A stretch of 38,576 bases of DNA from an uncultured Selenomonas sp. (GTDB taxonomy: Bacteria > Bacillota > Negativicutes > Selenomonadales > Selenomonadaceae): positions 1-38,576 of the forward strand of contig CACXCN010000065.1 in NCBI GenBank assembly GCA_902766095.1, in the 5' to 3' direction. The notes beneath the pieces were generated by a model, which had not been told where the DNA came from, did no database searches, and saw only the letters and a program-made list of their open reading frames with translations. Shown here one piece after another: positions 1 to 38,576 of the stretch (the first letter of the stretch is position 1; every line of letters starts with the position of its first letter). The position numbers were made by a program, and so were the translations under genes.

Positions 1-95
1 GCACAAACGTCCACTTCGTGGACATTGTGCGCCCGCCCTTACAGTAAATCCAGCCAATCACGCTGCGCCTGCGGCTTGCGTTCTTGGGGATTTAC
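1..95. repeat. Two adjacent intergenic stem-loops at the left edge
   Basis: The first hairpin (1-30) pairs GCACAAACGTCCAC with GTGGACATTGTGC around a TTC loop, with one irregular position. The second is an outer perfect inverted repeat GTAAATCC (44-51) / GGATTTAC (88-95). It encloses smaller GC-rich stems (ACGC/GCGT and GCC/GGC around 60-81). Neither is followed by a convincing T-run, so a simple terminator for an upstream gene is not clear. It could be a REP-like element, a transcript-end structure or the edge of a larger repeat cut by the window. From 96 to 286 I see no gene; long translations of this stretch look non-coding. Confidence 0.45.
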
Positions 96-286
96 ATAGT
101 AAGAGAAAAATTATCTTGTCATTGTCAACTGATGATACGAGGAGCTGCGGCCGTGGGCGAAAAAATAAGGAAAAGTTAGGTTTTTTGAGCGTGCTAAAGG
201 GAAGCGGGGCGGGCGTGGCGAATAATATCAAAGAGAGAGCAACCAGGCCCGGTGTGGGGGCACCCGGGGGATTGGAGGGTGAAATC

Positions 287-1282
287 ATGTATTTTTATTG
301 TGAAAAATGCAAGAAGCAGTATGCACTGAATTCTCATTCCTATATGTGCGAGTGCGGTGGTATGTTCCGCCTGTATAAGGAGCCGGGTGAGGAGGTGCCG
401 CATGATATAACGCTCGGCGAGCACGAGACGCCGCTGCTGCCGCTGCAGGTCGGGAAGCTAGAGTTCCTGCTGAAGATGGAGTCCATGCAGCCGACGGGCT
501 CGTTCAAGGATCGCGGGGCGGCGGCCATGATCAATGAGCTCCATGCCCTCGGCGTGAAGAAGATCGCGCTGGACTCGGCAGGCAACGCCGGTGCGGCCAT
601 CGCCGGCTATGCGGCGGCAGCCGGTATGGAGTGCCATGTGTATGTGCCGGACGATATCTCTACCGAGAAGATTTCGCAGATCGAGGCGTATGGCGCGGAT
701 ATCGTGCAGGTGGCCAATGGCCGCATGAAGGCGTGTGCGGCAGTGAAGCAGAATCTCGGCGATGCCTACTATGCGTCGCATGTCTATAATCCGCTGTTCA
801 CTGAGGGCGTGAAGTCCATGGCGCATGAGCTGTATCATCAGCTCGGCGGTCATGTGCCTGATTATGTGTTCGTGCCCGTGGGCAATGGCACGCTGCTCAT
901 TGGGCTGTATCTGGGCTTCATGGAGATCGGCCGGCTGCCGCATTTCGTGGCGGTGCAGAGCAGCAAATGCGCGCCGGTCTATGAGGCGTTCCATAAGCTC
1001 GAGCCGCAGCCGAAGAAGACGACTATCGCGTCGGCGCTGCGCATAGAGAAACCGAAGCGCCTGAACGATATCCTCTATGCACTCGAGACGAGCCGCGGTG
1101 ATGCCATCGTGGTCGAGGACAAGGATATCCTGAAAGCGAAGAAGTATCTGGGGGCGCACGGCATCTATGTCGAGATGTCGTCGGCCGCGGTGCTGGCCGG
1201 GGCGGCGCAGTTCTTCAAGGATGGCAAACCGGATAACTATCGCGTCGTGCTGCCGATCACGGCTACCGGATTGAAACGTTGA
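287..1282 (+). CDS. Threonine-synthase-like PLP-dependent enzyme
   Basis: A 331-residue fold-type II PLP enzyme resembling threonine synthase, which converts O-phosphohomoserine to threonine in the cytoplasm. The N-terminus carries a small zinc-ribbon-like pattern (C5-x2-C8 and C21-x-C23), as in many short threonine synthases. The motif QPTGSFKDRG has the Schiff-base lysine at about K74. SAGNAGAA is the substrate/PLP-contacting asparagine loop, PVGNGT is the glycine-rich phosphate-binding loop, and ITATGLKR is the C-terminal motif. I chose ATG 287 because GGAGGGTGA lies just upstream; an in-frame extension to 116 has no ribosome binding site and reads as non-coding. The next gene starts 25 bp downstream, so they may be co-transcribed. 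No hom or thrB neighbour is visible, so another PLP lyase role (for example diaminopropionate or cysteate metabolism) is not excluded. Confidence 0.85.
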   Translation: MYFYCEKCKKQYALNSHSYMCECGGMFRLYKEPGEEVPHDITLGEHETPLLPLQVGKLEFLLKMESMQPTGSFKDRGAAAMINELHALGVKKIALDSAGNAGAAIAGYAAAAGMECHVYVPDDISTEKISQIEAYGADIVQVANGRMKACAAVKQNLGDAYYASHVYNPLFTEGVKSMAHELYHQLGGHVPDYVFVPVGNGTLLIGLYLGFMEIGRLPHFVAVQSSKCAPVYEAFHKLEPQPKKTTIASALRIEKPKRLNDILYALETSRGDAIVVEDKDILKAKKYLGAHGIYVEMSSAAVLAGAAQFFKDGKPDNYRVVLPITATGLKR

Positions 1283-1307
1283 TGTCTACGCAGAAAAGGA
1301 GCGTACG

Positions 1308-2219
1308 ATGCTGCAGGGGATAATCGATATCGGATCTACGAGTATCAGGCTGGCCATATACCTGATTGATGGCGGTCATATAGAGCAGATCATGAAGCGC
1401 AAGCATACGGTGGGGCTGGCCTCGTATATCGAGGACGGGGAGATGTCGTCCTACGGCATAGATAAAGCTGCGGATATCCTGCTGGAGTTCAAGAATTTCC
1501 TGCAGCAGTTCGATATCAAGGCCGTGCGGGCCTTTGCGACCGCGGCCCTGCGCAATGTGCGGAACAGCGGGGAGGCCGTGGGCGAGATCGAGCGGCGGAC
1601 GGGCATCAGCATCCAGGTCATATCCGGGGATGAGGAGGCCTACTACGATTTCGTCGGCGCGACGCATAATCTGTCGCAGACCGAGGGGCTGCTCGTCGAT
1701 ATCGGAGGCGGCAGTACGGAGATCGTCAGCTATCAGCATAGCCAGATCATGGCGAAGATCAGCCTGCCGATCGGCTCGCTGGCTTTCTACAAGCACTATG
1801 TGGCCGGGCTGCTGCCGACCGTGGCCGAGACAATCCGGATGGGCGAAGCGGCTGAAAAGGCGCTCGTGGAGCTGGAGGATTTCCAGACGGCGGCCAGTCT
1901 GCCGGTCGTGGGGATCGGCGGTACGTTCAAGGCGGCGAGCGCTCTTTACAACGGGCTGTTCGGCCAGCCGGGGTCGAACAACCGGATCCAGGTGAACCGG
2001 CTCCCAGCGATTATCGGGCATTTCCAGTCCGATCACGGGATCAGCGAGGAAATGAGCATCATGCTCATGCGCACGGCGCCGGACCGCATCCACACGGTCA
2101 TCCCCGGCCTCGTCATCGCCACAGCGCTGGCCCGCCGCTTCGCCGTGCAGACGATCACCTACAGCGACTCCGGCGTGCGCGAGGGGTTCATCTACTCGGA
2201 AATCGTGGACAGGGCATAG
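1308..2219 (+). CDS. Ppx/GppA-family phosphatase (exopolyphosphatase-like)
   Basis: A 303-residue ASKHA-fold phosphatase that hydrolyses polyphosphate and/or pppGpp in this family. The phosphate-1 motif DIGSTSIRL sits near residues 7-15. It is followed by FATAALRNVRN, the GDEEA acidic motif holding the family's catalytic glutamate, and the phosphate-2 motif DIGGGSTEIV. The length fits the short form with only the two-lobed catalytic domain; the C-terminal HD-like domain of E. coli Ppx/GppA is absent. AAAGGAG precedes ATG 1308. It follows the PLP enzyme by 25 bp and precedes a small membrane-protein gene, so it may be the middle gene of an operon. Polyphosphate and pppGpp activity cannot be told apart from sequence. 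Confidence 0.88.
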   Translation: MLQGIIDIGSTSIRLAIYLIDGGHIEQIMKRKHTVGLASYIEDGEMSSYGIDKAADILLEFKNFLQQFDIKAVRAFATAALRNVRNSGEAVGEIERRTGISIQVISGDEEAYYDFVGATHNLSQTEGLLVDIGGGSTEIVSYQHSQIMAKISLPIGSLAFYKHYVAGLLPTVAETIRMGEAAEKALVELEDFQTAASLPVVGIGGTFKAASALYNGLFGQPGSNNRIQVNRLPAIIGHFQSDHGISEEMSIMLMRTAPDRIHTVIPGLVIATALARRFAVQTITYSDSGVREGFIYSEIVDRA

Positions 2220-2234
2220 AGAAAAGGGAACGGC

Positions 2235-2306
2235 ATGAATGATTTTCTGTATGATATCGCGGTAATGGCGATGATCGAAGGGGGGGAGTGCGACGGGAAA
2301 GACTAA
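2235..2306 (+). CDS. Short ORF, probable N-terminus of the next gene, cut by a G7-tract frameshift
   Basis: A 23-codon ORF beginning MNDFLYDIAVMAMIEGG, 15 bp after the phosphatase stop. It has a proper ribosome binding site (AAAGGGA, six bases before ATG 2235). It reads through a run of seven G (2280-2286) and stops at 2306. Removing one G would join it in frame to the hydrophobic ORF at 2323-2538, which has no start signal of its own. I read the two as one gene of about 100 residues interrupted by a +1 shift in a homopolymer. That could be a real slippage site, a fixed mutation or a sequencing error. Confidence 0.55.
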   Translation: MNDFLYDIAVMAMIEGGECDGKD

Positions 2307-2322
2307 ACGCGTCTGGCTCGGT

Positions 2323-2538
2323 ATGCTGCTGGCGTTCGTATTTTCCGGTATCGGGCTGCTTTATTCGGACTGGAAAGCCGGAGTCGGCATGATCGCGCTG
2401 CAGGTCGTGGCAGGCATCGTGCTGGGGGACGAGTATTATATGGCGGCAGCCCCGTTCTTCATCATGGCCAGCGTGGGCCTGGCCTACAAGATCTGCCGGG
2501 ACAAGAACCGCGCGGCTGGGGCAGCCAGCGATTACTGA
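2323..2538 (+). CDS. Small membrane protein, unknown function (C-terminal part of a split frame)
   Basis: Seventy-one codons with three hydrophobic stretches: roughly residues 1-14, 18-34 and 39-57. It ends in a basic, soluble tail (CRDKNRAAGAASDY). No ribosome binding site precedes ATG 2323, and codon-like sequence continues upstream in the same frame (SATGKTKRVW) to the G7 tract. The native start is therefore probably ATG 2235. The intact product would be a three-helix inner-membrane protein of about 100 residues with a short cytoplasmic head. I do not recognise the family. Its place behind a Ppx/GppA gene suggests co-transcription only. Confidence 0.6.
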   Translation: MLLAFVFSGIGLLYSDWKAGVGMIALQVVAGIVLGDEYYMAAAPFFIMASVGLAYKICRDKNRAAGAASDY

Positions 2539-2566
2539 GACCGGGCAGGATGACGTTCACCGAAAA

Positions 2567-2595
2567 TGGACTTTTGCAGGGATAAATGGTATAAT
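2567..2595 (+). promoter_or_regulatory. gyrA promoter
   Basis: TGGACT (2567-2572), a 17-bp spacer, then TATAAT (2590-2595). A TG one base upstream of the -10 makes an extended -10 element. Transcription would start near 2602, giving a leader of about 90 nt before gyrA. Confidence 0.75.
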
Positions 2596-2606
2596 TAATA
2601 GTCAGG

Positions 2607-2666
2607 GTGCGCGCTGCTGGCGCGCACTTGGCATCTATGTCCGTAGATTTTTGCGCCTGCGGGCGC
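2607..2666 (+). promoter_or_regulatory. Two hairpins in the gyrA 5' leader
   Basis: GTGCGCGC (2607-2614) pairs perfectly with GCGCGCAC (2620-2627) around a 5-nt loop. It lies almost at the predicted transcript 5' end. A second stem, GCGCC (2653-2657) / GGCGC (2662-2666), lies about 25 nt before the start codon. Neither is followed by a T-run, so these look like mRNA-stability or translation-control structures rather than terminators. Confidence 0.4.
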
Positions 2667-2691
2667 TGACTATAGTTTTGAGGTGAGATTT

Positions 2692-5121
<2,430 letters not shown>

Positions 5122-5144
5122 TTTCCTAAAATGACATACAGGGA

Positions 5145-5175
5145 GCCCCCGGGGAAAAGATCTCCGGGGGCTTTT
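5145..5175 (+). terminator. Rho-independent terminator after gyrA
   Basis: GCCCCCGG (5145-5152) pairs perfectly with CCGGGGGC (5164-5171), extended inward by a G-U and a G-C pair. TTTT follows at 5172-5175, 24 bp past the gyrA stop. Confidence 0.85.
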
Positions 5176-5189
5176 GCTGGATATAGGTA

Positions 5190-5239
5190 TTGACACATGG
5201 CGCTATAGGGGATAATCTGAAAACAGTGTAGAGATTATC
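5190..5239 (+). promoter_or_regulatory. feo promoter with overlapping inverted-repeat operator
   Basis: TTGACA (5190-5195) is followed after 15 bp by GATAAT (5211-5216). A perfect inverted repeat GATAATCT (5211-5218) / AGATTATC (5232-5239), with a 13-bp gap, covers the -10 and the likely start site. A bound repressor there would block transcription. The half-site core GATAAT resembles part of a Fur box, but the spacing differs from the classic 9-1-9 arrangement. The identity of the regulator is therefore open; an iron- or manganese-responsive one is a reasonable guess given the gene. Confidence 0.6.
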
Positions 5240-5257
5240 TTAGGAGGAAAATAGAGC

Positions 5258-7636
5258 ATGACTCTTGACGAACTGAAACCCGGTCAGAGTGCTTTTATCG
5301 AGGCAGTCGAAGGGCGCGGCTCGCTGCGTCATCATCTGCTGGATATGGGGCTGACGCCTCATACCGAGGTCATGATACAGAAGGCTGCCCCGATGGGCGA
5401 TCCCATACAGGTAAAGGTGCGCGGCTATGAGCTGACGCTGCGCCTGGCCGAGGCCCGCTACCTGGTGGTCGGCGGCACGCATGTCGATGAAATCGTACCG
5501 CCGCCCCGCCACGAGCCGCATATCAGCATCCCGCATCCGGGGCGCGGCGAGCTGGACCGGGCGCCGAGCTATCATCATCATGATAAGGAGCATGATATCC
5601 CGGAGGGGCAGGAGCTGTCCTTTGCACTCGTCGGCAATCAGAACTGCGGCAAGACGACGCTGTTCAATCAGCTGACCGGTGCCAATCAGCATGTCGGCAA
5701 CTTCCCGGGCGTCACGGTCGACCGCAAGGATGGCCGTATGCGCGAGCATCATGAGGCCATCGTGACCGACCTGCCGGGCATATACTCCCTGTCGCCGTAC
5801 TCGAGCGAGGAGATCGTCACGCGTGATTTCCTGCTGAACACGCATCCGCAGGGTATCATCAACATCGTCGATGCCACGAATCTCGAGCGCAATCTCTATC
5901 TGACCATGCAGCTCATGGAGCTCGGCATACCGATGGTGCTGGCGCTCAATATGATGGATGAGGTCCGTGACAACGGCGGTGCCGTGCATATCAATGAGCT
6001 CGAGATGCTGCTGGGCATCCCGGTCGTGCCGATATCTGCCGCGAAGAACGAAGGCATTGACGAGCTGGTCGATCATGCGCTGCATGTGGCGCGTCATCAT
6101 GAGCTGCCGGCCCGGGTGGATTTCTGCGCCGACAGCGAGGAAGCCGGCGATCCGGTGGCGGCGGTGCATCGCGCGATACATGCGACGATGCATCTCATCG
6201 AGCCCTTTGCCCGGCGGGCGAAGCTGCCACTGCGCTTCGCGGCGACGAAGCTCATCGAGAAGGACCACCTGATGGAGGACCGGCTCGCCATACCGGCGGA
6301 TGAGACCGCTATCTTCCGCGATATCGTAAGCCTGCTGGAAAAGGATTCCGGGCTCGATGCTGAGGCGGCCATGGCCAATATGCGCTTCACATTCATAACG
6401 GAGATCTGCGAGCAGACGGTCGTGAAGCCGCACGAGAGCCTCGAGCACCGGCGCAGCATGGCCATCGACCGCGTGCTGACGGGCAAATATACAGCCATAC
6501 CGGTATTCCTCGGCATCATGGCGCTGATATTCGTCATGACGTTCAACGGGCTGGGCGCTTTCCTGTCCGACCTGATGGAGATGTTCGTGGGGGCTGTGAC
6601 CGGGCTGGCTGACAGCGCGCTCACGGCCTGGGATGTGAATCCGGTCGTCCACTCGCTGGTCATCGATGGCATATTCGAGGGCGTCGGCGCGGTCATCAGT
6701 TTCCTGCCGACAATCGTCACGCTGTTTTTCTTCCTCTCGATACTCGAGGACACCGGCTATATGGCGCGCGTGGCGTTCGTCATGGATAAGCTGTTGCGCC
6801 GCATCGGCCTCTCGGGACGCAGCATCGTGCCGATGCTCATCGGCTTCGGCTGCTCGGTGCCGGCCATCATGTCGACGCGGACGCTGTCGAGCGACCGCGA
6901 TCGCAAGATGACGATACTGTTGACGCCGTTCATGAGCTGCAGTGCGAAGCTCCCGATTTACACGCTCATCATCAGTACGTTTTTCGCACCGGCCTATCAG
7001 GCGCTGGCGATGATAGCGCTCTATCTGCTCGGCATATTCTGCGGCATATTGTACGCGCTCCTGTTGCGCGGGACGAAATTCCGGGGCGAACCGGTGCCGT
7101 TCGTCATGGAGCTGCCGAACTACCGCGTCCCCTCGGCCAAAAGTGTGGCACGGCTCATCTGGGATAAAGCCAAGGGCTTCGTCATGAAGGCTTTCACGGT
7201 AATATTCGCGGCGACCGTCATCATCTGGTTCCTGCAGATGTTCGACAGCCAGCTGAATATCGCAGCTTCGCCGGACGTGAGCCTGCTCTCCTATATCGGC
7301 CGGGCGGCAGCACCGATATTCGCCCCGCTGGGTTTTGGAGACTGGCATGTGGCGACGGCCCTGCTGACCGGCTTCATGGCCAAGGAGACGGTCGTATCGA
7401 CGCTGACGGTCCTGCTGGGCGGCGATGTCAGTCTGCTGAGCACGCTGTTCACTCCGTTCACGGCGTTCGTATTCCTCGTGTTCACTCTGCTCTATACGCC
7501 TTGCGTCGCCTCGATCGCGACGGTGCGCCGCGAGACTGGTACGCTGAATGCCATCTACATAGTGGTCGTACAGTGCGTCATCGCCTGGTGCGTAGCCTGG
7601 CTCATCCACGGCATCGGCCTGTTGCTGGGGCTGTGA
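5258..7636 (+). CDS. feoB: FeoA-FeoB fusion ferrous iron transporter
   Basis: A 792-residue inner-membrane Fe(II) importer. Residues 1-75 are a FeoA-type SH3-like domain. Residues 76-118 form a histidine-rich linker including HHHDKEHD. The G domain follows: G1 GNQNCGKT (about 126-133), G3 DLPG and G4 NMMD. Next come a helical GDI-like region, then the membrane gate domain (about 430-790) with GCSVPAIM and MSCSAKLPIY, whose cysteines are a family feature. AGGAGG precedes ATG 5258. FeoA and FeoB are usually separate genes, but fusions are known in several anaerobes. No feoC follows. The upstream inverted repeat suggests metal-dependent repression. Confidence 0.95.
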   Translation: MTLDELKPGQSAFIEAVEGRGSLRHHLLDMGLTPHTEVMIQKAAPMGDPIQVKVRGYELTLRLAEARYLVVGGTHVDEIVPPPRHEPHISIPHPGRGELDRAPSYHHHDKEHDIPEGQELSFALVGNQNCGKTTLFNQLTGANQHVGNFPGVTVDRKDGRMREHHEAIVTDLPGIYSLSPYSSEEIVTRDFLLNTHPQGIINIVDATNLERNLYLTMQLMELGIPMVLALNMMDEVRDNGGAVHINELEMLLGIPVVPISAAKNEGIDELVDHALHVARHHELPARVDFCADSEEAGDPVAAVHRAIHATMHLIEPFARRAKLPLRFAATKLIEKDHLMEDRLAIPADETAIFRDIVSLLEKDSGLDAEAAMANMRFTFITEICEQTVVKPHESLEHRRSMAIDRVLTGKYTAIPVFLGIMALIFVMTFNGLGAFLSDLMEMFVGAVTGLADSALTAWDVNPVVHSLVIDGIFEGVGAVISFLPTIVTLFFFLSILEDTGYMARVAFVMDKLLRRIGLSGRSIVPMLIGFGCSVPAIMSTRTLSSDRDRKMTILLTPFMSCSAKLPIYTLIISTFFAPAYQALAMIALYLLGIFCGILYALLLRGTKFRGEPVPFVMELPNYRVPSAKSVARLIWDKAKGFVMKAFTVIFAATVIIWFLQMFDSQLNIAASPDVSLLSYIGRAAAPIFAPLGFGDWHVATALLTGFMAKETVVSTLTVLLGGDVSLLSTLFTPFTAFVFLVFTLLYTPCVASIATVRRETGTLNAIYIVVVQCVIAWCVAWLIHGIGLLLGL

Positions 7637-7637
7637 G

Positions 7638-7856
7638 TTGTATCAGCAGCAAGTGAAATGCCAAATGGAGAGTGTTCACGGCGGAATCCCGTTTGCACTA
7701 AAATTGCCGCAGGCACCTGCCAGCATCAATGCTGATACGATGACCAGCGATGAACTAAGAGCAAAACTCGAAAACGGTTTTGATGATATGCAAGCAGGCA
7801 GGGTGCAGGAGGCAAAGGCTGTATTCCAGAGGTTCAGAGAAGGTCATAGCAGTTGA
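7638..7856 (+). pseudogene. RelB/DinJ-family antitoxin remnant, N-terminus missing
   Basis: The readable part begins at GGIPFALKLPQAP and continues INADTMTSDELRAKLENG and DDMQAGRVQEAKAVFQRF. This is the C-terminal half of RelB/DinJ antitoxins, the toxin-wrapping and linker segment. The N-terminal ribbon-helix-helix DNA-binding half (about 40 residues) should lie upstream, but that space is occupied by the end of feoB, only one base before this frame's first TTG. There is no ribosome binding site. I read it as a deletion remnant fused up against feoB. An intact ORF of 72 codons remains, so a start at an internal codon cannot be ruled out. Confidence 0.65.
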
Positions 7857-7954
7857 AACGTTATAGAGTAGAAATTACAGATTCGGCAGTGCAGGACATG
7901 GAGAATTTGTACGATTATATTGCTATCCAGCTTGCCGCTCCAGGGAACGATTGA
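7853..7954 (+). pseudogene. RelE/ParE-family toxin remnant, N-terminal fragment only
   Basis: A 33-codon frame starting with TTG and overlapping the antitoxin stop by 4 bp, the usual antitoxin-toxin coupling. It reads KRYRVEITDSAVQDMENL then YDYIAIQLAAPGND and stops. That is the characteristic first strand and helix of RelE/ParE toxins of this group, which normally run to about 95-110 residues. The active-site C-terminal part is gone; a 17-bp terminator stem lies 21 bp downstream. The fragment should be non-toxic. Confidence 0.65.
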
Positions 7955-7975
7955 GACAGGACGATATAGATATGA

Positions 7976-8020
7976 GAACGGAGCTATCGCACTTGGCCAG
8001 GTGCGATAGCTCCGTTCTTT
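7976..8020 (+). terminator. Strong terminator behind feoB and the TA remnant
   Basis: A perfect 17-bp stem (7976-7992 with 8001-8017, arms starting GAACGGAGC and ending GCTCCGTTC) has an 8-nt loop and is followed by TTT. It sits between convergent units, feoB on plus and the malic enzyme on minus. It may also help end the minus transcript, though the minus side has no T-run. Confidence 0.8.
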
Positions 8021-8076
8021 ACGTATTCAGATGAGGAGCACCCCTCACAACAGATCATCGAGTCTGTTTCTTTCGG

Positions 8077-9306
8077 TTATCTGCCCAGCAGCTGGCGGGT
8101 GTGCTCGGCTATGGATTCGGGGCTGACCGTGAGGCGGGCGACACCGGTCTCCTGTGCGGCGCGGGCGACAGCTGCGGCCACGGCCGGAGCTACGCGCGGG
8201 TCGAACGGGCTCGCGATGACGTTCGTCTCGCTGAGATCGTCGTCAGCGATGAGGCTGGCGATGGCGCGGGCGGCAGCGATGGCCATCGTGTCGTTGATGT
8301 CGGTGGCGCGTACATCGAGCGCTCCGCGGAATATGCCCGGGAAGGCCAGCAGATTGTTGACCTGGTTCGGGAAATCTGAGCGGCCCGTGCAGACGACGCG
8401 GGCGCCGGCCGCTTTGGCCTCATCTGGCAGGATCTCCGGCGTCGGGTTCGCCATGCCCATGATGATGGCATCCGGGGCCATCGTGCGCACCATGTCGGCG
8501 GTCACGCAGCCGGCGACCGATACCCCGATGAAGACATCTGCCCCGCGCAGCACATCAGCCAGCGAGCCGGCCTCATGCTCGAGGTTCGTTATCTTCGCGA
8601 TGTCATCCTTGTACGGATTCATATCGTCGGGGCGACCGGCATATATGGCGCCGTGCGAGTCGCAGAGTATGATATGACGAGCCTTCAGCGCGTAGAGCAG
8701 GCGCGTGATGGCCTGACCGGCAGCTCCGGCACCGTTCACGACGACCTTGATGCTGGAGAAATCCTTGCCGACGAGGCGCAGGGCATTCATGAGTGCCGAG
8801 GCCACGACGATGGCTGTACCATGCTGGTCATCATGGAATACCGGGATGTCGAGACGCTGTCTGAGCTCGCTCTCGATATCGAAGCATTCCGGAGCCTTGA
8901 TATCCTCGAGGTTGATACCGCCAAATGTCGGTGCCATGAGCTCGACGGCGCGGATGATTTCGTCCTTATCGTGCGTATTGAGGCATATCGGCACGGCATC
9001 GACACCGGCAAAGCCTTTGAACAGGATGGCTTTGCCCTCCATGACCGGCAGTCCGGCACCGGCGCCGATGTCGCCGAGACCGAGTACGGCCGTGCCGTTT
9101 GTGACGACGGCGACAGTATTGCTCTTCATGGTGTAGTCGTAGATGGCGCCCGGATCGTCCTTGATTGCGAGGCATGGAGCGGCTACGCCCGGGGTATAGG
9201 CGAGCGTCAGATCTTCGGCTTTATTCAGCGGCACTTTGCTGCGTATCTCCAGCTTGCCTTTATGTTCCCTATGCAGGGCCAGTGATTGCTCATTAACATT
9301 GCTCAT
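8077..9306 (-). CDS. NAD(P)-dependent malic enzyme
   Basis: Oxidative decarboxylation of malate to pyruvate in the cytoplasm. The roughly 409-residue protein is the short bacterial malic enzyme without the phosphotransacetylase-like tail of long MaeB. Visible motifs are AYTPGVAAPC with the catalytic tyrosine, TNGTAVLGLGDIG, the metal-site segment PVFHDDQHGTA, the Rossmann-like VNGAGAAGQA, and GRSDFPNQVNN. ATG 9306 is preferred because AGGA lies nine bases upstream; ATG 9312, two codons earlier, is too close to it. It has its own promoter on the minus strand. The AEC-family carrier gene upstream on the same strand (9689-10642) could supply malate. NAD or NADP preference is not readable with confidence. 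Confidence 0.93.
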   Translation of the reverse strand: MSNVNEQSLALHREHKGKLEIRSKVPLNKAEDLTLAYTPGVAAPCLAIKDDPGAIYDYTMKSNTVAVVTNGTAVLGLGDIGAGAGLPVMEGKAILFKGFAGVDAVPICLNTHDKDEIIRAVELMAPTFGGINLEDIKAPECFDIESELRQRLDIPVFHDDQHGTAIVVASALMNALRLVGKDFSSIKVVVNGAGAAGQAITRLLYALKARHIILCDSHGAIYAGRPDDMNPYKDDIAKITNLEHEAGSLADVLRGADVFIGVSVAGCVTADMVRTMAPDAIIMGMANPTPEILPDEAKAAGARVVCTGRSDFPNQVNNLLAFPGIFRGALDVRATDINDTMAIAAARAIASLIADDDLSETNVIASPFDPRVAPAVAAAVARAAQETGVARLTVSPESIAEHTRQLLGR

Positions 9307-9366
9307 GACCATACATCCTTTCTGTCTATAACATATGTTACTTTTTTTGACTAGAGTGAAAATTTC

Positions 9367-9415
9367 TTTACACTATGTGCCTTAGAAACCGTTAAACAAT
9401 CGAAACAAGTGTAAA
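9367..9415. promoter_or_regulatory. Inverted repeat in the malic enzyme leader
   Basis: TTTACACT (9367-9374) and AGTGTAAA (9408-9415) are perfect inverted copies 33 bp apart, just downstream of the predicted start site. They could be paired regulator sites or the base of an RNA stem. No known box is matched with confidence. Confidence 0.3.
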
Positions 9416-9432
9416 TTTGTATTTCTGTATTC

Positions 9433-9460
9433 ATTATACTTTTGCCGGGTAAAAAAGCAA
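9433..9460 (-). promoter_or_regulatory. Malic enzyme promoter
   Basis: On the minus strand TTGCTT (9460-9455) is followed after 16 bp by TATAAT (9438-9433). Transcription would start near 9426, leaving about 120 nt of leader. I see no gene in the 382 bp between the two minus-strand genes. Confidence 0.65.
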
Positions 9461-9609
9461 ATACTTTGTATTTATGATGGCGGTCATTGTTGCTTATGCC
9501 GGATGGGAGGACAGAGGGGATATGGCTGTAATATAGCAGGAAAAACGATAGGACTACGATGATGATTATGATATTATAAATTATATTTATACTAATAACT
9601 ATAGGAACA

Positions 9610-9678
9610 CAGCAGCCAACGAATCGTTTTCACTGCAGTCCGGGAAAGGTATTTGCCGGAACTGCGGGGCGGCTGCTG
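9610..9678 (-). terminator. Nested stem-loop after the AEC carrier gene
   Basis: The outer arms CAGCAGCC (9610-9617) / GGCTGCTG (9671-9678) enclose an inner stem GCAGTCCGG (9635-9643) / CCGGAACTGC (9656-9665). It lies 11-79 bp past the minus-strand carrier gene stop. There is no T-run beyond the structure, so it is a terminator or 3' stabilising structure of uncertain strength. Confidence 0.4.
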
Positions 9679-9688
9679 CAGGCTCTGC

Positions 9689-10642
9689 TCAGCGCAGGAT
9701 GAAGAAGATGACAGGGAATATCAGCAGCAGGTAGGCGGCGGTTGTCGTGACGAAGGAGCTGACGGCCAGGTCGACGTTCAGATGATAGATGCGCGAGGCC
9801 AGCACGGCGTTTATCGCCGTCGGGCAGAACGAGAGGATGAGCAGCGTACCGGAGAACGTGGGATCATCGATGAGCAGATAGCTCAGTGTCAATATGAATA
9901 CCGGGGTCACGATATAGCGCAGGAAGTCGAGACTCAGCGTCGCACGGAAATAGCGGCGCACCTCGTGGAAGTCAATCATGAAGCCGATGGGCAGCATGGC
10001 GATCCAGGCGGATATATGCACGAGGCTCTGGAATACGGGGCCGAGGAATGCCGGGCGCGGGACACCGGCGGCATTCAGCGCGAAACCGACGGCCATGCCG
10101 ACCAGGCTGATCTGGTTCCAGGTCAGGAACATCTCCCGCAGGCTGATGGAGCGGCTGGATTTGGCCAGAGCGTTCGTGTGCTTCCGGTAGCAGTATTGGG
10201 CCATCGGGAATACGACGAGACAAAGCAGTATGTTCTGGCAGGTGCCGATGATCTGCGAGTAGGCAAAGCCGATTTCATTATAAAGGATGAACGCGCATAC
10301 GCCGCCGAGCGTTCCGAGATTCGCCAGCATGGCACTCGCGATGTAGGCACCGCGGTCGAGGTAGTTCTCGATGTGACGCGCGAAGAGCAGATAGCCGGTG
10401 GCACCGGGGAAAAGCACGAGCAGGAAGCCGAACAGCGGTACGAACAGCAGTCCCCAGGATAAGGGCAGTACCCAGAACGACAGTATGGCGAGCACGGTGA
10501 ATATGACGCGTACGTTGAACGTGATGACCTTGTTGATGCTGGTATCACTTATGATATGCCGCTGATGCAGGTAGTAGCCCACGATGAGCGGTGCGATGAG
10601 GTCGGTGACGACGTATATGAGGCGCAGAGTTACATTATCCAT
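9689..10642 (-). CDS. AEC-family transporter
   Basis: A 317-residue, strongly hydrophobic protein with about ten membrane segments in the two-halves pattern of the auxin efflux carrier family, which includes bacterial malate and other carboxylate permeases. A central polar region (about 155-175, KHTNALAKSSRS) separates the halves. Near the C-terminus a segment with SFCPTAINAVLAS matches the conserved helix of the family. ATG 10642 is preferred because AAGGA lies nine bases upstream; ATG 10651 abuts it. The neighbouring malic enzyme on the same strand makes malate or a related dicarboxylate a likely substrate (inference). A terminator-like hairpin lies about 120 bp upstream in what may be its leader. 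Confidence 0.85.
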   Translation of the reverse strand: MDNVTLRLIYVVTDLIAPLIVGYYLHQRHIISDTSINKVITFNVRVIFTVLAILSFWVLPLSWGLLFVPLFGFLLVLFPGATGYLLFARHIENYLDRGAYIASAMLANLGTLGGVCAFILYNEIGFAYSQIIGTCQNILLCLVVFPMAQYCYRKHTNALAKSSRSISLREMFLTWNQISLVGMAVGFALNAAGVPRPAFLGPVFQSLVHISAWIAMLPIGFMIDFHEVRRYFRATLSLDFLRYIVTPVFILTLSYLLIDDPTFSGTLLILSFCPTAINAVLASRIYHLNVDLAVSSFVTTTAAYLLLIFPVIFFILR

Positions 10643-10756
10643 AAAGTACATTCCTTGTCCTGTAGATGTCGAAGTTGCCTGCGGATACGAAATAATCCTA
10701 TCATGATTAGCTCTGGATGTAAACCTGAGGCGATCGGCCAGATATATGCTGACATG

Positions 10757-10792
10757 AAAACGCCCCCTGCGCGGTGTGAGCGCAGAGGGCGT
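10757..10792 (-). terminator. Minus-strand terminator-like hairpin upstream of the AEC gene
   Basis: Arms ACGCCCCCTGCGC (10760-10772) and GCGCAGAGGGCGT (10780-10792) pair at 12 of 13 positions around a 7-nt loop. On the minus strand the stem is followed directly by TTTT. No minus-strand gene lies to its right, so either it attenuates a carrier-gene transcript starting further right or it is left over from a lost gene. I see no start signal for a small gene in this 400-bp gap. Confidence 0.5.
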
Positions 10793-10919
10793 CGTTACAG
10801 TCCCTTCTTGATACCAAAATGCTGGAGCACATTAATTTTTAGAAGACAGAATGAATGATTAGCTCTTCTTTATATTTTCATACGCGAAAAATAAAAGGAC
10901 AGTTGGCCTTTATTATCAA

Positions 10920-10940
10920 TATAAAACAATATATAATAAT
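10920..10940 (+). promoter_or_regulatory. Possible promoter of the SLH porin gene
   Basis: The gap upstream of the porin is sharply AT-rich around 10855-10950. It contains TATAAT at 10932-10937 but no good -35 at the right distance. Transcription probably starts here, giving a leader of about 120 nt. The exact boxes are uncertain. Confidence 0.3.
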
Positions 10941-11065
10941 GCTATATCCAATGAAGCTTTCGTTGGTTGCCGCAATCATCGTAGCAGAGAGGACAGCCTT
11001 GCGTAGGGGGGACTGTCTCTTCGTTATGGGGATTTACAATTTCTATGTATAAGGGGAATTCGTTT

Positions 11066-12402
11066 ATGAGAAAGACACTCGTATCCACACTTACCGCGGC
11101 ATGCTTCTCGGCACAGCCGGGACGACGTTCGCAGCGGCCAATCCGTTCAGCGATGTACCGCAGGGCCACTGGGCTTATGACTATGTGAACCAGCTGGCTG
11201 CCGATGGCGTCATTGATGGCTATGGCGATGCGACGTTCCAGGGGAACAAGGACATCACCCGCTATGAGATGGCGAAGATGGTTGCGAAGGCCATGGCTAA
11301 GCCGAATGTCGGCAGCACGGACAAGGCGATGCTCGACAAGCTGGCGGCTGAGTTCTCTGACGAGCTCAACAACCTCGGTGTCCGCATCGCGAACCTCGAA
11401 CGGAATGCTGACAAAGTCCAGTGGCATGGCATGCTGCGCTATGACTACGGCAGCCTCCGATACGATAAGGCGCCGGCAGATCTCTATGTCAACGGCGGCA
11501 AGGTAGCGCAAAAGGGCGATACGCATGTCCGCGCTAACAATAACTCCACGACGTTCCGTCTGGAGCCGATCGCAGAGGTCAACGACCATTGGAAAGTCCG
11601 TGCGCGTATCGATGCCTATGGCGATATGAAGAAGGACCAGCAGGGGACTCTCGGCCTGAAACGTCTCTGGGCCGAGGGCAGATATGGCAATACGACGCTG
11701 AAATTCGGCCGTATGCCGGTCGGCATCGACATGGATATCATGTTCGATACGCATTTCTCCGGCGCACAGGTCGCTTTCGGGAAAAAGAAGGGCCTCATCA
11801 CGACGATCAATGCCGGCCGCTTCAACCTGAACAGCGGTAATGAGTATTATCTGTATGCCCAGCATCTGGCCGGGGCGAAAAATGACGCTACGGCCAACTA
11901 TCAGGCCATCAGCTTCAATGTCAGCAACGGCCGCTGGACGAATACGGGCGTTGCCTATCATCATCTGAACACCAGCACGTTCGGCTATCTCCCAGGCTAC
12001 AAGAACGGCAGCCAGAATGCGGATGAGATGAATACGGCAACGGCGAAGGCGACGTATCACTTCAACAAGAACTGGGCGCTGCAGGGCAACTATGGTCATA
12101 ACTTCTCGGCCGACAACTACAACGATTCCTTCCACTATGTCCTCGGCTACAAGGATTTTGAGAACTTCAACACGGAGCATCAGGGCCAGTGGGGCGCCAG
12201 CGTCGCCTACCGCTATGTCGGCCAGAATGTCGGCCCGACTCCGACCTACACGATGGATCCGGGTACCAAGGGCCTCGCGCTCAGCATCATCGGCAATCCG
12301 ATGAAGCACACGTATGCATGGCTGCAGTATGAAGTCGGCAAGACGCTGATCGGCAACCACAATTACAAAGAACTCTTCGGCCGTATGGAGTGGCAGTTCT
12401 GA
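11066..12402 (+). CDS. SLH-domain outer-membrane porin (OmpM-like), frameshifted in the signal peptide
   Basis: OmpM-type proteins of diderm Firmicutes tie the outer membrane to peptidoglycan through an SLH domain and form a beta-barrel. ATG 11066 (upstream AAGGGGAA) encodes MRKTLVSTLTAA, and the next frame carries LLGTAGTTFAAANPFSDV. Together they make a perfect signal peptide with cleavage near FAA-AN, but one base is missing around 11100. The downstream frame opens at 11101 without a ribosome binding site. After cleavage come one SLH motif (FSDVPQGHWAYDYV to TRYEMAKMVAKAM), a short coiled coil (about 75-105) and roughly 320 residues of alternating beta-barrel sequence ending in GRMEWQF; the terminal Phe is a typical barrel-assembly signal. 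Either the strain has lost this porin or the base is a sequencing error. Confidence 0.88.
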
Positions 12403-12467
12403 TTCCGACGGAGATTTCTGGAGGGCTGTAACGAAATACGATTCTGTCGCTGACAGGAGGAAGATAT

Positions 12468-14135
12468 ATGTTTGGAAAACGTTCAAAGAAAGTCCTGGCA
12501 TTGGCTGCGCTGTCGGCCGCTATTATGTCGGGAACGGCGTTTGCCGGGGATCTGACGGTCTATTCGACCTCGGACATTCACGGCAGTGTGATCGGCTGGA
12601 ATTATTTCACGGCCAAGGAGGCCGACCTCGGGTTGGCAAAGGTCAGCACGATCATCAATGAGGGCCGCAGGAACAAGGGCGCGGATGATGATATCCTCGT
12701 CATCGACGGCGGCGATATCCTTCAGGGCACGCCGCTCGACACCTATATGGTTCAGCATCCGAATGAGTGGAAAGCCGGCCAGCACCCGATGTTTGCCGCG
12801 TTCAACAAGATCGGCTACGATGCGATCGAGCTCGGCAACCATGAATTCAATTTCGGGCTCGACTATCTGCGCAAAGCCATCGGCAAGAACAAGAACGTCC
12901 TCGGCGCCAACGTCATTGACGATAAGACTGGAAAGACCTGGAACGGCGTCCGGCCGTATCTCATGAAGACGGTCAAGATCGACGGCGAAAAGGTGAAGGT
13001 CGGCATCATCGGCACAGACACGCCGGCCATCCCAAATTTTGAAGATCCGTCGCATTTTGCCGGCGTCCACTTTGTCGATCAGGTTCCGGTCGTGAAACAG
13101 TGCATCAAGGAGCTCAAGGCTCAGGGAGCTGACATCATCATCGGTGTGACGCACTCCGGTGTCCCGCGCGGAGATCGTAACTCGGCGGAGAATCAGGTCG
13201 TGAGCATTGCTGAGGCATGCCCGGAGCTGTCGCTGCTGATCTGTGCCCATAACCATGTCGTCATTGACAACCAGAGCGGTGTCAAAGGGCCGGATGGAAC
13301 GGTCTATAAGGATGCGGTCATCAATGGCGTGCCGGTGGTCGAGAGCGGCAAAGACGGCAAATTCGTCGGGGAGAGCAAGCTGACGCTCAAGAAGGTAGAT
13401 GGAAAGTGGAAGGTTGAAAAGGTCTCGACCAAGGCTGTATCGACGAAGGGCGTCAAAGACGACCCGGCCATCGTCGCTCAGGTAAAGCCCTGGCACGAAA
13501 AGACGCTGAAAAATCTCCAGACGGTCATCGGCCAGGCTTCGGATGTGTTCTCCGGCGCGGAGTCGAATCATCAGGATTCGGCGATCGTCGATCTCGTCAA
13601 TGAGGTGCAGCGCCACTATGCTGGTACGCAGCTGTCGGCGTCCGCCTCGTTCAACACGAGCCAGAACATCGACAAGGGACCGATCACTCTGCAGGAGATG
13701 TCCGGCCTTTATATCTACGAGAATTATCTCTATGGCATCGAGATCAACGGCGCTGAGCTGCGCAAGTACATGGAGCATGCAGCCAGCTTCTACGGCACGA
13801 CGCCGGACTACAATTACGACATGATTCAGGGTGTGGACTACACCATCGACATGACGAAACCGGTCGGCAGCCGCATCACGAAGCTCCAGTATAAGGGCAA
13901 GGATGTCAAGGACACGGATACGTTCACGATGGCCATCAACGACTACCGCATGAACGGCGGCAGCGGCTACATGGCGGCAATGGGCTACACCAACGGCAAA
14001 AAGCCGAAGGTCATCTTTGACTCCATGCGCAAATACGGCGACGACGGCCAGATGCGCGCCCTCATGATCCGCTATGTGCAGGAAAAGGGAACGATTACGC
14101 CGACCTGCGACCATAACTGGAATGTAATCAAATAA
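12468..14135 (+). CDS. Periplasmic bifunctional metallophosphatase/5'-nucleotidase (copy A)
   Basis: A 555-residue UshA/CpdB-family enzyme that removes phosphate from extracellular nucleotides. It has a clear signal peptide (cleavage near TAFA-GD, residue 26). Metal ligands are D36-x-H38, D83 in GGDILQG, GNHE (123-126), H229, and H261-x-H263. The last motif reads CAHNH where the family usually has GHxH. The C-terminal substrate domain includes YIYENYLYG and YMEHAASFY, in the region that usually stacks the nucleotide base. AGGAGG precedes ATG 12468, 65 bp after the porin, so porin-plus-nucleotidase co-expression is plausible. Its last 52 codons are duplicated at 16111-16266. Confidence 0.92.
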   Translation: MFGKRSKKVLALAALSAAIMSGTAFAGDLTVYSTSDIHGSVIGWNYFTAKEADLGLAKVSTIINEGRRNKGADDDILVIDGGDILQGTPLDTYMVQHPNEWKAGQHPMFAAFNKIGYDAIELGNHEFNFGLDYLRKAIGKNKNVLGANVIDDKTGKTWNGVRPYLMKTVKIDGEKVKVGIIGTDTPAIPNFEDPSHFAGVHFVDQVPVVKQCIKELKAQGADIIIGVTHSGVPRGDRNSAENQVVSIAEACPELSLLICAHNHVVIDNQSGVKGPDGTVYKDAVINGVPVVESGKDGKFVGESKLTLKKVDGKWKVEKVSTKAVSTKGVKDDPAIVAQVKPWHEKTLKNLQTVIGQASDVFSGAESNHQDSAIVDLVNEVQRHYAGTQLSASASFNTSQNIDKGPITLQEMSGLYIYENYLYGIEINGAELRKYMEHAASFYGTTPDYNYDMIQGVDYTIDMTKPVGSRITKLQYKGKDVKDTDTFTMAINDYRMNGGSGYMAAMGYTNGKKPKVIFDSMRKYGDDGQMRALMIRYVQEKGTITPTCDHNWNVIK

Positions 14136-14153
14136 TCGCTTCGCTGGGAGCAA

Positions 14154-14185
14154 AAACGGACTTTTCCTTCGGGAAAAGTCTGTTT
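14154..14185 (+). terminator. Hairpin between the two nucleotidase genes
   Basis: A 14-bp stem with one G-U pair (14154-14167 with 14172-14185) closes a TTCG tetraloop. The 3' arm ends in TTT, so it may terminate or reduce transcription from copy A into copy B, whose ATG is 30 bp on. Confidence 0.6.
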
Positions 14186-14214
14186 GCTATCCGTATCACA
14201 AAGGAGGAACCATC

Positions 14215-16026
14215 ATGCGTTGGAACAAAATACGAAAGCTCCTGCTGGTAGCCTGTGTATCTGCCACGCTCACAGGAACGATCCCGGCTGCGGTGGCCTG
14301 GGCTGCTGCTGATGATACCGTAACCGTCACAATTCTCGGGACTTCGGATGTCCACGGCCGGTTTATGCCCTGGGACTATGCGACTGACAGGGAAGACCGC
14401 TCCGGCAGTATGGTACAGCTCAGCACGATGATCCGTCAGATTCGCGCGGAAAATCCGAATACGATTCTGGTCGACTGCGGCGATGCCATTCAGGACAACA
14501 GCGTCGAGCAGTTCAATACCGGCAAGGCGCAGCCGATGGTCGTGGCGATGAACCGCATGGGCTACGATGTCTGGAATATGGGCAACCATGAGTTCAACTT
14601 CGGTCTGGACGTACTGCGCCATGTGACGAAACAGTTCCGGGGACAGGTGCTCTGCGGCAACGTCTATTGGGACAGCGGCAAGCGCTTCATGCCGGCGACG
14701 ACCGTTGTGAAACGCGGCGGGATCCGCGTCGGAATCATCGGCATGGACACGCCGATGATCGCCGAGTTTGAAAAGAACTCGGATCACCTGAAAGGCGTTG
14801 TCGTCAAAAACCCGAAGGATGAGACGCGCAAGGCAATCGCAGAGCTGAACGGAAAGGCGGATGTACTCGTAGGCGTCATGCACATGGGCGTAGACAATGA
14901 GAACGACATCCCCGATACCGGCGTGACGGACATCGCTGCGGCGTGTCCGGAGCTTGCGGCCATCGTAGCCGGCCATATGCACCGCAATGTCAGCAGCAAA
15001 ACCATTCACGGCGTACTCGTTTCCGAGCCGTATAAATACGGTCAGGCGCTGACGCGCATCGACCTGACGTTCCAAAAGGAAAACGGCCGGTTTGTTTTGA
15101 CGGACAAAAAGGCGCAGACGTTGCCGGTTGGAAAAATTGCCGCCGATGAAAGTCTGATAAAAGAGCTGGCTCCCTTCCACGAAAAAGCGCGTGCCGCGGC
15201 CAATGAGCAAATCGGCGAAGTTACCGGCATGAATATGGTGCCGGAAGATTCGATGCCGGGCATCAGCGAAGTGCAGGTGGCCGATACGCCGCTCACGAAT
15301 TTCTTCAACGAAGTACAGCTCTATTACAGCGGCGCCGACGTCGTGTCGGTCATCATCAGCCGTGACAATGCCCAACAGGCAGTCGGCCCGATCCGCCGCA
15401 AGGATATTGCATTCAACTATCAATATACAGGCGGCGAGACGACGGTGTATGAGGTAACGGGACGCGACCTCAAAGACTACATGGAATGGGCGGCGGCCTA
15501 TTTCAATCAGAAACAGCCCGGCGACATCGCGCCGAGCTATAATCCCGCGCGCCGTGCCTCCAAGTACAGCACGAACGACATCTTCGGCGGCGTCACCTAC
15601 GAAATCGATCTGACACAGCCGGCAGGCTCCCGCATCAAAAACCTGCGTCTCAAAAAATCAGGCAGGCTCATCGGCGATGCGGACAAGCTCAAACTGGGCA
15701 TGAATGCCTATCGCATGAACCAGCTCATCGCCAAGGGCGGCGCGCTGGAAGGACGGCATTTCCCGGAACTCTGGACCTCTCTCAAGGCCTTCGGCGAGAC
15801 GGACGGAACCATCCGCAACATGGCCATCCGCTACATCCGCGAGGTCAAAAAAGGCAGGATTGACGTCAAACCCGTTCATGACTGGAAAATCACCGGCTTC
15901 GACCGCGACTCTGCCGCCTATAAAAAAGCGGCCCAGCAGCGAAAGAACGGTACCCTTTCCCTGCATAATTCAAAGGACGGCAAGTACACCAACATTCAGT
16001 CGATGAATGAAAAGGATTTAAAATAA
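14215..16026 (+). CDS. Periplasmic bifunctional metallophosphatase/5'-nucleotidase (copy B)
   Basis: A 603-residue paralogue of copy A. The signal peptide ends near AWA-AADD (about residue 30). The metal motifs are complete and classical: D45-x-H47 in GTSDVHGRF, D90, GNHE (123-126), H223 and GHMH (253-256). The substrate-domain segment is DYMEWAAAYFNQ. Compared with copy A it has a longer C-terminus, a Lys/Asn-rich extension of about 40 residues. AAAGGAGGA precedes ATG 14215. Sequence identity to copy A is clearly moderate, so this is an old duplication with likely different substrates (2',3'-cyclic nucleotides, 5'-nucleotides or UDP-sugars; not separable by eye). Confidence 0.92.
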   Translation: MRWNKIRKLLLVACVSATLTGTIPAAVAWAAADDTVTVTILGTSDVHGRFMPWDYATDREDRSGSMVQLSTMIRQIRAENPNTILVDCGDAIQDNSVEQFNTGKAQPMVVAMNRMGYDVWNMGNHEFNFGLDVLRHVTKQFRGQVLCGNVYWDSGKRFMPATTVVKRGGIRVGIIGMDTPMIAEFEKNSDHLKGVVVKNPKDETRKAIAELNGKADVLVGVMHMGVDNENDIPDTGVTDIAAACPELAAIVAGHMHRNVSSKTIHGVLVSEPYKYGQALTRIDLTFQKENGRFVLTDKKAQTLPVGKIAADESLIKELAPFHEKARAAANEQIGEVTGMNMVPEDSMPGISEVQVADTPLTNFFNEVQLYYSGADVVSVIISRDNAQQAVGPIRRKDIAFNYQYTGGETTVYEVTGRDLKDYMEWAAAYFNQKQPGDIAPSYNPARRASKYSTNDIFGGVTYEIDLTQPAGSRIKNLRLKKSGRLIGDADKLKLGMNAYRMNQLIAKGGALEGRHFPELWTSLKAFGETDGTIRNMAIRYIREVKKGRIDVKPVHDWKITGFDRDSAAYKKAAQQRKNGTLSLHNSKDGKYTNIQSMNEKDLK

Positions 16027-16034
16027 ATAAACAG

Positions 16035-16077
16035 GGGCTGAGACAAAGTGATTTTATTTGGTCTCAGCCCTTTTTTT
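16035..16077 (+). terminator. Terminator after nucleotidase copy B
   Basis: GGGCTGAGAC (16035-16044) pairs perfectly with GTCTCAGCCC (16061-16070), followed by seven T (16071-16077). It lies 8 bp past the stop. Confidence 0.9.
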
Positions 16078-16110
16078 GAACACAAAAAGCGGCTCGCCTG
16101 TCAGGCGAAC

Positions 16111-16266
16111 ATGGGCTACACCAACGGCAAAAAGCCGAAGGTCATCTTCGACTCCATGCGCAAATACGGTGATGACGGCCAGATGCGCGCCCTCATGATC
16201 CGCTATGTGCAGGAGAAAGGAACGATTACGCCGACCTGTGACCACAACTGGAATGTAATCAAATAA
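16111..16266 (+). pseudogene. Orphan duplicate of the 3' end of nucleotidase copy A
   Basis: 156 bp from ATG to TAA encode exactly the same 51 residues as the end of copy A (13980-14135), from MGYTNGKKPKV to DHNWNVIK. I count seven base differences, all synonymous third positions. Homology stops at the TAA and just before the ATG. There is no ribosome binding site, and the piece sits behind a terminator. It is a truncated gene fragment, and the silent-only differences mean it diverged as part of a working gene before it was truncated. Confidence 0.85.
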
Positions 16267-16304
16267 ACTGCGCCCTCCGGACAAAAATATTTTTGGGAAA
16301 TGTC

Positions 16305-16333
16305 TTGCGCAGGTGTACCTCAGGTGATATAAT
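16305..16333 (+). promoter_or_regulatory. rpsF operon promoter
   Basis: TTGCGC (16305-16310), a 17-bp spacer, then TATAAT (16328-16333) with TG one base before the -10. This gives a leader of about 80 nt before rpsF. Confidence 0.8.
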
Positions 16334-16350
16334 CAATAAGTCGTGTAATA

Positions 16351-16421
16351 CTCTGGTTCTCCGCGAGGGGAATCCGAGGGTGCCAAAGAGGCACCCAATA
16401 GACCAAAGAGGAGGTGATTTC
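16351..16421 (+). promoter_or_regulatory. Structured rpsF leader, probable S6:S18 binding element
   Basis: Two stacked hairpins are visible: TTCTCC (16357-16362) / GGGGAA (16367-16372), and a perfect 7-bp stem GGGTGCC (16378-16384) / GGCACCC (16390-16396). Outer pairing TGG (16354-16356) / CCA (16403-16405) could close them into one structure. An unpaired CCG (16374-16376) sits between the hairpins. The known rpsF leader motif, by which the S6:S18 complex represses its own operon, also shows CCG beside a stem. The AGGAGGTGA ribosome binding site follows directly. Confidence 0.55.
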
Positions 16422-16709
16422 GTGAGAAAGTACGAAGTCATATTTATCGTTAAGCCGCTGGAGGAAGAGCAGACGAACGCTGTCATCGAGAAGTTCAAGA
16501 AGCTCATCACTGACAATGGCGGTACCATCGATAATGAAGATCGCTGGGGCAAGAAGCGTCTGGCCTATGAGATCAAGGACTGCGCTGAGGGCTACTACGA
16601 TCTGCTGTACGTGACGGCTGAGCCGGCTTGCGTTGCTGAGTGCGACCGCGTCATGAAGATAACGGACGAGCTTCTGAAGCACATGATCGTCAGAGCCGAC
16701 GAGGACTGA
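16422..16709 (+). CDS. rpsF: 30S ribosomal protein S6
   Basis: A 95-residue S6 of normal length, with [12 protein letters not shown] at the start, the [12 protein letters not shown] strand-turn, and [13 protein letters not shown]. It binds S18 on the small-subunit platform. The start is GTG 16422 behind AGGAGGTGA; an in-frame extension to 16293 runs through the promoter and leader and is not real. It is the first gene of rpsF-ssb-rpsR, a layout conserved in Firmicutes. Confidence 0.97.
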
Positions 16710-16726
16710 TGATTTTCATTTGAACA

Positions 16727-16746
16727 GCCTGCCGTCGTAGGCAGGC
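16727..16746 (+). other. Hairpin between rpsF and ssb
   Basis: GCCTGCC (16727-16733) pairs perfectly with GGCAGGC (16740-16746), with a 6-nt loop. It lies just upstream of the ssb ribosome binding site (GGGAGGA). With no T-run, it is more likely an mRNA processing or stability element than a terminator. Confidence 0.45.
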
Positions 16747-16760
16747 CCAGGGAGGATGCC

Positions 16761-17219
16761 ATGAACAAGGTTATTTTGTCGGGCAATCTGGCCCGCGATC
16801 CGGAGATACGCTATACGCAGAGTCAGAAGGCGGTAGCGTCATTTTCGCTGGCGGTGAACCGCCGTTTCGGACGCCGTGCGCAAGAGGAGAATCCTCAGCA
16901 GCCTACGGCTGACTTCATAAACATAGTCGCTTGGGAGCGCCATGCCGAGTTCGTTCAGAAATATCTCACGAAGGGCTCGCGCATCATCGTCGAGGGCCGG
17001 CTGCAGTCGCGCAGCTATGAGGCTCAGGACGGCTCGCGCCGCTATGTGACCGAGGTCGTGGCCAACGAGATCGAGTTCGCAGGCTCGCGTCCGCAGAATG
17101 GCGGCTATCAGCCGCAGGCGGACGGGTACAGCGCGCCGGCTCCGGCAGCTGCACCGTCGATGCCTCAGTCGGCTCCCCCCATGGGATCTAGTGTAACGGA
17201 TGAAGATATCCCATTTTGA
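16761..17219 (+). CDS. ssb: Single-stranded DNA-binding protein
   Basis: A 152-residue SSB that coats single-stranded DNA in replication and repair. The OB fold runs from [18 protein letters not shown] through [14 protein letters not shown] to [16 protein letters not shown] (about residues 1-110). A Pro/Gln/Gly-rich flexible linker follows, then the acidic tip DEDIPF that docks partner proteins. GGGAGGA precedes ATG 16761. It sits between rpsF and rpsR as in Bacillus. Confidence 0.97.
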
Positions 17220-17233
17220 CAGGAGGGAAAAGT

Positions 17234-17467
17234 ATGATAAGACGTGATAGAAGCAGACGTCCGCGCCGCAAGGTCTGCCAGTTCTGCGTGGACAAAGTCG
17301 ATCACATCGACTATAAGGACGTAGCTAAGCTGCGCCGCTTCATAACGGAGCGTGGCAAGATCCTGCCGCGCCGCATATCCGGCAACTGCGCGAAACATCA
17401 GCGTCAGGTGACGGTAGCTATCAAGCGCGCTCGCAATATCGCGCTGCTGCCTTTCACGGCCGAGTAA
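17234..17467 (+). CDS. rpsR: 30S ribosomal protein S18
   Basis: A 77-residue S18, S6's partner on the small subunit. The basic N-terminus ([13 protein letters not shown]) is followed by C-x2-C (CQFC), and CAKHQ comes later. This Cys/His set looks like the zinc-binding form of S18. AGGAGG precedes ATG 17234, 14 bp after the ssb stop. The C-terminal [14 protein letters not shown] is the usual S18 end. Confidence 0.97.
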
Positions 17468-17479
17468 TAGCCATTCCGA

Positions 17480-17509
17480 GGCTGTCGCATTCTGCGACAG
17501 CCTTTTTTT
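17480..17509 (+). terminator. Terminator of the rpsF-ssb-rpsR operon
   Basis: GGCTGTCGCA (17480-17489) pairs perfectly with TGCGACAGCC (17493-17502) around a 3-nt loop, followed by seven T. Confidence 0.92.
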
Positions 17510-17527
17510 GGTGTTGGGAGGTGTCGC

Positions 17528-19093
17528 ATGTCCAGATTGGAGTCGGCTCTGGGTATTTTTACCGACCCGCGTCATTTCAAGGTGCGCCTGCTCATAGAGG
17601 GGCTTATCATTGGCACGTTCACAGGGGTAGTCATATCAGCCTTCCGGTTCCTGCTGCAGCTGTCGGAGACGGCACTGCCGCGCCTCTATGCGTTCCTGGC
17701 TCAGGAGCCGCAGTATGTACCGCTCTGGATGCTGGTGCTGGCAGGCATTGGCTATATCATCTATCGCCTCGTGGCCTGTGATGGCATGATATCGGGGTCG
17801 GGCATACCGCAGATCAAGGGAATCCTGGCTGGCCAGATGAATATGAACTGGGCGCGCGTCCTCGTGCTGAAATTCACAGGGGCCGTGCTGGGCATCGGGG
17901 CCGGCATGTCCCTGGGCCGCGAGGGGCCGAGCGTACAGCTCGGAGCCTGTCTCGGACAGGGGCTCGGACGGCTCACGCATCGCTCGTATGCCGAGGATCA
18001 CTATCTGCTGACTGCAGGAGCCGGGGCCGGTCTGGCGGCGGCGTTCAATGCGCCGCTCGCCGGCGTCATATTCTGCCTTGAGGAGCTGACGAAAGACTTT
18101 TCGCCCTATGTACTGATCGGAGCGATATCGGCCAGCGTCATGGCGACGACGGTGACTCAGCTCGTATTCGGCATGGAGCCGGTGTTCCACATGGGCGTCG
18201 TGCCGGTCGTGCCGACGGGCGGACTCTATGTGCTGCTCATCGCCATGGGGATATTCGTCGGCGTGCTGGGGCTGGGCTTCAACAAGATGCTGACGCGGTC
18301 GCTCGATGCCTACCGGGATGCGCCGCTGCCGGCCTGGGCCAAGCCGATGGTGCCGCTGGCGGGGGCGCTGGTGCTCGGATTCGTGCTGCCGCAGGTGCTG
18401 GGCGGTGGCAGCGTGCTCGTCGATTCGCTCGTCTATACCCGCTATTCGTTGCTATTCCTGCTCGTCCTGCTGGCTGGCAAATTCTTTTTCACGATGCTCT
18501 GCTTCGGCTCGGGTGTGCCGGGCGGCATATTCCTGCCGATGTTGGTGCTGGGCGCGATTGGTGGCGCCGTATTCGCCCGCGTGGCCGTGCTGACCGGCTG
18601 CATGGGGAGCGAGTGGGTCGTGGACTGCATCGTGTTCGGCATGGCGGCCTATTTCGCGGCCGTCGTGAAGTCGCCGGTCACGGGCAGCATCCTGATCATG
18701 GAGATGACGGGGTCGTTCGAGCACATGCTGGCGCTGATCACGGTGTCGATGACGGCATATGTCGTCGCCGATCTGGCTGGCAGCGAGCCGGTGTACGATA
18801 TGCTGCTGAACCGCAGCCTGGCTCAGCAGCAGCGCATAGCGACCCAGGTGCGTCATCATCGCGTCATGCTCGAGCTGCTCGTGAGCCGGGGCAGCCGCAT
18901 CGATGGGGCGGCGATCGCCGATGTGTCCTGGCCGGCGGGCAGTCTCATCGTGGATGTGCGGCGCGGCACGGAGGAGATTTCGCCCTCGGGCGAGGTCCGG
19001 CTGCAGCACGGCGATTACCTGTACGTATTGACTGAGGCGGACACCGAGCCGGAGCTGCAGAGCCTGGCGGCGGAGCGTCAGCCGCAGGCATGA
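17528..19093 (+). CDS. ClC-family chloride channel or H+/Cl- antiporter with C-terminal TrkA-C-like domain
   Basis: A 521-residue inner-membrane ClC protein. The selectivity motifs are in order: GSGIP (90-94), GREGP (130-134, gating glutamate E132) and GSGVPGGIFLP (327-337). The pair E185-E186 aligns with the inner proton glutamate of E. coli ClcA, which favours an H+/Cl- antiporter over a channel. Residues after about 430 (ELLVSRGSRIDGAAIADV, then GEVRLQHGDYLYVLT) resemble a TrkA-C/RCK-C ligand-binding domain. GGGAGGTG precedes ATG 17528. It follows the rpsR terminator by under 20 bp. No promoter stands out, so read-through is possible. Confidence 0.93.
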   Translation: MSRLESALGIFTDPRHFKVRLLIEGLIIGTFTGVVISAFRFLLQLSETALPRLYAFLAQEPQYVPLWMLVLAGIGYIIYRLVACDGMISGSGIPQIKGILAGQMNMNWARVLVLKFTGAVLGIGAGMSLGREGPSVQLGACLGQGLGRLTHRSYAEDHYLLTAGAGAGLAAAFNAPLAGVIFCLEELTKDFSPYVLIGAISASVMATTVTQLVFGMEPVFHMGVVPVVPTGGLYVLLIAMGIFVGVLGLGFNKMLTRSLDAYRDAPLPAWAKPMVPLAGALVLGFVLPQVLGGGSVLVDSLVYTRYSLLFLLVLLAGKFFFTMLCFGSGVPGGIFLPMLVLGAIGGAVFARVAVLTGCMGSEWVVDCIVFGMAAYFAAVVKSPVTGSILIMEMTGSFEHMLALITVSMTAYVVADLAGSEPVYDMLLNRSLAQQQRIATQVRHHRVMLELLVSRGSRIDGAAIADVSWPAGSLIVDVRRGTEEISPSGEVRLQHGDYLYVLTEADTEPELQSLAAERQPQA

Positions 19094-19155
19094 CATTTAA
19101 TAAAATACGGTGCTTTATCTAATAGTTGCTTATGCAAAGTTTTAATGCTGAATAA

Positions 19156-19184
19156 TTTACTTTTGCCGCGAATAACACGATAAT
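19156..19184 (+). promoter_or_regulatory. Promoter of the LPP20-like gene
   Basis: TTTACT (19156-19161), a 17-bp spacer and GATAAT (19179-19184) lie in a local AT-rich stretch about 65 bp before the start codon. Confidence 0.5.
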
Positions 19185-19249
19185 GTAAGTATAAGAGTGA
19201 AATGAAGCAATTCATTCCGATAGTTTTTATGGAAACGAGGTTGGGAAAA

Positions 19250-20182
19250 ATGAAACGTTTGAGTAATATCTGCGGGCTGCTGGTGTTGATGGCAGCCCTG
19301 CTCGTACTCTCAGCGACCAGTGTATTCGCGGCGCCGGGAGTCGATTGGGACAATGCGGTCATCACGGCTCAGGGCACCGGCGTGCCGCCCGCGAATGCCT
19401 ACAATTCCGTTCAGGCGCGCATGATGGCCCGCCGGGCGGCTATCGTAGACGCCTATCGCCAGCTGGCGGAGCAGATCAAGGGCGTCAATGTCGATGCGGA
19501 TACGACGGTCGAGAATATGATGGTCACGAGCGACGTAGTGAAGACGCATGTCAGCGCGCTCGTGCAGGGCGCCCGCATCACGGATGAGAAGGTGCTGCCG
19601 GAGGGCGGCTATCAGGTCACGATGCAGGTGTCGGTGTTCGGCGTCAGCAACTCGCTGGCCAGCGCCGTCTATGACAACAGCTCCCGTCGCGTGCAGGAGT
19701 CGTATCCGGCTCCGGTGAGCGATGTCGCACCGTCGGTGCCGATGACGCTGCCGGCGATAGAGAACTCCGGCTCGACGGCCCCGACCTATACGACGGACGA
19801 GCCGATCCGCGATAATACGGGCACGAGCGCAGCTGCTACTCCGTCCGGGCGGGCGATCGGCAACTACACCGGCCTCATCGTGGACTGCCGCGGTCTCGGT
19901 CTCACTCCGGTCATGAGCCCGGTCATCGAGAATGAGGCTGGCACCCCGATCTATGGATACAAGAATCTGGACTATGACAAGGTCGTCAAGGACGGCATGG
20001 CCAGCTATACGCGGGACATCCGTACTGCCGGACGGGCTGGCAGCCATCCGCTCGTCGTAAAGGCAGTGCGCCTCGATCATAATGCTAATCCGGTCCTGTC
20101 GATCGCTGATGCCAACCGCGTACTCATCGAAAATGGTGCTACCGGATTCCTCGATAATACGAAAGTGGTTTTCGTAAGATAA
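19250..20182 (+). CDS. Secreted LPP20-family protein
   Basis: A 310-residue exported protein. I chose ATG 19250 because GGGA lies close upstream and it gives a normal signal peptide (MKRLSNICGLL to VFAAPG, cleavage near residue 25-27); in-frame ATGs at 19202 and 19229 only add a polar stub. The N-terminal half (about 30-145) contains GTGVPPANAYNSVQARMM and ARRAAIVDAYRQLAEQIKGV, the pattern of LPP20/FlgT-N-like domains. There is no lipobox cysteine. A Ser/Thr/Pro linker (about 150-215) leads to a second domain with LIVDCRGLGLTPVMSP. Related Negativicutes proteins are envelope proteins of unknown role. It stands alone between its own promoter and terminator. Confidence 0.8.
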   Translation: MKRLSNICGLLVLMAALLVLSATSVFAAPGVDWDNAVITAQGTGVPPANAYNSVQARMMARRAAIVDAYRQLAEQIKGVNVDADTTVENMMVTSDVVKTHVSALVQGARITDEKVLPEGGYQVTMQVSVFGVSNSLASAVYDNSSRRVQESYPAPVSDVAPSVPMTLPAIENSGSTAPTYTTDEPIRDNTGTSAAATPSGRAIGNYTGLIVDCRGLGLTPVMSPVIENEAGTPIYGYKNLDYDKVVKDGMASYTRDIRTAGRAGSHPLVVKAVRLDHNANPVLSIADANRVLIENGATGFLDNTKVVFVR

Positions 20183-20241
20183 CATAATAATTAAAAGACA
20201 TGATGAATTGTAAATAATTGTAAAAGAGAAGAAAAAGAAAA

Positions 20242-20274
20242 GGGGCGCTGGGCATGGCCGGCGTCTCTTTTTTT
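20242..20274 (+). terminator. Terminator after the LPP20-like gene
   Basis: GGGGCGCTGG (20242-20251) pairs with CCGGCGTCTC (20258-20267), including three G-U pairs, followed by seven T. Confidence 0.8.
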
Positions 20275-20358
20275 CGTGCCCAACTTGGAGTGTTGTTACA
20301 ATGTTGCTTTATTGCAGGCACAAAATGTGTATTTTGGTAAATTTTTTGAGCGCAGTAC

Positions 20359-20387
20359 TTGAAAAATATAATATTATAGAGTAGAAT
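20359..20387 (+). promoter_or_regulatory. Promoter of the DeoR-family regulator gene
   Basis: TTGAAA (20359-20364), a 17-bp spacer, TAGAAT (20382-20387), about 70 bp before the start codon. The surrounding AT-rich sequence could hold operators for self-regulation, but I see no clear palindrome. Confidence 0.55.
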
Positions 20388-20457
20388 GATTATACACTAA
20401 GATAAAACAATAAATTGAGAACTGGTCTTAGTAATCGTTACCTAAGGAGTGAAGTAG

Positions 20458-21252
20458 ATGGCAGATTTTGATGGAGAAAAGAAGATGTTCCTGGAAGAGC
20501 GTCAGGAAATCATCATGAATATGCTGGAGCACGACGGCAAGGTCCGCGTGCGTGATCTGAGCGAGAAGTTCAAGGTGACCGAGGACTGCATCCGCAAGGA
20601 TCTCGGAGCCCTCGAGAAGCAGGGCAAGCTGAAGCGCACCTATGGCGGCGCTGTACGCATCCGCGAGAACAGCCACATGCTCGAGGTCAGCAAGCATCGC
20701 CAGACGGATGTCGAGGCCAAGCAGAAGATCGCCCAGGCTGCGGTGCGTCTGATCCATGAGAAGGATATGGTGTTCCTCGATATCTCGACGAGCAACCTGG
20801 CGATTGCCGAGCTGCTGGTGAAGCTGGATCAGGACATCACCGTCGTCACGAACATGATCGATATCCTGGTGGTGCTGGCCCGCAATCCGAAGATCCATGT
20901 CGTCTTTGCCGGTGGCAAGATCAACAAGAGCCGCGATGGCTTCTGGGGCGGCATGACGCTCGATTTCATCTCGCGTCTGAAGCCGGATATCGCTTTCGTC
21001 GGGGCTGTAGGCGTCGATGTAAAGGAGAACTCGGTATCGACCTATGATATCGATGACGGCATCAACAAGGCATCGATCATCCGCCACAGCAAGAAAGCCT
21101 ATGTCGTAGCCGAGTCGCGCAAGCTCAGCACGGATGGCAACTACAACTACACGACGCTCGATACGCTGTCGGGGCTCATCACCGATTCGGAGCCGTCGGC
21201 TGAAATCAAGGCGGCCGCTGATTCCTATGGCGTGGAGATCATCCTGCCGTGA
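20458..21252 (+). CDS. DeoR-family transcriptional regulator
   Basis: A 264-residue cytoplasmic repressor-type regulator. A winged helix-turn-helix occupies about residues 12-66 (ERQEIIMNMLEHDGKVRV, then LSEKFKVTEDCIRKDLGALE and KRTYGGA, the DeoR signature). The DeoR C-terminal sugar-phosphate sensor fold follows (IFLDIST-like segment DMVFLDISTSN, then TVVTNM, FAGGKINK and DIAFVGAVGVD). AAGGAGTGA precedes ATG 20458. The stop overlaps the next gene's GTG by 4 bp, so the two are translationally coupled. That pairs this regulator with an envelope-polymer enzyme rather than with a sugar-use operon. The effector is unknown. Confidence 0.92.
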   Translation: MADFDGEKKMFLEERQEIIMNMLEHDGKVRVRDLSEKFKVTEDCIRKDLGALEKQGKLKRTYGGAVRIRENSHMLEVSKHRQTDVEAKQKIAQAAVRLIHEKDMVFLDISTSNLAIAELLVKLDQDITVVTNMIDILVVLARNPKIHVVFAGGKINKSRDGFWGGMTLDFISRLKPDIAFVGAVGVDVKENSVSTYDIDDGINKASIIRHSKKAYVVAESRKLSTDGNYNYTTLDTLSGLITDSEPSAEIKAAADSYGVEIILP

Positions 21253-23339
21253 GCCTGTATTTTGGCCGGGCCAGTCTGGATGAAGCGGGACGCTGCAGTT
21301 GGCCGGGTCTATATGGCTTGATAGTGAGAGGACTGAAGGTATATGCTTTCTACCTTCTGGTCCTCTCCTTTTTCCGTTTGAGCTTCGTTATCGGGCTCCA
21401 TGACTACTGGGCGCCGGGGACGGGAGCGGCTGACGTACTCGTGACGCTGTGGCGCGGCTTCCGGCTCTCGTTCCAGACGGCCGGAGCGCTGGCACTGGCG
21501 GCCCTGCTGCCAGCGGCCCTGCTGCATTTCGTCGGACCGCGCGTGGAGCGCTGGGCCTGGCGCATCGTCACCGGCCTGACTCTCGCGGTGCTGTCGGTGC
21601 TGTTCGTGGCCAGCTTCCCGTATTACCGGCAGTTCCGGGCCAATTTCAATCAGATGTTGTTCACGGGAGCCCAGGACGATAAATATGCTCTGTTCATGAC
21701 GATGATGCAGCAGTATTATCTGCCCGTGCGTCTGGCGGCAGCCCTGTTGCTGGCCTATGTCCTCTGGCGTATCCTGCGGGCCTGGCTCGCCTGGCGGCCG
21801 TTCGAGCGCTGGCTCTATCGCCAGCATCTGTCGGCGGTCGCGCGTTGGCTCGGGCGGGGCCTGGCGGCTCTGGGCGTGTATATCGCCGTGCTGCTCGGCA
21901 TATTCGGTGGCAGCCTCGGCTGGCAGACCGCGGTGAACTGGGAGAATGCCGGCGTCATGCGCGATGATTTTCTGAATGAGGCCATACTCGACAGCCCGCA
22001 GGCAATCTACCGGGCCTATGAGCTGAACAGCCGCATGCTGGCCTGCAACGGGCTCGACTTCACCGTCGACGATATCCGCAGGCTTGCGGCTCAGCGGGCC
22101 GGGATGCCGCCGGACAGCGATGACCTTGACGTTTATCTGACGCATGAGGCTCAGGGATCGCGGATTGCACAGAGCCAGGGGCAGCCGCCGCGGCATATAT
22201 TCCTGATCATCTCGGAGAGCCTGGCCAACTGGCCGTTGCTTGATAAATATGCCGATATCCCGATCGCCGATGGGCTGCGCGGGATCATAAAGGAGCCGGA
22301 TACCGCCTACTGCCCGACGTTCCTGCCGAACGGGGCCAGTACGGTGTCGGCCGTGACGGGCGTCGTGACAGGCTTCGCTGATGCGAACCTCTATCTCACG
22401 ACGATGCCGGAGGCCTACAAGGCCCCCTATCCGACGGCCAGCGCCCCGCAGCTGGCGAAACTCGGCTACGAGACGAATTTCTGGTATGCCGGCCCCTCGA
22501 CATGGGAGCGCATCGGCGCTTTCACACAGGCACAGGGATTCGAGCATTTCTACAGCCGGGGCGACTTTGGCGATGTGCCGGGCAGCGTCTGGGGCTGCGA
22601 GGATGAGTATCTGTACCAGGCGATACTGGATCGGCTGGGCGCCGAGGACGCGGCCGCCGGTGAGTCGGGACAGGCTTCGTTCAATGTCATACTGAACGCA
22701 TCGAATCATTCGCCTTATGATGTGGATATTGCCGCGAAGGGCTTTGATTTCGACAGCGTGCGTGCGGCTCTGCCGCCGGAGGCACAGAATGACGAGGAAC
22801 TGCTGAAGGAACTCGGTCACTACTGGTACGCGGCCCGCGAGCTCACGAAATTCGTCAAAGAGCTGAAGGATCGCTATCCGGACTGCATCGTGATGATCGT
22901 GGGCGACCATGGCGATCGCTACAATATCGATAAGACGCCGAATATGTACGAGCGCTACGGAGTGCCTTTCATCATCACGGGGCGCGGGGTGACGCCTGAC
23001 GTGCTGCCGGCAGAGTCGGCGGGCAGCCAGATCGATATTGTGCCGACGCTCATCGAGCTCGTGGCACCGGCTGGCTTCCGCTATGAGTCGGTGGGGCGCA
23101 GTCTGACGCTGGGCAATGACCGGGGCGTGAACTATGGGTTCTGGATCACGCGGCACAGCATCGGCCGGGCCGATCTGATACCGCTGGAGCCGGAGGACCT
23201 GACGGGGGTACCGCAGGCGCCATTCGCGCCCGAGATGGAGCAGTCGATGCAGGACTATATCGATGCGGTGCGCAGCGTGTCCTGGTGGCGTCCGAAGTAC
23301 GGCGCGCAGCTGGATCCGGAGCTCGTCCGAGACCGGTGA
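21249..23339 (+). CDS. LtaS-like membrane sulfatase (phosphoglycerol-transferase type)
   Basis: A 696-residue protein with about five N-terminal membrane helices (about 30-220) and an extracytoplasmic alkaline-phosphatase-superfamily domain (about 310-640). In LtaS and phosphoglycerol transferases this layout moves glycerol-phosphate groups from lipids to envelope polymers. Visible motifs are IFLIISESLANWP (metal-binding Glu), PNGASTVSAVTG holding the likely Ser/Thr nucleophile, NASNHSPYDV, and IVGDHGDRY (metal Asp-His). The start is GTG 21249, overlapping the DeoR stop. In an outer-membrane organism the product may be a modified LPS or periplasmic polymer rather than lipoteichoic acid. Sulfatase or phosphoethanolamine-transferase activity cannot be excluded, but there is no CxPxR formylglycine motif. 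Confidence 0.85.
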   Translation: MSLYFGRASLDEAGRCSWPGLYGLIVRGLKVYAFYLLVLSFFRLSFVIGLHDYWAPGTGAADVLVTLWRGFRLSFQTAGALALAALLPAALLHFVGPRVERWAWRIVTGLTLAVLSVLFVASFPYYRQFRANFNQMLFTGAQDDKYALFMTMMQQYYLPVRLAAALLLAYVLWRILRAWLAWRPFERWLYRQHLSAVARWLGRGLAALGVYIAVLLGIFGGSLGWQTAVNWENAGVMRDDFLNEAILDSPQAIYRAYELNSRMLACNGLDFTVDDIRRLAAQRAGMPPDSDDLDVYLTHEAQGSRIAQSQGQPPRHIFLIISESLANWPLLDKYADIPIADGLRGIIKEPDTAYCPTFLPNGASTVSAVTGVVTGFADANLYLTTMPEAYKAPYPTASAPQLAKLGYETNFWYAGPSTWERIGAFTQAQGFEHFYSRGDFGDVPGSVWGCEDEYLYQAILDRLGAEDAAAGESGQASFNVILNASNHSPYDVDIAAKGFDFDSVRAALPPEAQNDEELLKELGHYWYAARELTKFVKELKDRYPDCIVMIVGDHGDRYNIDKTPNMYERYGVPFIITGRGVTPDVLPAESAGSQIDIVPTLIELVAPAGFRYESVGRSLTLGNDRGVNYGFWITRHSIGRADLIPLEPEDLTGVPQAPFAPEMEQSMQDYIDAVRSVSWWRPKYGAQLDPELVRDR

Positions 23340-23352
23340 TCAGCTGGCTGCA

Positions 23353-23378
23353 CCAGTTAGCGCCCCGTGACTCGGATT
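23353..23378. repeat. Diverged copy of a short intergenic repeat
   Basis: CCAGTTAGCGCCCC followed by GTGACTCGGAT resembles the elements at 24553-24577 and 31088-31110 (core TAGCGCCNC, then CGGAT) but with more changes. It lies in the 72-bp gap between the sulfatase and tsaC genes. Confidence 0.35.
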
Positions 23379-23411
23379 CAGGTAATTTTTTACGGTGATA
23401 GTGAGATATTG

Positions 23412-24551
23412 ATGGATACAAAGGTAGTAAAGATAGAGGATGTAAAGGCTCAGTGCGCGGAGCTCGCCCGCGCGGGGGAAATCCTCCGCGCGGGCGAGCT
23501 TGTGGCGTTCCCGACGGAGACGGTCTATGGGCTCGGAGCGAACGGGTTCGATGCCGAGGCCTGCGCGCGCATTTATGCGGCGAAAGGGCGCCCATCGGAT
23601 AATCCGCTCATTCTGCACGTCTCGGACCGCAGCATGGTGGACCGTGTCGCCCAGTCGGTGACGCCGCTCGCGGAGCGGCTGCTGGCGGCTTTCTGTCCCG
23701 GCCCGATCACGCTGATCATGCATCGGCGGGCGACAGTGCCGGACCGCATCACGGGCGGGCTGGCGACGGTCGGCGTGCGCATGCCGGAGAACGATATCGC
23801 GCGGGCCATGATCAAGGCAGCCGGTGTGCCGGTGGCGGCCCCTTCGGCCAATATATCCGGGCGGCCGAGTCCGACGACGGCGGAGTCCGTCCTGCGCGAT
23901 ATGCAGGGGCGGATTCCGCTGATCCTGGATGGCGGTCCGTGCCACTATGGCGTCGAGTCGACCATCGTCGATACGACGGGGGATCGGGCGCTGATCCTGC
24001 GGCCCGGTGCCATCACGCCGGAGATGCTTGCCGAGGTCCTGGGCGGCGCTGACTACGTGGCGCTTGATCCGGCCCTGCAGCAGCTCGGGCAGACAACCGA
24101 GCTCGACCCGGCCCGGGGAGCGGCCCAGTCCGCTGGACCGGCACCGCGCGCGCCGGGCATGAAATACCGCCACTACGCGCCGAAGGCACCGCTGACCCTG
24201 CTCGAGGGGGCGGCGGCCGATATGCCGGCAGCCTTCGTCGCGGAGGTGCGGCGCCAGCAGGCCGCCGGCCATACGGTCGGCGTACTGGCGAGCCGCGAGG
24301 TCTGCAATGCGCTGGTCAATGCGCGCGTCATCACGCCGGATCTCGTCATGGACTATGGGTCGCAAGGCGACCTCTACGCCATCGCGGCTCACATCTACGA
24401 GGATCTCATCGCGTTCGACGACCTGCCTGCTGATGTGCTGCTGGCCGAGGGCACGACGAGCGAGGGGCTCGGCCTCGCCATCATGAACCGCCTGCACAAG
24501 GCGAGCGGCTTCCATAGCCTGCAGGTGCCGGCGGGGGATCGTGTGAAATAG
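23412..24551 (+). CDS. tsaC: Threonylcarbamoyl-AMP synthase (Sua5 type)
   Basis: This enzyme makes threonylcarbamoyl-AMP from threonine, bicarbonate and ATP, the first step of t6A37 tRNA modification. At 379 residues it is the long Sua5 form. The YrdC domain (about 10-200) carries FPTETVYGLG, KGRPSDNPL and PSANISGRPSPT. A linker with PGMKYRHYAPKAPL follows, then a C-terminal Sua5 domain. I chose ATG 23412; in-frame GTG 23367 would add 15 residues, and neither has a strong ribosome binding site. The nearby downstream ychF, glyA and rpiB are typical Firmicute neighbours. A terminator follows. Confidence 0.94.
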   Translation: MDTKVVKIEDVKAQCAELARAGEILRAGELVAFPTETVYGLGANGFDAEACARIYAAKGRPSDNPLILHVSDRSMVDRVAQSVTPLAERLLAAFCPGPITLIMHRRATVPDRITGGLATVGVRMPENDIARAMIKAAGVPVAAPSANISGRPSPTTAESVLRDMQGRIPLILDGGPCHYGVESTIVDTTGDRALILRPGAITPEMLAEVLGGADYVALDPALQQLGQTTELDPARGAAQSAGPAPRAPGMKYRHYAPKAPLTLLEGAAADMPAAFVAEVRRQQAAGHTVGVLASREVCNALVNARVITPDLVMDYGSQGDLYAIAAHIYEDLIAFDDLPADVLLAEGTTSEGLGLAIMNRLHKASGFHSLQVPAGDRVK

Positions 24552-24552
24552 A

Positions 24553-24577
24553 CCAGTAGCGCCCCTTAGCATCGGAT
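24553..24577. repeat. Short intergenic repeat, copy 2
   Basis: CCAGTAGCGCCCCTTAGCAT continues as CGGAT. It shares a nearly unbroken core, TAGCGCC then C/T, CTTAGCATCGGAT, with 31091-31110. It sits between the tsaC stop and its terminator. It is not palindromic and its function is unknown. Confidence 0.5.
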
Positions 24578-24592
24578 GATAAATGTTTTTGT

Positions 24593-24628
24593 GCCGTCTG
24601 CGCCGCTATAGTGGCGCGGACGGCTTTT
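24593..24628 (+). terminator. Terminator after tsaC
   Basis: The stem GCCGTCTGCGCC (24593-24604) / GGCGCGGACGGC (24613-24624) has one central mismatch and an 8-nt loop, followed by TTTT. Confidence 0.85.
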
Positions 24629-24631
24629 GTG

Positions 24632-24640
24632 TGCTACAAT
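24632..24640 (+). promoter_or_regulatory. Extended -10 promoter for rpiB
   Basis: TGCTACAAT (24632-24640) is an extended -10 just past the tsaC terminator; the -35 position (24612-24617, TGGCGC) is weak. It fits a start about 45 nt before rpiB. Confidence 0.45.
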
Positions 24641-24691
24641 AATACAGAATGTGTACGCAAGATGATTTGGAAAGGCAGGAATCGCATACTC

Positions 24692-25147
24692 ATGAATATA
24701 ACGATAGGCAGCGACCATGGCGCCGTCCAGCTCAAAGAAGAAGTGAAGATGGTTCTTCAGGAATTCGAGGACGTCAAAGTGACCGATGTGGGGACGTTCG
24801 GCACGGATTCGGTAGATTATCCGGACATCGCGGAGAAGGTGTGTGCCGATGTGGTCAGTGGCAAGGCCGACCGCGGCATCGTGCTCTGTGGTACGGGCAT
24901 CGGCATCTCCATTGCCGCCAATAAGATCCATGGCATCCGCTGCGCGCTCTGCAATGATGTCTATTCGGCCAAGAAGTCGCGCGAGCACAACAATGCCAAC
25001 GTGCTGGCCATGGGCGGACGCGTGCTCGGCTTCGGCCCGGCCGGTGAGATCGTTCGCGCCTGGATGACGACGGAGTTCGCTGGCGGCCGTCATGAGCGCC
25101 GCGTGAACAAGATCATGGCGCTGGAGCAGAAACAGGACCAGAAGTAA
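24692..25147 (+). CDS. rpiB: Ribose-5-phosphate isomerase B
   Basis: Interconverts ribose 5-phosphate and ribulose 5-phosphate in the pentose phosphate pathway. The 151-residue protein matches RpiB/LacAB: GSDHGA at the N-terminus, RGIVLCGTGIGISIAANK with the catalytic Cys near residue 66, and REHNNANVLAMGGR. ATG 24692 begins the conserved MNITIGSDHGA and has AGGCAGGA upstream; longer in-frame starts lie in the terminator/promoter region. It is followed by glyA at 65 bp, and rpiB-glyA-upp is a common Firmicute order feeding nucleotide and one-carbon metabolism. Confidence 0.95.
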   Translation: MNITIGSDHGAVQLKEEVKMVLQEFEDVKVTDVGTFGTDSVDYPDIAEKVCADVVSGKADRGIVLCGTGIGISIAANKIHGIRCALCNDVYSAKKSREHNNANVLAMGGRVLGFGPAGEIVRAWMTTEFAGGRHERRVNKIMALEQKQDQK

Positions 25148-25212
25148 GTAAAAGGCGGCTCGAATGGGCTGCCGTCATATAGTGGATGTAGCACATAGAG
25201 GAGGACAACCGC

Positions 25213-26460
25213 ATGAGTCTGATGGAAAACCTGAAATCCGTAGATCCTGAGGTCGCTGAGCAGCTCGATAACGAGCTGAACCGTCAGCGCAACAAGCTCG
25301 AACTCATCGCTTCGGAGAATATCGTCTCGAAAGCCGTGCTCGAGGCCCAGGGTTCTGTCCTGACCAACAAGTATGCCGAGGGCTATCCGGGCAAGCGCTA
25401 TTATGGCGGTTGCGAGTTCGTCGACAAGGTCGAGCAGCTGGCCATCGACCGCGCCAAGAAACTGTTCGGCGCCGGCTATGCCAATGTTCAGCCGCACTCG
25501 GGCGCTCAGGCCAATATGGCGGTGTTCTTCGCGCTCATGAAGCCGGGTGATACCTACATGGGCATGAACCTCACTGATGGCGGCCATCTGTCGCACGGCA
25601 GCGCGGCCAACATGAGCGGCAAGTATTTCCATGTCGTGCCCTATGGCGTGGCGCGCAACACCGAGCGCATCGACTATGACGAGGTCGAGCGCATCGCCAA
25701 CGAGTGTCATCCGAAGCTCATCGTGGCTGGTGCCTCGGCCTATGCCCGCATCATTGATTTCCCGCGTCTGGCAGATATCGCCCACAGCGTCGGGGCCTAC
25801 CTCATGGTCGATATCGCTCATATCGCCGGCCTCGTAGCAGCAGACGAGCATCCGAGCCCGGTGCCGTATGCCGATGTTGTGACGACGACGACGCACAAGA
25901 CGCTGCGCGGGCCGCGCGGCGGCATGATCCTTTGCAAGGATCCGGAGTTCGGCAAGCAGTTCAACAAGGCCGTATTCCCGGGCATCCAGGGCGGTCCGCT
26001 CATGCATGTCATCGCTGCGAAGGCCGTGGCTCTCGGCGAGGCGCTGAAGCCGGAGTTCAAGCAGTATGCCCATCAGATCCGCCTCAACGCTACAGCACTC
26101 GCAACGGAGCTGCAGGCCAAAGGCTATCGCATCGTCTCGGGCGGCACGGACAACCACCTCATGCTCGTCGATCTCACGAACAAGGGCATCACGGGCAAGG
26201 TCGCCCAGAACGTGCTCGATGAGGTCAATATCACGGCCAACCGCAATACGATACCGTTCGAGACGCTGTCGCCGTTCGTCACGAGCGGCCTGCGCCTGGG
26301 CTCGCCAGCCCTCACGACGCGCGGTTTCAAAGAGGACGATATGCGCGAGGTAGCCGATATCATCGCCCTCGTACTCGACGATGTGGAGAATGAGGCGCAC
26401 AAGGACGAGGCCCGCCGTCGCGTGGCTGCCCTCTGTGCGAAATATCCGCTTTACGAGTAA
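25213..26460 (+). CDS. glyA: Serine hydroxymethyltransferase
   Basis: A PLP enzyme converting serine and tetrahydrofolate to glycine and methylene-tetrahydrofolate, the main one-carbon source. At 415 residues it has the usual length. Motifs are [42 protein letters not shown], and [14 protein letters not shown] with the PLP lysine at K229. AGAGGAGG precedes ATG 25213. It lies within rpiB-glyA-upp(-ychF), with gaps of 65, 36 and 26 bp that fit a shared transcript. Confidence 0.98.
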
Positions 26461-26496
26461 ACGAAAAACATATTTTATAGGGAGAATTACAGCAAG

Positions 26497-27132
26497 ATGT
26501 CAGATTTGAAAGTACATGTCATAGATCATCCGCTCATACAGCATAAGCTCACTTTCATGCGCAAGAAGGAGACGGGCTCGAAGGATTTCCGCGAGTTGCT
26601 CGAGGAAATCTCGATGCTTATGACCTATGAGATCACGCGCGACTTCCCGCTCGAGGAAGTCGAGATCGAGACGCCGGTATCGAAGTGCAAAGCCAAGGTC
26701 CTCGCCGGCAAGAAAGTCGGTGTCGTGCCGATCCTGCGCGCCGGTCTCGGCATGCTGTCGGGCGTCATGAACATGATGCCGGCCGCGAAAGTCGGCCATG
26801 TCGGTCTTTACCGCGACCCGGAGACGCTGAAGCCGGTCGAGTACTACTGCAAACTGCCGAGCGATGTCTCGGAGCGCACGTTCATCGTTGTCGACCCGAT
26901 GCTCGCCACGGGCGGCAGCGCGTCAGCAGCGCTGTCCCTGCTGAAGGAGAAGGGCGCGAAGAATATCATCCTCATGTGCCTCGTGGCGGCGCCGGAGGGC
27001 ATCCGCTGCGTGAACGAGGAGCATCCGGATGTGCCGCTGTATGTGGCAGCCGTTGATGAGCGCCTGAATGACAAGGGCTATATCGTCCCGGGCCTCGGCG
27101 ATGCTGGCGACCGCATTTTCGGTACGCTCTGA
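26497..27132 (+). CDS. upp: Uracil phosphoribosyltransferase
   Basis: Salvages uracil to UMP using PRPP. The 211-residue length is normal. The PRPP loop is [28 protein letters not shown] and the C-terminal uracil-binding end, [17 protein letters not shown], are also classical. AGGGAGAA precedes ATG 26497. It probably shares a transcript with glyA upstream and ychF downstream. Confidence 0.97.
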
Positions 27133-27158
27133 TCAAGTGAATGTGAAGGTGAATTTTT

Positions 27159-28265
27159 TTGAGTAATCTAGAAGTAGGTATCGTCGGCCTGCCGAACGTC
27201 GGCAAGAGCACGCTGTTCAACGCCATAACGAAAGCGGGCGCAGAGGCGGCCAACTATCCGTTCTGCACGATCGAGCCGAATGTCGGTGTCGTGGCCGTGC
27301 CGGATCCGCGTCTCGAGGTCCTGCACAAGATGTATAATTCCAAGAAGACGACGCCGGCCTCGGTGCGTTTCGTCGATATCGCCGGCCTCGTCAAAGGCGC
27401 CTCGAAGGGCGAGGGCCTCGGCAACAAGTTCCTCGAGCATATCCGCCAGGTAGACGCGGTCGCACATGTCGTGCGCTGCTTCGAGGACAGCGAGATCACG
27501 CATGTCGAGGGCTCGATCGACCCGCTGCGCGACATCGATATCATCCAGACAGAGCTGTGCCTCTCCGACCTCGACATCGTCGAGAAGCGCATATCGCGCC
27601 TCGCGAAGATAGCGAAATCCGGCAACAAGGAAGCCCGCGAGGAGGACGTCGTCTGCCGCAAGATCAAGGCGCTGCTCGATGAGGGACGTCCGGCCCGTGA
27701 GGCTGATCTCAGCAAGGAAGAGCTCGAGATGGTAAAAGAGATGAACCTGCTGACGCTGAAGCCGGTACTCTATGTCGCCAATGTCGGCGAGGATGAGGTC
27801 GCTACGGCGGACACGGACAACCCCTATGTGCAGAAGGTCAAGGAGCATGCCGCGAAATCCGGCTCCGAGGTCGTGACGATCTCGGCCAAAGTCGAGAGCG
27901 AGATCGCAGAGCTGCCTGCGGATGAGGCGAAGGAATTCCTGGCCGATATGGGTCTCGAGGAGAGCGGCCTCGACCGCCTCATAAAGGCTGCGTTCGATCT
28001 GCTCGGCCTCATGACGTTCCTGACGGCCGGCCCGGACGAGTGCCGCGCTTGGACGATCGTGAAGGGGACGACGGCACCGAAGGCCGCTGGCAAGATCCAT
28101 ACCGATTTCGAGCGCGGCTTCATCCGCGCGGAGATCGTAAGCTATGACCAGCTCGTAGCCGCCGGCTCTGTAGCAGCTGCCCGCGAGAAAGGCCAGCTGC
28201 GTTCGGAGGGCAAGGATTACGTCATGCAGGACGGCGATGTGACGAATTTCCTGTTCAACGTGTAA
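27159..28265 (+). CDS. ychF: YchF/OLA1-family ATPase
   Basis: A ribosome-associated Obg-like P-loop protein of 368 residues. G1 is GLPNVGKST (10-18), and G3 is DIAGL followed by the glycine-rich [14 protein letters not shown]. In the G4 position it has NVGE instead of NKxD, the substitution that makes this family prefer ATP. A coiled-coil region (about 130-200) and a C-terminal TGS domain (from about 285, [13 protein letters not shown]) follow. The start is TTG 27159 behind GAAGGTGA; no ATG is available in place. It lies 26 bp after upp and ends at a terminator. Confidence 0.97.
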
Positions 28266-28287
28266 TAGCATATCGCGCATAAGAAAA

Positions 28288-28351
28288 CGAAAAGCCATCT
28301 CGGCATCAACCAGCTGGATCAGCAGTCTGGAGGTGCGGGATGGCTTTTTCG
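28288..28351 (+). terminator. Terminator between ychF and the convergent Gx gene
   Basis: CGAAAAGCCATC (28288-28299) pairs with GATGGCTTTTTCG (28339-28351) across a 39-nt loop that can form inner pairs. The T-run is in the 3' arm, and the 5' arm carries AAAA, so it could work in both directions between convergent genes. Confidence 0.6.
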
Positions 28352-28362
28352 TATGCTTTTTA

Positions 28363-28908
28363 TCATATCTGGCGCAGGCGCGCGGGCAGGCGGCGTAGCG
28401 TCCAGCCTCCGGCCAGGCCGATGAGCGAGCCGGTCAGGAGGCCGCAGGGGCCGAGGATCGGCAGGTAGAACAGGATGCCGGGGCTCTCGATGACGAGTGC
28501 TGCGATTAGGAGCTGGCCGACATTGTGGGCGAAGCCGCCGGCCGCGCTGACGCCGACGATGGAGAGCGTTGCGACGTGCCGGCTCATTTTTTTCAACAGC
28601 AGCATGGCGGCGAAACTCAGGAGTCCGCCGGCGAGACTGTATGCGAGTATGGTCGGGCCGCCGCCGAACATGGTGGCGAGCAGTACGCGGATGAGCAGGA
28701 CGAGCAGGGCATCGCGGGCCGGTACCGTATAGAGCGCGAGCAGCGTGATGATGTTCGCGAGGCCGAGCTTCGCGCCCGGAGCAAGGAAGGGCAGCGGCAG
28801 CAATCCCTCGAACAGGAACAGGGCCAGGGACTGGGCGATGAGCAGCGCCAGATAGACGAGGCGGAACGTACGGCTCATGGGCATCACGTGGTTGTTTTCA
28901 GCAGTCAT
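28363..28908 (-). CDS. Gx transporter family membrane protein
   Basis: A 181-residue protein with about five membrane segments, of the family once labelled heptaprenyl diphosphate synthase component I. LFLFEGLLPLPFLAPGAKLG, the segment LANIITLLALY and GGGPTILAYSLAGG are characteristic. I chose ATG 28908 because GGAGG lies seven bases upstream; the longer frame to 29037 is out-of-frame readthrough of the neighbour. ATG overlaps the stop of the NusG-II gene (ATGA), so the two are coupled. From memory, this pair also occurs in flavin-linked electron-transfer loci, but no ApbE or FMN-binding gene is in view. The true activity is uncertain. Confidence 0.85.
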   Translation of the reverse strand: MTAENNHVMPMSRTFRLVYLALLIAQSLALFLFEGLLPLPFLAPGAKLGLANIITLLALYTVPARDALLVLLIRVLLATMFGGGPTILAYSLAGGLLSFAAMLLLKKMSRHVATLSIVGVSAAGGFAHNVGQLLIAALVIESPGILFYLPILGPCGLLTGSLIGLAGGWTLRRLPARLRQI

Positions 28909-29303
28909 CAGCGCACCTCCACATCCGTATCGCGAGCAGTTGTTCCGGAGGTCTGTCCCTTTACCTGGATGATGAGGTGATGGGGGAGGCAGGCGATGGT
29001 GTCGCCGGGGCGCCGGGCCACGCCGGTAGCTATGCATATCGCGTCAGGGCAGTCAGCATCGACGACGGCGATCGTCTCATCCGTGACGCGCACGACGTTG
29101 CGTCCGTAGCTGTTGGCGATGGTGAAGGTGTCTGTGCCGCGGTGGGCGGAGAGCTGGACCGTGCGCACGACGCGGCCGTCGATGCGGATTTCGGCGTAGA
29201 GATTATCCGCGGGGCGGCTCAGGACGAGCAGCGGCGTCAGTGAGAGCAGGAGCAGGCCGGCGATGAGCAATATATCTGCCCGGTGTTTTTTGATGAATTC
29301 CAT
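28908..29303 (-). CDS. NusG domain II-containing protein
   Basis: A 131-residue protein with one N-terminal membrane anchor (about 10-29) and an extracytoplasmic NusG_II beta-domain. Family marks visible are ANSYGRNVVRV, then VVDADCPDAICIATG with the paired cysteines of a CPDxxC pattern, and IACLPHHLIIQV. Despite the name it is not a transcription factor. It is the first gene of a two-gene minus-strand unit with the Gx transporter. It starts at 29303, where its own 5' end overlaps the -35 of the divergent alr promoter, so the two promoters could interfere. Confidence 0.85.
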   Translation of the reverse strand: MEFIKKHRADILLIAGLLLLSLTPLLVLSRPADNLYAEIRIDGRVVRTVQLSAHRGTDTFTIANSYGRNVVRVTDETIAVVDADCPDAICIATGVARRPGDTIACLPHHLIIQVKGQTSGTTARDTDVEVR

Positions 29304-29331
29304 TGTGGTACCTTTTCAGATGTGCTAATAT
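29303..29331 (+). promoter_or_regulatory. alr promoter
   Basis: TTGTGG (29303-29308), a 17-bp spacer and TAATAT (29326-29331) preceded by TG (extended -10). It begins at the NusG-II start codon on the other strand. Confidence 0.65.
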
Positions 29332-29376
29332 GAAAGAAAATGCTAATCTCGAGTGGACTAAAGGAGTAGATATCAT

Positions 29377-30489
29377 ATGCCGAACCGGGCAGTATGGGCC
29401 GAGATCGATCTCGGGGCCCTGCGGAACAACTATAGGGAGATCAAGCGTCACCTGCAGCCGGGAGCGCGCCTCTGCGCCGTCGTGAAAGCTGACGCCTATG
29501 GTCATGGCGCGGTACAGGTGGCACGCATCGCCGTCGAGGAGGGGGCGAGCTATCTGGCTGTGGCTACGGTCGACGAGGGCATCGAGCTGCGGCGGGCCGG
29601 CTTCACGACTCCGATTATCATGCTGGGGCTGACGCTGCCGGAGAGTGCTGTCGATATCGTGGCCTATGATATCACGCAGACCGTATGCGAGCTGCCGCTC
29701 GCGGAGGCCATATCGCGCGAGGCCGTGCGGCAGGGGAAGCTGGCCCGCGTCCATCTGAAGGTGGAGACGGGTATGGGCCGCATCGGTATCCGTCCGGAGG
29801 AGGTCGGCGAGCTCGCCGCTGCAGTTGCAGCCCTGCCGAATATAGAGATCGAGGGCATGTTCAGCCATTTCGCGGCAGCGGATACAGCAGATAAGACGTT
29901 CGCCCATGAGCAGCTTGCGCTGTTCGAGCAGGCCATCAGCTCCGTGACGGAGCGTGCCGGTCGTCCCCGCATCTGTCATATCGCTGAGTCAGCTGCAGCG
30001 CTCGAGATACCGGAGTCCCACCTCGACATGGTGCGGGCGGGCATTATCCAGTACGGCCTATGGCCCTCGGCGGAGGTGACGCATCCGATTGCCCTGCGGC
30101 CAGTCATGAGCCTGCGGGCACGCGTCGTATTCCTGAAGACCATGCCGGCCGGGGCAACGATTGGCTATGGCCGCACGTGGCGGGCAGAGCGCGAGAGCCG
30201 CATTGCCACGCTGCCGCTCGGCTACGCCGATGGCTTCATCCGCGCCTACGGGCGGGACGGCTACGTCACGATCAAGGGGCACCGCTGCCCGATTGCCGGC
30301 CGCATCTGCATGGACCAGACGATGGTCGATGTGACGGATTATCCGGATATCGAGGAGGGCGACGTCGCGACGCTGTTCGGTGCGGGCGGTCCGAGTGCCG
30401 ATGAGGTGGCGGAGCGCGCCGATACGATCAGCTACGAGGTCACATCGCTCATCATGAAGCGCGTGGAGCGGAGATACGTAGAGGAGTAA
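29377..30489 (+). CDS. alr: Alanine racemase
   Basis: Makes D-alanine for peptidoglycan. It is a fold-type III PLP enzyme of 370 residues. The PLP lysine lies in CAVVKADAYGHG (about K37). ETGMGRIGI, IGYGRTWRAER with the GYG tyrosine expected to act as the second catalytic base, LPLGYADGF, and the C-terminal GRICMDQTMVDVT are all in place. AAAGGAG precedes ATG 29377. It is a single-gene unit: divergent from the NusG-II pair and convergent with the unknown gene at 30514. Confidence 0.97.
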   Translation: MPNRAVWAEIDLGALRNNYREIKRHLQPGARLCAVVKADAYGHGAVQVARIAVEEGASYLAVATVDEGIELRRAGFTTPIIMLGLTLPESAVDIVAYDITQTVCELPLAEAISREAVRQGKLARVHLKVETGMGRIGIRPEEVGELAAAVAALPNIEIEGMFSHFAAADTADKTFAHEQLALFEQAISSVTERAGRPRICHIAESAAALEIPESHLDMVRAGIIQYGLWPSAEVTHPIALRPVMSLRARVVFLKTMPAGATIGYGRTWRAERESRIATLPLGYADGFIRAYGRDGYVTIKGHRCPIAGRICMDQTMVDVTDYPDIEEGDVATLFGAGGPSADEVAERADTISYEVTSLIMKRVERRYVEE

Positions 30490-30513
30490 GGTTGACGGCA
30501 GCGTTGCAAAAAA

Positions 30514-31005
30514 TTACTCGAGCTGCCGCTTCCAGTATTCGAGGTCGGGAGCGTTGAGCGGCAGGTCGATGGTCTGGCCGTTATCATAGTAGAAGCGAAA
30601 GCGGACTTCGTCCGCTTTTTTTATTGCGGGGAGGCTGGAGCGCGGCAGTTCTACGAACAGTTTGTTCTCATTCTGCCAGCGGTGCTCGCCGGAGGTGCCG
30701 GCCGGCATCTGCTTGACGACGGCCTTCATCTCCCAGGCATCGCCATCGGTATACAGGATGGCTTCCGGGCGCAGCTGGGCGCTGTCGTAGCGGAAGTCCC
30801 AGATGCTGAGCGTGGCGCCTTCGAGCTTTCCAGATTCGGTGTGCGAGCTTTGGAAGTCGATGAGGCAATAGGCGGACAGTGAGTCAGCCGTGCGATGGTC
30901 GACATGCCAGGTGTAGGAAAGCCCGAATATGCCGATGAGCATGCATAGCGCGCCGACGATGAGCAGGATGGTTTTCAAGGGCAGTTCATGGATCTGATAT
31001 GGCAT
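30514..31005 (-). CDS. Membrane-anchored protein of unknown function
   Basis: A 163-residue protein that I do not recognise. A single hydrophobic segment (about 10-30, KTILLIVGALCMLIGIFGLS) should act as a signal anchor, leaving a soluble extracytoplasmic domain with many beta-like stretches (ATLSIWDFRYD, WEMKAVVKQMP, VRFRFYYDNGQ). No catalytic motif or cysteine pair stands out. GGAGGGAAC precedes ATG 31005, and a credible minus-strand promoter lies upstream. It ends 25 bp from the convergent alr stop. Confidence 0.7.
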   Translation of the reverse strand: MPYQIHELPLKTILLIVGALCMLIGIFGLSYTWHVDHRTADSLSAYCLIDFQSSHTESGKLEGATLSIWDFRYDSAQLRPEAILYTDGDAWEMKAVVKQMPAGTSGEHRWQNENKLFVELPRSSLPAIKKADEVRFRFYYDNGQTIDLPLNAPDLEYWKRQLE

Positions 31006-31047
31006 TGTTCCCTCCGTGAAAAACGAGCCAGAAATGATTCTCCGTTC

Positions 31048-31076
31048 ATTATACCGCTAGTATTCAGGTTTGGCCA
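31048..31076 (-). promoter_or_regulatory. Promoter of the unknown anchored protein gene
   Basis: On the minus strand TGGCCA (31076-31071), a 17-bp spacer and TATAAT (31053-31048), about 40 bp before the start codon. Confidence 0.6.
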
Positions 31077-31087
31077 GCGGGGACAGC

Positions 31088-31110
31088 ATTAGCGCCTCTT
31101 AGCATCGGAT
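31088..31110. repeat. Short intergenic repeat, copy 3
   Basis: CATTAGCGCCTCTTAGCATC then GGAT; it matches 24555-24577 apart from a single C/T change across the core TAGCGCC-CTTAGCATCGGAT. It lies between the minus-strand promoter above and the HAD gene at 31199. Confidence 0.5.
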
Positions 31111-31198
31111 AAAATATGGCCTGATTTCCGCTCAGCCCTTGCTTTTTTTCGGGGATATGAGAAAATAGAAGTGATTGCATATCATGGGAGGCGATACG

Positions 31199-32011
31199 AT
31201 GTCGATAAAGCTTTTTGTCACTGATCTGGATGGGACGCTGCTGGTGTCAGCCAGCACCGTATCGAAGCGGAATATAGCTGCAGCCCAGGCCGCAGCAAAG
31301 GCTGGCGTGACGGTCACCATCGCGACCGGGCGCATGTATAAGGCGGCTTTGCCCGTAGCGCAGGCACTCGGAGTCGATGTGCCGATCATCACTTATAATG
31401 GGGCACTCATAAAAACTACCAGCGGGAAGGAACTTTATGCGGCTTATCTGCCACCCGAGGTCGTGGCTGAGGTAGCGAGCTTCGCGCAGGAGCGGGGATG
31501 GTATATACAGAGTTACAGCCATGATGAGTTGCTGTTCCCCGTCTATGATGAACATTCGCGCGGCTATGAGCAGGCTCAGGCCATAAAGGGCAGACTGGTC
31601 GGCTGGGACGGGCTGCGGTCACCAGAGTATACGCAGGCGGTCTCGAAAATGCTGTGCATAACGGATGATGAGTCCGAGACGGAGCAGCGCATTCGTGAGT
31701 TCAATGACCACTTCGGCGGGCGCATCGTCGCCGTGCGCTCGAAAGCTGACTATGCCGAGATAACGTGTCCGGGCGTATCGAAGGCGTCGGGAATCCAGCG
31801 GCTGGCGGAACGTCTGGGTATATCCATCGACGAGACGATGGCCATCGGCGATGGTGATAATGATATCCCGATGCTCAAGGCTGCCGGCCATAGCGTCGCT
31901 ATGGGCAATGCGGTCCCTGAAGTGAAGGCAATCTGTGAATACGTCACGACGGACTGCGAGGCTGATGGCTTTGCGACGGCGATTGAGCGCTACATACTGG
32001 GACAGGGATGA
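31199..32011 (+). CDS. Cof-type HAD-IIB phosphatase (first of two)
   Basis: A 270-residue haloacid-dehalogenase hydrolase of the Cof/YidA type, probably acting on small sugar or cofactor phosphates. Motif I is DLDGTLL with the nucleophile Asp and the acid/base Asp, motif II is TIATGR, and motif III/IV is KASGIQRLAERLGI followed by AIGDGDNDIPML. The cap domain (about 85-185) is of the C2 type. GGGAGGCG precedes ATG 31199. It is followed at 83 bp by a paralogue. The substrate cannot be predicted. Confidence 0.9.
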   Translation: MSIKLFVTDLDGTLLVSASTVSKRNIAAAQAAAKAGVTVTIATGRMYKAALPVAQALGVDVPIITYNGALIKTTSGKELYAAYLPPEVVAEVASFAQERGWYIQSYSHDELLFPVYDEHSRGYEQAQAIKGRLVGWDGLRSPEYTQAVSKMLCITDDESETEQRIREFNDHFGGRIVAVRSKADYAEITCPGVSKASGIQRLAERLGISIDETMAIGDGDNDIPMLKAAGHSVAMGNAVPEVKAICEYVTTDCEADGFATAIERYILGQG

Positions 32012-32094
32012 TAACAGCCGCTACACCGCCGCTGGCGGCTGTCGCGGAGCTCGGGATGGTATATGGTACTTAGTTAAGGGAGAAGAGGAGCAAT

Positions 32095-32910
32095 TTGGCT
32101 ATAAGATTGGTCGTCATGGATCTCGATGGGACGCTGCTGAACTCGGATAAGCTCATATCGCCGCACACGCAGGCGGTGCTGGAGCAGGCTCGGGCGCAGG
32201 GCTGTCTCACGACGATAGCTACCGGGCGCATGCATGGCTCGGCCGCCTATTTCGCGCGGGCGTCGGGGATGAATGCGCCGGTCATCAGCTGCAACGGCGG
32301 CCACGTGCAGGGAATCGAGGCAGCGACACCGCTGTTCGAGCGTCATCTCGCACCGCCGGTGGTGCGGCGTCTGCTGGAGCTGGCGCGGCGCCGGGGCTGG
32401 TATCTGAACTGGTACATCGGCGATACCGTCTACGTCATGGAGTATATCGAGGATTACTTTTATGCCTATCGCACGACGAAGGGGCTGAAGATCAAGGCGG
32501 TCGGCGATCACTATGCCGACTATACCGAGAACGTCATCCAATGCGTCATCCGTGACCTGGATGGCGATGTCCAGAGCAAGACGGCCGTCATCGAGCAGAT
32601 GTTCCCGGGCGGCATCCAGGCCCAGCAGAATACAGGCACATCGTCGGATCTGACGCCGCCCGGCGTGAACAAGGCCGTTGGCGTGGAGGCCCTGCTGCAC
32701 GCTCTCCATATAGCGCCCTCGGAGCTCATGGTCTGCGGCGATGGCGATAACGATCTCGCGATGCTCGACTATGCCCGCCGGCATGGCGGCGTGGCGGTCG
32801 TCCCCGCGAATGGCCTGCCGGCAGCGAAGGCGCTGGCGACCTATCACGCGCCGAGCAATGATGAGGATGGCATAGCCAGAGCCATCGAGGAGCTCGTGCT
32901 GCGCCACTGA
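32095..32910 (+). CDS. Cof-type HAD-IIB phosphatase (second of two)
   Basis: A 271-residue paralogue of the gene before it. Motifs are VMDLDGTLLNS, TTIATGRMHG, NKAVGVEALL and VCGDGDNDLAML. The two share HAD core motifs but differ strongly in the C2 cap, suggesting different substrates. The start is TTG 32095 behind AGAGGAGC. A small stem (AGCCGC/GCGGCT) lies in the 83-bp gap, but without a T-run. Confidence 0.9.
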   Translation: MAIRLVVMDLDGTLLNSDKLISPHTQAVLEQARAQGCLTTIATGRMHGSAAYFARASGMNAPVISCNGGHVQGIEAATPLFERHLAPPVVRRLLELARRRGWYLNWYIGDTVYVMEYIEDYFYAYRTTKGLKIKAVGDHYADYTENVIQCVIRDLDGDVQSKTAVIEQMFPGGIQAQQNTGTSSDLTPPGVNKAVGVEALLHALHIAPSELMVCGDGDNDLAMLDYARRHGGVAVVPANGLPAAKALATYHAPSNDEDGIARAIEELVLRH

Positions 32911-32953
32911 GCAGATATATAATTTTAGCGAAAAGAAAACAGGGGTGATATAT

Positions 32954-33865
32954 ATGACGGAGGAAAATGAGAAAGCGGAGGAGTACCGCCTCGTCATCGT
33001 GACCGGTATGTCGGGCGGCGGTAAGACGCAGGCCTGCCGCTACATGGAGGACCTCGGATATTTCGTGGTTGATAATCTGCCGCCGGTATTCATACCGAAA
33101 TTCGTGGAGCTGGCTCGCCATGCCGGCGGCCATATCGGCAAAGTCGTGCTGGTGGTGGATACGCGCAGCCGCGAATTCTTCGATACATTCGTCCAGGTGC
33201 TCAATGATATGGACAGGGATGATATGCCCTATGAGATGCTGTTCATGGACGCCTCGGATTCGGTCATCATCCGCCGCTATAAGGAGACCCGCCGCCGCCA
33301 TCCGCTGGCGCCGAACTCGCGCATCAGCGAGGGCATCGCGAAGGAGCGTGAGCGCCTGGCACCCGTGCGGGCCAAGGCGACCTATGTCATAGATACCTCG
33401 GAGCTCAAGAAGGTCGAGCTGCGGGACAAGATCCATCGCCTGTTCGGCAACACCGAAGGCAATCAGATGAATATCAACGTATTGTCGTTCGGATTCAAAT
33501 TCGGTATGCCGCTCGATGCGGATATGGTATTCGACGTGCGCTTCCTGCCGAATCCATTCTATTTCGAGTCCATGCGCCACAAGAGTGGCGCCGTGCCCGA
33601 GGTCGCGGAGTACATAGCGAGCCAGCCGGTCACGCAGGAGTTCCTGAAGCATCTGGACGGTCTGATTGATTTCCTCATACCGCAGTACATAAAAGAAGGC
33701 AAAAGCCAGCTCGTCATCGCCGTCGGCTGCACGGGTGGCATGCACCGCAGCGTCTTCGTGGCCAAGCACATCCACGACCGGCTCTGCAATCAGTATCCGA
33801 CGCGCCTCGAACATCGCGACCTCATGAAGAACGACGTGTGGGAGCATGTACGGGAGGAGAGCTGA
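32954..33865 (+). CDS. rapZ: RNase adapter / nucleotide-binding protein RapZ
   Basis: A P-loop ATPase/GTPase (YvcJ in Bacillus) that senses cell-wall precursor metabolites; in E. coli it guides RNase E to GlmZ. The 303-residue length is normal. Walker A is GMSGGGKT (18-25), then DNLPP, DTRSREFF, the B-like FMDASD, RRRHPL, and a C-terminal domain with VLSFGFKFG and VAVGCTGGMHRSV-like residues. I chose ATG 32954 because AGGGGTGA lies upstream; GTG 32945 is inside that sequence. It starts the conserved rapZ-yvcK-whiA cluster. The yvcK ATG follows its stop after 1 bp. Confidence 0.96.
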   Translation: MTEENEKAEEYRLVIVTGMSGGGKTQACRYMEDLGYFVVDNLPPVFIPKFVELARHAGGHIGKVVLVVDTRSREFFDTFVQVLNDMDRDDMPYEMLFMDASDSVIIRRYKETRRRHPLAPNSRISEGIAKERERLAPVRAKATYVIDTSELKKVELRDKIHRLFGNTEGNQMNINVLSFGFKFGMPLDADMVFDVRFLPNPFYFESMRHKSGAVPEVAEYIASQPVTQEFLKHLDGLIDFLIPQYIKEGKSQLVIAVGCTGGMHRSVFVAKHIHDRLCNQYPTRLEHRDLMKNDVWEHVREES

Positions 33866-33866
33866 T

Positions 33867-35198
33867 ATGTATTTACTAAAATGGTTGTATCCGGGGCTGA
33901 AATTCAAGCGCTGGCTGCTGCTGTTCGCTCTCGGAGTCATGTTCGTAGCCATAGGTCTGGCGCTGGCCTTCAACTACAAATATCTCGACGTGCTGGAGGA
34001 AGCTATATTTCGGGCGGTCTACCTCTGGCGCGGGAGCTATAACTACGCATTTACGACCATCGTGGGCCTTGGCGTCGTATCCATCGGCATCATCCTGATG
34101 CTGATCGCGACGCGGTTCATCATCCGCTCCGTCATCACGGTGCTGCTGCCGGAGAACTCCGGTCATCTCGTGGATATCATTTACGAGAAACGCAAGCTCG
34201 GCAAAGGCCCGTCCGTGACGGTCATGGGCGGCGGCCATGGCCTGAATGTGCTGTTGCGCGGGATCAAGCGTGCGACATCGAATGTCACGGCCGTCGTGAC
34301 CGTGGCCGATGACGGTGGCTCCTCGGGCCGTCTGCGCGAGGACCTCGGCATACTGCCGCCGGGCGATCTGCGCAACTGCCTCGTAGCCCTGGCTGATACG
34401 GAGCCATTGATGGAGAAATTGTTCCAGTACCGCTTCGAGGGCAAAGGGGAGCTGGCCGGTCATTCGTTCGGCAATCTGTTCATCGCGGCCATGAACGAAG
34501 TGACGGGCGATATCGAGCAGGCGCTGAAGGAATCGTCGAAGGTTCTGGCCGTCAAAGGCCATGTCCTGCCGGCAACGAAGGAACATGTGCGCCTCGACGC
34601 AATCATGACCGACGGCACGGTCGTCGAGGGCGAGTCGCATATCCCGGAAGTCCATAAGCATATCCACCGCGTCCGGCTGTTCCCCCAGCGGGTGCAGCCG
34701 GTGCAGTCAGCCATCGAGGCCCTGAATGAGTCGGATGCGATCATCCTGGGGCCGGGGTCGCTCTATACGAGCATCATGCCGAATCTGCTCGTCGAGGGCA
34801 TCGCCGATACGCTGCGCCGCAGCAAGGCAATCAAGATATATATATGCAATGTCATGACTCAGCCCGGCGAGACCGACGGCTATACAGCGTCCATGCATGC
34901 CAAGGCCATTCTCGACCATGCCGGCAAAGGGGTCATCGACTATATGCTCGTGAATTCGCATGTGATCAGCGACAGCCTGCGGCAGGAGTATGCGGCGAAG
35001 GGAGCCTATCCGGTCAAAATCGACGAGAAAGCGATAAACGACCTGGGCATCGGCTTCATCAAAGCCGATATCATAAATGAGACGGATGTGATACGCCACG
35101 ACCCGGCCAAGCTGAGCACAGCGGTCATGCGCATGATCGATACCCTGCGCCCGGGCAGCAAATCCGTCTACACCGTCAAGCACCACGAGATCCACTGA
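33867..35198 (+). CDS. YvcK-family protein (gluconeogenesis factor) with N-terminal membrane helices
   Basis: YvcK proteins bind UDP-sugars and are needed for normal cell shape and growth on gluconeogenic carbon. The conserved domain (about 115-430) carries VTVMGGGHGLNVLLRG, TVADDGGSSGRLR, PPGDLRNCL and LGPGSLYTSIMPNLL. Unlike Bacillus YvcK, this 443-residue version has two N-terminal membrane segments (about 17-36 and 63-83), a form seen in some Firmicutes. ATG 33867 follows GGGAGGAG, which lies inside the end of rapZ. It is co-transcribed with rapZ and whiA. Confidence 0.95.
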   Translation: MYLLKWLYPGLKFKRWLLLFALGVMFVAIGLALAFNYKYLDVLEEAIFRAVYLWRGSYNYAFTTIVGLGVVSIGIILMLIATRFIIRSVITVLLPENSGHLVDIIYEKRKLGKGPSVTVMGGGHGLNVLLRGIKRATSNVTAVVTVADDGGSSGRLREDLGILPPGDLRNCLVALADTEPLMEKLFQYRFEGKGELAGHSFGNLFIAAMNEVTGDIEQALKESSKVLAVKGHVLPATKEHVRLDAIMTDGTVVEGESHIPEVHKHIHRVRLFPQRVQPVQSAIEALNESDAIILGPGSLYTSIMPNLLVEGIADTLRRSKAIKIYICNVMTQPGETDGYTASMHAKAILDHAGKGVIDYMLVNSHVISDSLRQEYAAKGAYPVKIDEKAINDLGIGFIKADIINETDVIRHDPAKLSTAVMRMIDTLRPGSKSVYTVKHHEIH

Positions 35199-35216
35199 GA
35201 ATGCGGAGGTGAGGAG

Positions 35217-36191
35217 ATGCCGTCCTTTGCTACGGACGTGAAGAATGCCCTGGCTCGCCTGAGCTATGACCGGGAATGCTGCCGCATCGCGGAGCTGGCG
35301 GGCCTGCTCCGCATGGGCGCCGCAATCTCTCTGGGACAGCGGCGCCCGGAAGGACCGGTGTACGGCCTGAACTACGCCACGAAGAACGCGGCTGTCGCGC
35401 GCCGGACGTTGTCGCTCATAAAGGAACTGAATCATGAGCTCCGACCGGAGGTCATGGCCAGCCGCTCGCGCCAGCTCAACAAGCTCATGCGCTACGGCAT
35501 ACGCATCCGGCCGGCTGCGGCGGTGAACCGCCTGCTGGAGCGGGTCGGGTTCCTGCAGGAGGGGCGGCTGAACATCGACGACGATATGGGCATCCTGCGT
35601 CATACGCACTGCCGCATCGCCTATTTGCGCGGAGCCTTTCTCGGTGGCGGCACGGTGAATCGTCCGGAGGCTTCCTATAATCTCGAGCTCGTATGCACGA
35701 CGTATGCCCAGGGGCACATGCTGCATCAGCTCCTGCGCCGGCTGGATTTCCCAGCGGGATTCACCGACCGGCATGATAACTACATCGTATACATCAAGAG
35801 CTCTGAGGACATCATCGATTTTTTGGCGATGCTCGGGGCTGACGAAGCTGTCGAGCAGTTCGAAGTCGCACGCAATGTCAAAGAAGTGCGTGAACAGGTC
35901 AACCGCATCGTCAACTGCGAGACGGCCAACCTGCAGAGGGTGGCCACGGCTGCCGGGCGGCAGCTCAATGATATCAACTATCTGGCGGCATGTGGTCGCC
36001 TGGCGGAGCTCAAAGATACGTTGCGCGAGGCGGCGGAGCTGCGACTGGCCCATCCGGAGGCCAGCCTGCAGGAACTGGCTGATATCATGCATCTCACGAA
36101 GTCAGGGCTCAATCATCGTCTGAGCCAGCTCCAAGCGGCAGCAGCCGCAGAGCGGGCAGCCCGGGCGGAAAGCTCTCGGTCTGGAAATTGA
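35217..36191 (+). CDS. whiA: WhiA-family DNA-binding protein
   Basis: A 324-residue protein combining a LAGLIDADG-like homing-endonuclease fold (degenerate, without nuclease activity in this family) and a C-terminal helix-turn-helix. It influences sporulation in actinomycetes and cell division in Bacillus. FATDVKNALARL, RGAFLGGGTVNRPEASYNLE, NRIVNCETANLQR, and the HTH region SLQELADIMHLTKSGLNHRL are visible. GGAGGTGAGGAG precedes ATG 35217. It is the third gene of rapZ-yvcK-whiA. The C-terminus ends in an Ala/Arg-rich stretch. Confidence 0.96.
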   Translation: MPSFATDVKNALARLSYDRECCRIAELAGLLRMGAAISLGQRRPEGPVYGLNYATKNAAVARRTLSLIKELNHELRPEVMASRSRQLNKLMRYGIRIRPAAAVNRLLERVGFLQEGRLNIDDDMGILRHTHCRIAYLRGAFLGGGTVNRPEASYNLELVCTTYAQGHMLHQLLRRLDFPAGFTDRHDNYIVYIKSSEDIIDFLAMLGADEAVEQFEVARNVKEVREQVNRIVNCETANLQRVATAAGRQLNDINYLAACGRLAELKDTLREAAELRLAHPEASLQELADIMHLTKSGLNHRLSQLQAAAAAERAARAESSRSGN

Positions 36192-36203
36192 GGAAGATAT
36201 ATA

Positions 36204-37031
36204 TTGTTTAGATTCAGAACGAAGAAGAATAGATGGCGCTATGCGGCTGCCGGAGTGGCAGCCGCTGCCCTGCTGCTTGGAACAATTGCCTATATGGCGC
36301 TGACACCGGTGCCGGAGGGCGTCGTCATCCTCGAATACCATATGGTAGAGGATGATGATGGCCTGGCGTCCGACGAACGTCCGTACAATGTACCGCCGGC
36401 GGAGTTTGCAGCGCAGCTCGACTATCTGCAGCAGCAGGGCTATGAGACGATAACGATGCAGGACTACATGCGGGCTCGCAAGGGCAAGCAGGAACTGCCG
36501 GAGCGGGCGGTAGCTCTGACATTCGATGATGGCTATGAGGATAACTATACCGAAGTATGGCCGTCGCTCGCGCAGCGTGACATGAAGGCGACGATCTACA
36601 TGGTGACGAATGATATCGGGCGGCCGCGTTATCTCGACTGGAATGAGCTGCGCGATCTCCAGGCGCACGGCATAGAGATCGGGAGCCATACGGCGAACCA
36701 TCAGCTGCTGACGACGCTCGATGAGGCGACTCAGATCGATGAGCTGCGCCTCTCGAAGCTGCTGCTCGAGTGGAATGGCATCCATACGGTGTATAGTTTC
36801 TCGTATCCGAATGGCGCCTATGACGCCACGCTGCCGGCCAAACTGCAGCAGGAGGAGTATCTGAACGCTGTCACCGGCGATGCTGGTGTCAATACGATGA
36901 CTACCGACCCGTATCTATTGCAGCGCGTGAATATCCCGCATCCCCGTTTTGGATTGCTGGAATTCAAACTGCGGCTTTGGAAGGCCAATTTGTTCACGAG
37001 GCTAGGCTGGAATCAGCACCAGCTGAGCTGA
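36204..37031 (+). CDS. Membrane-anchored polysaccharide deacetylase (CE4)
   Basis: A 275-residue protein with a basic N-terminus and one membrane anchor (about 13-33), then a NodB-like deacetylase domain that removes acetyl groups from glycans such as peptidoglycan or an exopolymer. The metal/catalytic motif TFDDG is at 106-110, and SHTANH supplies His162 and His166; SYPNGAYD is the later conserved loop. The start is TTG 36204 behind GAGGAA; it lies 12 bp after whiA, so it shares that transcript. Next to YvcK and RapZ, which respond to amino-sugar precursors, a cell-wall role is likely. The substrate is unproven. Confidence 0.9.
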   Translation: MFRFRTKKNRWRYAAAGVAAAALLLGTIAYMALTPVPEGVVILEYHMVEDDDGLASDERPYNVPPAEFAAQLDYLQQQGYETITMQDYMRARKGKQELPERAVALTFDDGYEDNYTEVWPSLAQRDMKATIYMVTNDIGRPRYLDWNELRDLQAHGIEIGSHTANHQLLTTLDEATQIDELRLSKLLLEWNGIHTVYSFSYPNGAYDATLPAKLQQEEYLNAVTGDAGVNTMTTDPYLLQRVNIPHPRFGLLEFKLRLWKANLFTRLGWNQHQLS

Positions 37032-37056
37032 GATATTCAAGAAAGGTGATTGATTG

Positions 37057-38334
37057 ATGAAGAAAGCAACATCCATAGCGATAGCAGCAGCGCTGATGCT
37101 GAGCTGTGCTGCCATGCCAACGGCTATGGCTTCCCGACATGTCAATGACAACAGCAACACTACGCAGAATCTGACAGACAAACGATATGCCGGGACAAAC
37201 AACACGCCAGGGAAATGGGACAGCCAGGCACTGAACAAGCGCATAGCTGCTGTGATGTCCGAATACAAGGATGAAAATAAATGTCCCTCCCCGTACGGTA
37301 CGCACATGAGCAATACGACGATGCGCCTCTGGAAGGTCGAGTCGCGTGATACCGGCGGTACCTTGCTGTTCTCGGACAGCCCGGAGTATGTTGATCGCGA
37401 CGGCATCCTTTATCAGGATACGGTCAGCGGTGATGCCCGCATCCTGTACTACCATCTCGACAATACGGACGAGGCCAAAAAGGTCGCTGTTGTGCTCGAG
37501 AGCGAGACCCCGAACAATGTCATCCGCATAACGCGCGGCGGGGCCAGCACGCCGAGCAGCGATTATCTCGAGGTAGGTAAAGCTACGCAGATGCAGTATT
37601 TCGCGCATCAGCTCAATGACCGTATCTACCTCGGCACGGGCGAGCGAGCAGTGCTGCGACAGGACATGAATACGACGATATTGCAGCCCGGCCAGCTCGT
37701 CTACGGCGTATATGATTTCCATAGTGCGGGACCGGTGAAGGTCACGGTGCTCATGTGCCCCGCGGATGCCGATCCCTGCACATTCGTAGATGAGGCTGAG
37801 GTATTGCCGAAGGACCAGTATCGCCTGCGCGGCACGTTCAAAGGCATGGACCGCATCATTACGGCTCCGAAGGCCTATGATCCTACGCGGGATGGTATCG
37901 TTTATTTCCCGCTCGCTGACGATAAACACGATGTATATCGCGTCGGTATTGATGCTACCGATGGCAGCCAGGTGAAAAATGTCGGCAACTATGGCGTGCT
38001 CTACAAGATCGAGATACCGATCGCGGGCAAGAAGCTCACGCAGTTCTACCTGAGTCCGCTCGGTGGCGTCTATGCGGGCGCTATGGGCGTGCGTGAGGGC
38101 TTGCTGCAGAATATGCTGCCTACCCCTATGGGGCGGACCTATTTCGGCGATCAGACGCCGCCAGAGCCCGAGAACGTGGCCAAGGCGCGTGAGGAAGGCA
38201 TCGCGTTCCTGACGAAGTGCACCGAGCTGGCCGATCTCGGCAGCTATAATGCCAGCAACCAGACCAGCTTCGAATATTCGCCGCCGGGCGCATCGAATCT
38301 GCCCGTCAATATCATCATGATGCCAGCAAAATGA
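37057..38334 (+). CDS. Exported protein of unknown function
   Basis: A 425-residue protein with a clear Sec signal peptide (MKKATSIAIAAALMLSCAAM to AMAS, cleavage about residue 24-26). The mature part has no membrane segment and no motif I recognise. It looks beta-rich, with two similar-looking stretches around QPGQLVYGVYDFHSAGPVKV and KLTQFYLSPLGGVYAGAMGV. One pair of cysteines lies in VLMCPADADPCTF. AAAGGTGA precedes ATG 37057, and the gene follows the deacetylase by 25 bp, so it is probably its operon partner. A terminator follows. I give no function. Confidence 0.8.
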   Translation: MKKATSIAIAAALMLSCAAMPTAMASRHVNDNSNTTQNLTDKRYAGTNNTPGKWDSQALNKRIAAVMSEYKDENKCPSPYGTHMSNTTMRLWKVESRDTGGTLLFSDSPEYVDRDGILYQDTVSGDARILYYHLDNTDEAKKVAVVLESETPNNVIRITRGGASTPSSDYLEVGKATQMQYFAHQLNDRIYLGTGERAVLRQDMNTTILQPGQLVYGVYDFHSAGPVKVTVLMCPADADPCTFVDEAEVLPKDQYRLRGTFKGMDRIITAPKAYDPTRDGIVYFPLADDKHDVYRVGIDATDGSQVKNVGNYGVLYKIEIPIAGKKLTQFYLSPLGGVYAGAMGVREGLLQNMLPTPMGRTYFGDQTPPEPENVAKAREEGIAFLTKCTELADLGSYNASNQTSFEYSPPGASNLPVNIIMMPAK

Positions 38335-38342
38335 TAGCTTCA

Positions 38343-38374
38343 GGAGGCTGCCCCGTGGGCAGCCTCCGTTTTTT
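38343..38374 (+). terminator. Terminator after the exported unknown protein gene
   Basis: GGAGGCTGCCC (38343-38353) pairs perfectly with GGGCAGCCTCC (38357-38367), followed by six T (38369-38374). Confidence 0.92.
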
Positions 38375-38407
38375 CAAAATAACTTTTTCTTTTTTTGAAA
38401 AAAGGTG

Positions 38408-38436
38408 TTGACAAAAAACGGAACTCGCGATATACT
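38408..38436 (+). promoter_or_regulatory. Strong promoter, probably of an rRNA operon
   Basis: Consensus TTGACA (38408-38413), exactly 17 bp, then TATACT (38431-38436), with A-tracts upstream that could act as an UP element. It is the best promoter in the window, and the leader after it is rRNA-like. Confidence 0.85.
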
Positions 38437-38494
38437 AACATAGTCGCCGCAAGAGAGAGGCACGAAACAAAAGAGCCGCTCCTGCGAGACAGAT

Positions 38495-38515
38495 TGTTCT
38501 CTGAAAACTAAACAA
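38495..38515 (+). promoter_or_regulatory. boxA-like rRNA leader antitermination site
   Basis: TTCTCTGAAAACTAAACAA closely matches the leader segment found just before 16S rRNA in many Firmicutes, where boxA recruits NusB/NusE for antitermination. The rest of the leader continues to the window edge with no mature rRNA sequence visible. Confidence 0.7.
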
Positions 38516-38576
38516 TGTATAAGAATCATGCAAATCTGTATGAACAAGCCAGATGTAGATGCGAGAGCATCAAACA

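Follow-up and report, generated by a model that had tools for sequence, protein, structure and literature searches.

A private frame break in the signal peptide of a nucleotidase-linked OmpM-type porin gene from an uncultured Selenomonas sp.

Has a porin gene in an uncultured Selenomonas sp. lost a single base from its signal-peptide codons, and what would such a loss mean for the cell? The question arises from a window of 38,576 nt, i.e., the whole stretch of DNA that was analysed (contig CACXCN010000065.1, positions 1 to 38,576), in which an earlier note had reported that a one-base frameshift splits the signal peptide of an OmpM-like SLH porin. Direct reading of the assembled sequence bears this out: an ATG at 11066, preceded by a stretch resembling a ribosome binding site, opens the first half of a signal peptide, the rest lies in the frame of 11101, and the DNA is one base shorter than that of the orthologues. 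The features at this end of the gene are:

11051 to 11057, + strand: purine-rich stretch resembling a ribosome binding site before ATG 11066 (from the sequence; TAAGG match 11 bases 5' of the ATG)
11066 to 11188, + strand: 40-codon ORF that carries MRKTLVSTLTAA, the signal peptide's first half, and then leaves the porin frame (direct reading and ORF list)
11096 to 11101, + strand: site one base short in alignments with the orthologues, its exact column depending on the alignment
11101 to 12402, + strand: intact ORF with the second half of the signal peptide, an SLH domain, a coiled coil and a predicted 16-stranded barrel, an OmpM-type porin (ORF, Pfam, phmmer, structural model, Foldseek)

The two halves of the signal peptide

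From ATG 11066 the sequence encodes MRKTLVSTLTAAC... before the porin frame is left and a stop is reached at 11188; an in-frame ATG at 11045 also opens this ORF, and the ORF list starts there. The frame of ATG 11101 reads MLLGTAGTTFAAANPFSDV... and runs to a stop ending at 12402. The earlier claim that the remaining 430 codons are intact is thus right about the body and wrong about the count, which is 433. Upstream, the porin frame is closed by an in-frame TAA at 11050; it holds no ATG, GTG or TTG between this stop and ATG 11101, and the 20 bases before ATG 11101 contain no Shine-Dalgarno-like match. Two alignments put the gap at opposite ends of 11096-11101. The out-of-frame peptide TLTAAC was considered as a lipobox, but its likeness to that motif is loose, with T at position -3, and we regard it as a coincidence. 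Scans of the window for Rfam families and tRNAs gave no match, and one for promoters and terminators showed no telling site. A 13-base inverted repeat (10760-10792, 92% complementary, 7-base loop) precedes the porin gene, close to the end of the stretch that separates the porin from the gene on the opposite strand.

The protein encoded from 11101 is a further member of the OmpM-type SLH porins. It matches OmpM1 of Veillonella parvula over nearly its whole length (phmmer 3.6e-31), and residues 15-58 match Pfam SLH with an E-value of 2e-12. An AlphaFold2 model built from 36 sequences (mean pLDDT 83.6, pTM 0.70) predicts an SLH-like helical start, a coiled-coil helix at 86-103 and 16 long strands at 110-432, with low confidence in the linker region; because it begins at 11101, the model has no bearing on export. 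When the model is compared with the PDB using Foldseek, the top four matches are all OmpM1 chains (8bys, 8bym and 8byt, best 6.1e-18). The predicted order of SLH stalk, coiled coil and 16-stranded barrel is that of OmpM1, and the same architecture is described for Mep45 of Selenomonas ruminantium, an OmpM-type protein from the same family, Selenomonadaceae (PMC10628300). That paper describes OmpM1 and Mep45 as trimers that bind polyaminated peptidoglycan and act as general diffusion pores. Unlike OmpM1, the window copy has its signal peptide out of frame as assembled, and its orthologue group adjoins a nucleotidase-family gene.

Relatives, paralogues and the quality of the contig

By scanning the contigs of other genomes we found four orthologue loci, in S. 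montiformis (85% identical), a Selenomonadaceae MAG, S. ruminantium S137 and Selenomonas sp. AE3005. All four have an unbroken, in-frame signal peptide. The earlier note had suggested orthologues as a check, a genuinely different working start being the outcome that would overturn its reading; all four start at the place matching 11066, and none shows a different working start. Among the genomes searched, the window genome is the sole member of its genus. In a wider set of 63 distinct full-length genes from 17 genomes, hand-picked from the listed match places rather than exhaustive, 62 read the cleavable signal peptide and the porin in one frame, with an in-frame start and a basic n-region located 18-32 codons ahead of NPF; the exception is the window gene. 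Ten relatives dropped by the motif filter are in frame wherever the 5' end is present, and one more (locus L035) is truncated by a contig end. Because the two peptides of the window gene are the two halves of one orthologue signal peptide, and 62 of 63 relatives have it in a single frame, the frame break is not a chance arrangement of ORFs.

The remainder of the contig appears clean. The region 11063-16110 aligns with S. montiformis at 88.8%, and within the coding DNA of the porin and the two nucleotidase-family genes that follow it, the porin break is the only indel not divisible by three; all others of this kind are intergenic. Each of the other 26 window genes with a Pfam match has it in a single frame, mostly over nearly the whole profile, which argues that the contig is not error-rich. 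No convincing Pfam match was found for the ORFs at 9689-10651 (- strand) and 37054-38334 (+ strand), nor for ORFs lying opposite real genes. The porin body is itself constrained, with dN/dS relative to S. montiformis of 0.116 for the whole gene and 0.110 for the barrel. Using the MAG orthologue as outgroup, 15 amino-acid changes are private to the window gene vs 23 on the S. montiformis side (barrel 6 vs 16, stalk 8 vs 6). There is thus neither an excess of changes nor any further lesion in the 433 codons, and a constrained body without decay implies that the lesion is either very young or an error of sequencing or assembly. If the window gene is a pseudogene, it would have to be a very young one.

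The genome contains at least five OmpM-type porins: the window gene, two complete genes on other contigs (C63 and C10) whose signal peptides are in frame, and two that run into contig ends (C35 and C22); another eight matches cover the SLH part only. In C35 and C22 the contig ends fall in or after the SLH part, which leaves their signal peptides out of view. Several paralogues per genome are also described for the OmpM family of Negativicutes (PMC10628300). The earlier suggestion that other porin copies exist therefore holds, with at least four more, whereas the picture of a major outer-membrane tether switched off does not: the gene is one of at least five, it falls into a distinct orthologue group linked to a nucleotidase, and nothing marks it as the abundant copy. 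Mep45 is described as a major protein (PMC10628300). In V. parvula the described detachment required deletion of three of the four OmpM paralogues (PMC10628300), and by analogy the loss of one copy here would be unlikely to be fatal.

Two genes downstream of the porin set its group apart:

12468 to 14135, + strand: 2',3'-cyclic-nucleotide phosphodiesterase/nucleotidase-family gene, the porin's companion in the orthologue loci (Pfam, sequence match, orthologue loci)
14215 to 16026, + strand: second nucleotidase-family gene, collinear in S. montiformis (Pfam, sequence match, alignment)

A nucleotidase-family gene follows the porin in all four orthologue loci (L014, L015, L016 and L017), and the nucleotidase motif occurs in none of 29 other porin loci, for flanks of at most 1.5 kb, some of them cut by contig ends. 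Judged by sequence and gene order, the window porin is part of an orthologue group of its own, whose members stand next to a gene of the periplasmic nucleotidase family. From this neighbourhood, its barrel is possibly a specialised pore for the uptake of nucleotides or phosphate esters.

What could explain the break

The best explanation in our view is that the one-base deletion in the signal-peptide codons is real and very recent and that the gene yields no exported porin, to which we assign a probability of roughly 0.58; we place it above error and give little weight to recoding or switching. Translation starting at ATG 11066 would leave the porin frame within about 12 codons and end at 11188, so that no exported porin would be made from this gene, and the paralogues would keep the outer membrane tethered. 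The break is read directly, it is confined to the window gene among the 63 genes compared, the rest of the contig is clean, and at least four other OmpM-type porins, two of them complete and in frame, would presumably compensate for a protein lost if the base is truly missing in the cell. However, a survey of prokaryotic frameshifts (PMC3711429) expects that isolated cases validated by homology mostly reflect sequencing errors and not real indels. The assembly also breaks off within OmpM genes on several contigs, so the family was hard to assemble. The intact body is also what an error would leave behind. It is therefore a serious possibility, if not the one we favour, that the cell carries an unbroken gene for an ordinary exported porin. 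The private one-base break with homologues on both sides resembles the 'singletons' of the GeneTack survey (PMC3711429), but here the rest of the contig has been checked and found clean. The site itself speaks against an error: the longest run in 11066-11140 is 3 bases, and a repeat scan found no direct or tandem repeat at the break. The earlier note had likewise reported no long homopolymer and had judged slippage less likely than a mutation or an error, both of which are supported. The closest stretches to the 5' region elsewhere in the genome are 85-88% identical, too unlike for a simple mix-up of reads among the assembled copies. A chimeric contig joining two paralogues was rejected on the same identities, and because the contig ends within OmpM genes match others at 96% or less, with no exact overlap found.

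The open and constrained porin frame would also fit a gene that is still translated, either by a programmed -1 frameshift near 11100, by a start at 11101 or by a rare start such as ATC 11083. We consider this very improbable. The break is conserved in none of the 62 other full-length genes, no slippery heptamer is seen near it by eye, the RNA fold at the break is no stronger than in shuffled sequences (z of 0.11 and -0.48), no reinitiation site was found there, and, as noted, nothing before 11101 resembles a Shine-Dalgarno element. Sec signal peptides carry a basic n-region, which MLLGTAGTTFAAA lacks. The least probable reading of all is a contingency locus switched on and off by repeat slippage; the porin is surface-exposed and its 5' end does hold the break, but the site offers no repeat or homopolymer to slip on, and the relatives include no off-frame copies.

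Shared stalks and separate barrels

The frameshift alone would matter little, affecting one of at least five paralogues and being either a young null allele or an error. The pattern of stalks and barrels may matter more, and it first appears within the window gene, where one segment differs from the rest in the genes that it resembles:

11154 to 11406, + strand: stalk-coding segment resembling the paralogues of the same genome, not the S. montiformis orthologue (informative sites, tree)

Set against the S. montiformis orthologue, C63 and C10, the window gene has 249 informative sites, 65 paralogue-like and 184 orthologue-like. The best paralogue-like segment, 11154-11406, holds 39 vs 4 of these, against 26 vs 180 outside it, and its score is reached in none of 20000 permutations. 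In trees the window stalk groups with C63 and C10 and the window barrel with S. montiformis, both with SH-aLRT 100, and the dS between orthologues is 1.25 for the stalk, 0.69 for the barrel and 0.37 for the first nucleotidase gene. The fourfold sites of the window stalk match the orthologue (26/42) almost as well as the paralogues (29/44 and 30/43), which indicates that the conversion is not recent. We also considered whether gene conversion caused the deletion, and rejected it: by sites common to both complete paralogues the converted segment starts only at 11154, and the informative sites nearest the break (11092, 11096 and 11139) are orthologue-like. Against C63 alone, and in that comparison only, the best paralogue-like segment starts at 11098.

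The same contrast between stalk and barrel is seen across genomes. In a set of 63 genes from 17 genomes (the window gene, C63, C10 and 60 genes of 16 other genomes), 56 of 61 genes (53 without ties) have their nearest stalk, by protein, within their own genome, compared with 21 of 61 for the nearest barrel. Identity at fourfold sites within vs between genomes is 0.656 vs 0.445 for stalks and 0.536 vs 0.436 for barrels; none of 2000 shuffles of the labels, made without regard to relatedness, attained the difference of differences of 0.111. On quick trees the genome label changes 19 times for stalks (minimum 16; 279 columns, 11 of 60 branches starred) and 40 times for barrels (49.6 when shuffled). 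The stalks of two genomes, G025 and G036, depart from the grouping by genome, and selection shared by the anchors could contribute to the pattern in the stalk proteins. From these comparisons, the OmpM tether module, that of the window gene included, appears to be under concerted evolution, with the copies swapping one anchor.

A survey of long-lasting concerted evolution names outer-membrane proteins as frequent short-term cases (PMC6053082), which suggests that this kind of process is already known; our literature searches, mostly outside subscription journals, found no papers on conversion among OmpM genes. The authors of a V. parvula study raised the question of why there are multiple copies of OmpM in diderm Firmicutes (PMC5491611). 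If stalks are alike within a genome while barrels fall into orthologue groups that cross genera, the copies resemble a set of specialised pores that share an anchor, which can be tested barrel by barrel. One could go further and view the copies as a recombining family, in which conversion keeps a genome-specific anchor while the barrels specialise, and in which the out-of-frame copy, its barrel perhaps specialised for nucleotides or phosphate esters, is a silent member that an intact paralogue could re-activate, so that an outer-membrane porin would be switched through gene conversion; we consider this quite improbable. The converted segment begins about 54 bases downstream of the frame break.
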